A program made the position numbers and the translations under genes. Source: Deltaproteobacteria bacterium (lineage in GTDB: Bacteria; Desulfobacterota; BSN033; UBA1163). Taken from it: a DNA stretch of 44,649 nt. Under the pieces are notes generated by a model. That model searched no databases. It saw only the letters and a program-made list of their open reading frames with translations, and was not told where the DNA came from. This document shows, one piece after another, positions 1 through 44,649 of this stretch. The stretch lies in NCBI GenBank assembly GCA_018333535.1, contig JAGXTA010000170.1, positions 1-44,649 of the forward strand. Reading direction: 5' to 3'. Numbering within the stretch: the first letter of the stretch is position 1; every line of letters begins with the position of its first letter.

Positions 1-93
1 TTTGATGCGAAGGTTTTATGGAGCGTGATTGCCTACAACATCCGGGTGATGACTGGTTTCATGCTGGGGAAGTTAATGCCGCAGCCTCAATAA
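1..93 (+). CDS. Transposase, C-terminal fragment (gene begins outside window)
   Basis: An open frame runs from the first base to a TAA at 91-93 and encodes about 30 residues ending in LGKLMPQPQ. The segment VLWSVIAYNIRVM resembles the last helix of DDE transposases, where a hydrophobic AYN motif is common near the C-terminus. The start lies upstream of the window, so the family cannot be fixed. About 160 bases downstream the sequence GGCAGTTTATAA resembles the inside-out end of the insertion sequence that enters at 44403, which hints at a related element. The fragment could equally be a decayed remnant. Confidence 0.5.
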   Translation, partial: FDAKVLWSVIAYNIRVMTGFMLGKLMPQPQ

Positions 94-275
94 TTGTATC
101 TCGAATGCGACAGAGAGAGAATCGGACAGGAGAGGTGCATTTAAATCCGGGGGTTTTTCGCCTCAGGACTCATTGAAGCCGTTCCTGGATATAAGAAATT
201 GACAACTTATCTGAGCCGGCACATTCGTCACGCTGGCTTATCCAAAAAATCGGCAGTTTATAATAGGAAAATAGT
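94..275. mobile_element. Possible right end of the insertion sequence carrying the 1-93 transposase
   Basis: No gene is visible between the transposase stop and the IS1380-type element. The segment CAGTTTATAA at about 253-262 followed by a GGACTAA tail reads, on the opposite strand, like a diverged version of the terminal sequence at 44403 (TTAGAGTCTGTTTATAAACTG). The shared core is about 10 bases, so this is a weak match and the exact end is not defined. Confidence 0.25.
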
Positions 276-314
276 GGACTAACCATCTGGGACCCTCTAT
301 ATTCTTGGGTGAGC

Positions 315-1860
315 GAAAATAGGCAAAAAACCAAGAACGAAGGAGGAGGTAACCCAAATGGTTAAGTCCAAGAATCAGCATAATCAAAAAGAGGGCGTAA
401 AACAAGGAGAAAAAGAGGGTGGCTCAAAGACCAGAAAAATCAAGGCTTCTACGCATCATGGATATGTAGATGAGCATTTAAGCCCGTATGGAGGGCTTTT
501 GCCCTTGGTGAAGCTATGGGATGCCTTGAAATTTGAGTCTTTGTTTTCAGAAGTCTATTGTGAGCCTCGTCGGGAAACCCAATATGGGAGCCTCTTTTTC
601 ATCAAGGGTCTTCTGTTACTACTGTTTATCGGGTTTGGCCGGTTGAATCATTTTGTTTATATTTGCGAAGATCCGATGTTACTGGGGGTCTTGGGGATGG
701 AGCAGTTACCGGCGGTCAGTACCTTTTGGCGGTATCTTCAATCGATTGGGCACAATCAGTCGTTGAGTTTGTTACGGTTGATGGGAGTCTTGAGGGAGCG
801 AGCTTGAGTGAGTCTTGGGATTCACCATGAGAGGATTCACATTGATGTGGATACGACGGTGGAGACCGTTTATGGGTTGATCCAGGGGGCAAAGCGGGGG
901 CACAACCCGGGGCATCGAGGGAAGAAAGGGTTGAGGCCGGTATTGGCCTTCGTTGCAGAGACTCGGGAATATCTGGCGGGAAAGCTTCGTCGGGGAGAGA
1001 CAATTTCGGGTCGAGAGGTGGCCCAGCTCATTTTGTCTTTTGGGAAGTTGGTTCCAAGTTGTGTGAAGCGCGTCATTGTCCGGATGGATGCGGAGATGTA
1101 TAGTTGGGCTGCGGTGAAAGCTTGTCTTCGTCTGCGGTATGAGTTTATCATTTCGGCGAAGCGGACGCGTCCTCCGTTTGATCCGAAGGGGTGGTATAGC
1201 GTGGGCCGGAATAAAGAGATACAGTATAACCATTGTTTCTTTCAACCTTCGGGGTGGGAGAAGGCGTGTCGGTTTGTGGCCCAGCGAATTCCGAAAGAAA
1301 AGGAGAGCGACCCCCGTGAGCCGGTTCAGTTTGAGCTGTTCGAAGATGATCGCTATAAATATCGGATCTTTGTGACCAGTCTCCCCTCCAAACCCCACCA
1401 GGTGATTCAAGAGTATGACGGGAGAGCGGGGGCTGAAAGTCTGATTGGAGAGGCCAAACGGGAAGGGTTGGCAGCGATTCCTACTCAAAAGTTTCAAAGC
1501 AATCAGGCCTACTTTCAGATCGTGATGTTCTCGTACAACTTATGGCGTTATATGATTGCGTTTGCCCATCTGAATGACCAAGAGCAGAAAACTCAAAATA
1601 CGATTCATGTATCAAGATTAAAATTGTTGTTTATTGCGGCAAAGATCGTCAGCGGGAAGAACCGCATCAGGGTCAATTATTCTTCTCATCTAAGTGGGAA
1701 AGAGCGGTTGGATCGTCTCATCCACAACCTCGATATCTTGCGCAAACACCCGGAAATACTAAATAGTCCAATCTATTGGCATCAAGGATGTCAGCTACCC
1801 ATGCAAAAAATATTTTGCATGAAAAATGTTGCGTGAGGTTAAAAATGCTATTTTGACGCA
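315..1860 (+). mobile_element. IS1380-type insertion sequence, probably inactive
   Basis: The element is defined mainly by its interrupted transposase gene at 358-1836. Imperfect inverted ends may be present: GCGAAAATAGGC upstream (around 314-325) compares with the reverse complement of GCTATTTTGACGC downstream (around 1847-1859). No target duplication could be identified, so both boundaries are approximate. The element lies directly between a transposase remnant and the octaheme cytochrome gene, so it probably separated the latter from its original upstream region. Confidence 0.55.
358..1836 (+). pseudogene. IS1380 family transposase interrupted by an in-frame TGA
   Basis: Two open segments, 358-804 and 808-1836, lie in the same frame and are separated only by TGA at 805-807. 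Together they would give about 492 residues, close to the usual length of an IS1380 transposase. The C-terminal part starts with the typical HIDVDTTVETVYG block holding the first catalytic aspartate, and later carries GRAGAESLIGEAKREG, the region of the catalytic glutamate. The N-terminal part has the family FWRYL segment. A single TGG or CGA to TGA change would explain the stop. TGA is a normal stop elsewhere here, so readthrough is not expected. A good ribosome site, GGAGGAGG, precedes the ATG at 358. Confidence 0.85.
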
Positions 1861-1882
1861 AAATTCGGGTAATAAGTAAAGT
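1853..1882 (+). promoter_or_regulatory. Candidate promoter at the IS end reading into the octaheme cytochrome gene
   Basis: TTGACG at 1853-1858 is followed after 18 bases by TAAAGT at 1877-1882 (5/6 and 4/6 matches to the sigma-70 consensus). Transcription would start only about 10-15 bases before the AAAGGAGGG ribosome site of the gene at 1903. The -35 lies in or next to the IS1380 end, so the insertion may have created the promoter. It is a sequence match only. Confidence 0.35.
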
Positions 1883-1902
1883 TTTATTGAAAGGAGGGCT
1901 CT

Positions 1903-3150
1903 ATGGGAAAGATCATGTTTAGAACGATTTTTATTCTCCTAACCAGTATCGGCTTTGTCTCTTCGGCCTTTGCCCAGGTCTGTTTGGAGTGCCACAAAAA
2001 GGTGACTCCCGGAATTGTGAGCGACTGGCAACTGAGCAAACACAGCAAAAATAAGGTCGACTGCGCTGTCTGCCACGGCAGCGATCACAAGTCATCCAAA
2101 GATGTTGCCAAAGCAAAGATTCCTACCCCTGACACCTGCGCCACCTGCCATGACAAACGGGTCAAGGAATTTAAAGCAGGAAAGCATGCGGCAGCCTGGG
2201 CCGCAATGAAGGCCATGCCAACCGCCCACTGGCAACCCATGTCTCTGATGGAAGGCATGAAAGGCTGCGGAGGCTGTCATAAGATCGGAATTAAAACCGA
2301 GGCGGAGATTAAGGAGTTAAAAAAGAGTGGAGCCGGTTTTGGCGTGGCCTCCTGCGATGCCTGCCACACCCGTCATACCTTCTCTGTGGTCGAAGCGAGG
2401 CAACCTCAAGCCTGCCAGACCTGCCATATGGGCTTTGACCATCCCCAATGGGAAATGTACTCCGGCTCAAAACACGGGGTTCGATATCTGTTAAAGCAGA
2501 ATAAGACCCTTCCGGCAACAGCTTCTGCACCCACCTGCCAGACCTGTCATATGCAGGGTGGCAATCACGAAGTCCGAACCGCATGGGGATTTCTCGCTGT
2601 TCGGCTTCCGATGCCTGAGGACAAGCAATGGACGGCTGACCGGGCCACCATCCTTCAGGGCCTTGGCGTCCTTGATCCCGATGGGAAACCAACAGCAAGG
2701 CTCGATGTCGTAAAGGCGGCTGATGTGGCTCGCCTCACCCAGGAGGCCTGGCAAAAGGAACGGGACAAGATGCTCAAAGCATGCAATAAATGCCATTCCG
2801 TCAATTTTGCAAAAGCCGAACTCGAAAAAGGCGATCAGGTCATCAAAGATGCAGACCGTTTGATGGCTGAAGCCATCCGTATCATTGCCGACTTATACAA
2901 GGACGGCATCCTTCCCAAACCAAAGAATTACGCCTATCCATTTCCTGATCTTCTCACCTTTCACGACGCCCCGACCGTGATCGAGCAGAAACTCTTTGTG
3001 ATGTTTCTCGAGCACCGGATGAGAACCTTCCAGGGAACCTTCCATGCCAACCCGGATTATGCCCTCTGGTATGGCTGGAGCAAGATGCAGCAGAGCCTGA
3101 CCGAAATCAGGGAGAAGGCCGCAGACCTGCGCGAAAAAACCAAAAAATAA
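1903..3150 (+). CDS. Octaheme c-type cytochrome, hydroxylamine oxidoreductase (HAO)-like
   Basis: The 415-residue protein has a signal peptide (residues 1-24, ending SSAFA) and eight CXXCH heme-binding motifs starting at C27, C54, C79, C122, C151, C171, C212 and C294. Eight hemes, the spacing, and a long heme-free helical C-terminal part (about 300-410) match the octaheme HAO family. The fourth motif (CGGCH) would hold the active-site heme. The family includes hydroxylamine and hydrazine oxidases and reductive members that handle nitrite or hydroxylamine. Which activity applies cannot be read from the sequence, because the presence of the heme-crosslinking tyrosine needs an alignment. It acts in the periplasm. 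A strong AAAGGAGGG ribosome site fixes the start. The gene stands alone between an IS1380 element and a terminator, and no membrane quinone partner lies beside it. The nearest is the cytochrome b/c pair at 9220-11116. Confidence 0.88.
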   Translation: MGKIMFRTIFILLTSIGFVSSAFAQVCLECHKKVTPGIVSDWQLSKHSKNKVDCAVCHGSDHKSSKDVAKAKIPTPDTCATCHDKRVKEFKAGKHAAAWAAMKAMPTAHWQPMSLMEGMKGCGGCHKIGIKTEAEIKELKKSGAGFGVASCDACHTRHTFSVVEARQPQACQTCHMGFDHPQWEMYSGSKHGVRYLLKQNKTLPATASAPTCQTCHMQGGNHEVRTAWGFLAVRLPMPEDKQWTADRATILQGLGVLDPDGKPTARLDVVKAADVARLTQEAWQKERDKMLKACNKCHSVNFAKAELEKGDQVIKDADRLMAEAIRIIADLYKDGILPKPKNYAYPFPDLLTFHDAPTVIEQKLFVMFLEHRMRTFQGTFHANPDYALWYGWSKMQQSLTEIREKAADLREKTKK

Positions 3151-3155
3151 CGGGT

Positions 3156-3190
3156 GGAGGAATCCCCTTTTCGGGGATTCCTCCAAATTT
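3156..3190 (+). terminator. Rho-independent terminator after the octaheme cytochrome
   Basis: GGAGGAATCCCC and its exact complement GGGGATTCCTCC (3156-3167 and 3173-3184) form a 12-base stem around a TTTTC loop, followed by AAATTTT. It starts six bases after the TAA of the cytochrome gene, which supports a single-gene transcript. Confidence 0.85.
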
Positions 3191-3930
3191 TCTTCTTGTC
3201 CTTACCACCTTTTTCCCCTATGTTAACGAAGCAATGAAAAGTAACTCCTCAGAAGGTGTGAAAAAATTAAGCCCCCTCACCCTCACTATAATATAGCAAG
3301 CTCTCCCCTGCCTTCGCCGAAACGCTTCGTGCAGGCAGGCACCAGGGGAGAGGGTAAACATATTGAAATAAAAAAAGAAATTCCCTCCCCCTTGACGGGC
3401 TCATCTTTACCCATAAGTGGAGTTGCTGGACACAAGGGACACTCCGACAGATCCCCCATCCCCCTCCTGACCTCCCCCTTGAAGGGGGAGGGTTTATGCG
3501 AAGCGCTTGATAATTACCCTCTCTTTTTCTGGAGAAGACCATAGGGATTACCCTCCCTTTCAGGGGGAGGGTTGGGGTGGGGGTGGGGTATAACAAAATT
3601 TAAATGATACAATAATACCAATCGAGTGTCCCTTGTGTCCAGCCCCCCGACTTATGGGACATGGTCAGCTTGAGGGGGGAGGGTGAGGGTGGGGGTGATG
3701 CGTGCAATTTTTTCACAGCTTCAGGGGGGCGAGAAAAGGCAGAAATGACCCACTCAATTACGCGAAGAGCCTTAATTTTATTGATTGGAGGTATCGATAG
3801 GCGGGACAGGCTTCCGGCTCTGGGGCTGGTGGTAAGCGTAATTTTAGATTGCAGATTGCAGATTTCAAATTGAAAAATAAGAAGCGGCCTCCAATCAGTT
3901 GGCATTTATTCAATTTGAAATAGTCCTCGC
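3185..3930. other. Gene-free stretch with GC-skewed low-complexity repeats
   Basis: No credible gene is present. The stretch holds repeated CCTCCCCCTT / AAGGGGGAGGG blocks that can pair with one another (for example 3470-3492 and 3551-3575), a possible hairpin around 3300-3356 (CTCTCCCCTG and CAGGGGAGAG), and the long inverted repeat at 3410-3658. Near 3784-3800 the segment GATAGGCGGGACAGG resembles one at 26611-26625. At 3843-3872 a GCAGATT sequence is repeated in tandem. These look like accumulated intergenic repeat debris. Confidence 0.7.
3410..3658. repeat. Inverted-repeat element with 35-base arms
   Basis: The arms are 3410-3445 (begins CCCATAAGTGG, includes GGACACAAGGGACACTC) and 3624-3658 (begins GAGTGTCCCTTGTGTCC, ends ACTTATGGG). 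The inner 17 bases of each arm are exact complements, and the outer parts match apart from a few bases near the G-run. The interior is about 178 bases of C-rich and G-rich blocks with no coding. The structure is consistent with a small non-autonomous mobile element or a very long hairpin. Confidence 0.7.
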
Positions 3931-6633
3931 TCACATCTTCTCCTTCAGTTCCATGGCCTCAAAGATGAGCTGGGTGACCTGGTCGAAGTTGAATGGCTTC
4001 GAAATAATGAGATCAATTCCGCTTTGGCCCATCTTCTCTCTGCTGAGTTCCATTCCCCATCCGGTGATCATGACAACAGGGATTTTCGGATTTAATTTCT
4101 TTAGCGCTTTTCCCACTTCCCAGCCAGAGATCTTTGGCATCCCAAGGTCGGTAAAGACCAGATCAAAGGGTTGCTTTTTAAACCACTCAATTCCTTCGTC
4201 TCCATCCGAAGCCGTCTCAACCTGATGGCCTTTGGCCATCAGCATCCGGGAGAGGACATCCCGAACAGCCTCCTCGTCGTCGATCACAAGGATTTTTGCC
4301 TGACGCATCATCCCCAGGGGTTTCTCCGCCTTCTTCTCCGCCTCTTTAACTTCCTCTCCGTAACCTATGGGCAGATGAAGAATGAAGTTGGTTCCTTTCC
4401 CGGGTTCGCTTTCGACAAGGATCTCGCCTCCATGTCGCTTGATGATTCCATAGGAGACGCTCATCCCTAATCCGGAGCTGGTCACACCTTTCGTGGTGAA
4501 GAACGGATCGAAGATCCTTTTACGCACTTCTTCTGTCATTCCGATGCCCGTATCCTCGATCCTCATCTCCACCCAGCCTTCGGAATGGGACTGGGTTGAA
4601 AGGGTGATCTGTCCTCCTTGCGGCATAGCATCGACGGCGTTGAAAAGAATGTTAGTCATCACCTCTCTTAACTCCGATGGGTTCCCCAGGACAGGAGGGA
4701 CGTCTCCGTTCTTTTTGACCAGCTCAATATGAATTCCTTTCTTCTGAGCCTGGTCCTTCCATCTCGGTTCTGTGATCGCCGACACCTCACGGATGAGATC
4801 ATTGAGGGAGAGAGGGATAAATTCCCTGTCCCTCCTTTTCCCTGTAAAATCCTGGATGCGACGGACCGTCTCGGCCCCATCCTTTGAAGCCTTCTCAATC
4901 GTTTTTAACCGTTCCCGAACCTCCTCCGGACTATAATGTTCATAGGAATGGAGCAGGAGTTGAATATTGCCAAGGATAGCGGCCAGGACATTATTGAAAT
5001 CGTGAGCCACGCCGCTTGCCATCTCTCCCATCGCCCTCAATTTCTCGGCCTGGATGATCTGGTCCTGAGCCTGTTTTAACTCATGGAGGGTCTGCTTCAA
5101 ATCGGAGAAGAGCTGGGCATTCTCAATGAAGATGCTCACCTGGCTGGCATAGGAGGAGAGGGCTTTCAAATCTTCCTCGTCAAACCCATGAACCTCCTTG
5201 CTCTCCATATCGAGAACGCCGATCACCTGGTCCCTCACCTTAAGTGGAAAGGCGGCTTCTGCCCTTCCCTCCGGAGATCCCGGGATATATCTGGGATCTT
5301 TTGATACATCGGGGACATAAAGAGGTTCGCCGGCATTGGCCACCCATCCGACGATCCCATCGACGCCGACCCGAAACCTCATATGTTTAACTTCTTCAAT
5401 GTCCCGGCCGATCACCTGCCTGATGTAGAGGTCATTCTTCCCTCGATCCAGCAATAGGATGCTGCATAGAGGATAACCCCATTGCGAGCTGAGAAGTTCA
5501 AGGGCATTCCCGAGCAATTCATCAAGATCAAGAGTCGAAGAGAGTTTTTTTCCGACCTCATAGAGGGTCGTCAATTGCCTGATCTTGGCTAACGAGTCCT
5601 CATAGAGTTGAGCATTTCCAATGGCGATGGCCGCCTGTTGAGCAAAACCGAAAAGGATGTCTATCTCACCTTGCTGAAAATGCTTTTTGGGATCGGAGAC
5701 GCCAATCACCATGACTCCAATGACCATATCTCTGACGATCAAAGGAACACCCACTACCTCTTTGAAATGGATGGAATCCAACTCTTCCATTCGATTGGAA
5801 TTGTGCTCATAATCCTTAAAAAGGACAGGACTCTTCTTTCTTAATACTTCTCCCACAATACCAATGGATGAAGGTGAAAATTCTCTCCCGATAAAGGATT
5901 CGGGCAACCCATGAACAATGACGTTCCCATAGGTCTGTTTCCGGTTGTCCCAGAGAGCAACGGATCCGGCATCGACTTTTAAAAGTTCAATGGCACTCTT
6001 CACTATTTTTTCAAGAATCACCTTTAGTTCGAGGCGGGAGGCGATTTCCTGACTGATGGAGTAAAGGGTCTTATGCTCTTCGAGTCGCCTGACATTCTCC
6101 GTGTAGAGGGAGGCCCTCTCCAGAGCGCTGCTGATGATCTGTCCGATGGAATTGAAGAGGTTCCTGGTAGAGGGCGTAAATGGATAAAATTCCTTTCGGG
6201 CAATATTGAGGGTCCCGTAGATCTTCTCCCTTGATTGAAGAGGTATGACCGCCAGTGATTTCAAGCCCTCTTCGATGGCAAAAGGGATGGCTTCCGGATA
6301 ACCAGGATAGTCATCAATGAAGAGGGGTTCCCCTGAAAGGGCGACCTTCCCCGTTGCTCCTTCTCCCAGCTTCAATCGTTTCATACCCTTTGCAAAGGCC
6401 ATTGAAAATCCCTTGTGAGCCACATAGACCAATTCACCGGTTGCCTCCTCCAAGAGATAGATGCCTACCGACTCGATCTCCGTCATCTCAACGATCTTAT
6501 CCAGGCTTTTGTTCAGGATTTCATCGAGATCAATCGACTCATTGACGGTCTGGCTGACGGCATTGAGGATCGAAAGCTCACGGTTGAGCCTGACGATCTC
6601 TTCTCCTTTTCCCTTCTTCTTCTCACTCTTCAT
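3931..6633 (-). CDS. Hybrid histidine kinase with three GAF domains and a C-terminal receiver
   Basis: This soluble sensor kinase of about 900 residues has three consecutive GAF domains (about 20-175, 185-350 and 360-515). A HisKA dimerisation helix follows with the phospho-accepting histidine in GVAHDFNN (about residue 544). The HATPase domain shows N box NAVDAMPQGG, G1 DTGIGM, F box FDPFFTTK and G2 GLGMSVSYG. A receiver from about residue 775 has acidic pair DDE, phospho-acceptor aspartate in VFTDLGMP (about 829), threonine in MITGWG and lysine in SKPFN. There is no transmembrane segment, so the signal is cytoplasmic, probably a small ligand or redox state read by GAF. I start at the ATG at 6633 (MKSEKKKGK). 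A further in-frame start at 6675 would translate the end of the adjacent MITE. No output regulator is adjacent; the nearest is the sigma-54 activator at 12805. Partnership with it is only a guess. Confidence 0.93.
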   Translation of the reverse strand: MKSEKKKGKGEEIVRLNRELSILNAVSQTVNESIDLDEILNKSLDKIVEMTEIESVGIYLLEEATGELVYVAHKGFSMAFAKGMKRLKLGEGATGKVALSGEPLFIDDYPGYPEAIPFAIEEGLKSLAVIPLQSREKIYGTLNIARKEFYPFTPSTRNLFNSIGQIISSALERASLYTENVRRLEEHKTLYSISQEIASRLELKVILEKIVKSAIELLKVDAGSVALWDNRKQTYGNVIVHGLPESFIGREFSPSSIGIVGEVLRKKSPVLFKDYEHNSNRMEELDSIHFKEVVGVPLIVRDMVIGVMVIGVSDPKKHFQQGEIDILFGFAQQAAIAIGNAQLYEDSLAKIRQLTTLYEVGKKLSSTLDLDELLGNALELLSSQWGYPLCSILLLDRGKNDLYIRQVIGRDIEEVKHMRFRVGVDGIVGWVANAGEPLYVPDVSKDPRYIPGSPEGRAEAAFPLKVRDQVIGVLDMESKEVHGFDEEDLKALSSYASQVSIFIENAQLFSDLKQTLHELKQAQDQIIQAEKLRAMGEMASGVAHDFNNVLAAILGNIQLLLHSYEHYSPEEVRERLKTIEKASKDGAETVRRIQDFTGKRRDREFIPLSLNDLIREVSAITEPRWKDQAQKKGIHIELVKKNGDVPPVLGNPSELREVMTNILFNAVDAMPQGGQITLSTQSHSEGWVEMRIEDTGIGMTEEVRKRIFDPFFTTKGVTSSGLGMSVSYGIIKRHGGEILVESEPGKGTNFILHLPIGYGEEVKEAEKKAEKPLGMMRQAKILVIDDEEAVRDVLSRMLMAKGHQVETASDGDEGIEWFKKQPFDLVFTDLGMPKISGWEVGKALKKLNPKIPVVMITGWGMELSREKMGQSGIDLIISKPFNFDQVTQLIFEAMELKEKM

Positions 6634-6660
6634 ATGAGAATGTCTTCCTTCCCTTTGAAT

Positions 6661-6753
6661 AGACCGTGTCGTCATCAGCCGTTCGCCCTGAGGTTCTCGA
6701 AGGGTGAACGGTTCGCTCAGGATCGAACCATGAATGGACTTACGACACAGTCT
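6661..6753. mobile_element. MITE-like element, GTGTCGT family, copy 1 (93 bp)
   Basis: The ends AGACCGTGTCGTCA (6661-6674) and ACTTACGACACAGTCT (6738-6753) are near-perfect inverted repeats. The interior can fold through TTCGCCCTGAGG, CTCGAAGGG and GGTTCGCTCAGG segments. The same termini bound 22010-22137. It carries no gene. The right end touches the stop codon of the DUF2284 gene, and the left end supplies the apparent N-terminal extension of the kinase frame. Confidence 0.75.
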
Positions 6754-7284
6754 TTACTCCACCAGGATCAATCCGAAGATGTTCTGTTCTTCTCCGTAGG
6801 TTCTCACCACCTGGATGGGAAATCCATTTCCCCTTGCCGTCTTGTAGACATCCACTCCGCAAGCCTCCATGGAGGGCCTCGCCTCCATCCCGTGCTTACA
6901 AAGACTGTTTAAATCACACTCCTTACAGAGGCGGCAGGGCCCGGAGGTCATGCTCAGGGCTTTATAATAGCCACCGAGAAAAATTTCAACCTCGAGCTTG
7001 ACAAGAAGCTCATTAAATTGCTTTGTCTCCTCTCGCCTTTTAGTTCCATCGGTGATGTGCCGGTGGAACAGGATCGCCTTTTGATAAGAATCGATCACCT
7101 TCTGGGTGACCTCCGGCGTGGGCGTATGCGGAGGACAGCAGTGGCTTCTTCCAAACCCCGGACATCCGAACTGACATTTCAGCCTGACCCATTCGGCAGT
7201 GGCCACTGTCGCAGGATCGATCACCTTTGCTCCATCGATTCCTCTCTCTAAGGCATTCTGGCAGTAAACCTCTAATGGTTTCAT
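6754..7284 (-). CDS. DUF2284 cysteine-rich putative metal-binding protein
   Basis: The 176-residue protein has two cysteine clusters. One is CQFGCPGFGRSHCCPP (about 36-51). The other runs from CRLCKECD through C-KHG to the conserved EACGVDVYKTA block (about 117-150). This arrangement is that of DUF2284, small proteins of anaerobes thought to bind a metal or iron-sulfur cluster; no reaction is known. It is cytoplasmic with no signal peptide. An AGAGGGG ribosome site precedes the ATG. Its TAA stop lies directly against the MITE at 6661-6753, so transcription might continue through the MITE toward the kinase gene, though a folded element there could also act as a terminator. Confidence 0.85.
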   Translation of the reverse strand: MKPLEVYCQNALERGIDGAKVIDPATVATAEWVRLKCQFGCPGFGRSHCCPPHTPTPEVTQKVIDSYQKAILFHRHITDGTKRREETKQFNELLVKLEVEIFLGGYYKALSMTSGPCRLCKECDLNSLCKHGMEARPSMEACGVDVYKTARGNGFPIQVVRTYGEEQNIFGLILVE

Positions 7285-7339
7285 CTTTTCCCCTCTTCTT
7301 TATGTGAAGCTGAAGCCTTGCCCTACAGCGACTTTTATA

Positions 7340-8776
7340 TTATTTCGTTTGGGTCAATTCCTTAATCTCCCTCTGGGCATCCTCCCTTTCCGGGCTTCCC
7401 CTCTCCAGCCAATCGAGGGAAGTTCTATAGTGAAGCAGGGCATTCTTATGTTCGCCTCTCAACTTAAAATATTTGCCAAAATAGAAGTGGGATAGCCCCT
7501 TCTGCCCCATTCTCCCATAAACGGACCCGAGACTATGATGGATGTCGATCCATTCGGGATGGCCCTTTTTGACCTTCAGGAAGAGAGGCAGGGCCTGGTT
7601 AAAATCCCCCTTTTCCTGATAGCATCTCCCGAGATAATAAACGCTCAACAGATCCTCGAACCGGTCGTTGCTCTCTCTAAAGAGTAATTGAACTGTTTCG
7701 AGGTTTTTGATCGCCTGATCCAGCTTTCCTGAAAGAAAATAGGCGATCCCCAATTCCCGCAATAGATCCCCGTCGTCTAAAGCCAATGAGCGTCCATATT
7801 GAAAAGCCTCTATCGACTTGTCCAATCGTCCCATCTTCCGGTAGGCAAGGCCCAAGCCATAATAAGCGTCCGCATTCTGCGGACCGGAATCGATCAGGGA
7901 TTGAAAATGGTTGATCGCTACATTGGGTTCTCTCTCTTCCACAAAGGCCTTGGCTTGAATCTTTCGATAAGTTCCTGAAGCCTTAAAAGGCTCTGCCGGT
8001 CTTGGCCTGGTCTGGAGGAGATTCTCCATAAGAGAAATTCGATCTTCGATGGCCGGATGGGTTGAGAGATAGGTAGGAACTCTGGGTCCGGAGGTCAGGC
8101 TCAGTTTGTAAATCTTGTTCATAAAGGTGATCAGTCCGTTTGGATCATAGCCTGCCCTAATCGCATATTGAAGGCCATTCTGATCGGCTTCAACCTCCAT
8201 CTCGCGGGTATATTTCAGGGCGAGGGACTCGGTGGCGGCCATTGCGGTCATCGCCACTGCCTCAGAGGCTTTTCCCCCTCCACCTAATAAAACCCCTGCG
8301 ATGATGGCTGCCATGGAAGCGATGTTAAGTCTTTTCGACCTCTCGATCATCTGGGCTACATGTCTCGCCATCACATGTGCAATTTCGTGGCTGATGACTC
8401 CTGCGACCTCCTGCTCATTCTCTGTGGATACTAAAAGGCCGGTGGTCAGGAAGATGTGACCTCCCGGTATGGCATAGGCATTGGGATCCGTTCCGTTGAT
8501 CAGATAGAATTTGAACTCGAAAGGAGTCGGGCCCGCCTGAGCAACCAGTGAATGACCAACCCTGTTGATAAAGGTCTGGAGGGTCAAATCTCTCACCCAA
8601 TCGACCTTCTTCTCCATCTCAAGAATAATCTTCTTCCCTAACTTCTTCTCCTCCTCGGTTGTCATTGCCCATGAAACTTTTACGGGACTGATAAAGAGAA
8701 GACAGAGAAAAAGAGAGATAACCCAAATTGAAGTTTTCTTCCGGGAGTACATCTTTTTATCTTTTTTGAAGATCAT
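7340..8776 (-). CDS. M48 family periplasmic metalloprotease with TPR repeats (BepA-like)
   Basis: After a signal peptide (hydrophobic stretch WVISLFLCLLFIS ending in SWA) comes an M48 zinc protease domain with the HEIAH motif (HEXXH) and downstream glutamate in MEVEADQNG. The C-terminal half has several TPR units (for example AYYGLGLAYRKMGRLDKSIEAF and similar blocks). This layout is that of BepA/YfgC-type proteases, which assemble or degrade outer-membrane proteins in the periplasm. Two ATG codons are possible, 8776 and 8752. Neither has a good ribosome site, and a TTG at 8818 looks too far upstream. I give the longer ATG form, but 8752 (MYSRKKTS) would be an equally normal signal peptide. 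The gene stands alone, with a 15-base inverted repeat just upstream. Confidence 0.88.
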   Translation of the reverse strand: MIFKKDKKMYSRKKTSIWVISLFLCLLFISPVKVSWAMTTEEEKKLGKKIILEMEKKVDWVRDLTLQTFINRVGHSLVAQAGPTPFEFKFYLINGTDPNAYAIPGGHIFLTTGLLVSTENEQEVAGVISHEIAHVMARHVAQMIERSKRLNIASMAAIIAGVLLGGGGKASEAVAMTAMAATESLALKYTREMEVEADQNGLQYAIRAGYDPNGLITFMNKIYKLSLTSGPRVPTYLSTHPAIEDRISLMENLLQTRPRPAEPFKASGTYRKIQAKAFVEEREPNVAINHFQSLIDSGPQNADAYYGLGLAYRKMGRLDKSIEAFQYGRSLALDDGDLLRELGIAYFLSGKLDQAIKNLETVQLLFRESNDRFEDLLSVYYLGRCYQEKGDFNQALPLFLKVKKGHPEWIDIHHSLGSVYGRMGQKGLSHFYFGKYFKLRGEHKNALLHYRTSLDWLERGSPEREDAQREIKELTQTK

Positions 8777-8827
8777 TTCAGTGAAGTTAATATTAACACG
8801 TTCCCGTTGTCTCGACAACGAAAAAAA

Positions 8828-8888
8828 ACCCTATATATCCTCTCCATTTGGGTGGGGTTTGGATGGTGGGAGTAAGAGGATATATAGG
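8828..8888. repeat. Perfect 15-base inverted repeat
   Basis: CCCTATATATCCTCT at 8828-8842 and its exact complement at 8874-8888 enclose 31 bases rich in GGTGGGG. It lies in the 217-base gap between the metalloprotease gene and the small gene ending at 8992. A second, imperfect pairing (ATCGTCTT near 8928 with AAGACGAT near 8960) follows. The structure could terminate the electron-transfer operon arriving from the right, or be a small mobile repeat. No T-run follows, so terminator function is uncertain. Confidence 0.6.
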
Positions 8889-8991
8889 GCTATAAATTCA
8901 GTCTTATAGTCTGATGGTCGTATCGTCTTTTCGTCGGTGGCAAAAGGTCTTATTGACTACAAGACGATGTGACGATAAGACTACCGGACGA

Positions 8992-9159
8992 TCAGTGTTG
9001 CAGACAGGGATGATAAATGGTCATCCCTCCGATTTTATCAGATCTCCATTTTAACCAGTCGTAACTCCTTTTCAAAAAATTGCTCTCCTCCGTTCGAATT
9101 CTTTTCTTTTCTTTCTTCTTTGGATAAGGTCCATATCTTTCCCTAAGAGTGTCCTTCAT
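8992..9159 (-). CDS. Small basic protein of 55 residues, unrecognised
   Basis: An ATG at 9159 is preceded at normal distance by AAGGGGGGTGAAGG, one of the stronger ribosome sites in the region, and the frame stays open to TGA at 8992. The product starts MKDTLRERYGPYPKKKEKK, has a highly basic first third, an aromatic middle (SYDWLKWRSDK) and a CLQH tail. It has no signal peptide or membrane segment, and I recognise no family. It begins 60 bases after the cytochrome b stop on the same strand, so it is probably the last gene of the electron-transfer operon. It may be a cytoplasmic partner of the membrane complex. A chance open frame cannot be excluded. Confidence 0.5.
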   Translation of the reverse strand: MKDTLRERYGPYPKKKEKKRIRTEESNFLKRSYDWLKWRSDKIGGMTIYHPCLQH

Positions 9160-9219
9160 AAACCTTCACCCCCCTTTTTGTTTTACCCCGATAGAAAGTC
9201 GAAGAATTTCTAATGGGGT

Positions 9220-10050
9220 TTACATCCCTCTCCAATTTTTAATCGATTCATTAAGATGTCGAACCAAACCATAAAGACCTTTGACGGAGAATTTCTCCCT
9301 TCTCTCCTGATGAATGGGATAGGTTCTTCCGCCTCCTGGCCCTGACCCCTCGTTGAAATGGACCGGGGTTCTTTTCTCCTCTGCTTTAATTCTCTCCAAT
9401 TCCGAGCCATGCTCCAGTTCCATCTCATGTTCGGTCAGGTGCCCGTTGATCCAAGCCCAACTCATCGGATAGACATCGGGATTCCACACAACCGAATAAA
9501 AGTGCCAAACAATAATGGTGAGCGTAGCTAAGATGGCTTCATAAAAATGGATGGCCCGCGCCACCTCAAAGGTCCACATCGGAAAGAAGAGAAGCCATTC
9601 CTCCTTGAACCAGAGGATGAAACCTGTGACGGTCATGACGATCGTTCCCCAGATCAATCCTAAATATTCCAGCTTCTCCCTGAAATTAAACCGTCCCATC
9701 TTGATCACTTTGGCAGGCCGGTTGAGGAAGAGGTTATTCTTCAGAGTCTCCCAGAGGTCTTTAGCATCCTTCCACATGGGGATCATGTCGATCACAATCC
9801 TTCTTCCCCTTTCCGTAAAGGCAAGATAAAGGAGGTGATAACCTCCCAGGGTGATCGTCGCCACTCCGGAGAGTCGGTGGAGGAACCCTCTGAAGGTCAT
9901 TCCTAATGGAACATCCGTAATGGGAGAAGCCCAGAACGCCTCGGGGTACTTTAAAGCAAAACCGGTGATCACCAGAATCGTGAAGTTGATCGCCAGATTG
10001 AGGTGTTGAATCCTTTCATTCAAGGTCATTCGAAGATATTTTTTCGCCAT
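9220..10050 (-). CDS. Membrane cytochrome b (formate dehydrogenase gamma / b561-like)
   Basis: About 276 residues with four membrane helices (around LNLAINFTILVITGFAL, GVATITLGGYHLLYLAF, LGLIWGTIVMTVTGFILWF and ILATLTIIVWHFYSVVW). Histidines near helix ends (IQHLN, FLHRLSG, GGYHLLY, AIHFYE, VWHFY) fit the heme b ligands of the di-heme cytochrome b subunits of formate dehydrogenase and hydrogenase type. Such subunits exchange electrons with quinone and pass them to or from a periplasmic partner. The start at 10050 (MAKKYLRMT) is chosen because AAGGAG lies just upstream and it avoids overlap with the cytochrome c gene, which stops at 10064. The C-terminal 70 residues are a soluble, charged extension. 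Partner: the nine-heme cytochrome encoded immediately upstream. Confidence 0.88.
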   Translation of the reverse strand: MAKKYLRMTLNERIQHLNLAINFTILVITGFALKYPEAFWASPITDVPLGMTFRGFLHRLSGVATITLGGYHLLYLAFTERGRRIVIDMIPMWKDAKDLWETLKNNLFLNRPAKVIKMGRFNFREKLEYLGLIWGTIVMTVTGFILWFKEEWLLFFPMWTFEVARAIHFYEAILATLTIIVWHFYSVVWNPDVYPMSWAWINGHLTEHEMELEHGSELERIKAEEKRTPVHFNEGSGPGGGRTYPIHQERREKFSVKGLYGLVRHLNESIKNWRGM

Positions 10051-10063
10051 GATTCCCAGCTCC

Positions 10064-11116
10064 TTATTCTTTAGGCCTCCGATCAATGGTCTTTCTCAAC
10101 CAATCCATGAAGTTGAAGAAACTCAATCCTCCGATGACGGCCACAATCAGAATAATGTAGACGATTCTTACCCATCCCACCACCTTCTCGCCAAAGTCCA
10201 CTCCCCTGATGTCAGCCAGTGTATGAATCTTTCCTTTGGAAAAATTGACAGAAGCTTTGGGATGACAAACACCGCAGGTCTTCTGGAGGTTATCCTTATG
10301 GATCATTGATTTCGGGTCAGAAGCAGCGCGGATGTCATGGACGCCATGGCAACTGGCACAGTTGGCTGAAAAGGTATCTCCGCCACGGTAAGAGAGGCCG
10401 TGAAAACTGTCGTAATAGGACTTGACGGGCTTCGTTGTGAAACGGTACTCCTTCGTGATTTGCTCGGCTGCATGGCACTGGGGGCAGGTCGTCATCGCAA
10501 TTTTTCTCTCATGGACCGCTGACTCCGGATCAGACCTCGGTTTGATCGAATGGGTCCCATGGCAGGTCGTACAGGTTGGGTGATTAGGTCTTCCCCTAAA
10601 GAGTCCAACTCCGTGGACGCTTTCGGCAAATTGCTTGCTTTCTTGGGGATGGCAGGCTCCGCAGGTTTGAACAAGATTGGTTCGATACGTAGGCGATTTT
10701 GGATCGGCAAGACGGGTCACATAATGGTGTCCATGACATGCCTGGCAGGTGATCTCAGCTTTTAAGCGATGGACGCATGTTTTATATATTTTCTCCGACT
10801 CCTCATGGCATATCCCGCAATCCACCTTCCGGTCGGCCTCCTTGACCCCTTTTCTGGCGTGGGACTCATCAAGGATACGGGCGTGACAGTCCGTACAGGA
10901 AAGTTTTCCATGGACCGCTTTTTTGAATTCCCCCTCCGATACGAAGAGAGAGACTTTATTCCCACGGGCGTCTTTCTTCGATAATTTTTCGTCCTGATGG
11001 CAGCTTAAACACTTTGAGTTATCCCCCCAGGCCATTTCTCCCATCATTCCATAAAGAAATAAAAGAGAAAGAGCTCCCAGAGGAACCATCCAGGCTTTAT
11101 GCTTTCTCCACATCAT
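10064..11116 (-). CDS. Nine-heme membrane-anchored cytochrome c
   Basis: The 350-residue protein has an N-terminal signal or anchor (residues 11-30) and nine CXXCH motifs starting at C36, C74, C100, C124, C152, C182, C211, C253 and C281. A C-terminal membrane helix (about 316-335, IVYIILIVAVIGGLSF) is followed by a short basic tail. The heme domain therefore lies on the periplasmic side, tethered at the C-terminus. Many extra histidines (VHGKL, SVHG, SFHGLSY, KIHTL) fit bis-histidine heme ligation. It starts with ATG overlapping the receiver gene stop (ATGA) and is followed after 13 bases by cytochrome b. The pair would carry electrons between the quinone pool and a periplasmic acceptor or donor. 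The terminal reaction is not evident, and no catalytic subunit is encoded in the operon. Confidence 0.9.
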   Translation of the reverse strand: MMWRKHKAWMVPLGALSLLFLYGMMGEMAWGDNSKCLSCHQDEKLSKKDARGNKVSLFVSEGEFKKAVHGKLSCTDCHARILDESHARKGVKEADRKVDCGICHEESEKIYKTCVHRLKAEITCQACHGHHYVTRLADPKSPTYRTNLVQTCGACHPQESKQFAESVHGVGLFRGRPNHPTCTTCHGTHSIKPRSDPESAVHERKIAMTTCPQCHAAEQITKEYRFTTKPVKSYYDSFHGLSYRGGDTFSANCASCHGVHDIRAASDPKSMIHKDNLQKTCGVCHPKASVNFSKGKIHTLADIRGVDFGEKVVGWVRIVYIILIVAVIGGLSFFNFMDWLRKTIDRRPKE

Positions 11117-11541
11117 GCCGGAACCCTCCTTGGAATAAGAAAAGGTAGAAACCTCTCTTTTAAATTCTCCCTCTCAATCTTTTCAAAGGCGCACTCCACG
11201 GCTGACTTGACCTCTTCCAGATCGACCGGTTTCATCGCATGGTAGAAGATCCCCGCGCCCCTGAGGCGTTTGACCAGCCCGAGGGAAGCCTCCGAGGAAA
11301 TGACGATGACCTGGATCCTCTCATTGATCTTCTTGAAGAGAGGAACCAGGTCAAAAGCCTTCACCCCTTCCATCTCGTCATCCAGAAGGACGACATCGAT
11401 ATGTCCTTTTCTCACCTTGCGGATCATTTCGCTCACCAACGTTGCCGTCTCCACTTTATAGCCGAGGCCATGCAAAAAAGTGGAGAGCGATCTGACCCAT
11501 AAATCATCCTGATAGGCTATGAGAATGATCTTTGCTTTCAT
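11113..11541 (-). CDS. Stand-alone response-regulator receiver protein
   Basis: The 142-residue protein is a single CheY-like receiver: acidic patch in IAYQDDLW, phospho-acceptor aspartate in VVLLDDEMEG (about 54-55), serine in VISSEA and lysine in AMKPVD. A short basic C-terminal tail (RFLPFLIPRRVPA) follows, with no DNA-binding or enzymatic output domain. It is translationally coupled to the nine-heme cytochrome gene by an ATGA overlap, unusual for a pure signalling protein. This suggests it regulates assembly or activity of the redox complex, or relays signal in the phosphorelay that controls the operon. The kinase is unknown; the hybrid kinase at 3931 is one candidate. Confidence 0.85.
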   Translation of the reverse strand: MKAKIILIAYQDDLWVRSLSTFLHGLGYKVETATLVSEMIRKVRKGHIDVVLLDDEMEGVKAFDLVPLFKKINERIQVIVISSEASLGLVKRLRGAGIFYHAMKPVDLEEVKSAVECAFEKIERENLKERFLPFLIPRRVPA

Positions 11542-11603
11542 CCCTGTCTCTTCAACTCCTGCTATTCTACCCTAACCCCTGTGGAAAAGGAATCTTTTTT
11601 TTA

Positions 11604-11858
11604 TTAAGTCGCCCGGATGGGCATCTCATTTCTCCTGGAAGAGGAGAAACTTGTTCCGATAAAAGAGGATAAGAGGATACCTGCCGGGATCAACTGGGCT
11701 AAAACCACAATGATCCCAAAGGTAAGGAAGAACCATATCCCGATCAGGCCAATTCCTCTAATCCCTCCTGCATAGGCAATCCCCAGAGAGAAGAGAGCAA
11801 TGGCTGTAATCAGGACGAAAACCATGATGATTAAAATCCGTTTCAACTTTCTATCCAT
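11604..11858 (-). CDS. Small two-helix membrane protein, paralogue of the preceding gene product
   Basis: About 84 residues with two hydrophobic helices (IIMVFVLITAIALFSLGIA and a second from WFFLTFGIIVV to ILLSSFIG) and a short basic end. The second helix contains VVLAQLIPAGILLSSFIGT, which aligns closely with the same part of the 11936 product, so the two genes are tandem duplicates. I do not recognise a named family. The start at 11858 (MDRKLKR) has GGAG at normal spacing; an ATG at 11870 is the alternative. Its position before the receiver and cytochrome genes, all on one strand, suggests a membrane accessory of the redox complex. Confidence 0.7.
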   Translation of the reverse strand: MDRKLKRILIIMVFVLITAIALFSLGIAYAGGIRGIGLIGIWFFLTFGIIVVLAQLIPAGILLSSFIGTSFSSSRRNEMPIRAT

Positions 11859-11935
11859 CCTATGCTCCATTCCTGTTTCTTGATTTTTTAATTCTCAACC
11901 CTCAACTCTTCATTCTTAACTCATAACTCCCATAT

Positions 11936-12232
11936 CTACTTCTCCGCGGTCACGGGCTCATATCCTGGAAGGCTCATCTTCTCTTCGGCTGTTGCCTTTT
12001 CCTGAGACTTCTTTTTCATAATGAGGCCTGTTGCCGTACCGATGAAAGTGAAGAAGAGAATCGCCGCTGGTATTAATTGAAGCAGAACAATAATCGCTCC
12101 GATGATGATGAAAACCCAAAGAGCGGCTCCTGCATCCTTCAAACTCACTGACCTTGCAAATGCAGGCGTTGAAATGAGGCTGATGAGCGCAATCATCAAG
12201 CCAATTCTGAAAAACTTATATCCTTTTTCCAT
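11936..12232 (-). CDS. Small membrane protein with signal peptide-like N-terminus, first gene of the sigma-54 operon
   Basis: A 98-residue protein: first hydrophobic segment IGLMIALISLISTPAFARS looks like a signal peptide with an AFA cleavage site. The second helix (about 37-70) carries IIVLLQLIPAAILFFTFIGT, followed by a charged cytoplasmic tail rich in lysine and glutamate. It shares the QLIPAxIL...FIGT motif with the next gene product. AAAGGGGG lies upstream at normal distance. A sigma-54 promoter (12268-12284) sits 36 bases before the start with no other gene between, so this is the first gene of the operon that continues to the cytochromes. Function unknown. Confidence 0.75.
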   Translation of the reverse strand: MEKGYKFFRIGLMIALISLISTPAFARSVSLKDAGAALWVFIIIGAIIVLLQLIPAAILFFTFIGTATGLIMKKKSQEKATAEEKMSLPGYEPVTAEK

Positions 12233-12267
12233 CTTTTATTCCCCCTTTCAACTTGTCTCACAAGTAT

Positions 12268-12284
12268 TGCATTTCGTGTGCCAA
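12268..12284 (-). promoter_or_regulatory. Sigma-54 promoter of the electron-transfer operon
   Basis: On the minus strand the sequence reads TTGGCACACGAAATGCA, matching the sigma-54 consensus TGGCAC-N5-TTGC with the invariant GG (-24) and GC (-12) exactly ten bases apart. One base of the -12 box differs. Transcription would begin about 25 bases before the ATG at 12232. The AT-rich DNA upstream (12290-12480) is suitable for enhancer sites, and a sigma-54 activator is encoded at 12805-14208. Confidence 0.75.
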
Positions 12285-12478
12285 CGTTAAACCTTAAATC
12301 ACGATATGCTTAACTATATGATTTAACTTATTTTATTAAAATGTTAAAACTAAAGCGGCAAGCATTATGTATATTTATAATATACTTTTTGTGGAGTATA
12401 ATTTGAGCAATAATTCACTAATTGGCAGAATTAATTGATTTTTAACAAAATATAAAATAAATATACAATTATAATCTT

Positions 12479-12685
12479 TTAAAATCCTAATGTGCGGGCA
12501 AGAATGGAGAAGGCAATAATGGGGATCAACCAGCAGAAAAATGTTATTATAAAACAGAGACTTACATCATCTGTTTCGATCTTCTTAATCTCTCCGTATT
12601 TGACAATTAAAATCAGGCCGAGGCAAGCAATCCCAACCACTACGATAGACCATCCCAGAATCAACCATTTAAAGAAATCGGACAC
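12479..12685 (-). CDS. Small two-helix membrane protein, hypothetical
   Basis: A 68-residue protein that is almost entirely membrane: helix 1 LGWSIVVVGIACLGLILIV, a short charged loop KYGEIKKIETDD, helix 2 CFIITFFCWLIPIIAFSILA. It shares only a loose LIPII resemblance with the two proteins at 11604-12232. The start is GTG with a poor ribosome site (GAGCGAAG). It lies between the sigma-54 promoter region and the activator gene, on the same strand. No family recognised; a short spurious frame is possible, although the strong helix pattern argues for a real gene. Confidence 0.5.
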   Translation of the reverse strand: MSDFFKWLILGWSIVVVGIACLGLILIVKYGEIKKIETDDVSLCFIITFFCWLIPIIAFSILARTLGF

Positions 12686-12804
12686 TTCGCTTCGCTCTTT
12701 CTTGGAATATTGGAATAGTGGAATACTGGTTAAATGATCACCAACTGCAAGAGATGCAGATTTTTCCCATCATTCCGTTCTTCCTTCATTCCATTATTCC
12801 TTTT

Positions 12805-14208
12805 TCATTCTTCTCTTGCTCGAAGACCATACTTCCTCATCAGGGCCTGAAAATTCGGCCGGAGCATTCCCACCTCTTCTGCTGCCTTTGTCACATTCCA
12901 TTGACTCCGTTCCAGGGCTTTGATGACAAATGCCTTTTCTACATCCTCTACGGCTTTCTCCCTCAGTTGCTTTTTGATCTCCTTCAACTCATCACTGGTC
13001 GCCGGAATTGTATTCTCCATCTCCTCACTTACCCCCTGGCCGGGCAGGATCAAATGCTCAACCCGCACCATTTCCTCATCCATCATTACGACCGTCCGCT
13101 CGATAACATTCTCTAGCTCTCTCACATTCCCCGGCCAGGGATACTTCATTAATTTCTCCATCGCCTCAGGGGTAAACCCTTTGATCGCCTTTCCCATCTC
13201 TTCGGAATACTTTTTAAGAAAATGGACAGACAGGGCGGGGATATCCTCATGGCGTTCCCTCAGAGGAGGAAGATAAATCGGAACAATGTTCAGGCGATAA
13301 TAAAGATCCTCCCGAAATGTCTCCTCTTTGATCATCTTCTCCAGGTCCTTATTGGTTGCGGCAATGAGCCGGATATCAACCTTTTTGGCCTTTGTCCCTC
13401 CCACAGGCGTAAACTCCCTCTCCTGCAATACCCTCAGGAGCTTGGCCTGAATGGCCGGGCTGATGTTGCCAATCTCATCGAGAAAGACCGTTCCGCCGTC
13501 CGCCACCTCAAACAGTCCCGGCTTGGTCGTCACCGCGCCGGTGAAAGATCCTCTGACATGACCGAACAGTTCGCTCTCCAGCAGATTCTCTGAAAGGACC
13601 GCGCAGTCAACGGTCACAAATTGCTTGTCCCTTCTCGCGCTATTAAAATGGATGGCCCGGGCGATCAGCTCCTTTCCGGTGCCGCTCTGTCCATTGATCA
13701 ACACGGTGCTATCCGTCGGAGCCACTTTTGCAATGATCCGGTAGATCTCCTGCATCTTCTTGCTCTTGCCTACGACGTTATGAAATCCGTATTTCTCACG
13801 AAGTTCTTGTCTTAGATAAACGTTTTCCAGAAGAAGGTTCTTCTGTTCAATCGCCTTTTTTACAACGATGGAGACCTCATCCGGAGTAAAAGGCTTGGGA
13901 ATATAGTCGAAGGCCCCCAATTTCATGGCCTCGACCGCTGTCTCCACGGTGGAAAAACCAGTGATCATGATCACAATCGTATCCGGATATTCCTTCCGCA
14001 ATATCCGGAGGACTTCCATTCCATCGATCCCAGGCATTTTCAGGTCGGTGATGACGATATCAAAAGGATTCTCCTTCATCTTCCCGAGGGCCTCCGTCCC
14101 GCCCGAAGCGGTCTCCACTTCTAACCCTTCCTCTTCGAGAATTCGCTGACAACTTTCACAGACAATCAGTTCGTCATCGACCACCAAGATCCTCGGACTG
14201 GATGCCAT
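12805..14208 (-). CDS. Sigma-54-dependent response regulator, NtrC/AtoC family
   Basis: Three domains are clear. A receiver (about 1-120) has VVDDE, phospho-acceptor aspartate in VITDLKMPG and lysine in PKPFTPDE. A sigma-54 AAA+ domain (about 140-370) has Walker A GQSGTGKE, a sigma-contact loop reading GSFTGA instead of the usual GAFTGA, Walker B FLDEIG and the arginine-finger region. A Fis-type helix-turn-helix ends the protein (NVTKAAEEVGMLRPNFQALMRKYGL). It activates sigma-54 promoters when phosphorylated. The start at 14208 is chosen for its GAGGAGGAG ribosome site; an ATG 21 bases upstream is less likely. No kinase gene adjoins. The sigma-54 promoter at 12268 is the closest likely target. 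Confidence 0.94.
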   Translation of the reverse strand: MASSPRILVVDDELIVCESCQRILEEEGLEVETASGGTEALGKMKENPFDIVITDLKMPGIDGMEVLRILRKEYPDTIVIMITGFSTVETAVEAMKLGAFDYIPKPFTPDEVSIVVKKAIEQKNLLLENVYLRQELREKYGFHNVVGKSKKMQEIYRIIAKVAPTDSTVLINGQSGTGKELIARAIHFNSARRDKQFVTVDCAVLSENLLESELFGHVRGSFTGAVTTKPGLFEVADGGTVFLDEIGNISPAIQAKLLRVLQEREFTPVGGTKAKKVDIRLIAATNKDLEKMIKEETFREDLYYRLNIVPIYLPPLRERHEDIPALSVHFLKKYSEEMGKAIKGFTPEAMEKLMKYPWPGNVRELENVIERTVVMMDEEMVRVEHLILPGQGVSEEMENTIPATSDELKEIKKQLREKAVEDVEKAFVIKALERSQWNVTKAAEEVGMLRPNFQALMRKYGLRAREE

Positions 14209-14295
14209 GCACTCCTCCTCTTGAACCATCTGTCAGAATCCTACCATAAATTAAAGAATCCTTTCAATCTCCACCCGATGGCAGACAGGGATTTT

Positions 14296-14943
14296 TCAAT
14301 CCGCAATCGGATGAAGCTTCCTCTCTAAATCTCTTAGGTCGGAGAGGACGGAGTCCCCATTGTTTTTGCGCGAGCGGTCTAGATAGAACGCCTGGATTCC
14401 CATTGAGCGGGGGACCAGATAGTCGAATTCATAATGGTCGCCCACATGGACGATCTCTCCTGGTTCGGTTTTGAGGATGCCACAGATTTGTTGGTAGAAC
14501 TGAGCTGTTTTTTTCACCACCTGAAAATCCGAGGTGGCTGAAAAGATGTGATCGAAATACCTTCCCATGCCTGTGACGTCCATCTCAATATCGATAAATT
14601 CCCTCCCTGCATTGGAGGTCAGGACCAAAGGGTATCTCTCTTTTAAACGCTCCAGGATGTGATGTCCATCTTCATAGGCGCTGATCTTGTCGGCATAACG
14701 CTCCATTAAGGTCTTCCATGTTTCGTCGAGTTGAAAAAACCTGAACCAATATTTGATGTCATACCACTCGACCGCCCCTTCCCCGACCTTCTGGTATTCC
14801 TCCACGATCAGAGCCTTGGCCTCATCGAAGGAAAGGCCTTTCTTCCGTGCATAAAGCTTGGGGACTCCGTCGAGCCAGACCCAGTCCGTAAACTCCGAAT
14901 CAACCAGCGTTCCATCCATATCAAAAGAGATAATTTTTGGCAT
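14296..14943 (-). CDS. HAD-superfamily hydrolase
   Basis: About 215 residues with the four HAD motifs: I DMDGTLVDSEF (nucleophile aspartate near residue 8), II LTSNAGRE, III lysine in QVVKKTAQF, and IV HVGDHYEFDY. The helical cap between motifs I and II places it in the subclass I phosphatases close to phosphoglycolate phosphatase and beta-phosphoglucomutase. The substrate cannot be told. The ATG at 14943 (MPKIISFD) is preferred over a TTG at 14961. It lies in a minus-strand run with the phosphatase and YjbQ genes, though 80 bases separate it from the former. Confidence 0.88.
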   Translation of the reverse strand: MPKIISFDMDGTLVDSEFTDWVWLDGVPKLYARKKGLSFDEAKALIVEEYQKVGEGAVEWYDIKYWFRFFQLDETWKTLMERYADKISAYEDGHHILERLKERYPLVLTSNAGREFIDIEMDVTGMGRYFDHIFSATSDFQVVKKTAQFYQQICGILKTEPGEIVHVGDHYEFDYLVPRSMGIQAFYLDRSRKNNGDSVLSDLRDLERKLHPIAD

Positions 14944-15024
14944 AAACGTGTCAAACCTCAATTCTTGCCGGTGAAGAAAGCAACTATATTATAAAATTCG
15001 AAATTCGTATTTCGTGCTTCGGAT

Positions 15025-15795
15025 TTATATTCTTTCAATGATCACATCTCCCGCATTCCGGATCTCCTTTTCCAGATCGGCAATGACAATCGCCCGGGAC
15101 AACGGATAGGCCTGGGAGGTGAAAATAGTAATACACCTCTTCTCAAACATCAATGAAGGCGCATGGGGCTGGTGGGACCGGACCAGCACTTTTTTCCGGT
15201 ATCTTTCCATCAAACGCTTAAAATAGGTTCCCCCGAATCGGGGCCTTCCCCATGAATCTCCCAGGAGATCCCCATCTCCTTCGAAAAAGTCTCCCCAGAC
15301 GATCCTGTCCCAATGGGTGTCTCCCCACTCTATTCGATCGATCTCTTCAAGGGATTTCAACTCGGGTAGCGCGCCGTGAAGGGCTACCAGTCCATTGGCC
15401 GAAGCGGCGCAGAGGGGCAAGGTGGAGAAGACCCGTCCGTATTGTTCCCTCTCCCCGGGAAAAAGAGATTCCCAGAAATTGGCAGGGCGCAACTCTTTGA
15501 TCATTTGCCCCTCATGATTTCCCGCAAGAAGAAATATCTCTTCCGGATGTTGAAGTTTCATCCGGAGCAAATAGTTGATATTCTCTTCGGAGTCATCCCC
15601 CCGATCCACATAATCCCCTAAAAAGACGATTCGGTAAGGCTTCTTCAAGTAACGGCTGAGGACCTTCTGCGAAGCATCCATATCTCCATGGGTGTCTCCC
15701 ACAAATACAACTTTCCCTTCCGGAGGAAGGTGAATGAGCCGGGAATCCTGAACTAAAATTTTCTCCACTTCCTCAAACAGGGTTTCTTGATTCAT
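15025..15795 (-). CDS. Metallophosphoesterase, PP1/PP2A-like Ser/Thr protein phosphatase
   Basis: A 256-residue protein with the full PPP signature: GDTHGD (about 33-38), GDYVDRGDDS (about 61-70) and LAGNHEGQ, followed by RSHQPH for the later metal-binding histidine. These coordinate two metal ions. It is expected to dephosphorylate phosphoproteins or bis-nucleoside polyphosphates in the cytoplasm. The start lies one base after the stop of the YjbQ gene (15797), so the two are very likely co-translated. Confidence 0.9.
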   Translation of the reverse strand: MNQETLFEEVEKILVQDSRLIHLPPEGKVVFVGDTHGDMDASQKVLSRYLKKPYRIVFLGDYVDRGDDSEENINYLLRMKLQHPEEIFLLAGNHEGQMIKELRPANFWESLFPGEREQYGRVFSTLPLCAASANGLVALHGALPELKSLEEIDRIEWGDTHWDRIVWGDFFEGDGDLLGDSWGRPRFGGTYFKRLMERYRKKVLVRSHQPHAPSLMFEKRCITIFTSQAYPLSRAIVIADLEKEIRNAGDVIIERI

Positions 15796-15796
15796 T

Positions 15797-16195
15797 CTAT
15801 CCTTTTACCACTTTCACATGAACCTGCCGGCTTCTCGGCCCATCGAATTCGCAGAAGAAGATCCCCTGCCAGGTCCCGAGGAGGAGTTTCCCTGATTCGA
15901 TGAACAGAGTCCGCGAACATCCGACTAAGCTCGACTTGATATGAGCCGCTGAATTCCCTTCAGAATGCTGGTATCGATCCTCGAAGGGAACGACCTTATT
16001 AAGTTCCATCAGGATATCTTTGGGGACGCTGGGATCGGCATTTTCGTTGATCGTCACCGCAGCGGTCGTATGGGGAGTAAAAATCACACAGAGGCCCTCT
16101 TTCACTCCTGTCTTTTGAATGGCTTCTGCGACCGGCCGGGTGATATCGATCAACTCCGTCTGCTTCGAACTCCTCACCTGAAGGGTCTGAATCAT
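15797..16195 (-). CDS. YjbQ/UPF0047 family protein
   Basis: A 132-residue protein. Landmarks of the family are FTPHTTAAVTINENAD near residue 35, the histidines in HSEGNSAAHIKSSL, GTWQGIFFCEFDGPR near the end, and a trimeric beta fold. Members have weak thiamine-phosphate synthase activity; the true role is unsettled. The ATG at 16195 (MIQTLQVRS) has a strong GGGGAGGG ribosome site. Its stop is one base from the start of the phosphatase gene. Confidence 0.9.
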   Translation of the reverse strand: MIQTLQVRSSKQTELIDITRPVAEAIQKTGVKEGLCVIFTPHTTAAVTINENADPSVPKDILMELNKVVPFEDRYQHSEGNSAAHIKSSLVGCSRTLFIESGKLLLGTWQGIFFCEFDGPRSRQVHVKVVKG

Positions 16196-16346
16196 CACTC
16201 TCCCTCCCCTTTCAATATAACATCGATGACTTATTTTCATATCACATCCGGCGAAGAATCTCAATAAAACATTGTGGGATTGCACTGGTTCAGATTATGC
16301 CTTAAACTGTAAGGGATCATTTCAGGCCGTATAGAGGAGAAAGAAA

Positions 16347-17045
16347 ATGGAAGAGAATATTCAATCCTTTTTGACACCCACACCGATCATTGACAGCGGC
16401 CACAAGATCGTCCAGGAATTTGCATTAGAAGTTGCCGGCGGGCTTACCGATTCCGTGGAAAGGGCGGTGAAACTCTACCTTGCCGTCCGCGATGATATCC
16501 GTTATGACCCTTACTCTCCTTTCTATCTGCCCGAGCATTACCGTGCAAGCTATGTGCTCAAGCGGGGCCGGAGTTTCTGTGTGCCGAAGGCATCGCTTCT
16601 TTGCGCCCTTGGAAGGGCCTGCGACATTCCTTCACGGGTGGGCCTTGCAACTGTCCGGAACCATCTTGCCACGAAACAGCTTATCGATTTTCTCGGAACC
16701 GATCTTTTTGTCTCTCATGGTTTTGTGGAGCTTTATCTTGAGGGGAAGTGGGTCAAGGCCACGCCGGCATTCAACCGGGACCTCTGCAGAAGGCATCACG
16801 TATCTCCGCTTGAATTCAATGGCCGTGAAGATTCTCTCTTCCAGCCCTATAATTCGGAAAACAGGAAGTTTATGGAATATGTGGCGCTCGAAGGGGTCTT
16901 TGCCGATATTCCGGTGAAACATATTATGGCGGGATGGAAAAAGGCTTATGGCGAAGACCGGGTGGATAGCTGGATCAGGAAGTTTGAAGAAGAAGGGGAA
17001 CGCAATCTTCGGGATTTTGAGTCCGAGGATGTGTTGAACCAATAG
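16347..17045 (+). CDS. Transglutaminase-like cysteine peptidase-fold protein
   Basis: A 232-residue cytoplasmic protein of the transglutaminase/protease-like superfamily. The catalytic cysteine lies in GRSFCVPKASLLCALGRA (about residue 77) and is followed by the typical PSRVGLA. The histidine lies in SHGFVELYLEGKWVKATPAF, with the aspartate position occupied in NRDL or nearby. Proteins of this type cleave or crosslink amides; the substrate is unknown. An AGGAGAAAG ribosome site precedes the ATG. It starts a short plus-strand pair with the small gene at 17119 and diverges from the YjbQ gene. Confidence 0.85.
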   Translation: MEENIQSFLTPTPIIDSGHKIVQEFALEVAGGLTDSVERAVKLYLAVRDDIRYDPYSPFYLPEHYRASYVLKRGRSFCVPKASLLCALGRACDIPSRVGLATVRNHLATKQLIDFLGTDLFVSHGFVELYLEGKWVKATPAFNRDLCRRHHVSPLEFNGREDSLFQPYNSENRKFMEYVALEGVFADIPVKHIMAGWKKAYGEDRVDSWIRKFEEEGERNLRDFESEDVLNQ

Positions 17046-17118
17046 GAAAATTAAACTGCTTGAAATCCCTTTTTAAATCGGGTATGGTGGAACCATCGAT
17101 AGAAGGAGAGGAACGAGG

Positions 17119-17358
17119 ATGCCCCAGAAAAAGGTCTCAGAAGTTTTGAAACTGATCGAATTTCTCAATGAGGAGGTCAGAGAGGTTTCAAAGAGATTGA
17201 GCAGAGTGACGCCCAAAGAGGTGAGTGAAAAATTGGGGACCCTTGCCCTTATCAGGGAGAAGGTCCTTAACCTCCAGATCGACTTCCCTCCGGAGATCGA
17301 GACCAAACTCTCCCAGATCTACCCTTCCCTCGACAAAATCAGAACCAAACCCTCCTGA
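17119..17358 (+). CDS. Small helical protein, hypothetical (79 residues)
   Basis: A 79-residue charged protein with heptad-like leucines over residues 5-50 (VLKLIEFLNEEVREVSKRL and LGTLALIREKVLNL), so probably a helical hairpin or coiled coil. There is no membrane segment or cysteine. A strong GAAGGAGAGG ribosome site lies before the ATG, which supports a real gene. It follows the transglutaminase-like gene by 73 bases on the same strand. Family not recognised. Confidence 0.65.
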   Translation: MPQKKVSEVLKLIEFLNEEVREVSKRLSRVTPKEVSEKLGTLALIREKVLNLQIDFPPEIETKLSQIYPSLDKIRTKPS

Positions 17359-17369
17359 TTTGCAAAGCA

Positions 17370-17462
17370 AATAGTTCGGAGTAATGAGTTCGTAGTTCGG
17401 AGTATTTTTTATAAGTCTTTGAAGGATTTTATCTCCGAACTCTTAACCCCGAACTCCGAACT
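17370..17462. repeat. Inverted TTCGGAGT repeats between convergent genes
   Basis: AGTTCGGAGT occurs twice at 17373-17402 and its complement ACTCCGAACT near 17452-17461, with ATCTCCGAACTC in between. The copies can pair to form a bidirectional hairpin between the convergent genes at 17358 and 17465. The same words (ACTCCGAACTCCGAACTC) recur at 41353-41375, so it is a dispersed repeat. Confidence 0.6.
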
Positions 17463-17464
17463 GT

Positions 17465-18691
17465 TCAGTAAAAGGCCATACTGGCGAAGGAGACTACGGA
17501 TTGCGTCTCCGGAGTGAAGGCCTGCCCATAGTTGAGGAGCATGCCCTTCTCTGCGTCCATCGCCTTGAGCATTGCATAGATGGCCGGCAGTCCGCAGATC
17601 CGCTTTCGATCCCGTTCCCCTGAAATGGAAGAGAAGAAACCCTCTCCATCCATTCTCTCGGCATGTTTTAGCATCTCCCTGTCTTCCTCTTCAAGGATCC
17701 GGAGATCATACTCTCCGATTCCCTCCCGGTCACCAAACTGAAGACCCATATGGGCGAGGTCAGCGCTGGCAATATAACAGACCTCTCTTCCAAGGGAGGA
17801 TACTGATTCTTTGATTGCCTCAATGAACTGACGGATGGCCGGAAGTTCCATCGGCGAAATTCCGCTCTCAACCGCTTCATGGAATGATCCGCTCACAATG
17901 GGAACGATCCTGACAGGTGCGGGGTCCGGAAAGAGATACCGGAGAAAGATGCACTGAAACTCGATCGAATGCTCGCTCCGATGGATCCCCTCGTCCATGA
18001 AAAGATCATCAGGGCATCGGGATTGAATCGCATCGACCAGTTCTCGATCCACCTCTAAAGGGCCAAGCGGGGTGATGAACTCCTTTCGGGTCAGAGAGAA
18101 AGGATGTCCCATCAGGGTATGGGCCGTCCCAAAGATGATGAAGCAGTCCGGCAAACGGTTCTGCCACACCTCCCGGTGGGCAAAGGCGTAACAGGAGCCT
18201 CCCCGTTGGAAATCGATGTGCGGAGCAATCACGCCTTTCAATCCCTGTATCTCTTTTCTCTCCGGAAGCGGCCCCGGACCCTCCGGCCCGGTAAAATACC
18301 CAAGGAGTTGATCCTTTAGCCTCCCGGGTTCTCTTTCATAACTCTTTCCGGCAAAGGCGGCCTCTCTAAAAAAAGCCTTCTTGAACCCTTCCTCTTTCTG
18401 CCTCAGGGCTTCCTGGAATTTCTCCCCTTCGAGAAAGAGGGTGTCATCGAGTTGACGGATGATCTCCTCGATCTTTTCTGTAAAAAGAAATTCTCCGAAT
18501 CTTCTCATGTATTCGGTCTGGATATCCAGAATCGAATGACGACCATCGAAGAGGGAGACGATGAAGTAAAGAGGAGGGGGCAGAAAGAGGGCCTTGTCGC
18601 TAATATTCTGAGGGTCCTGAAGACAGAGCAGGGATTGGCCTGACCTCTGAATAGGAAAGATAATTACATTTCTGAGCTTGGGAAAATCCAC
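17465..18691 (-). CDS. Memo-like protein (AmmeMemoRadiSam system protein B) with N-terminal PqqD-like region
   Basis: The C-terminal 255 residues are a Memo domain: GVIAPHIDFQRGG (H158), FGTAHTLMG (H191), HRSEHSIEFQ (H237, H241) and SADLAHMG form the expected metal-binding histidine set. The first 100 residues are an added winged-helix-like region resembling PqqD (LFDGRHSILDIQTEYMRRFGE). Memo proteins often accompany AMMECR1 and a radical SAM enzyme; neither is visible here. The reaction is unknown. The start is GTG at 18691 and lies 18 bases after the Lon gene stop on the same strand, so both are likely in one transcript. Confidence 0.87.
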   Translation of the reverse strand: MDFPKLRNVIIFPIQRSGQSLLCLQDPQNISDKALFLPPPLYFIVSLFDGRHSILDIQTEYMRRFGEFLFTEKIEEIIRQLDDTLFLEGEKFQEALRQKEEGFKKAFFREAAFAGKSYEREPGRLKDQLLGYFTGPEGPGPLPERKEIQGLKGVIAPHIDFQRGGSCYAFAHREVWQNRLPDCFIIFGTAHTLMGHPFSLTRKEFITPLGPLEVDRELVDAIQSRCPDDLFMDEGIHRSEHSIEFQCIFLRYLFPDPAPVRIVPIVSGSFHEAVESGISPMELPAIRQFIEAIKESVSSLGREVCYIASADLAHMGLQFGDREGIGEYDLRILEEEDREMLKHAERMDGEGFFSSISGERDRKRICGLPAIYAMLKAMDAEKGMLLNYGQAFTPETQSVVSFASMAFY

Positions 18692-18709
18692 GCAACTTCC
18701 GTGCTCTCA

Positions 18710-21124
18710 TCAGGCTGTAATGGTCAATGCCCCGTGTTCCGACTTCTGCAGTTCGGGATGTTTGAGGGCCAGTTCGATCGCCTCATCCATCTTTTGAATA
18801 AACTTGAAACTTAACTGATTTCGGATATGTTCCGGAATTTCCTCCAGATCCTTTTCGTTCTTCTTCGGGAGGATGATCGTCCTGATCCCCGCGCGCATTC
18901 CCGCCAGGACTTTCTCCTTGATCCCTCCAACGGGAAGGACGAGGCCTCTCAGGGTGATTTCTCCGGTCAGGGCCACATCGTTGCGGACAGGTTTGTTCGT
19001 CAAAAGAGAGGTCAGAGCGATAAACATCGTGATTCCGGCCGAGGGCCCGTCTTTTGGAATGGCGCCCGCAGGGACATGGATGTGAATGTCATGCTTCTCA
19101 AAGAAGTCTTCTTCAATCCCAAGATCTTTTGCTTTCGATCGCACATAGGCCAGCGCCGCCTGGGCGGACTCTTTCATCACATCGCCAAGTTGACCGGTCA
19201 ATGTCAATCCCTTCTCCCCTCTCATCTTTGTCGCCTCCACAAAGATGATATCTCCTCCGGTGGGCGTCCAGGCCAGCCCCGTGGCCACACCCGGCTCAGA
19301 GGTCCGCTCCGCCACTTCAGGGAAGAACTTAACCGGCCCGAGAAATTTGTGGAGGAGCTCAGGAGAAATGGTCACCTTTTCATGATTATTCTCTGAGGCC
19401 ACATCCTTGGCCACCCCGCGGCAGATGGCGGCAATCTCCCTCTCCAGGTTTCTCACTCCTGCCTCGCGCGTATAGGAGCTGATGATGACCTGAAGGGCTG
19501 CATCCTGAAATTCGATATACTCCGAAGTCAACCCGTGTTCAGTGATCTGCTTTAGAATTAGAAAATCCTTCGCTATCATCATCTTCTGTTCTTCGCTGTA
19601 ACCCGGAAGCTCTAAGGTCTCCATCCGATCTTTAAGGGCATGAGGGATGGTATCGAGCACATTCGCCGTGGTGATGAACATCACTTTCGAAAGGTCGAAG
19701 GGGAGATCGATATAGTGATCCGAAAAGGAGAAGTTCTGTTCCGGGTCCAGGACTTCGAGAAGGGCGGAAGAGGGGTCTCCGCGGAAGTCCATTCCGATTT
19801 TATCGACTTCGTCTAACATGAAGACGGGATTGTTCGATCCTGCCCTCTTGACCCCCTGAATAATCCGGCCGGGCAGAGCGCCCACATAGGTTCTCCGGTG
19901 TCCCCGGATCTCCGCTTCATCCCTTACCCCGCCCAAAGAGAGCCGCATGAATTTTCGTCCCATGGCCCGGGCGATCGATTTTCCGAGAGAGGTCTTTCCG
20001 ACCCCTGGCGGACCCACGAAGCAGAGGATCGGCCCCTTCATATCGGATTTCAGTTTCCTGACGGCCAGGTATTCGAGAATCCTCTTCTTCACCTTTTCCA
20101 GATCGTAATGGTCCTCGTCCAGCGTCTTCTGGGCGTTTTTAATTTCAAGATTATCCTCGGTCGCCTCCGACCATGGAAGCTCCACCAGCCAGTCGAGATA
20201 GGTTCTGGAAACCGTATATTCCGCCGAGGCCGGAGGAATTTTAGACAGACGCTCCAACTCCTTCTCCGCCGCGGTAACCACCTCGGGCGGCATCTTAGCC
20301 TTCTTAACCTTCTCCCTTAATTCTTTGATCTCGCTGGAGTGATCATCTAATTCTCCCAGCTCTTTTTTGATGGCCTTCAACTGCTCACGAAGGTAGTACT
20401 CTCTTTGAGTCCGATCCATATCCTCCTTCACCTGGGATTGGATCTTATTGCCCAATTCCAGAACTTGAACCTCTTTGTTCAGGATGAGATGGACTTTTGT
20501 CAGCCGCTCCCGGACATCAATCGTCTCCAGAATCGACTGCTTTTCAGGAGTGGAGACATTGAGATTGGAAGCGATCAGGTCGGCAAGAATGGGAGGGGAT
20601 TTAATGTTACTGACCATCGAGCCAAGCTCAGAGGTAAGATAAGGGGCCAGCTCAACCGCCCTCTGAAAAAGATTCTTTAGGTTCATCATCAGAGCTTCTA
20701 TCTCCACGCCCAGCGCAAATCCCTCTTCAATGGCATCCGTCCGCGCCTTGAAATAGGGCTCTCTCTGAATATATTCCCTCACCTTGATCCTCGAAACGCC
20801 CTGGACGATCACCCGCTGGCTTCCATCCAGCTCCCGGATCATCCTGAGAATCAGTGCGGCGACTCCGACCGAATAGAGATCGCCCTCCTTCGGTTCTTCG
20901 ATTTCGGATCGCTTTTGAGTGACGATGCCGATGATCCGGTTCGAATCCATGGCATCATCGATCAATTTGACAGACCTCTTTCTGCCCACCATAATGGGCA
21001 AAATCAGGTCAGGGTAAAGCACAGTCCCTCTCAGGGGAAGGATGGGAAGTTCGGGAGGAACAATAATCTTTTCATCCCTTACCTTCTCCTCCTTATCTGC
21101 GCCGCTCTTTGGCAAAAAAATCAT
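18710..21124 (-). CDS. lon: ATP-dependent protease Lon
   Basis: About 804 residues, normal for bacterial LonA. The LAN substrate-binding domain starts at [14 protein letters not shown]. The AAA+ module has Walker [10 protein letters not shown] and Walker [10 protein letters not shown]. The protease domain contains the catalytic serine in [10 protein letters not shown] and lysine in [10 protein letters not shown]. It degrades misfolded and regulatory proteins in the cytoplasm. The ATG at 21124 is preceded by GGAGG with 5-base spacing; a TTG twelve bases upstream overlaps that site and is rejected. A sigma-70 type promoter is visible at 21168-21196. The Memo-like gene follows directly. Confidence 0.97.
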
Positions 21125-21167
21125 GACAACCTCCAAGGTTGATCTTTAGACCAGTATGTTTAAATAT

Positions 21168-21196
21168 AACATAATCACTGTTAACCCGCCTGTCAA
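21168..21196 (-). promoter_or_regulatory. Sigma-70 type promoter of lon
   Basis: On the minus strand a perfect TTGACA (21191-21196) is followed after exactly 17 bases by TATGTT (21168-21173, 4/6 to consensus). TATATT overlaps a few bases on. The leader to the lon ATG would be about 35-40 bases. No CIRCE element or heat-shock type promoter is evident. Confidence 0.6.
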
Positions 21197-21199
21197 TGT

Positions 21200-21383
21200 A
21201 AGCTATCCCAATGATTTATAAAATAAATTCCAATAACCAAATCCCAAATCCCAGATAAATTCCAATTACCCAATATCCAATTAACCAAAACTAAGATAAG
21301 AATGATTAGCTGTTTTGTTGAATTTCGGTCATTGATATTTGGTTATTATTTGATTATTGGTGCTTGTAATTTGGTTATTCTCA
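21200..21383. repeat. AT-rich inverted CCAATAACC / GGTTATT repeats
   Basis: The 260-base gap between the zinc-ribbon gene and lon contains CCAATAACCAAATCCC near 21229 and, in the other direction, ATTTGGTTATTATTTG and ATTATTGG near 21338-21360. These can pair. This AT-rich word family is common debris in such intergenic gaps; it may end the upstream transcript. No gene is seen. Confidence 0.5.
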
Positions 21384-21614
21384 TTAAGCTTCATCATAGG
21401 GTTTTCCGCAGATATTACAGGCCCCCGCCTCGTTGATGGCGCCGATGCAATTTCCATCACTGCATAACAGCCTATTCGACAAATCGCTCTCCTCGTCTTT
21501 CGCCAAGACCGGGTTTCCGCACCAGCAACAGAAACGGCTCTTCTCCGGTATTCTTTCCCCACATTCCCCACAAAGAATGGAAGGCAGTGCTTCTTCACAA
21601 CGGGGGCATTTCAT
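21384..21614 (-). CDS. Small double zinc-ribbon protein (76 residues)
   Basis: Four CXXC-type pairs are visible: CPRC (3-6), CGEC (15-18), CCWC (29-32) and CNIC near the end, plus a CSDGNC pair around residue 51. That is enough ligands for two or three zinc sites. The protein is otherwise polar and has no membrane segment. Such stand-alone ribbons often mediate protein or nucleic-acid contacts. The start is three bases after the stop of the acidic protein at 21618, so the two are probably co-translated and may work together. Confidence 0.72.
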   Translation of the reverse strand: MKCPRCEEALPSILCGECGERIPEKSRFCCWCGNPVLAKDEESDLSNRLLCSDGNCIGAINEAGACNICGKPYDEA

Positions 21615-21617
21615 CTA

Positions 21618-21863
21618 CTATTCCTCCTCGAGATCGAGACCTTTGATAAATCGGTCGATATCCCTCTTGTTTCTTTTCAGTTCATGCAGAAGCTTCTTGG
21701 TCCCCTCATCGGGAAAGAGGCGATTCAGATCATAATCCTTCCCGGGAAAGAGGGCGTTGAGATCCACTTCCCGCTTTTTCTCTCCTTCGGGTCTTATCTC
21801 CTCCGGTCTTGGGTCGTTCTCTTCTATTTTTGAACTTTCAACTTTGGAATTTGAGCTTTCCAT
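21618..21863 (-). CDS. Small acidic protein with duplicated DLNxLFP motif
   Basis: An 81-residue, highly charged protein. A disordered-looking N-terminal half rich in serine, glutamate and lysine leads to a repeated motif, DLNALFPGKDYDLNRLFPDEG, and a helical tail (KKLLHELKRNKRDIDRFI). I recognise no family. The repeated short linear motif suggests a docking peptide. It is paired tightly with the zinc-ribbon gene downstream. Confidence 0.62.
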   Translation of the reverse strand: MESSNSKVESSKIEENDPRPEEIRPEGEKKREVDLNALFPGKDYDLNRLFPDEGTKKLLHELKRNKRDIDRFIKGLDLEEE

Positions 21864-21949
21864 AATCTTTATTCTATATAGGATAGCCCCCCCTCATTTG
21901 TCAACCTTTCGATTCCTTTAACAATTTCAGAGGTTGGAGAGCAATGAAG

Positions 21950-21973
21950 CACCCCGCAGCAGAGCTGCGGGGT
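21950..21973. repeat. Short GC-rich hairpin repeat
   Basis: ACCCCGCAGC and GCTGCGGGGT enclose AGA to form a 10-base perfect stem near 21950-21972. It lies between the acidic-protein gene and the MITE, with no T-run after it. It looks like a short palindromic intergenic repeat rather than a terminator of a visible gene. Confidence 0.5.
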
Positions 21974-22009
21974 ATCTAATTCCTAAAAAAATCTCCTCCC
22001 CCTTGGAGA

Positions 22010-22137
22010 GACTGTGTCGTAATTAGCCATTCGCCCTTCGACACGCTCAGGACGAACGGCTAAGTCATTGATTCTTAACATACCGTAGTCCGTTCGTGGT
22101 GAGGTTCTCGAACCATGAACGGAATTACGACACAGCC
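22010..22137. mobile_element. MITE-like element, GTGTCGT family, copy 2 (128 bp)
   Basis: The ends GACTGTGTCGTAATT (22010-22024) and AATTACGACACAGCC (22123-22137) are inverted repeats with one mismatch. The same ends, in shorter form, bound 6661-6753. The interior holds CATTCGCCCTTCGACACGC with a complementary GGACGAACGG segment and a GAGGTTCTCGAACC palindrome. No gene is inside. Confidence 0.75.
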
Positions 22138-22322
22138 CCTGGATGGGGGAGGATTAAGGTGGGGGTGATGAGAAGATCGTTTCCCCCTCACCCTAAAAAA
22201 ATGGGACAGACCCGGTTCGGAATGTGTCTGTCTGCGGTTCGATGAATGCATTCGGGTTAGTTCGTGGTTATCGGTTCCGGGTTTTCGGTTTAAAGGCTAC
22301 AACATCCACACCCCGAACTGTA
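22138..22322. other. Gene-free repeat debris downstream of the ABC transporter genes
   Basis: A G-rich segment (22143-22165, GGGGGAGGATTAAGGTGGGGG) faces a C-rich one (22180-22193, TTTCCCCCTCACCC), so a hairpin is possible. Repeated GGTT/CGGTT words follow (22262-22297). No credible gene or clear terminator is seen. Confidence 0.5.
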
Positions 22323-24437
22323 TCAGGACCTTCCGTATTGGAGTTGATAGAGCCGGTAGTAGAGCCCTTCCATTGCCATCAACTCAGAATGGGTGCCGAT
22401 CTCCCGGACCCTCCCCTTGTGGAGAACGACGATTCGATCCGCATGCTGGATCGTGGAAAGGCGGTGAGCAATGACAATGGCCGTTCTTCCTTTGAGCAAC
22501 CGTATCAATCCTTCCTGGATGAATCGCTCTGTTTCCGGATCGACATGCGAGGTCGCCTCATCGAGGATGAGGATTTTCGGATTGGCATAGAGGGCTCTTG
22601 CAAAAGCCAGCAGTTGCCTCTGCCCTGCGGATAAAACTTCTCCTCCCTCCCCGACCCTGGTTTGATATTGATTGGCCAACCGCTCAATAAACTTATCCGC
22701 ATTCACGGCACGGGCCGCCTCCTTTATTCTTGCTCCGTCCGACTCCTGATCTCCCAGCCTGATGTTCTCTTCGATATCTCCGGCAAAGAGAAATGTGTCC
22801 TGCATCACCATGCCGATCTGTGACCGGAGATCGGAGATATCCCTCTCCCGGATATCAATGCCGTCGAGCAGAATCTTCCCTTCTTCCAGTTCGTAAAACC
22901 TTTCGAAGAGAGAGAGGAGCGATGTTTTTCCAGCGCCGGTGGCTCCCACGATGGCAATCGTTTCTCCCTCGCGAACGGAAAAGGAGACTTCGTTGAGGAC
23001 CCGGTCCTCTCCATTATAGGAGAAGGAGACCTGTTGAAATTCAATATTCCCCCTGACCGTTCCTCTGACCGGCGAAAGGGGCGGATGAATCTCTTCCTCC
23101 TGGTCGAGTAACCCGAAGATTCTCTCCAACGAGGCCATGGCCGACTGCATGATATTATACTTTTCGGAGAGGTCCCGGATGGGCTGAAAAAACATCCGTA
23201 TATAAGAGAGAAAAGCGACGAGAACGCCGAGGCTGATGGCTTCCTGAATCACCCTGCCTCCCCCGTACCAGATGAGCAGTCCGGTGGCGCCCGAACTTAG
23301 AATTTCAACAAATGGAACAAAGAAGGCATAGATGGAGATCTGTCTCATATTGGCCAGGCAATGAGCCTCATTGATCTTCTCAAATTGTTTTCCATTCACT
23401 TCTTCCCTCCTGAAGAGTTGAACCACCTGAATCCCTGCGAAATTCTCCTGGAGAAAACTGTTCATCTGGGCGATCTTGAACCGGATCTCGCGGAAAGCAT
23501 CTCTGGCTAAACGGCTGAAGAAGAGCGTGGTGATGAAAATCAGGGGAACAACTAAGAAGGAGATCAGGGCCATCTCCCGATGGAGGTGGAGAAGGATGAT
23601 AACGATTCCGACCAGTAGGACAACATCCCTGAACAGGTTGATGAGGACGGAGGTGAACATTTCATGTACATTCTGAATATCATTGGTGAGCCTCGTGACC
23701 AGCCTTCCCACAGGGTTCCTGTCGAAAAATGAGATTGGAAGGTTCTGGAGATGGGAGAAGACCTTCATCCGGAGGTCATGCACCATCTTCTGGCCTGCCA
23801 TCTCCATGGCATAGACCTGAACAAAATTCAAACCGAAATGGAGGGCCAGGATGAAGACGACGAGGAGAGCAAGGTGAAGAACCCCTTCAATATCACTCCC
23901 TCTCAGGTGGAGCCGGTCCTCTCCCTCTAAGTCTTTCATCCGGTCCAGAGAGATGAAACAGTAAGGCCCGCTCCTTTCAAAAGAGGCAGGATATTTTGTG
24001 AGCAGGGCCTCCTCTTCCGGCCTCTGGGGGAGGAAGAGGTAGTACCGTTTTTCCGAGAGCAGGCCAGCCCTCTGAAAGAGGGTTGCCTCTCTGCGGTCCA
24101 TCGAACTTAAGGCCTCCGGCGGAAGGAGAAATCTCCCCTCCTCTTTCATGGGGATAAGACTCTTTCCAAATTGCCGGAGAAGCCGCACCTCTTCCGCCGA
24201 TCCATCCCTGCGGAGAATCACCTCCCTTGCTGATGGGGCAATGTAGCGGTCAATCGCCTCCTTGGTCAGGTAGGGAATGACCAGGTCAAGAAAGGCCATG
24301 ACCAGAACTAAGAAGAGGGAAAGGCTCATCAGAAGCCAGTAACGCCTGAGAAAGGTCCCCAACCTGACCATCAGTCTCAGGTCGTAGGGTTTCCCCAATT
24401 TTCCCTCCTCCATATATCCGAAATCAGCGTACATCAC
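22323..24437 (-). CDS. ABC exporter subunit with consensus Walker B and a large periplasmic insertion
   Basis: A 704-residue type IV ABC exporter half (permease then ATPase). The ATPase has Walker A GATGAGKTS, signature LSAGQRQL (a change from LSGGQ), Walker B ILILDEATSHVD with the catalytic glutamate, and the switch histidine in IAHRLST. Between membrane helices 1 and 2 (about residues 60-185) there is a hydrophilic stretch of about 120 residues, where ordinary exporters have a short loop; it would lie outside the membrane. The partner is the 24580 gene product, 143 bases upstream on the same strand. Together they fit a heterodimeric exporter. Substrate unknown. Start candidates are ATG codons at 24437, 24434 and 24413, none with a strong ribosome site. 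Confidence 0.9.
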   Translation of the reverse strand: MMYADFGYMEEGKLGKPYDLRLMVRLGTFLRRYWLLMSLSLFLVLVMAFLDLVIPYLTKEAIDRYIAPSAREVILRRDGSAEEVRLLRQFGKSLIPMKEEGRFLLPPEALSSMDRREATLFQRAGLLSEKRYYLFLPQRPEEEALLTKYPASFERSGPYCFISLDRMKDLEGEDRLHLRGSDIEGVLHLALLVVFILALHFGLNFVQVYAMEMAGQKMVHDLRMKVFSHLQNLPISFFDRNPVGRLVTRLTNDIQNVHEMFTSVLINLFRDVVLLVGIVIILLHLHREMALISFLVVPLIFITTLFFSRLARDAFREIRFKIAQMNSFLQENFAGIQVVQLFRREEVNGKQFEKINEAHCLANMRQISIYAFFVPFVEILSSGATGLLIWYGGGRVIQEAISLGVLVAFLSYIRMFFQPIRDLSEKYNIMQSAMASLERIFGLLDQEEEIHPPLSPVRGTVRGNIEFQQVSFSYNGEDRVLNEVSFSVREGETIAIVGATGAGKTSLLSLFERFYELEEGKILLDGIDIRERDISDLRSQIGMVMQDTFLFAGDIEENIRLGDQESDGARIKEAARAVNADKFIERLANQYQTRVGEGGEVLSAGQRQLLAFARALYANPKILILDEATSHVDPETERFIQEGLIRLLKGRTAIVIAHRLSTIQHADRIVVLHKGRVREIGTHSELMAMEGLYYRLYQLQYGRS

Positions 24438-24450
24438 TCAACCCTTGTAT

Positions 24451-24482
24451 GAGGAGCACTCCGTTTGAGGAGCACTTCGTTT
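24451..24482. repeat. Tandem 16-base repeat between the two ABC genes
   Basis: GAGGAGCACTCCGTTT is followed directly by GAGGAGCACTTCGTTT (one mismatch). Nearby, GTTCTCCACGGAAGAAC and GTCCTCGTAGAGGAC form two small hairpins (24524-24563). The 143-base gap thus holds several short structures that might separate expression of the two half-transporters. Confidence 0.55.
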
Positions 24483-24579
24483 AAGGTTGGAGGTTAAAGC
24501 ATTTGTCTTTAATCTCGCGCCTCAAGTTCTCCACGGAAGAACGTTCCTCAAGTCCTCGTAGAGGACGCTCCTCTTCCCT

Positions 24580-26346
24580 CTATCCGCTCTCCTTTTCCAT
24601 CTCTTCTTCCATCTCCCGCTCCCGGTAAAGTTTCGCATAGATCCCACCTTTTGAGAGAAGGGAAAGGTGGTCTCCCATTTCAGCCACCCTTCCCTCTTCC
24701 AGGACGATGATCCGGTCCGCCCTCCGGAGCGGCGCAATTCGGTGGGTGACGAGGATGCTTGTCTTTCCCCTGAGAAACTTCTCCAACCCGTCAAGAATCC
24801 GTTCTTCCGTCTGGATGTCCACAGAGGAGAGTCCGTCATCGAGAATGAAGATGGGCGGATTCATCAAGATTGCCCTGGCAATCGCAACCCGCTGTCTCTG
24901 TCCGCCGGAGAGGGTGATCCCCTTCTCGCCGATCACCGTATCCATGCCCGCGGGAAACCCCCTGATTTCATCATCAATCTGTGCCATTCGCGCCGCCCCT
25001 TCGACCTCCTCACAGGAGGCGCCGGGTTTTCCGAAGGCAATATTCTCCCTGATCGTGTCGGAGAAGAGAAAGGTATCTTGAGGGACATAGCCGATCTCTC
25101 CCCTCAATAGCTTCAAAGGAAAACGATGAATTTCAATGCCATCGAAGAAGATAGACCCTTCCGGAGATTCCATCATCCGAACTAATAAATGGCATAAGAC
25201 GGTCTTGCCTGAGCCGGTCCTTCCGACGATGACCACCTTTTCCCCTTGACGGATGTTGAGATGAATGTCCTCAAGAATCGGAGTCTCTCCATTTCCTGAT
25301 GAAACGGTCAGGCCTTTGATCTCAATCCTCCCTTTCAGAGGATTGGACGTGGTGGCTTCCGGAGCGTCGGAAATTTCGGGCGCCTCCCCGAGGATCCGGT
25401 TGATGCGGCCCATCGAGGCCGCCCCCCGCTGAATCATATTGATCGCCCATCCTAAGGCCATCATCGGCCAGGCAAGCATTCCCAGATAACTCATGAAGGC
25501 CACAAAATCGCCGGTCGAAATCGAATGGAGGATCGTCAGCCTACCGCCAAGATAAAGGACAAGAGCCATGGAGAGATTGGAGAGAAAGAGGAGAAGAGGA
25601 AAAAACATCCCCCAAATCCTGGTGATGGACACATTCTTCTTGACATAATCCCGGCTCACGCGGGAAAGTTTTTCCTTCTCCGACTCCTCCTGAACATAAG
25701 CCCTGACGACACGGATTCCGGCGATCGACTCCCTCACCCTTTCGGTAAGCTGGGAGAATGTCTTCTGAAGCCCCTCGTAGCGCTTGTGAATCGTCCGGCT
25801 GAAGAAGAGAGTGATCACCGTGATCAACGGCATGGGAAGAACCGCATAGAGGGTTAACAGGGGATGGATATAGACCATGAAAAAGAGGGTGAGGATTCCC
25901 AGGATGATCGTATCGACGATGAAGACCAGACCCAGGGCCATCGCCATCCGGACAGACTCAATGTCGTTGATGGCATGGGCCATCAGATCGCCTATCTTTG
26001 TCCGCGAGAAGTAGGAAGGAGAGAGGGTTTGGAGATGGAGGAAGAAGCGGTCTCTCAGGGCTTTCTCCATCCGGCGTGAAGCACCTAACAGGAGATATCT
26101 CCAGACATACCGGAACCCGCCGATGCCCAGGGCCAGAACGAGAATTTGTAAACCGTAAATGAGGAGGAGAGGAGAGGCGATATCGCCCGAAGTGAGATCA
26201 TCGATGGCATGTTTGACTACTCTCGGGATGAGAAGCTGGAGGACATCGACAATGAGAAGAGCGGCAAGCCCCGTCAGGATTCGCCATCGGTTCTGAATAA
26301 GGTCTTCTTTTAGGGTCTTAAAAGACTTGATTCCTTCCATTTCCAT
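24580..26346 (-). CDS. ABC exporter subunit with degenerate Walker B
   Basis: A 588-residue exporter half: six membrane helices then an ATPase with Walker A GRTGSGKT, canonical signature LSGGQRQRVAIARA, Walker B IFILDDGLSSVD in which aspartate replaces the catalytic glutamate, and switch histidine in VTHRIAPLR. This is the degenerate-site half of a heterodimeric exporter of the TM287/288 or LmrCD type. The partner at 22323 keeps the glutamate but has LSAGQ, so both deviations fall in the same composite ATP site. Substrates of such pairs include drugs and lipids; none can be assigned here. Confidence 0.92.
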   Translation of the reverse strand: MEMEGIKSFKTLKEDLIQNRWRILTGLAALLIVDVLQLLIPRVVKHAIDDLTSGDIASPLLLIYGLQILVLALGIGGFRYVWRYLLLGASRRMEKALRDRFFLHLQTLSPSYFSRTKIGDLMAHAINDIESVRMAMALGLVFIVDTIILGILTLFFMVYIHPLLTLYAVLPMPLITVITLFFSRTIHKRYEGLQKTFSQLTERVRESIAGIRVVRAYVQEESEKEKLSRVSRDYVKKNVSITRIWGMFFPLLLFLSNLSMALVLYLGGRLTILHSISTGDFVAFMSYLGMLAWPMMALGWAINMIQRGAASMGRINRILGEAPEISDAPEATTSNPLKGRIEIKGLTVSSGNGETPILEDIHLNIRQGEKVVIVGRTGSGKTVLCHLLVRMMESPEGSIFFDGIEIHRFPLKLLRGEIGYVPQDTFLFSDTIRENIAFGKPGASCEEVEGAARMAQIDDEIRGFPAGMDTVIGEKGITLSGGQRQRVAIARAILMNPPIFILDDGLSSVDIQTEERILDGLEKFLRGKTSILVTHRIAPLRRADRIIVLEEGRVAEMGDHLSLLSKGGIYAKLYREREMEEEMEKESG

Positions 26347-26401
26347 AATAAGTAAATCTAATCGACCCTTCTCAGAAAAGTCAACGGAACAGATGACTGT
26401 T

Positions 26402-26584
26402 AATAATTAGAGTCTGTTTATAAACTAACGGTTCCCCAAAAGGTGGTCATTCCGGCGAAAGCCGGAATCCAGTTCTTTTCAATCCCGCCAAAGGCGGGAC
26501 TGGATGCCCCCGTATCCAGTACGGGGCAGGCTCTTCAAGTCCGGCATGACGAGAAAAGTGCATTATAAATAGACTCTAATTATT
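26402..26584. mobile_element. MITE with the same ends as the insertion sequence at 44403
   Basis: Terminal inverted repeats of 22 bases (26402-26423 and 26563-26584) match at 21 positions. Their core is TTAGAGTCTGTTTATAA at the left; the right arm, read inward, has one G to A change. The left 23 bases from 26404 are identical to 44403-44425, the left end of a transposase-bearing IS. The interior is non-coding and contains the dispersed hairpin GTCATTCCGGCGAAAGCCGGAAT. Length 183 bases. It is probably mobilised in trans by that transposase. Confidence 0.85.
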
Positions 26585-26741
26585 GGGGGACTTCGATTGG
26601 TGGCCGGAGTCGATAGGCGGGGCCTGCTGCAGGTCTAACCCCGCCCCCTACATAGGCAGGACAGGAATGTCCTGCCTATCGGGCGCAATTAAATTTTTAT
26701 CAAAAAATTTATGACTTCCTGTAAATGAGGTATTAGGATGA
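26585..26741. repeat. Gene-free repeat stretch with a 12-base perfect hairpin
   Basis: ATAGGCAGGACA (26652-26663) and TGTCCTGCCTAT (26668-26679) form a perfect stem with a GGAA loop. Just before it GGCGGGG and CCCCGCC can pair (26616-26622 with 26639-26645). Similar GATAGGCGGG words occur near 3795. The rest, 26690-26741, is AT-rich leader DNA for the HEAT-repeat gene. Confidence 0.6.
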
Positions 26742-26797
26742 CTAAATTTCTTGTCTAAATTTCTTGTCTTGACAACCTCTTCAGTTTTTGTGAAATT
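26742..26797 (+). promoter_or_regulatory. Candidate promoter of the HEAT-repeat gene with a 13-base tandem repeat
   Basis: CTAAATTTCTTGT occurs twice in direct tandem (26742-26754 and 26755-26767), directly followed by a perfect TTGACA (26769-26774). Seventeen bases on is GAAATT (26792-26797), a weak -10. The tandem repeat abuts the -35, a typical activator position. The gene starts at 26818 after AAAGGAAGAG. Confidence 0.4.
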
Positions 26798-26817
26798 AAG
26801 GTTCAAAGGAAGAGAGA

Positions 26818-28986
26818 ATGCCCCTCAAACCAAATCCAAATTCCACTCTTGATAAAAAAACTCCGGGGGGAATTCCGGAGGGCCTTCCTCTGGAAGAGGT
26901 CGAGCGTCTACAAAAACTTCATATCAGGCTCACCGACTTTGTCCTTCATCTTATTCAGGCTTTCCTGAGGACAGGATACTATACCTCTGATCATCCTGAA
27001 TCGAAAAAGGCAAAGGAGGGCCTCTACCAGAAGTTCAGAGATCTTTTTGACGAGGAAGATGAGCTGGCTTTTCTCGTGCGGGAAGAACAGGGGGGGCAGG
27101 AGATTTTTGTCGAAGGCGTCCTCCCCGAAGCCCAGAAATTAAGCAGGATGATGATGAAGGGGATGGGAGAACTCTATGTCCCGAAATTTGCAAAATATAT
27201 GGAGCGCAAAGACTTGATCAGTTTGACCCTCAAAAGCCGGATGAAACAGGCCGAATTCAGCTCCTTCGTGGATATTATGAGCGAACCCACCCTGGTGGAC
27301 ACCCGACACAAACAGGATCAGGACCGGTTTGCGCAGGCCCTTTACACCCGCGGGATATTTAGCATCTCTTATGTCTTCAATGAAGAATTTCTCGCTCTGG
27401 AGCGGGAGATGCCCTGGAGAGCCCGGCTTACCCTCTCCCGGATGAGAAAGGACCTCAAGATGATCCCCCTCTTTCAGAAGATGATGGGACAGGACATCCA
27501 GGAGATCCGGATCAACCTCCTCCGGGACGCCCTCCGGCCGATTCGCCAATCCGATTTGCTCTGCGCCATATTGCGAAATAGCGATCTCGCCACTGCTTCC
27601 GAAGCCCTTGAGGAGACGATTGAGAACGAAATCGTCTCTTCCTTAAAGAAACAATACCTCCTCAATACCTCCAAGATCTTCTTACGCGACCATCTTGACC
27701 TCAAAAAACTTCAGAAACAGGACGGTTTTGAGAAAAAATCGGACCGTCTCGTGAAGAAGCTCTCCAGCCGCCTGAAAGAGGCTGCCACCGGCGAGACGCA
27801 AAATCTTCTCGAGGAGTTTTTCAGGCATCAGTTGATCGGCCTCGAAGACCTGCCCCCGGTCCTGAAAGACAAGATCCTTTTGGAGAGATTAACCGACAAG
27901 TTTCTCAGCTATACGGATCGGTTCTTCCAGCAACTCGACCAGGCCAAAGATAAGGAAGCGTTTCTCAATGTGGCCATCTCCTTTGTCAGGATGATTCCCG
28001 AACTGATTCGGAGGGATCGTTATCCGGAGATTCTTCGGATTTTTGAAACCCTCAAAGGCCACTTTCACCAGAGGAGGATGTGGTCGCTTCTCGCAGGCCA
28101 GGTCCTGGAGGAGATTGGAAAGGGAACGATCCCGCAACTCCTCAAAGAGAAATTTCTTAAAGGGAAAAAGGAAGTCCGGGTGGCAGTCATTCCTATTCTG
28201 GCCGCGCTTGAGATCGGGGCCATTCCTGTCCTCCTCGATATTTTAAAAACGAGCGAGGATCAGTGGGTGAGGAAGAATGCATGTGAAGCCCTGGTTCAGA
28301 TCGGGCCGGTCGCCGCTGTCCATCTTCTGAAGGAACTTGAACAACAGCAGACCTCGGTTGAAACGACCTGCGATATTCTCAGGGTTCTTGGAGAGATCAA
28401 ATCCCGTGAGTGGCAGGCCCCCCTTGCAAAGATCGCAAGAAGCTTTGCCACCCATGAACATCCTAAACTGAGGGAACAGGCCATTCATACCCTGTGCCAG
28501 GCCGGTGGACCTGATGGAGAGCAGACCTGCCTTTCCTCCCTGAATGATCCGGACCTGGAGGTGAGAAAGAGATCGGTCTGGTGCCTCGGCATGCTCAAAA
28601 GCGTCCCGGGCATCGGAAAGATGGTCGAGATGCTTAAAGAGTTAGCCGCAGCGCCATCTCCGCAATCCGAAAAACTCGAAACCCATATCTACCTCGCCTT
28701 TGGCCTTTCGGGAAATATCTCTATTGAAGAGAAGTCTTCGGAGCAGATTTTGATTGAGGTTCTGGAAAAAAGAGGGATCAAGGGATTACTGGGCTTTCTT
28801 CAAAAGAATCCTCTCACCGATGCCTCTCTTGCCGCGATCTGTGATACCCTGGGAAAGATCGGGACCGGGGAATCGGTCAAGGTTTTAACTCGATTGGAAA
28901 AATCTCAAAAAGGATCCTTGGTTCCAAAAATCAAAGAAACGATCAAGAAGATTGAAGATCGTATACACTCCAAAGGCGTAGGTTAA
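26818..28986 (+). CDS. Large HEAT-repeat protein
   Basis: A 722-residue soluble protein. The first 400 residues are mostly helical and charged with no domain I recognise. The C-terminal 300 are HEAT/PBS-lyase-type repeats, for example VAVIPILAALEIGAIPVLLDIL, VRKNACEALVQIGPVAAVHLL and VRKRSVWCLGMLKS. Such alpha-solenoids bind proteins, and no catalytic motif is seen. The ATG at 26818 has AAAGGAAGAG upstream. It stands alone between repeat-rich gaps. The same overall type (about 700 residues, C-terminal HEAT) occurs in deltaproteobacterial genomes as a hypothetical protein; its role is unknown. Confidence 0.85.
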   Translation: MPLKPNPNSTLDKKTPGGIPEGLPLEEVERLQKLHIRLTDFVLHLIQAFLRTGYYTSDHPESKKAKEGLYQKFRDLFDEEDELAFLVREEQGGQEIFVEGVLPEAQKLSRMMMKGMGELYVPKFAKYMERKDLISLTLKSRMKQAEFSSFVDIMSEPTLVDTRHKQDQDRFAQALYTRGIFSISYVFNEEFLALEREMPWRARLTLSRMRKDLKMIPLFQKMMGQDIQEIRINLLRDALRPIRQSDLLCAILRNSDLATASEALEETIENEIVSSLKKQYLLNTSKIFLRDHLDLKKLQKQDGFEKKSDRLVKKLSSRLKEAATGETQNLLEEFFRHQLIGLEDLPPVLKDKILLERLTDKFLSYTDRFFQQLDQAKDKEAFLNVAISFVRMIPELIRRDRYPEILRIFETLKGHFHQRRMWSLLAGQVLEEIGKGTIPQLLKEKFLKGKKEVRVAVIPILAALEIGAIPVLLDILKTSEDQWVRKNACEALVQIGPVAAVHLLKELEQQQTSVETTCDILRVLGEIKSREWQAPLAKIARSFATHEHPKLREQAIHTLCQAGGPDGEQTCLSSLNDPDLEVRKRSVWCLGMLKSVPGIGKMVEMLKELAAAPSPQSEKLETHIYLAFGLSGNISIEEKSSEQILIEVLEKRGIKGLLGFLQKNPLTDASLAAICDTLGKIGTGESVKVLTRLEKSQKGSLVPKIKETIKKIEDRIHSKGVG

Positions 28987-29106
28987 GGTTACGGTTACGA
29001 AGCCCGTTTCGGTTAATGGTAAGGGTTATGTTTTAAAGAATTAAATACGACAAGCGTATCCTTTTATAGACGATATGGGCCTCGTTTCCTTTACCGTTGC
29101 CGTTCG

Positions 29107-29982
29107 TCATTTCTGTTTGTGTGTTGCCAGAAAAACCCCGCACAAAATCATTCCTCCGCCCATCATCGTGATCCATCCGATCTCCTCACTTAACAGGAGA
29201 TAGGCTCCGATCAGGGTGGCGAAAGGCTCCAGATAAAGATACATTCCAACAACTCCGGAATCTCTCCTTTCAAGAGCCGAATACCAGAAAAGGTAACCCA
29301 GCCCTGAACAAAAGACTCCCAGAAAGAGGATACCCGTCCAGGCGGTGAGGGAAAAATGGATCAGGTTGTTCCACTCTCCTTTTAAAAGGCTCAGGGGAAG
29401 GACGAGTAGGCATCCCGCAACCATAATGGTCGTAACCGTGGCTAAAGGAGGAAACCTTGAGATGAAGCCTTTTCCTCCGATGGTAAAACTAGTCCAGGCC
29501 AGCGCGCTCGCAAGCACAAGGAGATCTCCATAGGTGGAGGTGAATTGAAACAGCGAAAGCGAAAAGACCCCCTTTGAGATGATGAGAAAGATGCCACAAA
29601 AGCCCAAAAGGATTCCTGAGACCTTCCTAACTGTGATCGTCTCGCCAAGAAAGAACCGAGCGGAAAGGGCGATCAGGATGGGATTGATCGCAATGATCCA
29701 TCCTGTATTGATGGCCGTCGTGTAGAGGAGTCCATAGGCCTGGAGAAGACCAAGGCCTGATACCCCCACCGTGGCGAGGATGAAAATGTAAATCCAGTCC
29801 CGGGGAGAAAATATTTTAAAAAAATTCCTATCCCGGTTGAGCTGGACAAGAAGAAGCAGTAGCGCGCCGATCGCATAACGGAGTGTCAGAAGTGTGAAGG
29901 GATGGACTTCTTTTAATGCCATTTTCGTGGCAATAAACGAAAACCCCCAGAAGATGACCGCTGCCAACGCCTGCCATGACAT
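29107..29982 (-). CDS. EamA/DMT family membrane transporter
   Basis: A 291-residue protein with about ten hydrophobic helices in two EamA repeats (the first ends near residue 135, the second begins TYGDLLVLASALAWTSFTI). The family landmarks FSFIATKMAL near the start and YLYLEPFATLIGAYLLLSEEI near the end are present. Such carriers export amino acids or other metabolites; the substrate is unclear. A GAGGGG ribosome site precedes the ATG. It is convergent with the HEAT-repeat gene and single. Confidence 0.9.
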   Translation of the reverse strand: MSWQALAAVIFWGFSFIATKMALKEVHPFTLLTLRYAIGALLLLLVQLNRDRNFFKIFSPRDWIYIFILATVGVSGLGLLQAYGLLYTTAINTGWIIAINPILIALSARFFLGETITVRKVSGILLGFCGIFLIISKGVFSLSLFQFTSTYGDLLVLASALAWTSFTIGGKGFISRFPPLATVTTIMVAGCLLVLPLSLLKGEWNNLIHFSLTAWTGILFLGVFCSGLGYLFWYSALERRDSGVVGMYLYLEPFATLIGAYLLLSEEIGWITMMGGGMILCGVFLATHKQK

Positions 29983-30020
29983 GATGGACCCCTCTATTTC
30001 CTTTTCGATATAATCGCCAT

Positions 30021-30160
30021 TGATAATCTCGTAAAAAGCCTGAAAATCCCATCATCAGTCATTCCTGCGTAAGTCCCGCTCTTAGCGGGATATTTTCAGT
30101 CAGTTAGAATGATCTGGATTCCCGTTTTCACGGGAATGACGACTCTTTACGAGACTATCA
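30021..30160. mobile_element. MITE-like element with TGATAATCTCGTAAA ends (140 bp)
   Basis: The left end TGATAATCTCGTAAAAAG (30021-30038) and the right end CTCTTTACGAGACTATCA (30143-30160) are inverted copies with two mismatches. Inside are two dispersed hairpins, CCCGCTCTTAGCGGGA and ATTCCCGTTTTCACGGGAAT. No coding is present. The family is distinct from the GTGTCGT and TTAGAGTCT families. Confidence 0.7.
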
Positions 30161-30290
30161 CTATTACCACAAAAAGATAAAAATATCACTTGACCTCTGC
30201 CAAATAGTTTGATACCCATTCAATCTAAAAACTCATAATGAAGAGAGTTGAAGTCTAAGCCGGCCGATGCCCAAGCCAATCCTTTACCCT

Positions 30291-30362
30291 TCGACATTCC
30301 GTTCGCCCTGAGGCTCTCGAAGGGGGAACGGTTCCCTCAGGAGAGGCTTGTCGAAGCATGAA
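30291..30362. repeat. Dispersed hairpin repeat upstream of the DUF4870 gene
   Basis: GTTCGCCCTGAGGCTCTCGAAGG and GGAACGGTTCCCTCAGG closely match the interior of the MITE at 6661-6753 but without its GTGTCGT ends. It is likely a free-standing copy of that palindrome, ending just before the leader of the next gene. The preceding 30161-30290 contains TTGACC near 30191 but no convincing -10. Confidence 0.5.
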
Positions 30363-30419
30363 ATCGGTTTGAGCAACAGTCGGCAAAGTTCACTATCTCA
30401 AAACAAAAGGAGGAAAATC

Positions 30420-30761
30420 ATGGAAGCTCCAAAAACCAAGACGACACTGGGTATTGATGAGAACATCGAGGCATTGCTCTGTTACGTTCTGGGATGGGTG
30501 ACCGGAATTGTTTTTCTGGCTCTTGAGAAGGAGAACAAGTTCGTCCGGTTTCATGCCGCCCAATCCATGGCCGCCTTTCTGCCCCTCTTCGTGGCTGTAA
30601 TCATTCTTGGAGTGATCCCTTTTGTCGGATGGTTTCTATCCCTGATCATCTCACTATTGACTCTGCTTCTGTGGCTCTTCCTGATGTTCAAGGCATTCAA
30701 AGGGGAGAAATACAAACTTCCCATCGCAGGTGATTTCGCAGAAAAGCAGAGCGGCATTTAA
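30420..30761 (+). CDS. DUF4870 / Tic20-like small membrane protein
   Basis: A 113-residue protein with three hydrophobic helices. LLCYVLGWVTGIVFLALEKE, then RFHAAQSM with its conserved arginine and histidine, and two close helices around LPLFVAVIILGVIPFVGWFL are the DUF4870 pattern. The family is of unknown function in the inner membrane. AAAGGAGGAAAATC before the ATG at 30420 fixes the start. It opens a plus-strand group of envelope proteins (30420-32174), with gaps of 114 and 24 bases. Confidence 0.85.
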   Translation: MEAPKTKTTLGIDENIEALLCYVLGWVTGIVFLALEKENKFVRFHAAQSMAAFLPLFVAVIILGVIPFVGWFLSLIISLLTLLLWLFLMFKAFKGEKYKLPIAGDFAEKQSGI

Positions 30762-30875
30762 TCCAGCATAAAACAAGGCAAAATTTATAGTTTTTTTGGA
30801 GGATGAATATTTCTATTCAACCTCCGCCTAATGGACTATTGACTTTCTGTATGCGTGATAAAAAAGGGGGGGCGC

Positions 30876-31697
30876 ATGGAAAAGTTAAAAATTTTAGGGT
30901 TGGTTATGGTTAAACTTCTTCTGATCTCAGCAGGAATAGGCTATGCCCAGGATGACCCGGGGTGCAAGGATCATCCGCTTCTGAGCCGGATGCCCAACTT
31001 TTACATCGATTCATGCGAGGAGAAAGAGTTTGACCAATATCAATTTAAAGATTCTCAGGAAAATTGGGTGACAGTTGAAGGGACTTATTACTTCATCAAG
31101 TATGCTCTGAAAGGGGGGGCAAAGGCTCCGAGCGAACTCCAAATTGTACGCAACTACACCAATGCCATTCAGAAGATAGGAGGTAAGGCTGTCCTCGAAA
31201 CCCGTGACAAAGCTTATTTAAAAGTGGAGAAAGGAGGGGGGACCACATGGGTTCATCTTGAGGCTCATAGCGTGGGAACAGCGTACAATCTGGTCTTTGT
31301 CGAAAAGAAAGCGATGGTCCAGGAGGTAACAGCCGGTGATATGCTTTCTGCCCTGAACAAACAGGGTTTTGTTGCGCTTTATATCAATTTCGACACGGAC
31401 AAAGCAACCATCAAGCTTGAGTCCAAACCCATTATTGATCAAATCGTTAAACTCCTAAAAGATAACCCCGGGTTGAAGGTAGGCGTTGAGGGTCATACTG
31501 ACAGCACAGGCACTCCGGCAAGAAACAAAACCCTTTCACAACAGCGCGCAGAGTCTGTGGTCAGCGCTCTGGTGAAAGCAGGAATTGATGCAAAACGTCT
31601 TGCCGCCGCCGGTTGGGGACAAGACAAACCCATCGCCGACAATAAAACCGAAGAGGGCAAAGCTAAAAACCGCCGGGTCGAAATCGTTAAGAAATAA
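30876..31697 (+). CDS. OmpA-domain outer-membrane/periplasmic lipoprotein-like protein
   Basis: About 273 residues: a signal peptide (MEKLKILGLVMVKLLLISA...YAQ), a soluble middle domain starting after DDPGCKDHPLLSRMPNF, and a C-terminal OmpA domain. The latter has YINFDTDKATIKLESKPIIDQI, VGVEGHTDSTG and AAGWGQDKPIADNKTEEGKAKNRRVEI, including the aspartate and arginine that bind peptidoglycan. It probably ties an envelope component to the cell wall. The ATG at 30876 is chosen over a GTG at 30855 because a G-rich ribosome site (AAGGGGGGG) lies right upstream. Confidence 0.9.
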   Translation: MEKLKILGLVMVKLLLISAGIGYAQDDPGCKDHPLLSRMPNFYIDSCEEKEFDQYQFKDSQENWVTVEGTYYFIKYALKGGAKAPSELQIVRNYTNAIQKIGGKAVLETRDKAYLKVEKGGGTTWVHLEAHSVGTAYNLVFVEKKAMVQEVTAGDMLSALNKQGFVALYINFDTDKATIKLESKPIIDQIVKLLKDNPGLKVGVEGHTDSTGTPARNKTLSQQRAESVVSALVKAGIDAKRLAAAGWGQDKPIADNKTEEGKAKNRRVEIVKK

Positions 31698-31721
31698 ATT
31701 TTCAAAAGAAAGGAGAAATTT

Positions 31722-32174
31722 ATGCTCGGGAAAATGAAGAGAACTGTGGCTGTCGGAGTTGGGTTTTTGACTTTATTTGTTTTTCTAAATCTTGCCAGTC
31801 TGGCGGTCGCAGAGCCTATTGTTGGAACATGGAACTATTCCACATCCAATCACTGGGCAAAAGGTCCTGTTCCGGCAGGGAAACCCAGTAAAGGAGAGGT
31901 CGTCATTACTCAAAATGGCGGCCAGTTTAAAATGGAATTTAAATCAGGTATGGTTTTTAATCCTCCACAGTTAAAGTATTTTGAAGGCAAGAAAAAAGAT
32001 AAGGACTATATTTTTTCAAATAGTGCAAAGGTGGATAATGAAGGAGGGATTGCCAATAATTCCTGCACCCTGAAAATGGTAAGCAACAATCATTTCCAAG
32101 GAAAATCATCCTCAGAATATAGCCAGGGCCCAATATCTTTCCATTGGGGATTTGATATTGAATTGAAGAGATAG
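31722..32174 (+). CDS. Secreted small protein, probable lipocalin-like beta fold
   Basis: A 150-residue protein with a signal peptide (hydrophobic VGVGFLTLFVFLNLASLAVA, cleaved before EPIVGTW). The EPIVGTWNYST start of the mature part is typical of lipocalin-like and META-type small beta-barrels. Alternating polar and hydrophobic residues (GEVVITQNGGQFKMEFKSG) agree. I do not recognise a named family. It follows the OmpA gene by 24 bases with a good AAAGGAGAAA site, so it is likely in the same transcript and exported. Confidence 0.72.
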   Translation: MLGKMKRTVAVGVGFLTLFVFLNLASLAVAEPIVGTWNYSTSNHWAKGPVPAGKPSKGEVVITQNGGQFKMEFKSGMVFNPPQLKYFEGKKKDKDYIFSNSAKVDNEGGIANNSCTLKMVSNNHFQGKSSSEYSQGPISFHWGFDIELKR

Positions 32175-32183
32175 GTGGGACGG

Positions 32184-32238
32184 GGGGAGGGTCTTGCCTT
32201 TTGCATAAGTTTGCATCGAACAAGACCTGCCCCTTTTT
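32184..32238 (+). terminator. Terminator between convergent genes
   Basis: GGGGAGGGTCTTG (32184-32196) pairs with CAAGACCTGCCCC (32221-32233), seven exact inner pairs plus GGGG/CCCC, followed by TTTTT. It ends the OmpA/secreted-protein transcript and may also serve the Yip1 gene arriving from the right. Confidence 0.7.
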
Positions 32239-32242
32239 GTTA

Positions 32243-32995
32243 TTAGTCGCTTTTCTCCTTTGACTTCTCCATTTGCTTCTGCAACTCCTCAAGAGCCTTG
32301 GTCGCTTCTTCTATATTCTTTTGCATCTCCTTGGTGGCATCCTCTGTAGCCTTCTGTATCTCCTTGGTTACTCCTTCCATCTGTTTCTGCATCTCTTTGG
32401 TAGTTCCTTCCATCTGTTTCTGGAACTTACCCACATCCCTCACCATTCTCCTTGAACTGATCTCTCCGGTGATCGTCAAGAGAATCAACAGGGCCCCGAT
32501 GATTCCGAAAACAAGCCAAGCCCTTTGTGAGGGGATCTGGTGAACCACGATGGTTGCAATGATAGTGAAATACATCGCCAGAGCTACCCCTACAGCGCCC
32601 CCGATATACGGAACAATTCCAAGCACGCAGGTGATTGGCGTCAGGGCTGAAATGTAGGCCGCACACCGGTAGGCTGTCTCGTATTCTTCCTGAGAGCCCA
32701 TCAGCTTCCATATCAAATAGAGGATGGCCGCGCCGACAAAACCGAATATCCCCACGATAATAGGGACCAGAATAATTGAAGCCAAACCCATCGCTAATCC
32801 TGTGGCAACCTTCAGGCCAATAATGCTGAATATGCTCTGGATCAAGCCCCCGATGACACCCATCGCTATCATAAAGATCAGCGGTTTAATATAACCACCT
32901 GTCTTAGGCATTTCTTTAAAAAAGGCCTGGGGTGAGGTTAATACCTTGATCGCGGTCTCTTTGATTTCATTTAAATCAATGCTTTCCTTCTCCAT
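32243..32995 (-). CDS. Yip1-family membrane protein with a C-terminal 11-residue repeat coiled coil
   Basis: About 250 residues. The first 185 form the Yip1 domain: ALTSPQAFFKEMPKTGG-like N-terminus, then five hydrophobic helices (for example FMIAMGVIGGLIQSIFSIIG and LVFGIIGALLILLTI). The last 65 residues are a charged helix made of about five 11-residue repeats of the form KQMEGxTKEMQ. The repeats are visible as a tandem DNA pattern of about 33 bases. Such hendecad helices form coiled coils or lie on a membrane surface. The ATG at 32995 has GAAAGGAGG upstream; an upstream in-frame start would overlap the toxin gene and is rejected. Confidence 0.85.
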   Translation of the reverse strand: MEKESIDLNEIKETAIKVLTSPQAFFKEMPKTGGYIKPLIFMIAMGVIGGLIQSIFSIIGLKVATGLAMGLASIILVPIIVGIFGFVGAAILYLIWKLMGSQEEYETAYRCAAYISALTPITCVLGIVPYIGGAVGVALAMYFTIIATIVVHQIPSQRAWLVFGIIGALLILLTITGEISSRRMVRDVGKFQKQMEGTTKEMQKQMEGVTKEIQKATEDATKEMQKNIEEATKALEELQKQMEKSKEKSD

Positions 32996-33083
32996 ATTTC
33001 CTCCTTTCAGCAGGTTTTCAAAAGATTCTAAAAATTTCGGAAATTTTATAACAAACTCAAAATATTTCAAGCAAAAAAATAGA

Positions 33084-33473
33084 TCAATAAAGTGAAAAAC
33101 CCTGGTCCTGAAAATCGGGATCAAAGGCGAAGGCCTTTTCTACGCCTCTTCGCTTCATTACGATAAAACTTGTGCAATCCACTAAACTGATCCCTCGCTT
33201 TCCAATCCTTTCGAGTTCCCTTACCGCCTCCTCATGCAACTCCATATCAACCCATTCCACCTCAAACGATTTGGCATTCCTCAGAAAGAGAACCGCTGAA
33301 GGAAGCCCTAATCTTTCTTGGAAGAGAGCAACGCTTTCCAGCAGAATATAATTGTGTAGGAGAAATGTCTCTCCAGACTCCAAAACATTTTGAAATTTAT
33401 TATACGCAGCAGCGTGATTAGGATCATTCTTATCTGCCAAGGCATAAATGGCCGATGTATCCAGGAAAATCAT
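33084..33473 (-). CDS. vapC: VapC-like PIN-domain toxin
   Basis: A 129-residue PIN-domain protein: FLDTSAIYALADKNDPNH holds the first acidic residue (D5), VDMELHEEAV a second acidic segment, LVDCTSFIVMKRRG a third aspartate, and FAFDPDFQDQGF a fourth. Such proteins are metal-dependent RNases, usually cutting tRNA or rRNA. The start codon overlaps the antitoxin stop (ATGA), the normal coupled arrangement. Confidence 0.88.
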   Translation of the reverse strand: MIFLDTSAIYALADKNDPNHAAAYNKFQNVLESGETFLLHNYILLESVALFQERLGLPSAVLFLRNAKSFEVEWVDMELHEEAVRELERIGKRGISLVDCTSFIVMKRRGVEKAFAFDPDFQDQGFSLY

Positions 33474-33721
33474 TTCTGGAGGACCTCCTCAAGGGCTTCG
33501 TCATGTCGCTCGGATATGGGTTTAAGACGACCTTGCTTTGAATGACCTGAACCGATAAATGTAAAATCCTTTACCGAGAAAGTTCTATGGCGATCGGGTT
33601 GGGAAATATCTTTTTTTACGATTTCTCGTATCACCCCTGCAATCGATTTCTTCTCCTTGAATGCCCGATGCCTTAGCAGGTCATAGACCTCTTCCTCTAA
33701 TTGAATCTGAGCTCGCTTCAT
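33470..33721 (-). CDS. vapB: VapB-like antitoxin (ribbon-helix-helix)
   Basis: An 83-residue protein. MKRAQIQLEEEVYDLLRHRAFKEKKSIAGVIREIV fits a ribbon-helix-helix DNA-binding fold, and the C-terminal half (TFIGSGHSKQGRL...ERHDEALEEVLQK) would wrap the PIN toxin. The ATG at 33721 is fixed by GGAGG upstream; an earlier ATG at 33739 is less likely. It should bind its own promoter; a 12-base palindrome lies in the promoter spacer at 33759-33770. Confidence 0.82.
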   Translation of the reverse strand: MKRAQIQLEEEVYDLLRHRAFKEKKSIAGVIREIVKKDISQPDRHRTFSVKDFTFIGSGHSKQGRLKPISERHDEALEEVLQK

Positions 33722-33752
33722 AATAAATTCCTCCTGCATCTTCTTGCTTTTA

Positions 33753-33781
33753 AATTTAACATCATGATGTCATGGTGTCAA
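33753..33781 (-). promoter_or_regulatory. vapBC promoter with an overlapping operator palindrome
   Basis: On the minus strand TTGACA (33776-33781) is perfect and a 17-base spacer leads to TAAATT (33753-33758, 4/6). The perfect palindrome ACATCATGATGT (33759-33770) fills most of the spacer next to the -10. This is where an antitoxin repressor would block RNA polymerase. Confidence 0.65.
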
Positions 33782-34034
33782 GCATTTACTTTTTGAAGAA
33801 AGTCTTCAAATTTTACAAGATATTTCGGGTCAGGAGACCCGAATCTACCCTCTTATTATACAACCCGACGTGTAGGGGGCAGGTCTCCTGACCTGCACTC
33901 AACGGGTGATCATGGAGGGCAAGGCTTAAATCCAGACTTAATCGGGATGACAAAAGCAACTCTCAAGGGTTGCCCTACAAAATCGCTCAATTTAGGTTCC
34001 AGAAAATCCAATAAGTTTTAAATCTTTTTGCCTT
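33782..34034. other. Gene-free stretch between the toxin-antitoxin and ferredoxin genes
   Basis: It holds CGGGTCAGGAGACCCG (a short palindrome near 33827) and CAGGTCTCCTGACCTG (near 33881), which also pair with each other, and otherwise no gene. The paired GGTC words look like another intergenic repeat. Confidence 0.5.
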
Positions 34035-34048
34035 TTGACTTAGATCAA
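34035..34048 (+). promoter_or_regulatory. FNR/CRP-family operator upstream of the ferredoxin gene
   Basis: TTGACTTAGATCAA matches the FNR-type half-sites TTGAT-N4-ATCAA at 9 of 10 positions. Regulators of the CRP/FNR superfamily (such as FNR, DNR, HcpR) bind such sites. The centre is 68 bases upstream of the ATG at 34110, a place for activation. No regulator gene of this type is in the window. Confidence 0.5.
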
Positions 34049-34109
34049 GGAAAAAGCTTTTGAAGCAGGCTATCTTTAAATCAAAAATAACCCAAGGGAG
34101 GAATAAAAG

Positions 34110-34898
34110 ATGGCAACGAGAAAGATTGTTAAGATTGATGAGGAAAAGTGTAATGGATGTGGTCTCTGTATTCCCAACTGTGCTGAGGGTGCGATTCAGA
34201 TCGTGGACGGGAAGGCAAAACTAATAACAGACAAGTTCTGCGATGGTCTGGGCGCCTGTCTTGGACATTGTCCTGAGGATGCCATCACCATCATTGAAAG
34301 AGAGGCTGAAGAATTCGATGAAAAGGCAGTGGAAATTCATCTCCACAAGAAACAGGAGGTTCCTTCTCAGCTTCATCCTCAACCTAAACCTCAACCTGAA
34401 TTTGCCGGCTGCCCTTCATCGAGGGTATTGCAATTCCAGGTTCCCAAACCCATCGAGACAGGGCCTGCTACCCCGTCTGTCTCCCAGCTCTCTCAATGGC
34501 CTGTGCAACTGAAATTAGTGCCTGTCAATGCCCCCTATTTTCAGGATGCGGATCTCCTGGTGGCTGCGGACTGTGTTCCTTTTGCCTACCCTGACTTCCA
34601 TCAGGATTTTCTCAAAGGGAAGGCTGTCGTCGTAGGTTGCCCGAAATTGGATGATATCAAGCTTTACAGGGAAAAATTGACGGAGATCTTCAAGACGAAT
34701 TCCATTAAGAGCGTAACCTTACCTTTTATGGAGGTCCCCTGCTGTTTCGGCCTGGTCAAGGCAACAGAGGATGCGATCGAAGCTTCGGGGAAAAATATTC
34801 CCTTTAAAAAGGTTAAAATCGGACTCCACGGAGAGATCAAACCAGAAGCAGAGGTAGGGGCCTTTAATCGTCCCCGCACCTTCGCCCACCCGCATTAA
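34110..34898 (+). CDS. Two-[4Fe-4S] ferredoxin-domain protein with conserved C-terminal domain
   Basis: A 262-residue cytoplasmic protein. The N-terminal 65 residues bind two [4Fe-4S] clusters through CNGCGLCIPNC and CDGLGACLGHC, each with a further cysteine pattern of the ferredoxin type. A proline- and glutamine-rich linker follows. The C-terminal domain (from about residue 130) has ADCVPFAYPDFHQDF, VVGCPKLDD and EVPCCFGL. The same architecture is found near hybrid-cluster-protein genes of sulfate reducers, although no hcp is present here. The TAAAAGATGG region and AAGGGAGGAATAA before the ATG give a strong start. An FNR/CRP-like site lies upstream. Possible role: electron supply for a redox enzyme coping with nitrogen oxides. 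Confidence 0.87.
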   Translation: MATRKIVKIDEEKCNGCGLCIPNCAEGAIQIVDGKAKLITDKFCDGLGACLGHCPEDAITIIEREAEEFDEKAVEIHLHKKQEVPSQLHPQPKPQPEFAGCPSSRVLQFQVPKPIETGPATPSVSQLSQWPVQLKLVPVNAPYFQDADLLVAADCVPFAYPDFHQDFLKGKAVVVGCPKLDDIKLYREKLTEIFKTNSIKSVTLPFMEVPCCFGLVKATEDAIEASGKNIPFKKVKIGLHGEIKPEAEVGAFNRPRTFAHPH

Positions 34899-34947
34899 CT
34901 AAATGGTTCGAGCAGGAGATGGGGTGATGGGGAAATAGGGAGATGAA

Positions 34948-34984
34948 TTGCGGAATACGGGTTTTTCTGGGTCGTATTCCGCAA
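34948..34984 (+). terminator. Hairpin after the ferredoxin gene
   Basis: TTGCGGAATACG (34948-34959) and CGTATTCCGCAA (34973-34984) form a perfect 12-base stem around a 13-base loop. It is 50 bases after the ferredoxin stop and 48 before the next gene. No T-run follows, so it may slow RNA polymerase or protect the mRNA end rather than terminate fully. Confidence 0.55.
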
Positions 34985-35031
34985 TAAAACCACCTCTTGA
35001 ACCCTCAAAAACAATGAGTTAATGAAACCTT

Positions 35032-35973
35032 GTGCAACTGCCGCTTCAAATTACCGAACATGTTACCCTCCTGGGGAGTGAGTTCTTTAACCTCTATCTC
35101 GTCCGAGGCGAGACCAATGCCATCATCGAGGGCGGGGTCAGCGCGGTCGCCTATCCTTTCCTGAACCAACTCAACCAACTCGATGTCTCTCCTGAATCCA
35201 TCTCTCATCTCGTTATCCTCCACTCCCACTTCGACCATATGATGGTTTTTCCTCTCCTGATAAACAAATACCCCTGGATGAAGATCGTCTCTTCTGTCTT
35301 AAATCGAGCAACCTTTTTAAACGAGCGAATTATGGGAAAGATTTTTGATTCCGACAGGACGATGACTCTGACGTTGATGGAGGAAGGTTTAATATCAGAG
35401 GCTCCAACGCTTACTCCCTCAGCTTCATTTCCGCTCGATATTGCTCTGGAGGAAGGCTCGATCCTCGACCTCGGCAAGAGTGCGACGATAAGGTTTATCG
35501 AGGCGCCCGGCCACGCCCCTGACTGCCTCTGTGCTTACCTGGAAAAAGAAGAAACGCTCTTCTGCACTGATGCGGCGGGTTTCTACACGCCTCCTGATTT
35601 CTTCCGGCCCAATTACTGGTACCGTCTCGATGACGCAGAAAAATCCCTGGATAAGATGAAAACCATCGATCCCCGAATCCTGTGCCGGGGCCATTATGGA
35701 GCCATCTCAGGGAGAGAGGAGGTAAGGAACCACCTAAAAATGGGGCGGCAGGCCATTGAGGACTTTAAGACCTTTGCGCTGGAGAGGATTCAAGAAGGTT
35801 GGTCAATGGATAAGATAACAGAAGAGGTAACGGAGCGGTTTTCAAGGGGGTTCCTCCAGTTCTTTCCTCCTGAGGATAATCAGCGACTCTGGAGATTATT
35901 GGTCCAGAGGACCCTTGAACATCTAAATTTGGTTTCTAACTCTTTCTTGACGTCTTCGCCTGAAAAAGAGTGA
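35032..35973 (+). CDS. MBL-fold metallo-hydrolase
   Basis: A 313-residue protein with the metal motif HSHFDH, later histidine in EAPGHAPDCLC, aspartate in LFCTDAAGF and histidine in CRGHYGAIS. It belongs to the glyoxalase II/MBL group. The C-terminal 80 residues are an additional helical region. Without substrate pocket analysis no reaction can be assigned. The start is a GTG with no clear ribosome site; the frame has a stop just nine bases upstream, so this is the longest form possible. Its end overlaps the FmdB-like gene on the opposite strand by 38 bases. Confidence 0.85.
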   Translation: MQLPLQITEHVTLLGSEFFNLYLVRGETNAIIEGGVSAVAYPFLNQLNQLDVSPESISHLVILHSHFDHMMVFPLLINKYPWMKIVSSVLNRATFLNERIMGKIFDSDRTMTLTLMEEGLISEAPTLTPSASFPLDIALEEGSILDLGKSATIRFIEAPGHAPDCLCAYLEKEETLFCTDAAGFYTPPDFFRPNYWYRLDDAEKSLDKMKTIDPRILCRGHYGAISGREEVRNHLKMGRQAIEDFKTFALERIQEGWSMDKITEEVTERFSRGFLQFFPPEDNQRLWRLLVQRTLEHLNLVSNSFLTSSPEKE

Positions 35974-36100
35974 TGAGTTGCTCCACTTTTTTGCCCCCGC
36001 ATTTCGGGCACTTCGCCTTGCTGGCGTCATGGTCTTTGATGCTGAGAATGAGAGAAAATTTCTTTTTGCATGCTGGACAACGATAGTCATAAGTAGGCAT
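35936..36100 (-). CDS. FmdB-type zinc-ribbon protein
   Basis: A 54-residue protein starting MPTYDYRCPACKKKF with a CPAC and a CPKCGG pair, the single zinc ribbon of the FmdB family of putative regulators. The ATG at 36100 has GGGGAGGA upstream. The C-terminal tail (FQAKTSRKS) extends across the end of the convergent MBL gene. Confidence 0.87.
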   Translation of the reverse strand: MPTYDYRCPACKKKFSLILSIKDHDASKAKCPKCGGKKVEQLITLFQAKTSRKS

Positions 36101-36129
36101 TGGCTCTTCCTCCCCTTTCAATAAAATCT

Positions 36130-36345
36130 AATGGGTTTCTCGCATATCTTTTGATTTCATAATATCAAAATCCAGCCCCTCCCTGTCAAGAGGCTTTTTG
36201 AGATTTCTGGAAAAACACAGAAATCTCTGATTACACCGATTAGGAACCGATTACACAGATTAGAAATCTGTTGATAAATAAAGAAAAATCTGTGGAATCA
36301 TTTTTTAAAATCTGTGTAATCAGAGAGCGAAAGGTAGTTTTTCAG
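36130..36345. repeat. Dispersed ATCTGTG/TGATTACAC repeats
   Basis: AATCTGTGTAATCA and related words (CTCTGATTACACCGATTAGG, GATTACACAGATTAG, TCTGTGTAATCAGAGAG) occur several times in both orientations at 36220-36335 and can pair end to end, giving a long imperfect hairpin. This is a widespread intergenic repeat word. No gene is seen. Confidence 0.6.
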
Positions 36346-36350
36346 AGCTC

Positions 36351-37574
36351 TCACTTTTTCTTCAATGGCCAGAGGATCAATGGTCCTGTCAATCCGCCCA
36401 GCCCCAGGATCGCAAATGCCCAGCCCCAATTGGGAACAAATCCGAATCGAGTCAACGCATCGGCCGGATTGGTGAGATCCAATACATATCCGAAGGCAAT
36501 GGGCGAAAGCGATGCCGCTCCCCAGCCCAAGAGGGATTGCAGGGCCATGGTCCTGCCTAATCCACCGGGTCGCGCAAGCTCGGTTACTCCCGTTGAAAGC
36601 ACTGAAGACTCGCCCGTTACCATAAATCCATAAACGAGCGAAAGAACGATGACCAGCGCGATGGGAAAACCCCTTGTCCAGCCGATGATAAGAGAGAGCA
36701 CACTGCTCCCCAACATCACCACGATGATTGTGTGAACTCTTCCGAATCGATCGGAGAGTGTGCCGCCTAATGCATTGGAGAGGGCTCCTGCTAATGTGAC
36801 CGCTCCGGCAATGGCCGCACTGAGGCTCACCGCTTTCTCCAAATCATATTGGGCTGTCAGAAGACAGGCCGTGAGAAAAGCAACGATCCACCCTCTCATC
36901 CCGAACATCTCCCACATATGGGCCGCATATCCTCCGATCATCATCAGGGCAGGCCGGTTTTTTAAAATTTCTTTGAGAGGAATTCTGAGCTCCTCCTCTG
37001 CCTCTGTCCTCACCTCCTCGCCTAATTTGAAGAGGGCGATGATCCCTCCGGCGATTGGACCTAATGAGGTGATGAGAAAGGCCCATCTCCATGCGAAAAG
37101 AGAGTTGAGAATTCCGGTGAGAAAGAGGGAGATGGCTGCCCCGAAGGTGAAGGCGCCCACATAGATTCCTACAGCCCTGCCCCTCTCCCTCGACGAAAAT
37201 CGTTCAGATACCATCCTCAACCCGGGCATATAGGTTCCCGCGAAACCAATCCCAATCAGTGTCCTCAGAAACATTGCCGAATAGAATCCCTCAGCCCAGA
37301 AAGAGAGGAGGATCCCGGCAAGTCCTGCCCAGAGCGAGGTCATAAGGTAGATATATTTCGTGTTGATATAATCGGTCAGCGAGGTGAAGAGGACGACCGC
37401 CAGGATATAACCGATCTGGTAGGAAGAGAAGATCCAGCCTGCTTCGCTATTGGTCAGTGACCATTCTTTCTGGAGGATGGGAAGGAGGGCGGAATAGTTA
37501 TTGAAGACAAGCATCGTGCCGATCTCAGCGAGAGAGAGCCAGATCAGCCATCTGAAACGATCATCGAGCCTCAT
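36351..37574 (-). CDS. Major facilitator superfamily transporter
   Basis: A 407-residue protein with twelve hydrophobic helices. The first half has the MFS loop element SLTDYINTKYIYLMTS and RERGRAVGIYVGAFTFG; the second half has GTLSDRFGRVHTIIVVML. It could be a nitrate/nitrite-type or metabolite carrier; the substrate is not clear. Its start overlaps the end of the exonuclease gene by 14 bases on the same strand, so it is probably co-transcribed with mrfB. Confidence 0.9.
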   Translation of the reverse strand: MRLDDRFRWLIWLSLAEIGTMLVFNNYSALLPILQKEWSLTNSEAGWIFSSYQIGYILAVVLFTSLTDYINTKYIYLMTSLWAGLAGILLSFWAEGFYSAMFLRTLIGIGFAGTYMPGLRMVSERFSSRERGRAVGIYVGAFTFGAAISLFLTGILNSLFAWRWAFLITSLGPIAGGIIALFKLGEEVRTEAEEELRIPLKEILKNRPALMMIGGYAAHMWEMFGMRGWIVAFLTACLLTAQYDLEKAVSLSAAIAGAVTLAGALSNALGGTLSDRFGRVHTIIVVMLGSSVLSLIIGWTRGFPIALVIVLSLVYGFMVTGESSVLSTGVTELARPGGLGRTMALQSLLGWGAASLSPIAFGYVLDLTNPADALTRFGFVPNWGWAFAILGLGGLTGPLILWPLKKK

Positions 37575-38850
37575 TGCCGACCTTTTTCTTCAGCAATCTC
37601 TGCTTCCTCTCAAGGAGAAGCTCGATCTCCTTCTCCCGATGAGAGGGAGTCATGGCCAATGCCTGATCCACATAAGCGATAGCCTTCTCAAACTCCTTGA
37701 GCCGGTGTTCATGATATTTTGCCAGTTCGATGCAGGGATGACCATCCCTTTTATAGGGCCATCCCATCATCTCTTCCCAGAGAGATCGGGCCTTCTCAGT
37801 CTCTCCGGTCTTTTTGAAGGCCGTGGAGAGCCATTTCATCACGTCCCAGGCAAGCTCATCGTCGCACCGCTTCAGGGCAATCTCGAAGCAGGGGATCGCC
37901 TTCTGACGATCTCCATGATCCCAGAAGAGTCTCCCGAGAGAAAAATGTTCCACTCCCTTCCTGGGCCGTGCCGCCTGCGGATCATGGTAGATGAGATGAA
38001 TCCTCCCTGCCAGGGCCACCATCGTGAGGATATCCATCCGGTTGTGGTAGAAGACGCGGTGGATCTTTCTCGCATCTCCCGTCTGGATATAGTCGAAATA
38101 GAGGGAGGGAATCCACTCCGATGGAATATCATCCTCTCTCTCCATCCCCAGGAGTCTTGATTCCAGTGTGACCAGACGGCAGTTCTCATAGGCCCCTTTC
38201 CAGATCTTTCGCGATGGATAGAGGAGGTCGAAGTTGGGCATCTCCCTGATCTTTGAACGCTTCCGCGAAAGGATGAATCGAGTCTCGAGGAGCGGAATGT
38301 CATAATGCCTGCCATTGAAGGTGACCAGGAACTGAAAGGAATCGAGGATCTCCTGCAGAATGGAAAGGGAAGCCCTCTCCTCCGAATAGTCTCTCATGAA
38401 GAGCTGGTGGACGACAAACCCATCTCCCTGAAAGAACCCTAATCCCACCATAAAGGCAAATGTGCCTGTGCCGCCTGAGAGGCCGGTCGTCTCCGTGTCA
38501 AGAAAGAGGGCCTTCCTGAAATCGAGCTCCTTCAACCGGTCGTCTCTCAAGAGGAGATGAGCTGGATAGGTGGGGATGTCGTGGAGCTCGGCCAGAGTCA
38601 TCTCTCCGTATCGAAAATGAGGAGGGAAAAACTCCTCTGCCTGAAAGGTCTCCCCCTCAGGCGTGGAGATAACTTTTCCGTCAACCAGTTTGTCGATGGG
38701 AAAGAGTTCTCGCTTCCGATAGACCTTCTCCGGCCGGAGAAGACGATCCAGACGTCCCCTCAAGTCTCCCCCTCCCTCATCTTCTTCGATTGAGGCAGTA
38801 GGAGTTTTAGATATAGAGGAAAGTTGTTTGAGACGCTCTCTGAGATCCAT
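37561..38850 (-). CDS. mrfB: MrfB/YprB-like exonuclease with TPR-like C-terminus
   Basis: A 429-residue protein. A ribonuclease H-like DEDD nuclease domain has FLDTETTGLSGGTGTFAF (D118, E120), TFNGRHYDIPLLETRF and YHNRMDILTMVALAGRI, giving the four acidic metal ligands. The C-terminal 120 residues are helical TPR-like pairs (LGRLFWDHGDRQKAIPCFEIAL). It matches YprB/MrfB, which works with the helicase MrfA in repair of mitomycin C damage in Bacillus. The gene lies directly after that helicase, 100 bases downstream. The ATG at 38850 is preferred over a TTG six bases upstream. The homology is clear; the repair role in this organism is inferred. Confidence 0.83.
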   Translation of the reverse strand: MDLRERLKQLSSISKTPTASIEEDEGGGDLRGRLDRLLRPEKVYRKRELFPIDKLVDGKVISTPEGETFQAEEFFPPHFRYGEMTLAELHDIPTYPAHLLLRDDRLKELDFRKALFLDTETTGLSGGTGTFAFMVGLGFFQGDGFVVHQLFMRDYSEERASLSILQEILDSFQFLVTFNGRHYDIPLLETRFILSRKRSKIREMPNFDLLYPSRKIWKGAYENCRLVTLESRLLGMEREDDIPSEWIPSLYFDYIQTGDARKIHRVFYHNRMDILTMVALAGRIHLIYHDPQAARPRKGVEHFSLGRLFWDHGDRQKAIPCFEIALKRCDDELAWDVMKWLSTAFKKTGETEKARSLWEEMMGWPYKRDGHPCIELAKYHEHRLKEFEKAIAYVDQALAMTPSHREKEIELLLERKQRLLKKKVGNEAR

Positions 38851-38949
38851 CTTCAATAAGAATAGGGTTCGAGGATTCCAGGGTTCATGGGTTCGAGTAT
38901 AAATTCATTTCACTTGGTCACTTGAACCCTTGACCCCTTGGCCCCTTTT
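38851..38949. repeat. Inverted GGGTTC repeats between mrfB and mrfA
   Basis: GGGTTCGAGGATTCCAGGGTTC on one side and TTGAACCCTTGACCCCTTGG on the other can pair around an AT-rich loop. Although GGTTCGA recalls a tRNA T-loop, no cloverleaf can be built. It is probably an intergenic repeat and could reduce readthrough between the two genes. Confidence 0.4.
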
Positions 38950-41301
38950 TTATTTTAGTATTTCTTCCAACAACGCCAGCGCTACTTCTTTCGATTTTTC
39001 GCCCACCTCTTTCACCGGACCCACACAGGAGGGGCATCCGTATGGGCATTCGCATTTTGAGATGAGCCTCTTCGTCTTCTCAAGGAGACTCATCGTGTCG
39101 TCAAAGAGTTGGTGGCTGAATCCCATTCCTCCGGGATAATTATCATACATAAAGAGGGTGGGCTCAAAGAGATCGATCTTCTCGTTCGTCATCTCTTCCG
39201 GAGAGCTGAAGGAGGAATAAATTCCCTTCGAATCCCTCGAAAGCCTGATGAACCATTTCGCCCCCCGGTCTCCCACGCACCGGTTCAGATCGTGAGGATC
39301 GCACATCAGGTGAAGGGCGGCCATCGAATGGAAGGCATAGCCAAGCCCCAACACGCCTTCGATGGCTTCCAGTCTTGAATAGGAAAGTTGATCCAGCAGT
39401 TCCTTCTTAAATGTGATCCAGTAAGAAGTGGTGTGAAACTGGAGGTCCGGAAGTTCGATCTTTCCGTATCCCAGGTTTTCCAGAGTGTAGAACTTGATCT
39501 TCTTATACCCGACGATGCGCGTGGCAACCCTCACCTCGCCATGCTCATAGAAGATCCCCTCTCCTTGCTTTCTTTCAAAACCCTCCAGGATCGAGACATC
39601 GGTGTAGTCGATGGCATCGGTGTAGTAGTCTCCGGCTGTCTTCTTCACATAGGCCCTTCGATTGGGGTAATCGAGCCTCTCCACGGCGTAAATCTCCGAC
39701 TCGCAGAGATAGACCGCTCCCTCATAGAGCGTGGTATGGGCGGCGGTGAAATCCACCTCTGCGATCACCTCCTCCCTTTTCTTCGTCGTATCGACCACAA
39801 CGAAGTTCTCCTCGGAGGTTGAACGGAGGCTCACCTTCTCTGCCGGATAGGCATCCTTCGTCCAGTACCAGCGCTGGTCCACATAGTGAAGGGTTCCCTT
39901 CTCTTCGAGATATCGGAGGATCTCACTCAGGTCTTCTCTGCCAAAGCGCTCTCCATCCCGGAACGGGAGTTCGAAGGCGGCGCACTGGATATGGCTGAGG
40001 AGGACGAGAAGATTATCCGGATTGACCAGGCCGAATTCCGGCGATCTTCCGAAGAAGTAGTCCGGATTTTCGATGATGAACTGATCCAGAGGCTGGCTCC
40101 GCGCGATGAGAATGGCCAGCGACTTTTCCGTACGCCTTCCAACCCTTCCTGCCTGCTGATAGGTGCTGGCAATGGTTCCAGGATAGCCTGCAATCACACA
40201 GACATCGAGGTCTCCGATATCGATTCCGAGCTCAAGGGCATTGGTCGAGACAACGGCCTTGACCTCTTCCTCCCTCAATCCCTTCTCGATTTCCCTGCGG
40301 ACTTCAGGAAGATAGCCTCCGCGATATCCCCTGACCTTTCCCTTGTCTTCGAGCCTCTTCTCAAAACGGTCTTTCAAATACTTGGTCAGGACTTCCACAT
40401 TGAGACGACTCGTGGCAAAAAGAATCGTCTGTATCCCCTCTTTGAGAAAGGGCGAGACCAGCCTCCTTGCCGCATGAATATGATTCCCCCGGATCCCAAG
40501 CTCCTTGTTCACCACAGGCGGATTATAGAAGATGAAGACTTTCTCCGAAGAAGGGGCTCCATTTCGGTCGACCAGGGAAACCTCTCTCTCCAGTAGCTTT
40601 TCCGCCAGATCCTTCGGATTGGCAATCGTTGCCGAACAACAGATAAACTGGGGCTTCGATCCGTAAAATTCGCAGATCCGGCTCAGCCGCCTCAGAACAT
40701 TGGTCATATGCGATCCGAAGACGCCCCGGTAGGTATGAAGTTCGTCGATCACTACAAATCTCAAACTCTGGAGGAAGGTTACCCATTTCGTGTGATGGGG
40801 GAGGATTCCGGTATGGAGCATATCGGGATTGGTGATGACCACGTCTCCCTGTGTCCGGATCGCCTGCCGAGCATCCTGGGGCGTATCACCGTCATAGGTG
40901 AAGGTCCGGATCGGTTCTCCAAGCCTCTTCGTCAGGTTCTGGAGTTCGAACATCTGGTCCTGAGAAAGGGCTTTGGTGGGAAAAAGATAGAATGCCTTGG
41001 AGGACGGGTCGGAAAGTTTTCTATCCAAAACCGGCAGGTTGTAACAGAGGGTCTTCCCGGAGGCAGTAGGAGTCACAATCACCACATTCCGCCCCTCCTG
41101 AACATATTGAATGGCTTCGGCCTGGTGAGAGTAGAGCGATTCGATCCCTTCTGATCTCAACGCCTCTTTCAGAAGGGAATGAAGAAAGTCCGGGAAAGAC
41201 TCATATTGCCCCTCCCTTTTCTTAAAAATACGCAGGTCAGTGATACAGGGCGAGATGCTCTTTGAACGTTTCCACGACTGGATGATCTCTTCAATCGACA
41301 T
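38950..41301 (-). CDS. mrfA: MrfA/YprA-like DEAD/DEAH-box helicase with DUF1998
   Basis: A 783-residue superfamily 2 helicase. Motif I is TPTASGKTL (about 80), motif II VIDELHTYRG, motif III SATIANP and motif VI QQAGRVGRR. The C-terminal DUF1998 has a four-cysteine patch in KCECPYGCPSCVGP. This matches YprA/MrfA, which with MrfB forms a repair pathway for mitomycin C adducts independent of UvrABC. In this window the exonuclease gene is the next on the same strand. The ATG at 41301 gives MSIEEIIQSWK. Upstream, a short repeat (41330-41386) separates it from the HD-GYP gene. Confidence 0.9.
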   Translation of the reverse strand: MSIEEIIQSWKRSKSISPCITDLRIFKKREGQYESFPDFLHSLLKEALRSEGIESLYSHQAEAIQYVQEGRNVVIVTPTASGKTLCYNLPVLDRKLSDPSSKAFYLFPTKALSQDQMFELQNLTKRLGEPIRTFTYDGDTPQDARQAIRTQGDVVITNPDMLHTGILPHHTKWVTFLQSLRFVVIDELHTYRGVFGSHMTNVLRRLSRICEFYGSKPQFICCSATIANPKDLAEKLLEREVSLVDRNGAPSSEKVFIFYNPPVVNKELGIRGNHIHAARRLVSPFLKEGIQTILFATSRLNVEVLTKYLKDRFEKRLEDKGKVRGYRGGYLPEVRREIEKGLREEEVKAVVSTNALELGIDIGDLDVCVIAGYPGTIASTYQQAGRVGRRTEKSLAILIARSQPLDQFIIENPDYFFGRSPEFGLVNPDNLLVLLSHIQCAAFELPFRDGERFGREDLSEILRYLEEKGTLHYVDQRWYWTKDAYPAEKVSLRSTSEENFVVVDTTKKREEVIAEVDFTAAHTTLYEGAVYLCESEIYAVERLDYPNRRAYVKKTAGDYYTDAIDYTDVSILEGFERKQGEGIFYEHGEVRVATRIVGYKKIKFYTLENLGYGKIELPDLQFHTTSYWITFKKELLDQLSYSRLEAIEGVLGLGYAFHSMAALHLMCDPHDLNRCVGDRGAKWFIRLSRDSKGIYSSFSSPEEMTNEKIDLFEPTLFMYDNYPGGMGFSHQLFDDTMSLLEKTKRLISKCECPYGCPSCVGPVKEVGEKSKEVALALLEEILK

Positions 41302-41386
41302 TCCAGATCCTCCACACTACCTGGAGGGTGGGGCCTAAAGTTTTTAAACTCCGCACTCCGAACTCCGAACTCTTAACTCCGGACTT

Positions 41387-42544
41387 TTATATCTCTCCCG
41401 CCTCGTACGCCTTCACAAAGGCTCCAACCACCTCCTGATCAAATTGCGTGCCGGAACACCTCCTCAATTCCTTGATGGCCATCTCCTTACTGAGGGCCCT
41501 GCGATAGGGCCGGTCCATGGTCATGGCATCGTAAGTGTCGGCAACCGCCACAATCTTTGCGATGATCGGAATCTTCTCCCCTTTCAGACCTTCCGGATAT
41601 CCTGTGCCATCCAACTGTTCATGATGGTATTTGACCCCTGGAATGATATTTTTCAGTTGCTTGATATGGTCGATGATCTCCGCTCCCATATCGGCGTGTT
41701 GTTTGATCGCATTGTACTCTTCGGGGTTCAATCGATCCGGCTTCCTGAGGATTTGATCATCAATTCCGATCTTGCCGATATCGTGAAGCACGGCGGATAT
41801 CTTCAACCACTTCATCTCTAAGGGCTTCAATGGGAGGTGCTTTGCCGTGGCCAAACTATATGCCGTGACCCTCTGCGTATGTCCACCCGTATACGGGTCC
41901 CGTTTTTCGATCGCATCGGCAAGCGATTCAGCCGTTTGAAAGAACATATCCTCCAGCTCCTGGTAGAGCCGGGCATTGTCCAGTGCGATGGCCACCTGGT
42001 CAGCCAGAGAGGTGAAGAGGGAAAGATCCTCCTCGTCAAAGCCTTCCCCTTCCTTCTTATTGATCGCCTCCAGAACCCCGATCGTCCTCTCTTTGACTTT
42101 GACGGGGACACAGATGATGTTTCTCGTCTTAAATTCCGTCCTCTCATCCACCCCCTTAAAAAAACGGGAGTCCTTCTCGGGAGCATTGACGATCAACGGT
42201 TCTCCTTTCTGCGCCACCCATCCAGCGATGCCTTCTCCGATGTTAAGGGTGATCTTCTTAATCGCCTCTTCTTGATCTCCCAGGGCCACCTCAAAGTAGA
42301 GCTGGTTCTTCTCTTCGTCGATGAGGAGGAGAGAGCCTACCTCTGCCTTCATTAACTGGGTGGCGGCTTCCATCGCCCTCCTGCGAACCTCTTTATGGTC
42401 CAGCGTAGAGTTGAGGATCTGGCCCAGGTGGGAAAGCAGGCTAAGCCTTTCGGTTTTCTCCTCAATCCGTTTCAACTTGTCCATCCATCCATTCAGGTTC
42501 ACATTTTTATTGGGGTGATCCTTGTTAGCCAATTTCTTCTCCAT
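41387..42544 (-). CDS. GAF plus HD-GYP domain protein, probable cyclic-di-GMP phosphodiesterase
   Basis: A 385-residue cytoplasmic protein: a GAF domain (about 30-195) and an HD-GYP domain with HDIGKIGIDDQI, a GGHTQRV segment and HHEQLDGTGYPEGL, the GYP motif. HD-GYP domains hydrolyse cyclic-di-GMP or related cyclic dinucleotides; GAF probably senses a small ligand. Its stop is followed by repeat sequence. It starts at an ATG next to the stop of the PGPGW gene (42545), so both genes share one transcript. Confidence 0.92.
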   Translation of the reverse strand: MEKKLANKDHPNKNVNLNGWMDKLKRIEEKTERLSLLSHLGQILNSTLDHKEVRRRAMEAATQLMKAEVGSLLLIDEEKNQLYFEVALGDQEEAIKKITLNIGEGIAGWVAQKGEPLIVNAPEKDSRFFKGVDERTEFKTRNIICVPVKVKERTIGVLEAINKKEGEGFDEEDLSLFTSLADQVAIALDNARLYQELEDMFFQTAESLADAIEKRDPYTGGHTQRVTAYSLATAKHLPLKPLEMKWLKISAVLHDIGKIGIDDQILRKPDRLNPEEYNAIKQHADMGAEIIDHIKQLKNIIPGVKYHHEQLDGTGYPEGLKGEKIPIIAKIVAVADTYDAMTMDRPYRRALSKEMAIKELRRCSGTQFDQEVVGAFVKAYEAGEI

Positions 42545-42790
42545 TCAACCCTTTTTAAACCAACGTCTCATCCTCTCTCTCCACTTCTCCATTCGTTCAT
42601 GATAGTGGGGATGACGTTCTTCAAGATGTTTCAACCATCGCTTCACCATTTCGCTTCGTGAGGATAGGATGGCCAGGCCGATCATGATGAAGAGGATCCC
42701 CTGAAGAACAGGGAGAAAGAGGCCCAACACACCTAATCCAACCAAGAACCATCCGACGATGAGAATTCCAATTCTCATAAACTTTTCCAT
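42545..42790 (-). CDS. PGPGW-family small membrane protein
   Basis: An 81-residue protein with two close helices (IGILIVGWFLVGLGVLGLFLPVL and ILFIMIGLAILSS), a short loop with LPVLQG, and a charged cytoplasmic tail with many arginines and histidines (HLEERHPHYHERMEKWRERM). It fits the PGPGW putative transmembrane family; function unknown. An ATG at 42778 is an alternative start. It diverges from the ECF sigma gene. Confidence 0.75.
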   Translation of the reverse strand: MEKFMRIGILIVGWFLVGLGVLGLFLPVLQGILFIMIGLAILSSRSEMVKRWLKHLEERHPHYHERMEKWRERMRRWFKKG

Positions 42791-42886
42791 TTGCTCAACC
42801 TGACCGAAAGTTTTACACTAATAGATAAATAAAATCAAGGCGATTGAATATTGACTCCTGTTTTTCGTCTAAAGAGGTAAAGGGCG

Positions 42887-43456
42887 GTGAACGATAGGGA
42901 AGCGGAACTGATTTCCCGTTGCCAGCGGGGCGATCAGGACGCATTGAAAGGGATCTTCGATCAGTATCATAAGAAGGTCTATCGAATCGCCTATGGAGTG
43001 GTGAGGCATAGAGAAGATGCCCTCGATGTGGTTCAGGAGGTCTTTATCAAACTCTTTCGTTCGATTAAGGATTTTAAGGGAAAATCGGCTTTTTATACCT
43101 ATCTTTACCGCTTGACCATGAATACAGCCATTGACCACTCCAGGAAGGCGAAGAGGGCTCTGTTTTTTAGCCTGGATGAGGAGGGGAGTTTTCAACCCTC
43201 CGATGCACAGGAGAAAAGACCCGATCATATTGCAGCCCAAAAGGAGCTGGAGGAAAAAGTGAGATGGGCGATCGATCAGCTTCCTCAGGATCAGAAGGCA
43301 ACCCTGATTTACAGAGAGATCGAGGAGCTTTCTTATCAGGAGATCGCCGGGGCGATGGGATGTTCAATCGGGACAGTTATGTCCCGTCTCCATTACGGAA
43401 GGAAGAAGCTCCAGGATTTATTAAAGGACATTGTGAAAGGCAGAGAGGGCCAATGA
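42887..43456 (+). CDS. ECF-type RNA polymerase sigma factor
   Basis: A 189-residue sigma-70 family protein: region 2 (DALKGIFDQYHKKVYRIAYG...DALDVVQEVFIKLF, then YTYLYRLTMNTAIDH) and region 4 (LPQDQKATLIYREIEELSYQEIAGAMGCSIGTVMSRLHYGRKKL), with no regions 1 or 3. It starts at GTG with AAAGAGG upstream. The next gene encodes its probable anti-sigma factor and overlaps by four bases (ATGA). Confidence 0.93.
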   Translation: MNDREAELISRCQRGDQDALKGIFDQYHKKVYRIAYGVVRHREDALDVVQEVFIKLFRSIKDFKGKSAFYTYLYRLTMNTAIDHSRKAKRALFFSLDEEGSFQPSDAQEKRPDHIAAQKELEEKVRWAIDQLPQDQKATLIYREIEELSYQEIAGAMGCSIGTVMSRLHYGRKKLQDLLKDIVKGREGQ

Positions 43457-43968
43457 AAGATTCCTGTTCATCTACCTCACAACTTTTGGAAAGATATTTC
43501 GATCGGCAGGCGACTGATGAAGAAAGGTCTCTTGTCGAAAGACATCTTCCTCTTTGTCAGACCTGCCACGAAAGGCTGAGGGTGCTCGAGGGATTGAGAA
43601 AGGCTATAAAAACCCCTGTCGATGAGGCCCTGAAGGAAGAGACCTTTCCCTGGGTCTGGGAAAAAATCGAGAGAGAAATCCGTCTGGGAAAGAAACCCTC
43701 CTGGCAGGAATCCGTTCGGTCATGGATTGATCTTTCTCCCCTTTTCCGAAAAAAGGTATGGATCCCCATAATGGCGGCTGCAATCATTCTCATCCTGGTC
43801 ACCTCGCCTCTTCTTTTCTTTAAAAAAGACCCTTCCTATTCGGAGCGATCTGTAGTAGAATATGTCGAAAGTGAGGTTTACAATGTCATGGTCTATGAAT
43901 CAGAAAAGGCAAAGGTGACCGTCATATGGCTCTTCGAGGGACCGCAAAACGAATCTCCAGCTTCATGA
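43453..43968 (+). CDS. Membrane anti-sigma factor with zinc-finger (ZAS) domain
   Basis: A 171-residue protein. The N-terminal 50 residues have RHLPLCQTCHERL, the H-x3-C-x2-C ZAS zinc motif that holds ECF sigma factors. One membrane helix is visible (WIPIMAAAIILILVTSPLLFF, about 100-120), then a short external part. The ATG overlaps the sigma stop (ATGA), so it is translationally coupled. It should hold the sigma factor inactive until an envelope signal. Confidence 0.88.
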   Translation: MKDSCSSTSQLLERYFDRQATDEERSLVERHLPLCQTCHERLRVLEGLRKAIKTPVDEALKEETFPWVWEKIEREIRLGKKPSWQESVRSWIDLSPLFRKKVWIPIMAAAIILILVTSPLLFFKKDPSYSERSVVEYVESEVYNVMVYESEKAKVTVIWLFEGPQNESPAS

Positions 43969-44405
43969 AAAAATGGACTCCTCTTCTGGTCTTTCTTTTC
44001 ATCCTGTTCTTAGCATTTCCACCCATGGCGACTGCCCAGGTTCAAACTCGGGTACGGGTCATTGAGGCTTCCAATGTCGGTAGCGTCATCGATCCCTCCC
44101 TAAGGGATTTACACGGTCAACTGGGTTCCCTCTTCAGATATACTTCCTATCGCCTCCTGAGAGATGAGAGGATAAATCTTTCCCCTAACCAGCCTGCCTC
44201 GGTTCCGGTTCATCAGGGAAGATCCATAGAGATCACCCAGGTGGGGCTTCAGGCTAATATGGCTGAATTAAGAGTGAGGATAAAACGGGATGGAGCGGAT
44301 CTGCTCAATACCCAGGTCAGGCTCTCTCCCGGAAGGACGGTTCTCATCGGTGGCCCAAAACATGGCGAAGGAGTGGTTATCTTAGCCCTCTCCGCCAGTT
44401 TTTAA
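43965..44405 (+). CDS. Secreted protein of the sigma/anti-sigma operon, unrecognised
   Basis: About 146 residues from the ATG at 43965, which overlaps the anti-sigma stop by ATGA. A signal peptide (WTPLLVFLFILFLAFPPMATA) is followed by a beta-rich mature part (TRVRVIEASNVG, AELRVRIKRDG, RTVLIGGPKHGEGVVILALSA). I recognise no family. As the third gene of this operon it may be a sensor or target in the cell envelope. Its TAA stop (44403-44405) coincides with the first bases of the insertion sequence, so its native C-terminus may have been altered. Confidence 0.75.
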   Translation: MKKWTPLLVFLFILFLAFPPMATAQVQTRVRVIEASNVGSVIDPSLRDLHGQLGSLFRYTSYRLLRDERINLSPNQPASVPVHQGRSIEITQVGLQANMAELRVRIKRDGADLLNTQVRLSPGRTVLIGGPKHGEGVVILALSASF

Positions 44406-44649
44406 TTAGAGTCTGTTTATAAACTGCAACATGATGTATTACAATACGTTAGACGAGATTATCACAAAAATCAAGTTGCAGGAGGAGGAGGATGAAGATA
44501 CTCAATGATCTGAGGTTGAAGTTAGAGAAACCGTTCTGGGCATTAGATCCGGAATTGGCATTAATCGATACGATCTTGAATGAGAATCCGAGGCTTTATG
44601 AGATAATAGCCCCGGACATTGTGGAGTTGAACAGAAGCAGTAAAGTGGG
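44403..44649 (+). mobile_element. Left end of an insertion sequence, truncated by the window
   Basis: The element starts with TAATTAGAGTCTGTTTATAA, identical to the left end of the MITE at 26402-26584. A transposase gene begins inside at 44492. The right end is outside the window. Its left tip sits on the stop codon of the secreted-protein gene. Confidence 0.8.
44492..44649 (+). CDS. Transposase, N-terminal part (runs off window)
   Basis: An ATG at 44492 with GGAGGAGGAGG upstream opens a frame to the window end. It begins MKILNDLRLKLEKPFWALD and continues with PELALIDTILNENPRLYEIIA and IVELNRSS, like N-termini of DDE transposases. The family cannot be named from 53 residues. It is the probable source of transposase for the MITE at 26402. 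Confidence 0.6.
   Translation, partial: MKILNDLRLKLEKPFWALDPELALIDTILNENPRLYEIIAPDIVELNRSSKV

Follow-up and report, generated by a model that had tools for sequence, protein, structure and literature searches.

Quinone oxidoreductases such as CbcL and CbcBA govern bacterial respiration close to the energetic limit, CbcL being needed where low-potential extracellular acceptors are reduced; in Geobacter sulfurreducens the sigma-54 activator of CbcBA is BccR. CbcL combines a nine-heme and a diheme b module in one quinone oxidoreductase (PMC9129911), while CbcBA is induced in the absence of better acceptors (PMC12307469). The cbcA (GSU0594) and cbcB (GSU0593) genes of G. sulfurreducens lie beside GSU0596, annotated as a response receiver, and GSU0597, annotated as a hypothetical protein (PMC10599522; PMC7726332). 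A related operon is described here from a window of 44,649 nucleotides, the whole stretch of DNA that was analysed. It is reasonably probable that this operon encodes a split, CbcL-like bc oxidoreductase under sigma-54/NtrC-type activation, accompanied by an accessory cassette of mini-proteins and a receiver belonging to the same regulon. The analysis contributes the tiny membrane proteins and atypical receivers that travel with the regulon, the predicted regulon itself and the ortholog of its probable activator.

Organization of the locus

Six open reading frames run in the same direction on the minus strand from 12232 to 8992, as had been predicted from the sequence. The operon and its surroundings contain the following features, given in window coordinates.

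14229-12805, minus strand: gene of an NtrC-family sigma-54 activator (receiver, AAA+ and Fis HTH)
12685-12479, minus strand: gene of a membrane protein of 68 aa, lying between activator and promoter and 85-96% identical in relatives
12467-12449, minus strand: distal enhancer dyad TGTATATTTATTTTATATT, two mismatches to TGTAT-N9-ATACA, at about -184 of the sigma-54 site
12386-12368, minus strand: proximal enhancer dyad AGTATATTATAAATATACA, one mismatch to TGTAT-N9-ATACA, a probable NtrC/BccR-type activator site
12323-12311, minus strand: IHF-like element AATCATATAGTTA, one mismatch to WATCARNNNNTTR, at -40
12283-12269, minus strand: sigma-54 promoter TGGCACACGAAATGC (TGGCAC-N5-ATGC), 5' of miniA
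12232-11936, minus strand: miniA, 98 aa, with a signal peptide, one transmembrane helix bearing a QLIPA motif and a basic cytoplasmic tail
11870-11604, minus strand: miniB, 88 aa, a paralog of miniA
11541-11113, minus strand: lone, atypical receiver (RECx) with a GIFYHAMKP signature and a C-terminal tail, both conserved
11116-10064, minus strand: nonaheme c-type cytochrome with a signal peptide and a C-terminal transmembrane anchor
10050-9220, minus strand: FdnI-like diheme cytochrome b, ATG at 10050, with 4/4 heme-ligand histidines
9159-8992, minus strand: basic 55-residue protein, 48-67% identical and kept in most relatives
8891-8822, minus strand: intrinsic terminator at the operon end, a 17-pair hairpin followed by a U tract (-25.9 kcal/mol, z -7.27)
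6675-3931, minus strand: GAF-GAF-GAF histidine kinase with a receiver, downstream of the operon and conserved in position

The 68-aa membrane-protein gene, the terminator, the two enhancer dyads and the IHF-like element come in addition to what was originally predicted. The two mini-proteins are indeed paralogous (44% identity over 43 aa, E 2e-9), and neither matched a family in Pfam or NCBIfam. The lone receiver matches Pfam Response_reg (2.9e-14), and its gene overlaps that of the c-type cytochrome by the ATGA foreseen in the original prediction, an overlap that recurs in the relatives read; the c protein contains the nine CXXCH motifs expected of it, and the cytochrome b subunit matches PF01292 (9.5e-15). 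An Rfam search of the window returned no matches.

Conservation of gene order

The original prediction looked to relatives for the same gene order, and this order is kept at many loci of the source family. Upstream, it runs from the activator through the 68-aa membrane protein and the sigma-54 site to miniA, miniB and the receiver, and it continues downstream with cytochrome c, cytochrome b, the 55-mer, an M48/TPR protease, a DUF2284 protein and the GAF kinase. The operon is real and conserved among relatives. Individual loci depart from it by the absence of miniB (L022) or miniA (L045), and at two loci of different genomes (L023 in G005 and L255 in G010) the sigma-54 site is followed directly by the cytochromes, with neither mini-proteins nor a receiver. 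The b subunit finds a match in all 17 family genomes and an orthologous gene in 16 of the 17; in G014, which is 86% complete, the only match is a paralog of 30% identity.

The redox core

The source genome encodes, at a separate locus (L051), a 648-aa fusion protein with one ortholog in each of nine Desulfuromonadia-type genomes, 52-55% identical and likewise bearing nine hemes; these properties agree with CbcL as published (PMC9129911) and would make the fusion CbcL type. Along its length the c protein of the operon shares 30% identity with the nine-heme half of this fusion (E 1e-41), and the b protein is 26% identical to its membrane half (E 4e-28). In a phylogenetic tree the window-type b subunits form a clade of their own (97/97), with the b domains of CbcL and the CbcB-like proteins each forming another. 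Since both proteins match the CbcL-type fusion half by half, yet stand in their own clade, the pair is probably a split, CbcL-like quinone:cytochrome c oxidoreductase, the quinone being its presumed substrate. Support for placing the b subunit nearer to CbcL than to CbcB is only moderate (88/69), and the redox partner could therefore differ.

The b subunit aligns with FdnI (1kqf_C) at all four heme-ligand histidines and also resembles formate dehydrogenase gamma, whereas its hhalign probability against CbcB is 17%, so that the two are not detectably close. Homology between the c protein and the heptaheme CbcA-like proteins is confined to the N-terminal heme region (hhalign 99%); for the CbcA-like group a solved structure, 28pb_A (E 6e-143), is available. 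The c proteins of g4 and G010 have eleven hemes.

The b-c pair may instead serve another route, such as menaquinone reduction with electrons from outside or periplasmic formate or hydrogen oxidation in syntrophic life. This reading is rather unlikely. It draws on the label Syntrophaceae carried by relatives, on the proposed reverse running of CbcBA in Seep-SRB2 (PMC10553843) and on the likeness to formate dehydrogenase gamma, but the operon has no dehydrogenase gene and the direction of electron flow is unreadable from sequence.

Promoter architecture and the predicted regulon

The sigma-54 promoter of the original prediction is at chance level when taken alone within the window (one match versus 1.38 expected, with one mismatch allowed). 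It becomes convincing because the site is kept about 48-64 nt 5' of the first ATG in most relatives and because sigma-54-like sites number 64 genome-wide, versus 4 for the reversed control pattern. The original prediction of a quinone-linked redox operon under sigma-54 control, with its probable activator next door, is supported.

A TGTAT-N9-ATACA dyad stands about 101-128 bp 5' of the sigma-54 sites, and in many cases another copy lies beyond it. When no more than one mismatch is allowed, the nearer dyad is present at 16 of 25 cassettes in the source family (null 0.4%) and at 28 of 38 outside it (null 0.3%). A spacing of N11 was also considered and gave weak enrichment; N9 is correct. When 61 other sigma-54-like sites of the source genome were examined, the dyad was found at the fourth mini cassette only. 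A family-wide pattern search for the right half-site and promoter, with the left half then required, left only cassettes with mini genes and the cytochrome operon that lacks them, along with one site (L172) at a contig edge where the gene is unreadable. This combination of dyad and sigma-54 site is common to most mini cassettes and predicts a single regulon, whose members can be foretold from the conserved promoter code. In nine relatives the IHF-like element matches strictly at positions of about -39 to -42, and in two at -29/-30; IHF has an established role between enhancer and sigma-54 promoter (PMC7962754).

The adjacent activator

The NtrC-type protein noted earlier next to the operon contains the receiver, the AAA+ sigma-54 interaction domain and the Fis HTH in the reading frame 12805-14229. 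In searches of 15 genomes the best match was well separated from the runner-up, in most cases by a margin of some 100 bits or above, and the recognition helix GMLRPNFQALLKK is kept in these orthologs and not in most next-best paralogs. The ortholog adjoins mini cassettes in eight genomes outside the family and, as the best match by a wide margin, CbcBA-type loci in three of these (G298, G369 and G046), so that it is a putative counterpart of BccR. In G334 its neighbour is a CbcB-like gene that has a perfect dyad but lacks a mini gene. Because an apparently one-to-one ortholog adjoins cassettes in distant families, the neighbouring protein is the likely activator, and it probably switches on both the operon and its cassettes by binding the dyad. 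The GAF-GAF-GAF histidine kinase downstream of the operon is a candidate kinase for this activator.

The mini-protein cassette

The mini genes occur at four places in the source genome, three of them besides this operon and all three without cytochromes: a sigma-54 site followed by miniA, miniB and the receiver on C171 and C130, and a sigma-54 site with miniA alone on C5. A profile search of the phylum recovered mini-proteins from 39 of 395 genomes in 12 families, with up to ten copies each, and outside the source family the order is often mini-receiver-mini. At five loci the cassette lies 5' of a heptaheme c and a PF01292 b of the CbcBA type. At five others it precedes genes for a pentaheme c, for an iron-sulfur protein whose start resembles a twin-arginine signal and for a multi-transmembrane protein, which has no Pfam match and looks NrfD-like. 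Some cassettes stand alone, with no oxidoreductase genes after them. In a sample of loci that are not independent of one another, a mini-protein accompanied the receiver at 44 of 45 receiver loci, the receiver was absent from 27 of 69 mini groups, and a multiheme gene directly followed the cassette in 25 of 72. The best explanation of this distribution is that miniA, miniB and the receiver constitute a separate, reusable cassette rather than core subunits of the cytochrome complex.

The original prediction took the complex itself to be the target of the receiver, and a corresponding reading, which is quite unlikely, would make the mini-proteins and receiver subunits of the redox complex, the activity of which is switched by the phosphorylated receiver. 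The fixed gene order, the ATGA overlap of receiver and cytochrome in the relatives read, the retention of the phospho-aspartate by nearly all source-family receivers and the cassettes preceding other quinone complexes all speak for such a role, and the conserved overlap suggests that synthesis of the receiver is coupled to that of the cytochrome complex, which counts against a merely accessory function. The idea of action on the complex is nevertheless weakened by the two loci with cytochromes and no cassette, by the cassettes without cytochromes, which outnumber those with them in the sample, and by the degenerate acidic pocket of the receiver.

This pocket sets the cassette receivers apart. 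Nearly all of 43 receivers lack a complete acidic pair, the phospho-aspartate is kept in 20 of the 43, nearly all from the source family, and D57 is replaced by Gly or Ser in 22. The receiver of the window retains the phospho-Asp, Ser and Lys, and its acidic pair reads Y-Q-D-D versus D-D. A classical phospho-switch cannot be assumed, given the incomplete acidic pair and the frequent loss of the phospho-Asp. The strongest conservation is instead found in the alpha4-beta5 stretch GIFYHA-KP, and receivers of the source family also conserve a C-terminal tail that ends in PA. As suggested by their co-occurrence, the receiver probably docks on the cytoplasmic tails of the mini-proteins.

The receiver might alternatively be a feedback element, anchored at the membrane by the mini-proteins, that competes for the kinase of the activator or binds the activator and so tunes the regulon according to how many cassettes are expressed. 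Every copy carries the promoter assigned to the activator it would tune, Spo0F and NtrC-family receivers are the nearest solved relatives, and it is the alpha4-beta5 face that is most strongly conserved; against this, the receiver is missing from 27 of 69 mini groups and half of the receiver family has no phospho-site, so that this role, too, is improbable. The high copy number, up to 10 per genome, and the small single-transmembrane form with a conserved helix motif would also suit proteins that organise the membrane, for instance by packing respiratory complexes or shaping internal membranes in low-energy growth. In Geobacter, intracytoplasmic membranes, which arise by an unexplained mechanism, occur more often at low potential (PMC10082016), but the data examined hold no direct link between these and the mini-proteins; a membrane-organising function is accordingly quite unlikely.

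The accessory-cassette reading can be carried a step further, tentatively and at somewhat less than even chance, to an undescribed respiratory accessory system: twin single-transmembrane proteins and a largely phosphorylation-independent receiver, present in many copies under one conserved sigma-54 regulon, made with low-potential quinone oxidoreductases and recruited on separate occasions to three or more unrelated complexes (split CbcL, CbcBA and NrfD-type).

Published data from Geobacter offer a way into this question. The hypothetical proteins GSU0597, GSU3409 and GSU3410 move together in two transcriptomes (PMC10599522; PMC11934962), and under cobalt GSU3410 and GSU3489 rise together with cbcBA (PMC7726332); if GSU0597, GSU3409, GSU3410 and GSU3489 are mini-proteins, the regulon would already be visible in these data. 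The main text of a genome-wide RpoN study of G. sulfurreducens makes no mention of these loci. As G. sulfurreducens is genetically tractable, the role of the cassette is directly testable.

Proposed mechanism

The operon would produce a two-subunit, bc-type oxidoreductase of the inner membrane, in which the diheme b subunit carries the membrane-anchored nonaheme c. Electrons would pass between menaquinone and periplasmic cytochromes in a direction that is not fixed, with menaquinol oxidation at low redox potential as the default. The adjacent activator, bound at the two upstream dyads, would drive transcription from the sigma-54 promoter, probably with the help of bending by IHF. By analogy with CbcBA, the inducing signal may be low redox potential or a scarcity of better acceptors. 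The mini-proteins would reside in the membrane with the receiver probably docked on their tails, and the cassette would accompany whichever low-potential quinone oxidoreductase the cell induces.

Comparison with known systems

The FdnI subunit (cytochrome b556) of formate dehydrogenase-N shares the four-helix diheme b fold and four ligand histidines with the b subunit described here, but its partners, the catalytic and iron-sulfur subunits of formate dehydrogenase, are absent from this operon. Spo0F-type stand-alone receivers resemble the cassette receivers in consisting of a single receiver domain with no output domain, whereas the latter have an incomplete acidic pair, have lost the phospho-site in half of the family and possess a conserved C-terminal tail and mini-protein partners.

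CbcL likewise contains nine CXXCH c-hemes and an FdnI-like diheme b module, both homologous to their counterparts here. Membership in CbcL was nonetheless rejected, as the operon has two genes in place of one fused polypeptide, its b subunits form the separate clade, and the true CbcL-type ortholog (L051) is found elsewhere in the genome.

A parallel in gene content is CbcBA (Cbc5; GSU0594/GSU0593), loci of this type having the same c-then-b order with mini-protein and atypical receiver genes upstream. The c-b pair was also rejected as a member of this group, since the window-type c proteins carry nine or eleven hemes versus the seven of CbcA, which has an EF-hand-like insertion, and the b subunit falls outside the CbcB clade. 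The original statement that no described complex has this gene set does not hold: published annotation places a receiver and a hypothetical protein beside cbcA and cbcB, and CbcBA-type loci, as read in Geobacter-like genomes, carry mini-receiver-mini-c-b behind the same promoter dyad, with the activator, orthologous by best match, next door.

Cassettes and fusions at other loci

At L125, L129, L130, L132 and L151, a cassette of two genes for small single-transmembrane (mini) proteins flanking one for a lone atypical receiver is followed by genes for a pentaheme cytochrome c, an iron-sulfur protein and a multi-transmembrane protein of NrfD-like type. Together these constitute a further type of quinone oxidoreductase. 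A locus of G334, another genome of the phylum, is devoid of mini genes:

L258 4917-5618 (-), CbcB-like gene directly behind a sigma-54 site

This site carries a perfect TGTAT-N9-ATACA dyad, the putative enhancer of most cassettes, and an ortholog of the window's NtrC-family activator adjoins the gene.

The source genome (G000) encodes, in addition to the window's cytochrome operon, a CbcL-type fusion (L051), with single-copy orthologs in Desulfuromonadia-type genomes. In L050, an FdnI-like b domain precedes seven hemes, which are followed by further transmembrane helices, and a six-heme cytochrome gene adjoins the fusion.

G000:C2:6295-8238, L051, CbcL-type fusion of nine hemes and a b domain
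G000:C1 about 11922, L050, 721-residue inverted fusion

Other genes of the window

358-1836 (+), two adjacent ORFs resembling one transposase split in two
12479-12685 (-), 68-residue protein with two transmembrane segments and a GTG start, beside the activator gene

A multiheme cytochrome gene (1903-3150) directly follows the transposase-like ORFs. The 68-residue protein, of no known family, displays 85-96% identity across the family of relatives of the source genome, a conservation approximately equal to or greater than that of the neighbouring activator gene. The kinase adjoining the activator in other families (L038, L042, L143, L148, L151) is a membrane HAMP histidine kinase bearing one CXXCH motif, whereas the window encodes a soluble GAF kinase.
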